A DNA stretch of 20,250 nucleotides from Nitrosospira sp. (GTDB lineage Bacteria > Pseudomonadota > Gammaproteobacteria > Burkholderiales > Nitrosomonadaceae): assembly GCA_030453055.1 (NCBI GenBank), contig JAKDLC010000005.1, positions 1-20,250 of the forward strand, in the 5' to 3' direction. A model generated the notes under the pieces. The model did not search any database and was not told the DNA's origin. It saw nothing but the letters and a program-made list of their open reading frames with translations. Position 1 is the stretch's first letter. Each line of letters opens with the position of its first letter. The translations under genes and the position numbers were made by a program. Shown here piece after piece: positions 1 to 20,250 of the stretch.

Positions 1-75
1 CCATACGAAACAAAAGACCAGCAAGGGCGCGCGTCAATTTATGAAACATCCGGGCCAGAGTAATTGGAGTAACGA

Positions 76-522
76 ATGAATCTCATTGGGGTTGGACTTT
101 ACACCTTTCAGGAAGCAGCTAGGTTAACCGGCACATCGGCTCAGGACTTGCGCCGCTGGCTGAAAGGTCGCGCCTATAATGCACCCACTTCTGGCAAGCA
201 TACGATCCCACCGCTTTGGAGGACTGAACTGGCAGAGTCGGAACTCGATGCCGTAAGTTTCCATGATCTGCTTGAAATCAGGTTTGTGAAGGCTTTCCGG
301 AAATCCGGAGTAAGCACGCCAACAATCCGCTTGGCTTGCGAGAACGCTCGCCATCTGTTTGATCATCCATACCCTGATAATAATCTCCCCCAATCACTGG
401 CTCATGCCCTTCACGCACTTTCCCAACCATCTGACCATTCTGTCTGTCATCTTAGGGATTACTATCCCCCTAACACCACCGACATAGAGTGGATAGAGAG
501 TCTTGTACCTCAGGTACAATAG
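76..522 (+). CDS. Antitoxin-like helix-turn-helix protein (DUF433-type N-terminus), altered C-terminus
   Basis: The 148-residue product begins MNLIGVGLYTFQEAARLTG, followed by RRWLKG and SFHDLLEIRFVKAF. This is the N-terminal MerR-like DNA-binding half of a family annotated as DUF433/VapB45-type putative antitoxins. From memory, relatives run to about 200-230 residues and continue past the LFDHPYP segment (near residue 100) into a second domain. Here the reading changes completely after that point and ends about 45 residues later, so the gene probably lost its C-terminal half by deletion or recombination. The start is supported by GGAG at 66-69, six bases before ATG. No toxin partner is visible on either side, although the window edge hides what lies upstream. 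The family call is good; whether the protein still works is doubtful. Confidence 0.65.
   Translation: MNLIGVGLYTFQEAARLTGTSAQDLRRWLKGRAYNAPTSGKHTIPPLWRTELAESELDAVSFHDLLEIRFVKAFRKSGVSTPTIRLACENARHLFDHPYPDNNLPQSLAHALHALSQPSDHSVCHLRDYYPPNTTDIEWIESLVPQVQ
503..519. promoter_or_regulatory. 17-bp perfect palindrome, operator-like
   Basis: TTGTACCT, a central C, then AGGTACAA form a perfect inverted repeat across the last codons of the truncated antitoxin-like gene. Palindromes of this kind are typical operators of HTH antitoxins, and an XRE remnant lies about 170 bases downstream, so it may be that gene's old operator. No T-tract follows, which argues against a terminator. The function is inferred. 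Confidence 0.35.
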
Positions 523-632
523 TTAATACTGCTGAGTTAGCCCAACTTTCGCTATTCGCCCCCCTGAAACCACTATTTTCCATTGATTTTTGATATGACC
601 GCTGCTGTAAGTCGTTGATTCATTGGGTGAGC

Positions 633-844
633 ATGTCGTTGGAATTGCAAAAAACGCTTTTTGAGACGGATACGGTTCGGGAAGCGCCTGACAAGCGCCA
701 ATACGGAAATCCTTGGCGGATCAGGCCAACATAAGCAAGCCGTTTCTCAGTCAGATCGAGAATGGGAGGCACACCGGAACAATAGCAGTATTGACAGCTA
801 TTTCCCGAGCCTTGGATGTGCCGGTAGACCTTCTGACAGAATGA
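633..844 (+). pseudogene. Decayed XRE-family helix-turn-helix regulator
   Basis: The frame ending at the TGA of 842-844 reads KSLADQANISKPFLSQIENG and then RHTGTIAVLTAISRALDVPVDLLTE. This is a textbook XRE (HTH_3) recognition helix and tail, as in HigA/HipB-like antitoxins. The same frame is interrupted by TGA at 689-691 and 662-664, so the first helices are missing. An ATG at 633 opens a different frame (MSLELQKTLFETDTVREAP), which could be the original N-terminus displaced by one or more frameshifts around 690-712. An ATG at 841 overlaps the stop (ATGA), and short open readings follow to 987 and 998, perhaps the remains of a coupled partner gene. I see no intact product; the left boundary is a guess. 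Confidence 0.55.
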
Positions 845-1080
845 AAGAATCCATCCTGGCCGTCAACCTATCGAAGATAGAATCCATCGTCCAGGAATTG
901 CCGCCGATCGGGAAACGATCCGAACTCAAAGTCAAGCCGACGAAATTCTCAGGCTCACCGAGAAAGTGTGGCGCAGCGCCCGGTTGATGCAAAACTGAAT
1001 GACAATATGGCGCCTGATTTGGGGAGAATCTGGGGAAAAATGAAGTAATGCTGAGAAAGCAACAAGGATAAGTCTGACTG
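845..1080. other. Gene remnant or spacer between the XRE fragment and the DUF3800 gene
   Basis: No intact gene is supported. The ATGA-coupled frame starting at 841 encodes 48 residues (MKESILAVNLSKIESIVQEL and onward) to a stop at 985-987. A second frame, open from 837 to 998, ends in a protein-like stretch (RETIRTQSQADEILRL...). Together they could be one small gene split by a frameshift near 905, but I do not recognise either half. AAGGAT at about 1064-1069 may serve as a rather distant ribosome binding site for the next gene. Confidence 0.3.
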
Positions 1081-1839
1081 ATGCAGATTCTTTTTGTTGA
1101 TGAATCCGGAACGCCTCCGCCATTTGAGAGACAGAGTACAACGCCTCTGTTTGTGCTTGGCGGAGTTGTAGTGCCTGAGGATTATTGGGCTAAACTAGCG
1201 GCAGATTTAGGGCGCCTTAAAGACCATTTCTCAATTAAAGGCGAGATTAAATGGAGGTATTTTGCTCCAGACAAACCTGGCAGTAAGAAACATAGCCTGA
1301 GCCATCTAAGCTCAGCACATAAAGAAGAATTGCGCACAAAACTCTACCAGATGATCAGTGGATACAAGTCGATACGGCTAATCTGCGTTGCAACGAACGT
1401 CCCGTTAGCATACCAGCAGAATTACATCGCCAACGCCGACGATCTATACTGGTATTCTTATAAGCAACTTACCGAACGTTTCCAGTATTATTTACAAGAT
1501 TTACAGCGCACCGTCGGACAGCATGTAAACGGAATAGTCGTCTGCGATCACCGCGGGCCTAAAGATGACAGTCGGTTAAGAGAGTTGCACCAGCAATTGC
1601 TTGACGGAAAAAGATCCAACTATTCGAACTACTTAAATTTAATCGAGGGATTGTTCATCGCGCCATCTCACTTGAGTGTTGGCATACAGTTAGCAGATAT
1701 GGTTGCAGGAGCCGTGTTTAGACACTATCGGGTAGGCGACGACAGGTTCTTTCGCCAAATAGAAGGATCGTTTCGGAAGTCACCAGCCGGAAACATTCAT
1801 GGCTTTGGCTTGGTAAAATTTCCAAAGAATGGCTGGTGA
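1081..1839 (+). CDS. DUF3800 domain protein (RNase H-like fold predicted)
   Basis: The 252-residue protein carries the DUF3800 landmarks: an N-terminal hydrophobic strand followed by DESG (D7, E8), a central VVCDHRG (D156), and a C-terminal GIQLADMVAGAVFR (D206). These acidic residues at strand ends are consistent with the RNase H-like nuclease fold proposed for the family, whose substrates are largely unknown. DUF3800 genes are often found in mobile or defence-rich regions. Here it stands alone after a decayed regulator and before a tRNA cluster, with lower GC than gltX, which suggests acquisition. There is no signal peptide or membrane segment. The family assignment is fairly certain; the activity is not established. 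Confidence 0.8.
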   Translation: MQILFVDESGTPPPFERQSTTPLFVLGGVVVPEDYWAKLAADLGRLKDHFSIKGEIKWRYFAPDKPGSKKHSLSHLSSAHKEELRTKLYQMISGYKSIRLICVATNVPLAYQQNYIANADDLYWYSYKQLTERFQYYLQDLQRTVGQHVNGIVVCDHRGPKDDSRLRELHQQLLDGKRSNYSNYLNLIEGLFIAPSHLSVGIQLADMVAGAVFRHYRVGDDRFFRQIEGSFRKSPAGNIHGFGLVKFPKNGW

Positions 1840-2097
1840 CCAGAAAGAGGGCGCCGTGTCAGAGATTTCTCTCATGATCCTGCTATTATCGGCGCAGTCA
1901 CGGCGTATGTTTACTATGCAGCAAAACCATGATTTTGTCAAGGAAAGGCCAAGTTATCCACAGGCTGTTTAGGTAACTCAACAACGTCTGGTGTAGTGAG
2001 TCATTCCGTTTGGAGCCTGATAGACCGTATTACGCTCAATCACCAAACGCTAGATTATTGTATTCATTACAAAATCAAGCCAGGTTTGGAGAATTGG
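1840..2097. other. Intergenic region without a recognisable gene
   Basis: Besides the solo element end at 1987-2003 and an 11-bp palindrome (CTGGTGACCAG) overlapping the DUF3800 stop codon, I see no coding frame, RNA or clear rho-independent terminator. It separates two convergent units, DUF3800 on plus and the tRNA-Ala/tRNA-Glu unit on minus, so terminators would be expected but are not obvious. Confidence 0.4.
1987..2003. repeat. Isolated end of the 190-bp palindromic element
   Basis: TCTGGTGTAGTGAGTCA at this site matches the left end of the element copy at 16427 (one A/G difference, including the TCTG that precedes it) and the outer end of the copy at 2482. The rest of the element is absent, so this looks like a solo terminal repeat or deletion scar. 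Confidence 0.5.
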
Positions 2098-2173
2098 TGG
2101 CGTCCCCAGGGGGATTCGAACCCCCGTACTCACCGTGAAAGGGTGATGTCCTAGGCCTCTAGACGATGGGGAC
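2098..2173 (-). tRNA. tRNA-Glu (anticodon TTC)
   Basis: Read on the minus strand, the 76-nt sequence starts GTCCCCATCGTCTAGAGG and ends TGGGGACGCCA. The seven-base acceptor stem GTCCCCA/TGGGGAC pairs perfectly. The T arm GGGGGTTCGAATCCCCC is intact, and the anticodon loop CTTTCAC places TTC at positions 34-36. CCA is encoded (2098-2100). It is the second tRNA of a unit transcribed from the promoter at 2688-2716, downstream of gltX, whose product charges this tRNA. Confidence 0.97.
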
Positions 2174-2229
2174 TAAAGGACTTTTTCGAAACCGGTTTTG
2201 CGGGCCGGCATGCGACTATTGGCGGAATC

Positions 2230-2305
<76 letters not shown>

Positions 2306-2315
2306 GACTGTGCCG

Positions 2316-2481
2316 TAGCAGCCTGTCGGACTTAAAGGAAATCGGCTGCAAAAGCGTCTGGACGGCGCATATTTCACCGCTTTTTCAGCCAATAAAACAA
2401 CTATTGGCCTTCAAAATCGTCAAAATCTGTCCTCGCCCAGTCACTTTTTCGCTTCGATTCTTCAAGTCCGACAGGCTGCTA
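2316..2481. mobile_element. Inverted-repeat element A, 166 bp (MITE-like)
   Basis: The ends TAGCAGCCTGTCGGACTT (2316-2333) and AAGTCCGACAGGCTGCTA (2464-2481) are perfect 18-bp inverted repeats. The interior has no coding capacity, and the right end abuts element B exactly. This is the architecture of a small non-autonomous element or of the residual ends of an insertion sequence. It is distinct in sequence from element B. It sits in the leader of the tRNA-Ala/Glu unit. Confidence 0.6.
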
Positions 2482-2671
2482 GTGTAGTGAGTCAGAGATA
2501 TCGTTACTTAAAAATGACTAGATTGTCGCCATACTGCGTTGCTCGTCGTTGCATATGAATAACTATGCGCCTCCTCGCGCCTTGTCTGGCAACAATCTAG
2601 TCATTTTTAACATTCCTTCCCGATTTATCCATTTGAATCGGTTATGTAACGATATCTCTGACTCACTACAC
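2482..2671. mobile_element. Palindromic element B, copy 1 (190 bp, MITE-like)
   Basis: The left arm GTGTAGTGAGTCAGAGATAT (continuing CGTTAC) and the right arm ending CTGACTCACTACAC are perfect inverted repeats; the symmetry extends outward to 2477 and 2676. An inner inverted repeat (AAAAATGACTAGATTG near 2511 against CAATCTAGTCATTTTT near 2592) makes the whole unit fold on itself. TA dinucleotides flank both sides, compatible with a TA target duplication. A second full-length copy lies at 16427-16616 and solo ends lie at 1987 and 16619. There is no transposase, so it would have to be mobilised in trans. Confidence 0.75.
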
Positions 2672-2687
2672 TAGCAAAAGAAGGCGA

Positions 2688-2716
2688 ATTATACTGAGCC
2701 GCCCTATTCCAGTCAA
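2688..2716 (-). promoter_or_regulatory. Sigma70-type promoter of the tRNA-Ala/tRNA-Glu unit
   Basis: On the minus strand TTGACT (2716-2711), a 17-base spacer and TATAAT (2693-2688) form a near-consensus promoter just after the gltX stop. The predicted start near 2681 is only a few bases before element B. The tRNAs begin about 375 bases downstream, past elements A and B. No other gene lies between, so the promoter must serve the tRNAs. Confidence 0.75.
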
Positions 2717-2767
2717 TGCTACGCAATGTATGGCAGTAGCGGAAGCAATGGGACGCCAATGACCCCG

Positions 2768-4186
2768 TCATGGGGGAGAAGCCGGAAAGCCGGCGAGCCG
2801 CTCATTCATGCGCTTGAGCGTTTCTTCCCTGCCGAGCAGTTCCAGCACCGCGTTTATCGACGGTGTCTGCGCTTCGCCTGTCACCATCACCCGCAGCGGC
2901 ATCGCCACTTTCGGCATCTTCATGCCGTGGGCCGTGGCGGCGGTTTTGATGGCGTCATGGATCGCGTGGCTCTCCCATTCGATAACGGCGAACCGTTCCA
3001 CCAGATCAACCAGCGCGGGTTTCGCTTCGGCGGTGAAATATTGCTGCTTAAGTTCCTCGGCAGGCTCCAGCGGACGAAAAAAATATACCGCCGCATCGGC
3101 CAGCTCCGCAACGGTGCTAACCCTTTCCTTGAGAAGATTCGTCACCTTCGGCAGATCCAGTGGATTTGACCGATCCTCCCCCGCAACGACAACACAGCCG
3201 TCGGCCTCAAGAAAAGGCGTTACCAATTTCGCCAGGCGCGTATCGTCGGCGCTCTTGAGATATTGCTGGTTGATCCACTGCAACTTTTCCGGATTGAACT
3301 TTGCCGGCGAACAATTGATGGATGCCAGATCGAACCACTCGACCAGTTGTTCGCGGCTGAATAGTTCTTCGTCACCATGCGACCAGCCGAGCCGCGCCAG
3401 ATAATTCACCAACGCCTCGGGCAGATAGCCATCATCACGATACTGCACCACCGAAACCGCGCCATGACGCTTGGAAAGCCGCTCGCCATCCGCCCCCAGT
3501 ATCATCGGCACATGCGCGTATTGCGGCAACGGCGCATCCAGCGCCTTGAGAATATTGACTTGGCGTGGCGTGTTGTTGACGTGATCATCGCCACGGATCA
3601 CGTGGGTGATGTTCATGTCCAGGTCATCGATCACCACGCCGAAATTGTATGTCGGCACGCCATCGCCGCGCAGCAGCACCAGGTCGTCGAGCTCGCCGTT
3701 GGCTACGGTAATTTCGCCCTTGACCAGATCATTGAACGTGACGGTCCCATCCAGCGGATTCTTCAGGCGCACCACCGGCTTCACTCCGGCGGGCGGCGTT
3801 TGCGTTGAATCGCGCCAGCGCCCGTCGTATCGGGGCTTCAGCCCCGCCGCACGCTGCTGTTCGCGCATCGCATCCAGCTCTTCCCTGCTGGCGTAGCAGT
3901 AATATGCATTTCCCGCGCGCAACAACTGCTCCGCCGCCTCGTGGTAGCGCGCCAGCCGCTGCATCTGATAAAACGGTCCTTCGTCGTAATCAAGCCCCAG
4001 CCAAGCCATCCCGTCGAGAATCGCCTGCGTGGATTGCGCGGTAGAGCGCTCAAGATCGGTATCCTCGATCCGCAGAATGAATTTGCCGCCGTGCCTGCGG
4101 GCAAAAGCCCAGGAAAACAGCGCGGTGCGTGCGCCGCCGATATGGAGATAGCCCGTGGGGCTGGGAGCGAAACGGGTGCGGATCAT
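2768..4186 (-). CDS. gltX: Glutamyl-tRNA synthetase
   Basis: The protein attaches glutamate to tRNA-Glu in the cytoplasm, with ATP. At 472 residues it has normal bacterial GluRS length. The class I HIGH signature appears as [15 protein letters not shown] (residues 7-21), the KMSKS counterpart as LSKRHG (about 236-241), and the family motif [13 protein letters not shown] lies between them. The C-terminal anticodon-binding helical domain is complete and ends in [11 protein letters not shown]. Its cognate tRNA-Glu lies downstream on the same strand, but a separate promoter after the gltX stop suggests the tRNAs are not dependent on gltX transcription. Whether it is discriminating (Glu only) or non-discriminating cannot be decided from motifs alone. 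Confidence 0.97.
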
Positions 4187-4311
4187 GAATGGGACGCCGG
4201 TGACAAGGCTCGGAACTGGTGAGGTTGAGATGCTATTTTACGCGAAATATTGAGGTATTCATGACCTACCGTGCATAATCATTACGCCGACTCCCGACAG
4301 GAGCATCGTCT

Positions 4312-4329
4312 TTCCCGCGAAAGCGGGAA
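4312..4329. repeat. Short hairpin repeat TTCCCGC-GAAA-GCGGGAA
   Basis: A perfect 7-bp stem with a GAAA loop, followed by TCCATG. Palindromes of the form ATTCCCGC...GCGGGAAT are dispersed in many proteobacterial genomes (for example dRS3-type units in Neisseria). A single copy is seen here; no T-tract follows, so a terminator role is unlikely. Confidence 0.4.
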
Positions 4330-4382
4330 TCCATGCTTTTCCAGACTGTGTCATGACCAGCTCAGCAACAGGCTTTCGCGCG

Positions 4383-4412
4383 TTGACCAAAAGCGCGGAT
4401 TCATGCTCTAAT
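4383..4412 (+). promoter_or_regulatory. Candidate promoter of tRNA-Val
   Basis: TTGACC (4383-4388), an 18-base spacer and TCTAAT (4407-4412) resemble sigma70 boxes. They are followed by a GC-rich discriminator (GCGCCTCCCC), typical of stable-RNA promoters under stringent control. The start would be near 4419, about 32 bases before the tRNA. Confidence 0.4.
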
Positions 4413-4450
4413 TGCGCCTCCCCCGGGCGTTACCCATCAACCAGCTCAGC

Positions 4451-4525
4451 GGGCGGTTAACTCAGCGGTAGAGTGCCACCTTCACACGGTGGAAGCCACT
4501 GGTTCGATCCCAGTACCGCCCACCA
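4451..4525 (+). tRNA. tRNA-Val (anticodon CAC)
   Basis: The 75-nt sequence begins GGGCGGTTAACTCAGCGG. The acceptor stem GGGCGGT/ACCGCCC pairs perfectly, the anticodon stem CCACC/GGTGG encloses the loop TTCACAC with anticodon CAC, and the T arm CTGGTTCGATCCCAG is intact. CCA is encoded. It is the last housekeeping gene before the putative defence operon; I found no second copy of its 3' end further right that would mark an integrated island. Confidence 0.96.
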
Positions 4526-4986
4526 AAAAATAGTCCTACCCGGGCGGCTAAATGATTTATGGTTCTACATTCATTCCACTGCCTTTTGCCTTTTGCCTTT
4601 TGCCTTTTGCCTTTTGCCTTTTGCCTTTTGCCTTTTGCCAATTGAATTAGCATAAAAAAGCCTGGCGGCCGCCAGTACTTCGGTCGTTCGAGAAAAATTC
4701 AGTCAGTGAGCGCACCACGTTTGGCAAAATACCTTATTAGCATGGTGTTTGGCGAATGACGAAAAACGAACCGGCGGAGTGGTAGCGGACCTATGTGTTC
4801 GCTCCTTGAGAAAAATAGCCTCAACTATTTTGATAGTGCGCCGTACTTTAATACATTACGGTATTTTGGCATTCAAGGCCGTCCGGTGAAGAACGCCAAA
4901 ACCACTATGCTGAAATCGGGCCGAAAACCGAGCTATGCGTATCCCTGGATGGAAACAAAATGTGAATGCGTAGCAGAGGGAAACGA
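4526..4986. other. Region between tRNA-Val and the defence operon
   Basis: It contains the heptamer repeat, a 14-bp perfect palindrome CTGGCGGCCGCCAG (4662-4675), and two small inverted repeats in AT-rich DNA: AAAATAG/CTATTTT at 4812-4831 and AATAC/GTATT at 4850-4865. These could be operators or part of the operon promoter. No convincing -35/-10 pair was found. A 65-codon frame at 4793-4990 is listed separately. Confidence 0.4.
4581..4639. repeat. Heptanucleotide tandem repeat (GCCTTTT), 8.4 copies
   Basis: Eight perfect consecutive copies of GCCTTTT (4581-4636) plus a final GCC. Perfect short tandem repeats of this kind change copy number by slippage. It lies between tRNA-Val and the operon starting at 4987, outside any credible gene. 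Confidence 0.95.
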
Positions 4987-4990
4987 ATGA
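4793..4990 (+). CDS. Possible small leader ORF, unrecognised
   Basis: A 65-codon frame (MCSLLEKNSLNYFDSAPYFN and onward) ends in TGA at 4988-4990, overlapping the helicase ATG at 4987 as ATGA, the geometry of translational coupling. There is no good ribosome binding site before 4793, and I recognise no family. It may be a chance open frame or a degraded antitoxin/regulator. Only the coupling makes it worth recording. Confidence 0.2.
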   Translation: MCSLLEKNSLNYFDSAPYFNTLRYFGIQGRPVKNAKTTMLKSGRKPSYAYPWMETKCECVAEGNE

Positions 4991-7900
4991 CAATAAAAAC
5001 TATTGCAAATAGCCACGGTATTCGTGATAACCATGGGCGCGGCAAAGTAGCGGATTTCCTGGTCGAAAAAATATCGAACGACAGCGTTCTATCTGTCGTG
5101 TCGGCCTATTTCACTATTTACGCTTACGAGGCTTTGGCAGACCAACTCGACCGCGTCGAGACCGTGCGCTTCCTGTTTGGCGAACCGCGCTTCATTGCGA
5201 CGCTTGATCCGGAAAAGACCGACAAGAAATCCTTCAAGATTGAAGATGAGGGACTCGAACTCTCTAACCGGCTACAACAGAAACAAATCGCCCGGCGGTG
5301 CGCAGCCTGGATTCAGGCCAAAGTCGAGATCCGCTCGATCCGCCAGGCTAATCTGCTCCATGGCAAGCTTTATCACATCCACGATGGGCACCGCGAGCAT
5401 GCCATTCTTGGTAGCTCCAATTTCACCCGCCGAGGGCTTGGACTATCCATCTCTCCCAACATAGAACTCAATCTGATCGTCGATAGCGACCGGGACCGCG
5501 CCGATCTCAGGGACTGGTTTGAAGACATCTGGGCTGACGACAAATTCGTCGCCGATGTCAAAGAAGAGGTGCTGCGCTACCTCGCGCAGCTTTATGTCGA
5601 TCACTCTCCTGAATTCATTTATTTCAAGACGCTATTTCACGTCTTTGAGCGCTTTCTGTCAGAGCAAGCCGATGATGCACGCTTATTCGATCAAACTGCA
5701 ATCGTCGATACGGAAATCTGGAAGGTGCTATTTGACTTCCAGAAGGACGGAGCCAAAGGGGCCATACACAAGATTAATTCGCACAATGGCTGCGTCCTCG
5801 CGGACAGCGTGGGACTGGGAAAAACCTACTCCGCGCTTGCGGTAATAAAATACTATGAGCTACGCAACCACCGCGTGCTTGTTCTTTGTCCAAAGAAGCT
5901 GCGCGACAACTGGACAGTGTATCTCGCACAGAACAACAGTGAGTTGAATCCCTTCCTACGGGATCGCTTCGCCTATACAGTGCTCTCCCACACCGACTTA
6001 TCCCGTGAGAGCGGAAAAGTGGACGGCGTTGACCTTGCCACCCTGAACTGGGGAAATTTCGATCTTATCGTCATTGACGAGTCCCATAATTTTCGTAACA
6101 ACGTGAAGGGTAAACGCGACGAGGACGGTAAAGTCGTCCGCAAGAGCCGCTATGAGCGGCTGATGGAAGACATCATCCAATCCGGCGTCAAAACCAAGGT
6201 GATGCTGCTCTCCGCCACGCCGGTAAACAACGATCTCAAGGATTTACGCAACCAGATGTATATTGTTACAGAAGGACATGATGCCGTATTCTCGCAAAGC
6301 CTGGGCATTCGCAGTATTAAAGATACTCTCTCCACCGCCCAAAGAACCTTCATGGAATGGGCCAAGCGCACCGGTGAAAAGGATACCAAGGAGTTGATGG
6401 ATCGGCTACCCGCTGGTTTCTTCACTCTGCTTGACGAACTCACCATCGCGGGTTCGCGCAAACACATAAAGCGCTACTATCACGCCTCGCTGGCAGTCAT
6501 CGGTCAATTTCCGAAGCGTGCCAAGCCTCAGTCGATTTACGCCGACATAGACACCAAGCATCGCTTCCCCACCTATGATCGGCTGAATCAGGAAATTGAA
6601 AAATACAAGCTTTCTCTGTTCAAGCCATCTGAATATGTATTGCCGCGGTTCAAGCACCTTTACACCGGGGAAAGCATTATCAAGAACTTCAGCCAGGAAA
6701 AACGTGAGGATTTCCTTATTGGCATGATGAAAGTCAATTTCCTTAAACGCCTGGAGAGTTCCGTGCGTTCTTTCGCCATTACCATGGATCGCACCGTCAG
6801 AAAGCTCGAAGATCTGGAAGCACGTATCGGCAAGTTCCAGGAGTTGTGCGATGCCAAAGTACAGGAATTGCAACCGGAACTGTTCGTCATGGAGGCGGAA
6901 GAAGACGAGGAGCTGCGCGAGGCCTTTGAGGTCGGAACGCTCAAATACCGTCTGGAGCACATGGACGTTGACCGATGGCTAGCGGATTTGACCAGCGACA
7001 AGCAACAGCTATCCATGCTTGCGGAAAGCGCCGACGGCGTAACCGCCGAGCGCGATGCGAAACTCACTGAACTGAAAAAGATCATCGAACACAAGGTGAG
7101 GAACCCCAGCACGAATAACCTGGGGGACGAGAATCGCAAGATCATAGTCTTCTGCGCCTTCGCCGACACTGCGGCATACCTCTATGAAGAGATCGAAGGC
7201 TGGGCGCGCGATAGATTGGGCGTTCACGTTGCGCTGGTTTCCGGCGGCGCTAAGCCCAACCGCACCACCTTCGGCCAGGCAGATTTCAGCCAGATACTCA
7301 CCAACTTCGCTCCGCGCGCAAAGCAGCGAGCAAAAATGAAATCCATGCCCCAGGAAGACGAGATCGATATCCTGATCGCCACGGATTGCATCTCCGAAGG
7401 CCAGAATCTTCAGGACTGTGATCTGCTGGTGAACTACGACATTCACTGGAACCCGGTGCGCATCATTCAGCGCTTCGGCCGGATCGATCGTATCGGCAGC
7501 GAGAACAAGGAAATCCAGCTCATCAATTTCTGGCCGACACCCGACCTCAACAAATACATCAACCTTAAAAATCGGGTCGAGGCACGCATGGCGCTCGTGG
7601 ATATCGCCGCCACTGCCGAAGACAATATCTTGCAGGCCGAGGACTTGAAGGAACTGATTCAGGAAGACCTGCGTTACCGCGACAAGCAATTGCTACGCCT
7701 CAAGGACGAGGTGCTCGATCTGGAGGATTTCAATGAATCGGTCGCCCTCAACGAATTTACCCTCGACGATTTCCGCATGGAACTCGCGGCCTACATCGAA
7801 GCCAACCGTGAGAAGCTCGAACAGGCGCCATTTGGCCTCTATGCCATCGTGCCGCCACCTGCCAAATACCAAACGATCAAGCCCGGCGTGATTTACTGCC

Positions 7901-8307
7901 TCAAGCAGCGCACCGACGCCAGCGGAAGCGAAACCGTGAATCCCCTGCAGCCTTATTTCCTGGTCTATATCCGAGACGATGGCGAAGTACGCTACAACTT
8001 CACCAGTCCGAAACAGGTGCTCGAAATCTTCCGGGCAGTCAGCCAGGGAAAAGCCGAGCCCTACGGCGAACTGTGTGAACTCTTCGATTCCGAAACGAGG
8101 AACGGCGAGGATATGAGCCAATACAGCGGCTTGCTGGACCGTGCCGTTAGCGCCATCGCCGCGCAGTTCGAGCGAAAGAATGCGGGTAACCTTTTTTCCG
8201 GACGTGGCGGCAAGCTCATCGACGCGGGCAAGCATGTCAAATCCACCTGCGACTTTGAACTCATCACCTGGCTGGTGATCAAGGACAAGAACGATGCCCG
8301 GCTATGA
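4987..8307 (+). CDS. PLD-nuclease/SNF2-family helicase fusion
   Basis: This 1106-residue protein joins two domains. The N-terminal ~190 residues resemble a phospholipase D-type nuclease: HGK at 125-127, then ILGSSNFTRRGLG, a single HKD half that would work as a dimer, as in NgoFVII/BfiI-like enzymes. The SF2/SNF2 motor follows: Walker A VGLGKT (275-280), DESH box (364-367), SATPV (from 409), ATDCISEGQNLQ (from about 798) and motif VI QRFGRIDRIG (from 828). The C-terminal ~250 residues are unassigned. I chose ATG 4987 over 4966 because AGAGGG (4975-4980) lies six bases before it. The stop overlaps the methyltransferase start by 14 bases, so the two are co-translated. The likely role is ATP-driven DNA translocation and cleavage in a restriction-like system; cleavage is inferred. 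Confidence 0.85.
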   Translation: MTIKTIANSHGIRDNHGRGKVADFLVEKISNDSVLSVVSAYFTIYAYEALADQLDRVETVRFLFGEPRFIATLDPEKTDKKSFKIEDEGLELSNRLQQKQIARRCAAWIQAKVEIRSIRQANLLHGKLYHIHDGHREHAILGSSNFTRRGLGLSISPNIELNLIVDSDRDRADLRDWFEDIWADDKFVADVKEEVLRYLAQLYVDHSPEFIYFKTLFHVFERFLSEQADDARLFDQTAIVDTEIWKVLFDFQKDGAKGAIHKINSHNGCVLADSVGLGKTYSALAVIKYYELRNHRVLVLCPKKLRDNWTVYLAQNNSELNPFLRDRFAYTVLSHTDLSRESGKVDGVDLATLNWGNFDLIVIDESHNFRNNVKGKRDEDGKVVRKSRYERLMEDIIQSGVKTKVMLLSATPVNNDLKDLRNQMYIVTEGHDAVFSQSLGIRSIKDTLSTAQRTFMEWAKRTGEKDTKELMDRLPAGFFTLLDELTIAGSRKHIKRYYHASLAVIGQFPKRAKPQSIYADIDTKHRFPTYDRLNQEIEKYKLSLFKPSEYVLPRFKHLYTGESIIKNFSQEKREDFLIGMMKVNFLKRLESSVRSFAITMDRTVRKLEDLEARIGKFQELCDAKVQELQPELFVMEAEEDEELREAFEVGTLKYRLEHMDVDRWLADLTSDKQQLSMLAESADGVTAERDAKLTELKKIIEHKVRNPSTNNLGDENRKIIVFCAFADTAAYLYEEIEGWARDRLGVHVALVSGGAKPNRTTFGQADFSQILTNFAPRAKQRAKMKSMPQEDEIDILIATDCISEGQNLQDCDLLVNYDIHWNPVRIIQRFGRIDRIGSENKEIQLINFWPTPDLNKYINLKNRVEARMALVDIAATAEDNILQAEDLKELIQEDLRYRDKQLLRLKDEVLDLEDFNESVALNEFTLDDFRMELAAYIEANREKLEQAPFGLYAIVPPPAKYQTIKPGVIYCLKQRTDASGSETVNPLQPYFLVYIRDDGEVRYNFTSPKQVLEIFRAVSQGKAEPYGELCELFDSETRNGEDMSQYSGLLDRAVSAIAAQFERKNAGNLFSGRGGKLIDAGKHVKSTCDFELITWLVIKDKNDARL

Positions 8308-11300
8308 CATCGAGCGCCGCAAAGCGATACAGGTCGCGCTAAAAGCATTTGCCAACGCACCGGTTAGCACTGCCTCTGTCAAGCTGCTGAATTCGCTGGG
8401 CTACGCCAGCAAGAAGACCACTGATCTCGGCAACAGCGCGGAAACGCTTCTACGGAACATCGAGCAGTTCAAGCCGGAGCTTGGCGTCATCAGCAGGGAC
8501 AAGGTCAAGGCCAGCCTCTGGAAATCCTGCACCTTTCTCTTCCAGTTGACCAATGACGAGATTCCTTCTCTCGCCATAGGGCAAATGCCCCTGGGTGCCG
8601 ACAACAAAGTCGCCCGCACCCAGATCGAGTCCCTCGTGTTTCTCGCTATCGACCTGCAAGGAGATAGCTGGACCCGCACCGATCTGGCAGCGATTACCCG
8701 TGAATTGAACAAGCGTTTCCCTATGCCGGCCATTTTCCTGTTCCGGCATGAAAGCCTTTTTTCACTCGCGGTCATCGACCGGCGCCAGAATTTGCGCGAT
8801 GGCAATCGTGATGTGATCGAGAGCCGCATTACGATTATCAAGGACGTGCGCTTCAAAAAACCACACCAAGCCCATGTTCGTATCCTTGAGGAACTCGCCA
8901 TTGATGGTTTGCTTGAACGGCGACCCAACAGCTTCGGGGAACTTTATGAAGCCTGGGTTGCGGTTGTCTCGACACAGAAACTCAACAAACGCTTCTATGG
9001 CGAACTTGCCAACTGGTATTTCTGGGCGATCCAAACTATCCGCTTTCCAGATGGCGGCGGAGAAAGCGAAGAGATGCGGAACGCGACTGGTGTCATTCGC
9101 CTTATCACTCGCCTAATGTTCATCTGGTTCATTAAGGAGCGCGATCTCGTCCCTACAGCGCTTTTTGATCTGTGCAGCCTTGGCGCGATTCTCAAAGGTA
9201 ATCCAGTGGAAACACCCGAAGAATCCCATTATTACAAAGCCATCCTGCAAAATCTGTTCTTCGCTACGCTGAACATCAGCATGGGCGAGAAGCGTCGTTT
9301 TCGCGGCAAGAACAAGTCCAGAGGGCAGGACAGCCATTTCTGCGTTCACAATATTTATCGCTACGAGGGGTTTTTTCGTTCGCCCGAGGAGGCTCTAAAA
9401 CTGTTCAAGGATGTTCCTTTCCTGAATGGCGGCTTATTCGAATGTCTGGATAAACCGGTCGAGGCGAACGGCCGCACTACTTGCGTTCGCGTTGATGGTT
9501 TCTCGGATCGGCCGGACAACCCCCTGCATGTGCCCAACAAACTTTTCTTCTCGGATGAATTGGCGATAGATCTCAACGACGTGTTCGGCACGCGGGGCAA
9601 GACCTACAAGACACGGGGACTTATACAGATTCTGGACAGCTACAAGTTTACGATCGACGAAAACACGCCTGTCGAAGAGGAAGTGGCGCTTGACCCAGAA
9701 TTGCTTGGCAAGGTGTTCGAAAACCTGTTGGCTTCTTACAATCCGGAAACGACCACCACCGCCCGGAAGCAGACCGGATCGTTCTACACTCCGCGCGAGA
9801 TCGTCGACTACATGGTTGACGAGTCCTTGCTGTTGCATCTTGGCATGGCGCTTGAGTCTGCATCGTCTCCGTCCGCCACCGCGACCGACAGGCTCCTCTC
9901 CTTGCTTTCTTACTCTCACGAACCGCACAGGTTCAATGAAGCTGAGATTGCGGTCCTGATTTCAGCAATCGACGGCATAAAAGTACTAGACCCCGCCTGC
10001 GGTTCGGGCGCCTTCCCGATGGGAATGCTTCAAAAGCTCGTCCATGTTCTGGGCAAGCTTGATCCGGGCAACCAGGAGTGGAAGAGTCGTCAGACGGCTC
10101 GTGTCGACAAACTCATGCGGGAGGCCGAAGGAATTGAGGACAGCGCCATCCGGGAGCACGTAATGACCGACTTAGCCACCCAACACGATAATATCGAGGA
10201 AGCCTTCGGGTTCAATATGCTCGATTATGGACGCAAGCTGTATCTCATCGAAAACTGCATCTACGGCGTTGACATCCAACCCATCGCCGTCCAGATCGCC
10301 AAGCTGCGCTTTTTCATTTCTCTGATCGTTAATGAGACCATTGCCGCCAACCGACCAAATCGAGGCATCCGCCCACTGCCAAACCTCGAAACGAAGTTCG
10401 TCGTCGCCAATAGTCTGATTGACATTGAACGGCCTGTCCAAGCGATGCTCAGTACCCACGAACTGGAAATCAAGCAGATCGAGCGCGAACTCAAGCGAGT
10501 GCGTGAACGCTACTTCCATGCCCGCACCCAGGAGACGAAGGACAAATTCCGAGCCGAGGACAAGATCCTACGCACCAAGTTAGGTGTTTTATTGGTTCAG
10601 GATGGCTTTCTGCCCGGTGTAGCGAGCAAACTGGCGGCCTGGGATCCCTACGATCAGGGTAGTGCCGCGCCATTCTTCGATCCGCAATGGATGTTCGAGC
10701 TACGCGATGGCTTCGACATCGTCATCGGCAACCCGCCCTATCTGCGCGTGCAGGGCCTACAGCAAACTCAGCCAGATTTCATTGCACTGTATCGCGAGCG
10801 CTTCCAATCCGCGAAAGGCAGCTTCGATATTTACGCGCTGTTTGTCGAGCGAGGTTATGAACTACTCGACCAGAATGGGCAACTGACCTACATCTTGCCG
10901 CACAAGTTCTTCCAGGCCTCTTTTGGTGTGGGGTTACGTAAGCTACTGACAGAGCGCAAGGCACTCCGTGAAATCGTGCGTTTCGGCGCCGAGCAAGTCT
11001 TCGATGAGGCCACAACTTACACTTGCCTGCTTTTTCTCACGGCGCAACCGCAAGCAACGTTCGACATGCTGGAAGTGCGCAGTCTGGAAAAAGGCGAGGA
11101 AGTTCTGCTCGCCGCCCGGAGTCGCCGCGACCATCCCGACTACGGGCACGATAAGCTGAATGCCCCCACTAGCGACGACTGGGATTTCACGCTAGGAGAG
11201 AACAACAAGGTCATGCAGCGGCTTAAACAGCATTCGCGCACCTTGGGAGATATTACCCGCAAGATTTTTGTCGGCCTTCAGACCAGCGCAGACAAGATAT

Positions 11301-12265
11301 ACGTGCTCAAACTGATGCGGGACGAGGGCGACATACTGCGCTGTTATTCGAAACAACTCGATGCGGAATTCGAGATCGAACGCGGTCTGACACGCCCCTT
11401 CCTAATGGGCAAGGACGTGCATCGTTATGAACCGGCACGACCGGGCAACGTGGTGCTCTTCCCTTATTGGATACGCAACGGTCGGGCTATACTGATGAGT
11501 CAGGCTGAAATCCAGCAGCAGTTTCCCCTGGGATGGAAGTACCTTTTGAAATCTCGGGCCTTTCTAGCTGTGCGAGAGCATGGTCGCTTCGCCGATGAGT
11601 GGTGGGCATATGGTCGACCGCAAAACCTAAATGAGTTCGAAGCAGTCAAGTTGATGACTCCGGACATTTGCGCACGTCCCGAACTAACGCTTGATGCCAC
11701 CGGTGATCTATACCACACCACCACACTATACAGTTTTGTGTTCAAGCCAGAGGTCAACGGAAGTCCGTACTATTTCCTGGGTCTGCTCAACTCCAAGGTC
11801 ATCTGGTACTTTATCACGGTGACGGGAACGCCGTTGCGCGGCGATTTCTATCGGTTCAAGACCGAGTACCTGCGCCCCTTTCCAATACCGGATAGCACCC
11901 CTGAGCATCAAGGCCTGATCGAGATACTGGTGGGCTATGTGCTCGCTCTGAAACACGAAGCGGCCAACGTGGCCGACACGCCTCCACGGCTCGCGGTAAT
12001 GAACGCATGGTTCGAGCAGTTGATCGATGCGCTGGTGTATGAGTTGTACTTCCCGGAAGAGTTTTCGTCAGTGGAGGCACGTGTCAGCGCCGCGCTCAAA
12101 GCGGTTAGGATGGTGCCGCTAGACGATCTTGCGATAGCGGCAGCTCCAACTCAAGCGCTTTCTTCGTTGTTCGACACGCTGCACGATCCGAATCATTCGG
12201 TTCGGCGGGCGGCCTTTTTCATCGACACCATTCCGTCGGTACGGGTCATTGAAGGCAAAGATTGA
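8294..12265 (+). CDS. Eco57I/type IIG-like adenine DNA methyltransferase with specificity domain
   Basis: The 1323-residue protein has the layout of large Eco57I-type methyltransferases. An N-terminal ~500-residue region with LITRLMFIWFIKERDLVP and PFLNGGLFECLD leads to ARKQTGSFYTPREIVDYMVDE. SAM motif I DPACGSGAFPMG (from 566), YGVDIQPIAVQIAKLR, and catalytic motif IV NPPY (from 813) mark an N6-adenine methylase. The C-terminal ~350 residues include LTRPFLMGKDVHRYEP, YYFLGLLNSK and FYRFKTEYLRPFPIP, typical of TaqI-like target-recognition domains. I see no clear PD-(D/E)XK nuclease motif at the N-terminus, so cleavage is more likely assigned to the helicase partner. ATG 8294 overlaps the helicase gene; AAGGAC at 8281-8286 is its ribosome binding site. 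Family certain; target sequence unknown. Confidence 0.92.
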   Translation: MPGYDIERRKAIQVALKAFANAPVSTASVKLLNSLGYASKKTTDLGNSAETLLRNIEQFKPELGVISRDKVKASLWKSCTFLFQLTNDEIPSLAIGQMPLGADNKVARTQIESLVFLAIDLQGDSWTRTDLAAITRELNKRFPMPAIFLFRHESLFSLAVIDRRQNLRDGNRDVIESRITIIKDVRFKKPHQAHVRILEELAIDGLLERRPNSFGELYEAWVAVVSTQKLNKRFYGELANWYFWAIQTIRFPDGGGESEEMRNATGVIRLITRLMFIWFIKERDLVPTALFDLCSLGAILKGNPVETPEESHYYKAILQNLFFATLNISMGEKRRFRGKNKSRGQDSHFCVHNIYRYEGFFRSPEEALKLFKDVPFLNGGLFECLDKPVEANGRTTCVRVDGFSDRPDNPLHVPNKLFFSDELAIDLNDVFGTRGKTYKTRGLIQILDSYKFTIDENTPVEEEVALDPELLGKVFENLLASYNPETTTTARKQTGSFYTPREIVDYMVDESLLLHLGMALESASSPSATATDRLLSLLSYSHEPHRFNEAEIAVLISAIDGIKVLDPACGSGAFPMGMLQKLVHVLGKLDPGNQEWKSRQTARVDKLMREAEGIEDSAIREHVMTDLATQHDNIEEAFGFNMLDYGRKLYLIENCIYGVDIQPIAVQIAKLRFFISLIVNETIAANRPNRGIRPLPNLETKFVVANSLIDIERPVQAMLSTHELEIKQIERELKRVRERYFHARTQETKDKFRAEDKILRTKLGVLLVQDGFLPGVASKLAAWDPYDQGSAAPFFDPQWMFELRDGFDIVIGNPPYLRVQGLQQTQPDFIALYRERFQSAKGSFDIYALFVERGYELLDQNGQLTYILPHKFFQASFGVGLRKLLTERKALREIVRFGAEQVFDEATTYTCLLFLTAQPQATFDMLEVRSLEKGEEVLLAARSRRDHPDYGHDKLNAPTSDDWDFTLGENNKVMQRLKQHSRTLGDITRKIFVGLQTSADKIYVLKLMRDEGDILRCYSKQLDAEFEIERGLTRPFLMGKDVHRYEPARPGNVVLFPYWIRNGRAILMSQAEIQQQFPLGWKYLLKSRAFLAVREHGRFADEWWAYGRPQNLNEFEAVKLMTPDICARPELTLDATGDLYHTTTLYSFVFKPEVNGSPYYFLGLLNSKVIWYFITVTGTPLRGDFYRFKTEYLRPFPIPDSTPEHQGLIEILVGYVLALKHEAANVADTPPRLAVMNAWFEQLIDALVYELYFPEEFSSVEARVSAALKAVRMVPLDDLAIAAAPTQALSSLFDTLHDPNHSVRRAAFFIDTIPSVRVIEGKD

Positions 12266-12272
12266 CCCCGCC

Positions 12273-13724
12273 ATGCGTATCGAACGGATCGAGATCAAGG
12301 ATTTTCGTGGCTTCCCTGGAATCTACGAGCTCAAGCTGGGCCGTCCAGGTCATAACCTTCTTGTTTATGGCGAGAATGGTAGCGGCAAGTCGTCGCTGTT
12401 TCAGGCACTCCGGCTTTTTTTTGCCTCCAGTGAATTTACCGGCAGCATCCAGGAATATCGCAACGAGTTCACTAAGTCAGACGAGGTTCTGGTCAAACTG
12501 GAGCTTGTCGACTACGACGGCCAAGGCAATCGGGATCCGGCTTCCGGAACATTTGAATGGAGTCCCACTGCTTCGCCGCATGGGCAACCCCTGATTCAGG
12601 AAGCCAACAAAACCAAGGGATGTCTGGATTATCGAGCTTTGCTGGAAACCCATTATGTTCACCGTGACGAGGGAAAGGTTGAATTGTTCAAGCTCTTGGA
12701 AACTGTTGTTCTTGGCCACGTTGAGAACCCTATCTCCAAGAAGGCTTTCCGTACCGAGTTGGCAGAAATTCGTGACATGGTACGGAAAGATTGGCGCACG
12801 TGGAGTGAGGCTTTGGATTCTCGAAGTCGGAACTTTAACAAGGGTTTTGAAAATGTGCTGGATACAGTCGAGCAAAAGGCAAATGAGCTGCTTACTCGTT
12901 TTTTTCCGGACACCCAAATCCATCTCAAACCGACAGGGGCACTTGCCCGATCTGGCACTGGACGCAACAAGGGACTTATATTCCCCAAGGTGCATCTAGC
13001 CGCCACGTCCTTCGGACTCCATCGCGATGATCTGCACCACTTTCTCAACGAGGCCCGACTGTCGGCTATCGCAATATCGCTCTACCTAGCGTCCCTGCTG
13101 ATTGTTCCAGCCTCCAGACTACGACTGCTTGTATTGGACGATCTTTTAATCGGCATCGATATGTCGAACCGAATAGCGCTGCTCAACATCCTAAGGGAGG
13201 AGTTTAATGGTTGGCAGATCATCCTGCTGACTCACGACCGGGTTTGGTACGAAACCGTCCGCATGAGCACACTTTACGAAAAAACTTGGTGGTATGCCGC
13301 ATTGCATGCGGAAACATCTGCCGGCGGCGTGCCCACCCCGCTCTGGCGTGGGCACGAGGAGGGGTGGATAGACAATCTTGATCGTGCGCGGCAACACCTG
13401 GCCAACCATGACGACCGCGCCGCTGGAGTCTATGCCCGCGCTGCTTTCGAAGGCAAGCTCAAGAGCTACTGTGAGAAGAAGTCCGTTGCCGTACAGTTCA
13501 AGAATGATCCAGCGAAGATGACCACCGAGATGTTCTGGACGGCAATTAAGGGAAAATTGACAGGTCCTGAACTTGCTGAGATTAAGAAGCAGGTCGATGA
13601 CATCGAAATATACCGGAAGATTGTGTTGAATCCGTTGAGTCATGAGCATCCAACGACGCTCACTACTACGGAAATACAAGGGGCGATTACTGCAATCGAT
13701 GCACTCGACCAAGTGCTGAAATGA
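12273..13724 (+). CDS. RecF-like AAA/ABC ATPase of the defence operon
   Basis: The 483-residue protein opens with MRIERIEIKDFRGFPG, the canonical start of RecF/SMC-type ATPases, which is why I place the start here and not at the in-frame TTG 12249. Walker A GENGSGKSS lies at 33-41, a signature-like LNEARLSAIAISLYLA near 265, Walker B LLVLDDLLIGIDMSNR near 284-299, and the H-loop IILLTHDR soon after. Only about 250 residues separate the Walker motifs, so there is no long SMC coiled coil. The C-terminal ~150 residues are helical and end in EIYRKIVLNPLSHEHP; this tail is vaguely HEPN-like but its R-to-H spacing is too long. It starts 7 bases after the methyltransferase stop, so it belongs to the same operon, probably as a DNA-end or damage sensor or regulator. 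Confidence 0.85.
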   Translation: MRIERIEIKDFRGFPGIYELKLGRPGHNLLVYGENGSGKSSLFQALRLFFASSEFTGSIQEYRNEFTKSDEVLVKLELVDYDGQGNRDPASGTFEWSPTASPHGQPLIQEANKTKGCLDYRALLETHYVHRDEGKVELFKLLETVVLGHVENPISKKAFRTELAEIRDMVRKDWRTWSEALDSRSRNFNKGFENVLDTVEQKANELLTRFFPDTQIHLKPTGALARSGTGRNKGLIFPKVHLAATSFGLHRDDLHHFLNEARLSAIAISLYLASLLIVPASRLRLLVLDDLLIGIDMSNRIALLNILREEFNGWQIILLTHDRVWYETVRMSTLYEKTWWYAALHAETSAGGVPTPLWRGHEEGWIDNLDRARQHLANHDDRAAGVYARAAFEGKLKSYCEKKSVAVQFKNDPAKMTTEMFWTAIKGKLTGPELAEIKKQVDDIEIYRKIVLNPLSHEHPTTLTTTEIQGAITAIDALDQVLK

Positions 13725-14002
13725 CAAGCAAACATGACGGATACCAATTGCCGGGTTAGCGTGCAATTTTAACTACGGCACGGCACCAGTGGATTGGACG
13801 GTTTTCAAGCATCCGGGTGCCATTAATCTGTCAGTTCCAGCAGATAGTTGATACAAATATTTTTACCGCAATATCGATTCCCGTGCAAATGTGCCTGGTG
13901 AGGTCACCTGAAGATATTTTTGAATAACCGGAACCGTCAGCTTCATAAAAAATCGACGAAACCATGGTTTATTCCAGATGCCAGATAGCGTATAGTTAAC
14001 TC
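13725..14002. other. Intergenic region after the defence operon
   Basis: No coding frame, RNA or repeat is recognisable. The operon might be expected to end in a terminator here, but I see no stem followed by a T-tract. TATAGT at 13991-13996 is a possible -10 box for the gene at 14003, without a good -35. Confidence 0.3.
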
Positions 14003-14203
14003 ATGGGCTCAAAATTATCTACCACAAATTCCTATTTGCGCGATCCGAGCCTGCGTCAGAAAAGCGTCCTCAAATCCGTGGCAACCTCCTCGGCAATTGA
14101 GGGAATTCACGCGCCCTTCAAGGCTGCGTCTTTTACGCGCAAGACAGCCTCGTCCTCCCGTAAATCCAAGCCAGTATCGGCGGCACGCATCAAGCGCGCG
14201 TAA
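14003..14203 (+). CDS. Small protein with Fic-inhibitory-type motif
   Basis: A 66-residue basic protein: MGSKLSTTNSYLRDPSLRQK, then SVATSSAIEGIHAPF and a Lys/Ser/Arg-rich tail. SSAIEG fits the [S/T]xxxE[G/N] inhibitory-helix motif by which VbhA-type antitoxins block the ATP site of Fic enzymes. I recall small proteins of this pattern as uncharacterised hypotheticals beside toxin genes. It runs convergent to, and overlaps by 14 bases, the C-terminal end of the deleted Fic gene (14190-14585). The reading is therefore a Fic antitoxin whose toxin has been inactivated. The motif is short, so function is inference; the gene itself is moderately likely. Confidence 0.6.
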   Translation: MGSKLSTTNSYLRDPSLRQKSVLKSVATSSAIEGIHAPFKAASFTRKTASSSRKSKPVSAARIKRA

Positions 14204-14585
14204 GCCTGGCTTGGGATCGCAGCGTCCGGGCAATAACGCCTTTGAAAATTGCTGTCATCGGCGCATAGTTTGCCTCTAAAGCCGCATGGCTCGCACCGAT
14301 ATAGCGTCGCTTCTCCTCTCCGCGAATTCCGCCAAAGTCCAATACAGGCAACCCGGCCTGTAGACCCATAAGGAGCCGATGTATATGCCGGATGTCATCG
14401 GCATCGAAATGTTGACTCAGTTGCGTCTCATCAATTGCTCGTTCGGTTGCTTTATAGAGAGCCTCGGACTCAAGCTGTGCCATTTCTCGCACCGAACGTA
14501 TGCCGAGCAGATTGCGCAACACACGCCTCCGGGAACGGGGTTCAAACTCTCCCTCGGAACCCTGAATACTATACCGGTTACTCAT
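14190..14585 (-). pseudogene. Fic-family protein with catalytic core deleted in frame
   Basis: The 131-residue frame begins MSNRYSIQGSEGEFEPRSRR and continues VLRNLLGIRSVREMAQLESEAL and DADDIRHIHR, the N-terminus of cell-filamentation/Fic proteins of about 190-200 residues. It then jumps to LLMGLQAGLPVLDFGGIRGE and YAPMTAIFKGVIARTLRSQA, which is the C-terminus of the same family. The middle of roughly 65 residues, including WAGEYR and the active-site HPFxxGNGRxxR, is missing without loss of frame. AMPylation activity should be abolished. I start at codon MSNRY, not at the upstream ATG 14627, because the family begins there. It lies downstream of an RHH antitoxin and convergent to a small protein with an inhibitory-type motif. 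Confidence 0.75.
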
Positions 14586-14645
14586 ATAACTTTCTTTGGG
14601 GGTTTTTACGTTCCCAATCTCGAACATGTGGGCGAGAGGTAGATG

Positions 14646-14684
14646 TCAAAGGCGATCAGTCAAGTGGACTTCGCCTCTTACTAT
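14646..14684 (-). pseudogene. Possible MazF/PemK toxin stub
   Basis: Directly after the RHH antitoxin, and overlapping its stop, the minus strand reads IVRGEVHLTDRL and then a stop. VRGEV is the usual N-terminus of MazF/PemK RNase toxins, which normally follow such antitoxins with overlapping codons. The first codon is ATA, so a G-to-A change may have destroyed the start and at the same time created the antitoxin's TAG. The rest of the toxin is not seen. The match is only about a dozen residues, so this is tentative. Confidence 0.35.
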
Positions 14685-14920
14685 CCCGGCCATGCCGCCA
14701 GGTCCTCGGAAAGACCCTCCTCAGCAAGCGCCCGTTCAAAGGATGGGTCCAGCTTGGCGCATTCCGCCGCAAGACGGTTCTTCTCAAGGCGCTCAAGTTT
14801 TTCCTCGACCGCTTCATGAATGGCGCGGCTACGGTTTGGAAAGACATGCAGCCCGATCAGGCGATCGATTTTTTCCAAGGTTTTTTCTTCAAGGGTAATC
14901 ACGATTTTTGCTTTACTCAT
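14681..14920 (-). CDS. Ribbon-helix-helix antitoxin (CopG/MazE-like)
   Basis: A 79-residue protein starting MSKAKIVITLEEKTLEKIDR, with NRSRAIHEAVEEKLERLEK next. The short beta strand KIVITL followed by two helices is the RHH DNA-binding fold, and the acidic C-terminus (ECAKLDPSFERALAEEGLSE) is the kind of tail that wraps a MazF-type toxin. AAGGAG lies seven bases before this ATG, deciding it over an ATG 18 bases upstream. RHH antitoxins repress their own promoter; the palindromic arms at 14940-14960 cover the -10 box and are the likely operator. Its partner appears lost or reduced to a stub, so this is probably an orphan antitoxin. Confidence 0.8.
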   Translation of the reverse strand: MSKAKIVITLEEKTLEKIDRLIGLHVFPNRSRAIHEAVEEKLERLEKNRLAAECAKLDPSFERALAEEGLSEDLAAWPG

Positions 14921-14946
14921 GCATTTACTCCTTGGCATGACGATGT

Positions 14947-14975
14947 ATTATGCTTATCGTAATTCACTTTTACAA
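14947..14975 (-). promoter_or_regulatory. Promoter of the RHH antitoxin with overlapping operator-like repeat
   Basis: On the minus strand TTGTAA (14975-14970), a 17-base spacer and CATAAT (14952-14947) form a plausible sigma70 promoter, with its start about 20 bases before the coding region. The arms ACGAT (14940-14944) and ATCGT (14956-14960) flank the -10 box as an inverted repeat, a common arrangement for RHH autorepression. Confidence 0.45.
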
Positions 14976-15061
14976 TGGTAGATCAAATGACCTCCTCCTT
15001 CCGAAACGGGAACGTATGGGGCTGGCATTTCACTTTTCCGAATTCCTGAAAGTTATCGGCG

Positions 15062-16405
15062 TTACACCGGTTTGATCAGCCACCGTTGTGTAGCGTTGTT
15101 TTGTACAGGCCGGGTAACGAGAGCAAAGTCCCTCTCTTCAATTTCATGTGCATCCATAAACCGGTCAGTGCTTTTTTGCTGGATGGTGAATGTGTCGTTG
15201 CCCGAGGGCGTTATTATCCATCTCTGGGCGTCGTTATTCTTTGCAGGACGCGTGACCAGCCTGAAGTCCTCATCCGAATCTTGATACGCGTCCACAAATC
15301 GGCTACCGCTCTTTTGCTGAATGGTGTATAGGCCGCCCATATATGGGCCGCTGAAGCGCGTCAACACCCATTTCTGGGTATCGTTATCCTGTGCAGGGCG
15401 CGTGACCAGCCCGAAGTCCTCCCCCGAGTGTTCATGCGCATCCACAAACCGGCCATTGCTCTGCTGCCGAATCGTAAACACGCCTCCCACGGGTATTAGA
15501 ATCCATTGCTGGGTGCGATTATTCTGTGCAGGGCGAGTAACCAGCCCGAAGTCCTCTCCCGAATGCTCATGCGCATCCACAAATCGGCCATTGCTCTGCT
15601 GCTGGATGGTGTACAGCCCCGGTTGCAAGATCAATGGAATCGAAAGAGGATACATGAAGTTGACAGCCAGAAGATCGTCGTTACTCAGGCCGCTTCTCTG
15701 GCCTATCGACTCACCATTCAGAGTCTCGATAGTGGGCTGGTCATTCTTCGAAAACGCGAATTCGCCATAATGCATTATCGACCCAAAATCATATCGGCCT
15801 ACATCGTCACCGTCGGTAATATGCTGGTTAAAGTTATGTTCCCTTCCTTCCTCGATATTCTCGAAAAGGATCCGTATGAAACGGTCCCGGTCTTCGCGGC
15901 TTTGCTCGTGCCAAAGACCGACGGCGTGGCCAATTTCATGAATCGTGCTGCCTTTGTTGCACCCCGAGGCCAGCGTAACGAACTGCTGTCCGATCCCTCG
16001 CATGCCAACCCACGACGAACATCCCTCTCCAGGCCTGAAGGTCACAAAGTTCTGCTCGCCGGTGCGGGGGATGAATCTGATACTCGTGCGGCTATGCCAA
16101 TGATCTATTGCGTCATCGACGCGCCCTTTGTCGGGGAGCTCGGGATCGATGGTGTAGGGTACGATACCGCCAGGCCAACGGAACTGCGTCCCGGTAATGA
16201 CGATGCCAAGGGGCTGTGTATGTTTTCCCTTGTTGATCTCAGCGACCAGCCGCTCCATTTCATTGATACTGCCCAACACGATGTCGCCCTCAAAGACGGC
16301 CTCACCGTCGATGACGCTGTATTGCACAGGACGGTATCCGAAGGTATTGCCTTTGACAAAACCTGTGCGCACTTCCGAGCTTGAACGAAACTCTTCTTTT
16401 GCCAT
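15062..16405 (-). CDS. Astacin-family (M12A) metalloprotease with four ricin-like repeats
   Basis: The 447-residue zinc protease carries the full astacin signature HEIGHAVGLWHEQSRED (zinc ligands H156, H160, H166; catalytic E157) and the Met-turn SIMHYGEF (M211, Y213). The mature domain probably begins near RWPGGIVPYTI, after a ~70-residue pro-region. Residues 264-447 hold four tandem ~45-residue repeats built on YTIQQQSNGRFVDAHEHSGE and ending in TQxW, like the QxW motifs of ricin-type beta-trefoil lectins, so carbohydrate binding is likely. No N-terminal signal peptide is visible. I chose MAKEEF because AAGGAGGG lies eight bases before it; an ATG two codons upstream is too close. Element B copy 2 sits immediately upstream and must carry its promoter or the read-through from the gene before it. 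Confidence 0.9.
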   Translation of the reverse strand: MAKEEFRSSSEVRTGFVKGNTFGYRPVQYSVIDGEAVFEGDIVLGSINEMERLVAEINKGKHTQPLGIVITGTQFRWPGGIVPYTIDPELPDKGRVDDAIDHWHSRTSIRFIPRTGEQNFVTFRPGEGCSSWVGMRGIGQQFVTLASGCNKGSTIHEIGHAVGLWHEQSREDRDRFIRILFENIEEGREHNFNQHITDGDDVGRYDFGSIMHYGEFAFSKNDQPTIETLNGESIGQRSGLSNDDLLAVNFMYPLSIPLILQPGLYTIQQQSNGRFVDAHEHSGEDFGLVTRPAQNNRTQQWILIPVGGVFTIRQQSNGRFVDAHEHSGEDFGLVTRPAQDNDTQKWVLTRFSGPYMGGLYTIQQKSGSRFVDAYQDSDEDFRLVTRPAKNNDAQRWIITPSGNDTFTIQQKSTDRFMDAHEIEERDFALVTRPVQNNATQRWLIKPV

Positions 16406-16426
16406 TTTCATACCCTCCTTAGTCTG

Positions 16427-16616
16427 GTGTAGTAAGTCAGAGATATCGTTACTTAAAAATGACTGGATTGCCACCATACCGCGCTGCTCGTCGTTGCATA
16501 TGAATAACTATGCGCCTCCTCGCGCCTTGTCTGACAACAATCCAGTCATTTTTAACATTCCTTCCCGGTTTATTCATTTGAATCGGTGAAGTAACGATAT
16601 CTCTGACTCACTACAC
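16427..16616. mobile_element. Palindromic element B, copy 2 (190 bp)
   Basis: Same length and plan as the copy at 2482-2671, roughly 90-95% identical by eye, with outer arms GTGTAGTAAGTCAGAGATAT and CTGACTCACTACAC and inner arms AATGACTGGATTG and CAATCCAGTCATT. Inner-arm differences from copy 1 are paired (A-to-G in one arm, T-to-C in the other). It lies between the YbaY-like gene and the protease, ending about eight bases before the protease ribosome binding site. No TA flanks are seen here, and TCTG precedes it as at 1987. Confidence 0.75.
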
Positions 16617-16649
16617 TTTGTAGTAAGTCAGAGATATCGTTACTTCACC
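16587..16649. repeat. Long hairpin formed by the end of element B and a third solo end
   Basis: The right end of copy 2 (16587-16615) is followed after three to four bases by its near-perfect inverted copy (16619-16649). This gives a ~30-bp stem with a tiny loop and one mismatch. It lies just past the 3' end of the YbaY-like gene and supplies that gene's stop codon. It could act as a transcription barrier or processing site between that gene and the protease. Confidence 0.7.
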
Positions 16650-17008
16650 TGTCGGGCGAGAATCGATACTTCACTTGGATGGCCAAAAGTGATCACTGGA
16701 TAGCTTTGCATGCTTACGAAATCACCCTGGCTCACCTCCCCGTCTCCGTCAACGTCAATATGTACCCTGACCGCATAGCTCGCGCTGGGGTCGGGGAGGT
16801 TGCCGGTTATGGCGAATGTCAAGTCGCTGGAGATTTTTGGGTCGAAAGCGACGTCTCGTTTGACGTATTCGGCAACCACCTTGGAAGCGGCGTCGGCGAA
16901 GGTTATATTTTCCAGGCGCACATACATTGTCGCACCAGTAAACGGCGGTGCTACCTCCTCGAACGTTACTTTACCTTTGACGAGCGGCACTGTATTCATA
17001 CTGTTCAT
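16640..17008 (-). CDS. YbaY-like beta-sandwich protein with calcium-loop motif
   Basis: The 122-residue product reads VKGKVTFEEVAPPFTGATMY, ITFADAAS, DLTFAITGNLPDP and SYAVRVHIDVDGDGEVSQGD, followed by YPVITFGHPSEVSI. This resembles the YbaY/COG3126 family of small beta-sandwich lipoproteins, but no signal peptide or lipobox precedes it. DVDGDGEVSQGD fits an EF-hand/dockerin-type DxDxDGxxxxxD calcium loop. The start may be 17008 or the ATG at 16999. The last codons R-Q-V-K-stop lie inside the solo end of element B, so the C-terminus may have been trimmed by the insertion. It follows the PEP-synthase-like gene on the same strand after 164 bases. Function unknown. Confidence 0.65.
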   Translation of the reverse strand: MNSMNTVPLVKGKVTFEEVAPPFTGATMYVRLENITFADAASKVVAEYVKRDVAFDPKISSDLTFAITGNLPDPSASYAVRVHIDVDGDGEVSQGDFVSMQSYPVITFGHPSEVSILARQVK

Positions 17009-17096
17009 AGCCTACGTTTGCTAAAGCCAAACAAGGAATTCAAAATTCCCGTACATCTACCTCGCTTAATAATATGCTACTACTTTCCGACCGCGC

Positions 17097-17128
17097 GAAG
17101 GTGGCTTGGACGTATGCGAGCCGCCTTC
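17097..17128 (-). terminator. Possible hairpin after the PEP-synthase-like gene
   Basis: GAAGGTGGCT and AGCCGCCTTC form a 10-bp stem with one mismatch and a 12-base loop, 45 bases past the stop of the minus-strand gene at 17173. There is no T-tract, so it is at best a weak or factor-assisted terminator. Confidence 0.3.
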
Positions 17129-17172
17129 TTCGGAAGTTGTACATGTCCAGCGCGTCGCCAGACGCCGACACA

Positions 17173-19758
17173 CTACTCAATCAACGTCACGATACCGCTC
17201 ATGCCGTCAACTTCCACCATGTCTCCGTCCTTGATGCTGGCCAGTATCCCCGGCAGGTTCACCACCGCCGGAATGGCGAATTCGCGGGCAACGATCGCGC
17301 CATGCGACAGATAGCCGCCAGCCTCCACCACCAGCCCACCCGCCCTGAGGAAAAGCGGCGTCCAGCCGGGATCGGTGGAGGGAGCAACGAGAATATCGCC
17401 CGGCTGCAATTTGAAACCATCCGACGGGTGCCGTAGAAGGCATGCTTTACCTCTGGCGCGGCCTGTGCCGGTGGGCATGCCCTGGTAGCGCCGCGAATTG
17501 TTTGCCGGTGCAACCGCCCCAGGCGCAGGCGCCTGCCAGCCCCCCGTCGAATGCCGTGATGCCTCGACCACAACGCCCGGCGCTATTTCCCGCGACCATT
17601 TTTCGAACAGTTTATTTCGATCGGCCACGCGCGCCCTCACGCCGGCCGCTGAAATATCGCCGTCAAGCGCGCGCAGTATTTCGGAGAGCATGAGCTGAAA
17701 AATGTCCGCTTCCTGCGCCAGCACCCCATGTCCGGCCAGATAGCGCCCGGCCGCCAGCAGAATCAGGCGTACAGGCTCCGTATAGGCAATCAGCGCGCTA
17801 CGTGCGGCCTCACGCTGGTTGCCCTCCTGGTGCGCCGCTTTTGCCAGCCATTGAATGAATGCGCGTTTCCAGAATGGCGCGCCGGTCTCGATGCGCGCCA
17901 GTGCGTCAGCCACCGCCGCCTGCTGACGTGCCCGCAGCGCCGCTTCATCGACCTCGGCCAGTTGCGCCAGTGACGACAGCAGGTATTCCGGCGCTTCCCG
18001 CCATCTCGGATTCCGGAAATAACTTTCATACAACCCGCGATGGCCGTAATGCTCAAGAAACGCATTGAAAGCACGCTCGAATTCCGGATTCTGCCGATGT
18101 CGACGGTGCTGACAACCACCGGAAGCTTCACCGACTCCTTCCCCGGCGCTTGCCTGCGACAAACGCGCCAAAGCCATCAGATCATAGCTTTGACGTGCCG
18201 TAACGCTGGGCTCACCGCCGGCGAGCAGGGCCGTAGCCAGCGCATACCCTTCTCCCGGAAAATACTTGTCCAACTGCTCCACCAGCATCGACAAGCTTCC
18301 CCCGCCGGAACTCTGCAAAAAAAACAAATCGATGGCGCCGCGCACCACACGAAACTGATAAAGAATTTCCGCCCGCAACCCTGCGGCATCCTCGGCAGTT
18401 GCCTGCTTCCGCCACCGGCCTGCCTCAACCATCGCACGCTCAACGGCTCGCGCGCCTCGGCGGCGCCGGGCCGGGGAGCGCAGCATATAACGCAGCACCC
18501 TTCGCAGGCGCGCCAGACGGCTGCCAAGACTGGGCGCGGATATCGCAATCTCCGGCTGGCGGCCGCCGATCAGCGCATTCACCACCTTGGGAACGACGCC
18601 CAACGCATCGAAATATTCCCACTGCAACAAGGAAAGCTCCAGATAAAGCCGTCCGTGGAAGAGCCCGGCACGTTGCACCCCTGGCAGCAGCGGATAACCC
18701 GCCAGCAGACAACCCTGCACGAGCAGTGCATTCACCATCTTGCGCGCACTGCTCCAGTCGATCGGCGACAGCGGATCGGGCACCACCTCGCAGGTGTTGC
18801 CGCGCGTCCAGCAGGCGGGCTGGGTTTGCAAGGCGGGATAGGTGTAACGGGGCCTTCCGGTCACCGGCCGCGCCTGGGTCAGCCAAAACTGATCGCCGTC
18901 CCACACCCATTCCAGATCATAGAAGGGATGGGTGAAATCCAGCGCCACGGCGGCGTCGCGCAGCAGTTCCGCCAGATGTAGCGCTTGATCCGGAGAAAGA
19001 ACAAAAGCCCCGGCTTGTGTCGCCGAGGTGGAGACCATTGCCGTTCCACCCTCCGGCCGGACGACTGCCTTGGCCGCCTTTCCTCCCATCTGCTGGCGAA
19101 ACAACATCCAGTGATCATCGAGCGGATCTTCGGCAAAAACATATTCGTCGCCGGTTGTCTGCCCACCGACCAGCGACTCGCCCAGGCCCCATTGCGCGTG
19201 GATGACCAGCCGGTCGTCACGGCCGCTGATCGGGTCGCAGGTAAAAGCGATGCCGGAGGCAATGGCGGGCAGCAGCGGCATGATGATCACGGCCATATCC
19301 GGTGTACCCGCGGCCCCAGCGACATGGGCGCCACGGACGCCATGGACCAGTCCCAGTTTTTGCCGATAAGCGATGGCGGCCGGAGACCACAGCGAGGCCC
19401 AGACCTCGCAAATTGCCGCCTCCACCTGTTCCATGCCGCAAACATTCAGACAGGAGCGGTAAATGCCGGCAAAGGAAGCCTTGGCTGAATCCTCCCTGGC
19501 GGCTGAAGAGCGTACAGCCAGCGGCTTGTTCAACCAGCCACGGGCGGCCAGAGCCTCCCGCAGCGCGCCCGACAGTTCCGGGGAAAGCGCCGCTGCACCG
19601 TCGTGTAGCCGACGCCATCCGGCGGAAATCACCAGCCCCTCCGGTACCGGCAGGCCAAATTGCTTGAGCCGTGCCAATTGCCAGGCTTTGCCTCCTACCG
19701 TCGCCCTATCAGCGGCCAGGACGCTTTGCCAGTCGAGGATTGCCGGTTGCGTAGTCAT
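17173..19758 (-). CDS. PEP/pyruvate-binding enzyme (PEP synthase-like, Rph-like)
   Basis: The 861-residue protein has an N-terminal ATP-grasp domain of PPDK_N/PEP-synthase type (VGGKAWQLARLKQFGLPVPE at 21-40, LAVRSSAAREDSAKASFAG near 80-98, ending in TQARPVTGRP). A long unassigned helical middle follows, and then a C-terminal swivelling PEP-utilisers domain with the phospho-histidine GGYLSHGAIVARE (H819). This order (ATP domain, linker, His domain at the end, no PEP-binding barrel) matches rifampin phosphotransferase-type dikinases better than true PEP synthase. The enzyme likely moves phosphate from ATP through His to a small molecule I cannot name. I chose the ATG at 19758 because GAGG lies eight bases before it; upstream in-frame codons run through a dispersed hairpin repeat. 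Confidence 0.85.
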   Translation of the reverse strand: MTTQPAILDWQSVLAADRATVGGKAWQLARLKQFGLPVPEGLVISAGWRRLHDGAAALSPELSGALREALAARGWLNKPLAVRSSAAREDSAKASFAGIYRSCLNVCGMEQVEAAICEVWASLWSPAAIAYRQKLGLVHGVRGAHVAGAAGTPDMAVIIMPLLPAIASGIAFTCDPISGRDDRLVIHAQWGLGESLVGGQTTGDEYVFAEDPLDDHWMLFRQQMGGKAAKAVVRPEGGTAMVSTSATQAGAFVLSPDQALHLAELLRDAAVALDFTHPFYDLEWVWDGDQFWLTQARPVTGRPRYTYPALQTQPACWTRGNTCEVVPDPLSPIDWSSARKMVNALLVQGCLLAGYPLLPGVQRAGLFHGRLYLELSLLQWEYFDALGVVPKVVNALIGGRQPEIAISAPSLGSRLARLRRVLRYMLRSPARRRRGARAVERAMVEAGRWRKQATAEDAAGLRAEILYQFRVVRGAIDLFFLQSSGGGSLSMLVEQLDKYFPGEGYALATALLAGGEPSVTARQSYDLMALARLSQASAGEGVGEASGGCQHRRHRQNPEFERAFNAFLEHYGHRGLYESYFRNPRWREAPEYLLSSLAQLAEVDEAALRARQQAAVADALARIETGAPFWKRAFIQWLAKAAHQEGNQREAARSALIAYTEPVRLILLAAGRYLAGHGVLAQEADIFQLMLSEILRALDGDISAAGVRARVADRNKLFEKWSREIAPGVVVEASRHSTGGWQAPAPGAVAPANNSRRYQGMPTGTGRARGKACLLRHPSDGFKLQPGDILVAPSTDPGWTPLFLRAGGLVVEAGGYLSHGAIVAREFAIPAVVNLPGILASIKDGDMVEVDGMSGIVTLIE

Positions 19759-20250
19759 GGTCATGGCCTCAGCAAAGCGTAGGGTGCAATAAGCGAAGCG
19801 CATTGCACCACACGTCTGCTGACAGCTTTCCTTTCCTGCACCAGCCGTTGCCATATCCAGCAAGGCGCAACGGCGCGCAATGCGACCGCGCGGGGCGGAA
19901 CAGTGCCTTCTGCAGGAAAGTGCGACCCCGGAGCGGGATCCGGATTCTTCATGGACATCGTTTTTTATTCGTTTTTGTTTTAATGATAGCCGATTGCACC
20001 GGAATTGTTTGCGGTATTTGCCATGACGCCATTCCCGAAATCAAGCGCCGGCTTCGGGTAAAAGCAAGGCTTGGAAAATTGCAATCTTGTCATCTGTGAA
20101 ATTTCAGCCGTTCCATTGCGGTCCGTTGTCGTTTGAGGCTGAAATGACATAAAATCGCTTATCAATCATAAAAACATTTACTTTACATACTTTACATCAC
20201 TACTGTCCGGTTAAACGAGAGGGAGAATCGCTGAAAGCCATGAAGGACGC
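19759..20250. other. Right-end region without a convincing gene
   Basis: Apart from the hairpin at 19783-19809, I see a 9-bp inverted repeat ATTTCAGCC/GGCTGAAAT (20101-20145, 27-base loop) and a doubled ACTTTACAT near 20180. The last bases (TACTGTCCGGTTAAACGAGA, from about 20202) followed by ATG at 20240 look like the left end of an insertion sequence or the start of a gene, but too little is present to tell. A minus-strand 61-codon frame (19980-20165) has no recognisable content. Confidence 0.35.
19783..19809. repeat. Dispersed-type hairpin GGTGCAAT...ATTGCACC
   Basis: An 8-bp perfect inverted repeat around AAGCGAAGCGC, just upstream of the PEP-synthase-like start codon. I recall near-identical units scattered upstream of genes in many proteobacteria; only one copy is in this window. 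It may lie in the 5' leader of the gene. Confidence 0.45.

Follow-up and report, generated by a model that had tools for sequence, protein, structure and literature searches.

The three genes at positions 4987 to 13724 (+ strand) of Nitrosospira sp. contig JAKDLC010000005.1 form an operon that we lean towards reading as a split ATP-dependent restriction-modification (R-M) system in which a PrrC-like RNase guard docks on the C-terminal tail of the methylase. Because it appears to combine a helicase that cuts DNA, an enzyme that marks it, and an ATPase with the signature residues of a tRNA nuclease, the operon is probably a virus-restriction system with a fail-safe. In the window (the whole stretch of 20,250 nucleotides that was analysed), genes A, B, and C and their domains are placed as follows, with the evidence in brackets.

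4987..8307, + strand: gene A, 1106 aa, fusion of a single-HKD PLD nuclease and an SNF2 helicase (ORF; PADLOC; Pfam)
5095..5532, + strand: A, PLDc_2 nuclease domain, residues 37-182, with HGK at 5359 and GSSN at 5410 (Pfam PF13091, E 3.8e-11)
5740..7497, + strand: A, SNF2-type ATPase/helicase core, with SNF2 at residues 252-421 and Helicase_C at 714-837 (Pfam; motifs)
8294..12265, + strand: gene B, N6-adenine methylase, 1323 aa (ORF; Pfam)
8504..8971, + strand: B, N-terminal domain resembling DUF4391, residues 71-226, where A is proposed to dock (hhalign)
10253..11002, + strand: B, Eco57I methylase domain, residues 654-903, with NPPY at 10730 and motif I at 9986 (Pfam PF07669, E 3.6e-38)
11399..11887, + strand: B, TaqI_C target-recognition domain, residues 1036-1198 (Pfam PF12950, E 5.1e-9)
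12035..12262, + strand: B, C-terminal tail with conserved VYELYF ... HSVRR ... SVRVIEG, where C is proposed to dock (conservation; co-evolution with C)
12273..13724, + strand: gene C, 483 aa, ABC ATPase ending in a HEPN-like domain (ORF; Pfam)
12273..13307, + strand: C, ABC/RecF/Rad50-type ATPase head, with Walker A at 12369, signature at 13044, and Walker B at 13125 (Pfam; profile; motifs)
13356..13721, + strand: C, HEPN-like (DUF4145/Abi_C-like) domain, with R389 and E393 within 13437-13451 and S456-H457 within 13629-13643 (profiles; conservation)

All three genes are genuine and intact, and they are coupled. The open reading frames lie where the initial annotation had placed them, with A and B overlapping by 14 bases (8294-8307) and 7 bases separating the stop codon of B (12263-12265) from the ATG of C (12273). 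A ribosome-binding-like sequence, GAGGG, precedes the start of A (ATG at 4987). Searches for promoters and terminators near the operon were uninformative, yielding 5 sigma-70-like signals (shuffle mean, 7.2) and 17 terminator-like signals (shuffle mean, 12.7). The conserved co-occurrence of the genes upholds the earlier description of an R-M-like three-gene unit.

PLDc_2, SNF2-rel_dom, and Helicase_C all match gene A in Pfam. Its catalytic motifs (HGK...GSSN, GLGKT, DESH, and QRFGRIDRIG) are intact, and HxK and GSSN are invariant in all 27 aligned A proteins. The protein matches the PADLOC family C3a139 'HKD+Snf2' (PDLC01075) over nearly its full length (433 bits, residues 28-1097). The association is not exclusive, as A is mostly found elsewhere and lacks C there: in an A-anchored survey, 21 of 23 copies occurred without C, and a DUF4391-like domain followed A in 23 of the 23 genes counted. 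Type III R-M-like plasmid loci, ordered PLD-SNF2 helicase, DUF4391, and Mod (in some cases with Res), encode a helicase homologous to A over its whole length, with 39.8 to 43.8% identity among the matches listed (40 of 152). A separate DUF4391 protein and a type III-like Mod are present in 6/6 annotated plasmid loci and a Res-like helicase in 5/6, with no C annotated. The DUF4391 partner of these helicases is related to the N-terminus of B, which aligns with six plasmid DUF4391 proteins at an hhalign probability of 93.9 (E 1.5e-7). The remainder of B carries Eco57I, N6_Mtase, and TaqI_C matches in Pfam with intact LDPACGSGAF and NPPY motifs, and a C-terminal recognition domain followed by the tail is the usual ending of the gene directly before C.

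The initial annotation named C a 'RecF-like ATPase', which holds for its N-terminal part (SMC_N, AAA_15, and AAA_21 in Pfam; GENGSGKSS, LNEARLSA, and LLVLDD intact) but misses the HEPN-like domain at its C-terminus. Among 114 C sequences, with gaps set aside, R389 and E393 are each found in 113 of 113 and H457 in 111 of 111, with a serine before His457 in 100 of 111. The family has 23 columns of at least 99% identity, and these three residues are the only ones that fall in the C-terminal domain. The resulting set, Arg389-x3-Glu393-x63-(Ser)His457, is patterned like the PrrC/RloC anticodon-nuclease triad. DUF4145, which is described as a HEPN family in the available part of its source (PMC3710099), matches the last ~120 residues of 5 of the 13 C members scanned (E ≤ 1; best E 8e-4); the C-terminal domain of the window's own C gave no DUF4145 or HEPN match in Pfam at E ≤ 1. 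In profile comparison, the domain aligned with three Abi_C proteins at an hhalign probability of 82.7 (E 9.5e-6, against 0.2 for two unrelated controls) over its first half, without the histidine, and with a DUF4145 alignment at only 19.6 (E 1.2e-3). We predict from these features that C is an ABC ATPase joined to a HEPN-like domain with PrrC/RloC-type residues, which would act as an RNase with tRNA as the putative target.

The available part of one report (PMC2610378) gives the PrrC triad as Arg320-Glu324-His356 and the RloC motif as Arg-X3-Glu-X36-52-His, in which the histidine often follows a serine; it also reports that alanine at any one of the three RloC residues abolished cleavage and that PrrC is kept silent by its linked R-M enzyme. 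C has in common with both proteins an ABC ATPase head, its HEPN-like C-terminus bears a comparable Arg-x3-Glu-xn-(Ser)His set with a longer Glu-His spacing, and it is encoded alongside an R-M enzyme, as is PrrC with EcoprrI (type Ic). The partners of C are an Eco57I-type methylase and a PLD-SNF2 helicase, whereas those of PrrC are HsdMSR. RloC has a zinc-hook coiled coil, while the 483 aa of C hold no long insert, and the ABC signature reads LNEARLSA in C but LSEGE in the four RloC-like proteins compared. Counting against a PrrC-like guard are the Glu-His spacing (63 in C, 31 in PrrC, and 36-52 in RloC), the lack of profile similarity between the C-terminal domain and four RloC-like (AAA_13) proteins (hhalign probability 0.1), the poor conservation of the arginine that lies close to where HEPN domains usually have Rx4-6H (R448 in 82/114 C sequences), the 133 of 20,000 shuffles of the domain in which the bare Arg-Glu-His motif arises, and the occurrence of C in the TIR loci described below.

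The association of A, B, and C exceeds chance. Where the sequence reaches 9 kb or more upstream of C (61 C-anchored loci), both A and B (at least 100 bits each) are present there in 31, and the order is A-B-C in all 31; in the downstream control, which took the 55 C-anchored loci reaching 9 kb or more on that side, B was found in none and A in one (L062). Two of four matches in IMG/VR also hold A-B-C, a third is B-C at a contig end, and the fourth matched over just 50 residues. Across 27 operons, the Mantel value is 0.73 for the B tail and C (partial, 0.70; 0/2000 permutations) and 0.79 for A and the B core (partial, 0.77; 0/2000 permutations), and the partial value for the methylase core and C is -0.01, compared with 0.70 for the tail. 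The tail of B co-evolves with C, and A co-evolves with the core of B. The earlier view of the ATPase as a RecF-like part requires amendment, as C carries a PrrC/RloC-like residue set in its HEPN-like domain and pairs with the B tail rather than the whole trio. Since A is 92.6% identical within the genus while B and C are 43.5% and 36.2% identical, the cassette after A has been swapped, which suggests a route to new specificity with motor and guard still matched.

In the proposed mechanism, B would methylate adenine inside the site recognised by its TaqI_C domain, and A would dock via the DUF4391-like N-terminus of B as the restriction motor and nuclease, its SNF2 engine pumping unmodified DNA and its dimerised PLD domain cutting it. 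C would sit on the C-terminal tail of B as a PrrC-like guard. In the intact complex, the ABC ATPase would keep the HEPN-like ribonuclease silent; inhibition of the complex, or an encounter with abundant unmodified DNA, would free the ribonuclease, most likely against tRNA, and the whole would serve in phage defence. If right, the PrrC principle of a suicide RNase silenced by the restriction enzyme that it guards extends to a widespread non-type-I restriction family, and simple truncations of the predicted docking tail could directly probe the guard hypothesis.

C may instead be a RecF/Rad50-like ATPase that senses DNA or acts as a clamp without nuclease activity and that aids B in finding or verifying its site or loads A, with a HEPN-like domain that merely binds RNA or protein. 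We consider this unlikely but a serious contender: the Rad50/SMC matches on the head of C favour a clamp or sensor, DNA scanning has been proposed for the ABC ATPases of Dnd/CxC-type systems (PMC10853773), and the C-terminal domain is tied to proven RNases at the motif level only, yet a mere scaffold is not expected to need the Arg-Glu-His set that makes up the sole near-identical columns of that domain. It is improbable that A and B are an ordinary R-M pair (split Type ISP-like) to which C is a loosely linked accessory without mechanistic importance. The partial tail-C value of 0.70, the tandem B-C pairs at two loci (L060 and L062), and the flanks of TaqI_C proteins (C beside 2/2 tailed proteins and absent beside 12/12 tail-less ones, with two of the flanks short) argue against an accessory role, despite the strong A-B core covariation (0.79), the cousins of A that do without C and work with a DUF4391-Mod set, and the plasmid records (152 for A, one for C), all of which favour a plain pair. 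Type ISP enzymes (LlaGI-like) are one polypeptide with an Mrr-like nuclease. The operon resembles them in its translocase, Eco57I-like methylase, and recognition domain, and would be expected to pump DNA before cutting; it differs in the A/B split, the PLD nuclease, and the additional ATPase.

C and the tail are also found with TIR-TPR-TaqI_C proteins that have no B-type methylase nearby, and the C module is therefore not tied to restriction. We tentatively suggest that C and a tailed recognition domain may constitute a general, transferable alarm, in which a docking tail couples site-specific DNA reading to an ABC ATPase with a PrrC-like tRNA nuclease, and which would be fitted to at least two effector chassis, the PLD-SNF2/methylase restriction enzymes and the TIR-TPR-TaqI_C proteins, the latter possibly NAD-depleting. 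Such an alarm, if true, would mean that PrrC-like guards are not confined to type I systems, would have a docking signal readable in sequence, and would extend the same PrrC principle to TIR proteins using restriction-type recognition domains. At loci L024, L027, L031, and L035, where a TPR-TaqI_C-tail protein follows a methylase that lacks the tail, the idea that methylase and sensor read the same site was unsupported, as the own sensor ranked 9, 10, 12, and 1 of 17 by C-terminal segment similarity.

The initial annotation knew of no named system with this exact gene set. No full match was found in PADLOC (best 25 of 50 families for A, of 74 for B, and of 88 for C), NCBIfam, or Pfam, although Hma bears the same three labels of helicase, methylase, and ATPase (PMC8565338, available part). 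Its ATPase is termed DUF499; among the DUF499-centred, BREX-related BR systems, Type-2 has an HKD-SNF2 helicase and, in addition to DUF499, DUF3780 (PMC12839542, available part). These systems share the helicase-methylase-ATPase trio, and Type-2 also the HKD nuclease on the helicase, but their ATPase is DUF499 where C is an ABC ATPase with a HEPN-like domain. The CxC-ABC (PbeABCD) systems resemble the operon in joining an HKD nuclease and SF2 helicase with an ABC ATPase; their DndE, small protein, coiled-coil CxC hook, and, in some, cytosine methylases (PMC10853773, in part) were not seen here. Despite the coarse match of HKD-SNF2 helicase, methylase, and ATPase (PMC8565338, PMC12839542, and PMC10853773), membership in Hma, the BR systems, or Pbe is very improbable. 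The operon is not Hma, since DUF499 is not one of the 11 Pfam families that C matches (E ≤ 0.01), and HmaA (PDLC00659) reaches 91 bits on A (best stretch, 655-911) versus 433 bits for HKD+Snf2. In PADLOC, PbeC reaches 23 bits over 50 residues of C and PbeA 36 bits over residues 112-312 of A, and no DndE or DUF3780 match was found among the scanned ORFs of the window (9 in PADLOC and Pfam, 8 in NCBIfam; best 25 PADLOC matches each).

DISARM was rejected with DrmD at 158 bits on A (cut-off, 610) and BREX with PglX at 68 bits on B (cut-off, 400). The reported absence of separate DrmA and DrmB genes, and of PglZ and BrxC, is confirmed among the best 25 PADLOC matches of each of the 9 window ORFs scanned. 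A 73-bit DrmA match falls on helicase A itself. A type IIG R-M enzyme was likewise rejected, as the N-terminus of B is DUF4391-like with no N-terminal nuclease domain; within residues 1-520, type IIG models match best at 429-516. The classification of ABC ATPases by Krishnan and colleagues from 2020 may mention the operon, and we do not claim that the operon is newly described. The operon was not found in the available parts of the literature on the gene set, DUF4391, PrrC/RloC, and TIR/TaqI_C/ABC, including PMC10273834 and PMC2292703. In PADLOC, the best match of C among the best 25 of 88 families was mad3, a weak one at 51 bits.

The three genes that the initial annotation placed at 4987..13724 and read as an anti-phage defense operon are all present on the forward strand, with the 14-base A/B overlap and the 7-base B/C gap that it had claimed.

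4451-4525, tRNA-Val gene, upstream of the operon
4987-8307, + strand, gene A, PLD nuclease with SNF2 helicase
8294-12265, + strand, gene B, Eco57I-type N6-adenine methylase
12273-13724, + strand, gene C, ABC ATPase, ATG at 12273

By Pfam and motif checks, all three proteins are intact: A is a PLD-SNF2 protein, B is an N6 methylase of the Eco57I type that carries a TaqI_C recognition domain, and C is an ABC ATPase. The ATG of C agrees with the family start (an alternative TTG at 12249 is possible). Across 27 aligned operons, A always has its HxK and GSSN residues (27/27), with an aspartate following HxK in only 15, and B keeps its NPPY motif in 25.

Relatives of C were gathered from one genome per species using an alignment of 29 relatives; 180 were confirmed, of which the best 80 (26-40% identity) were analyzed. 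Their record titles include Poribacteria, Latescibacteria, cyanobacteria, Anaerolineae, Bacteroidota, Proteobacteria, Planctomycetes, Verrucomicrobia, Desulfobacterales, and others. In this best-80 sample, 61 loci have ≥9 kb of sequence on the upstream side of C. Both A and B (≥100 bits each) were found there in 31, always in the order A-B-C (31/31); B occurred without A in 9 and neither gene was found in 21. In the downstream control (at least 9 kb downstream of C, same sample), B was found in 0 of 55 loci and A in 1 (L062), so the survey upholds a conserved co-occurrence of the three families in order. The A proteins of the 31 loci fall into a close group (13/31, ≥900 bits) and a distant one (18/31, 104 to 388 bits). 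Two of four IMG/VR matches (L137 and L138) carry A-B-C, a third (L136) has B-C at a contig end, and the fourth matched over just 50 residues. Near home the system is rare and patchy: C (E ≤ 1e-20) was detected in two genomes of the 398-genome phylum sample and in two of the 61 relatives, and one of the two is in each case the genome of the window. Among plasmids, C relatives occur in 1 of 72,556 records. In the sole congeneric genome having the system (L103), a phage-integrase-like gene lies near the operon, as read from the sequence. Loci L060 and L062 display B-C-B-C in tandem, resembling stacked specificity cassettes.

Co-evolution was examined in 27 operons (the window, L103, and 25 loci from the best 80 of 180 relatives) with A and B at ≥100 bits, the B N-terminus at ≥40 bits, C at ≥200 bits, and a B-C gap of at most 400 bases. 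The tail was taken as the last 100 residues of B and the target-recognition part (TRD) as the preceding 300. Rank correlations of pairwise identity were high for A-B core (0.79) and tail-C (0.73) and weaker for A-C (0.26), TRD-C (0.26), B core-C (0.29), and TRD-tail (0.20); the subset of 12 operons having a close A gave 0.84 for tail-C, 0.50 for B core-C, and 0.47 for TRD-C. Partial Mantel tests gave 0.70 for tail-C and 0.77 for A-B core (0/2,000 permutations each), 0.17 for TRD-C (50/2,000), -0.01 for B core-C (1,155/2,000), and 0.05 for A-C given B core (458/2,000); these permutations leave shared ancestry in, and the control is the contrast between partners. Two natural swaps were also found. 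The window and L103 share an A that is 92.6% identical, and DNA similarity ends at 8291; protein identity is 43.5% for B (21% in its TRD segment) and 36.2% for C. Similarly, L039 and L076 are 97% identical in A and 89% in the B core, yet only 24% in the TRD, 30% in the tail, and 30% in C. Collectively, the correlations and swaps indicate that A pairs with the B core and the tail pairs with C, and that TRD, tail, and C can move together as a cassette.

The C-terminal 420 residues (the whole protein when shorter) of 79 genes directly upstream of C, taken from the C-anchored loci (best 80 of 180 relatives) plus L091 to L093, were scanned together with the window's B. This set leaves out L006 and L007 (copies of the window itself), L064, L071, and L091 (each the second piece of a split C gene), L066, L078 (96 aa upstream only), and four loci without an upstream frame near C (L019, L038, L040, and L074). 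TaqI_C was matched at E ≤ 0.01 in 65 of these 80 C-termini; upstream genes lacking it include BRO, GmrSD, and helicase genes, which either separate B from C or immediately precede C. Examples are a BRO-N gene by Pfam (L054, 9057-10001), one with a similar C-terminal sequence (L067, 8361-9311), and a GmrSD-type restriction gene preceding C (L056, 463-2316). Many upstream genes end in a common tail, VYELYF...HPVR...VRIIEG, irrespective of their N-terminus (51 of the 80 scanned C-termini, by a loose pattern), and the start of C often overlaps the upstream stop by 4 bases. A control comprised 14 TaqI_C genes from 13 of 249 genomes. Two were tailed and had C next, both belonging to the training set of the tail profile, so that only the negatives are independent: none of the 12 tail-less genes was followed by C within the retrieved downstream sequence, which spanned at most 1.5 kb and was short in L110 (85 bases) and L107 (488 bases).

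Twenty-three upstream genes, L093 among them, were chosen for matching the C-terminal part of B only. TaqI_C was found in 23/23, which says little beyond the selection criterion itself, and TPR repeats in 18/23. In eight loci from Poribacteria/Latescibacteria (L012, L014, L015, L017, L025, L026, L029, and L032), a TIR-like domain (detected by phmmer from the L012, L017, and L025 N-termini; Pfam confirms TIR_2 in the first two) shares a protein with TaqI_C directly upstream of the C-family ATPase, and this protein lacks the methylase core of B. A search limited to B-type methylases found none within 7.5 kb upstream in seven of them; for L014, the remaining one, the upstream sequence spans just 4.9 kb. 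A Nostoc plasmid encodes a stand-alone TaqI_C protein with C. Four TPR loci (L024, L027, L031, and L035) have a tail-less methylase nearby, the C-terminal part of which shows no special match to that of the sensor.

The C-terminal domain of C is HEPN-like. Residues about 362 to 483 matched DUF4145 (E ≤ 1; best, 8e-4) in 5 of 13 family members, and C of the window is not one of these five. With hhalign, an Abi_C match covered only the N-terminal half (probability, 82.7; E, 9.5e-6; controls, 0.2) and the DUF4145 alignment reached a probability of only 19.6 (E, 1.2e-3); precomputed Abi_C matches exist for 2 of 120 listed C homologues. DUF4145 is numbered among the HEPN domains, most of which possess an RNase active site (PMC3710099). 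Across 114 C sequences, identity reaches ≥99% in 23 columns, of which 20 belong to the ATPase part; the remaining three are R389, E393, and H457, and Ser precedes the His in 100 of 111 sequences. PMC2610378 describes the PrrC triad as Arg320-Glu324-His356 and the RloC motif as Arg-X3-Glu-X36-52-His, often with Ser ahead of His, and Ala replacement of any triad residue abolishes RloC cleavage. The corresponding R-x3-E-x63-SH of C has a longer spacing, R448 (close to the usual HEPN arginine place) is not invariant, a profile of RloC-like C-termini did not match the domain, and the bare motif arises in 133 of 20,000 shuffles of the domain. We therefore call C PrrC-like rather than a PrrC.

Plasmid cousins of A number 152 records. 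Surroundings were inspected at seven places, six of them annotated, and in all six DUF4391 and a methyltransferase come next after A (in L095, one hypothetical gene separates the two); a Res-like helicase is present in five, and the unannotated seventh record (L097) also has a DUF4391 match. These PLD-SNF2-DUF4391-Mod operons (L094 to L096 and L098 to L100) come from very different hosts, including an archaeon. In an A-anchored survey of 23 copies outside the window's genome (leaving out a broken copy in genome G463 and genome G327, which gave no locus), a DUF4391-like domain lies within about 430 bases after A in 23/23, as a separate gene in 21 and as the N-terminus of B in 2; the match in L147 contains one stop codon. 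Residues 71 to 226 of B align to DUF4391 with hhalign (probability, 93.9; E, 1.5e-7), Pfam alone giving only E values of 0.015 (B of the window) and 5e-4 (methylase of L024). The constant place of DUF4391 beside A and this link to B make it the likely adaptor for A, fused into B in the window's operon.

The operon is built from parts of known kinds, and guards of the PrrC type have been described before. No system with this gene set was found in the family libraries and literature searched, the literature coverage being incomplete, in line with the initial annotation, which knew of no named system with exactly these genes. From their families (PLD nuclease, SNF2 motor, and N6 methylase), A and B would form a restriction-modification system. 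PrrC is kept silent by its restriction enzyme and freed by an anti-restriction peptide (PMC2610378, PMC3710099). By analogy, C may be held on the tail of B beside the recognition domain, a docking predicted from co-evolution only, where it would sense that the complex is disabled or is heavily engaged with unmodified DNA and would respond by cutting tRNA.

The window's genome also encodes a second A-B pair (contig C423; L101, 7,301 bases; A 63% and B 42% identical over the matched part), which is cut off by the contig ends, so that its C is out of view. Another contig, C357 (L102, 394-8588), has a further three-gene set with an A-like helicase (139 bits), a protein weakly similar to B (42 bits), and a third protein of 497 aa, the start of which presumably resembles a Schlafen/AlbA_2 protein. 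Between the tRNA-Val gene and the operon lies a perfect 7-nt tandem repeat (TGCCTTT, 8.6 copies, 4580-4639). Two MITE-like 194-nt repeats (2479-2672 and 16424-16617; 93% identical), with near-perfect inverted ends of about 29 nt, bracket about 14 kb including the operon. A DUF3800 gene (1081-1839) has a weak PADLOC PDC-M04A match. Downstream of the operon are a 145-aa gene (14190-14627, - strand), with a PADLOC PDC-S04 match confined to its first part, and an RHH protein of 85 aa (14681-14938, - strand). The gene at 15062-16477 (- strand) fuses an astacin metalloprotease to ricin-B-type lectin repeats (four 135-nt repeats).
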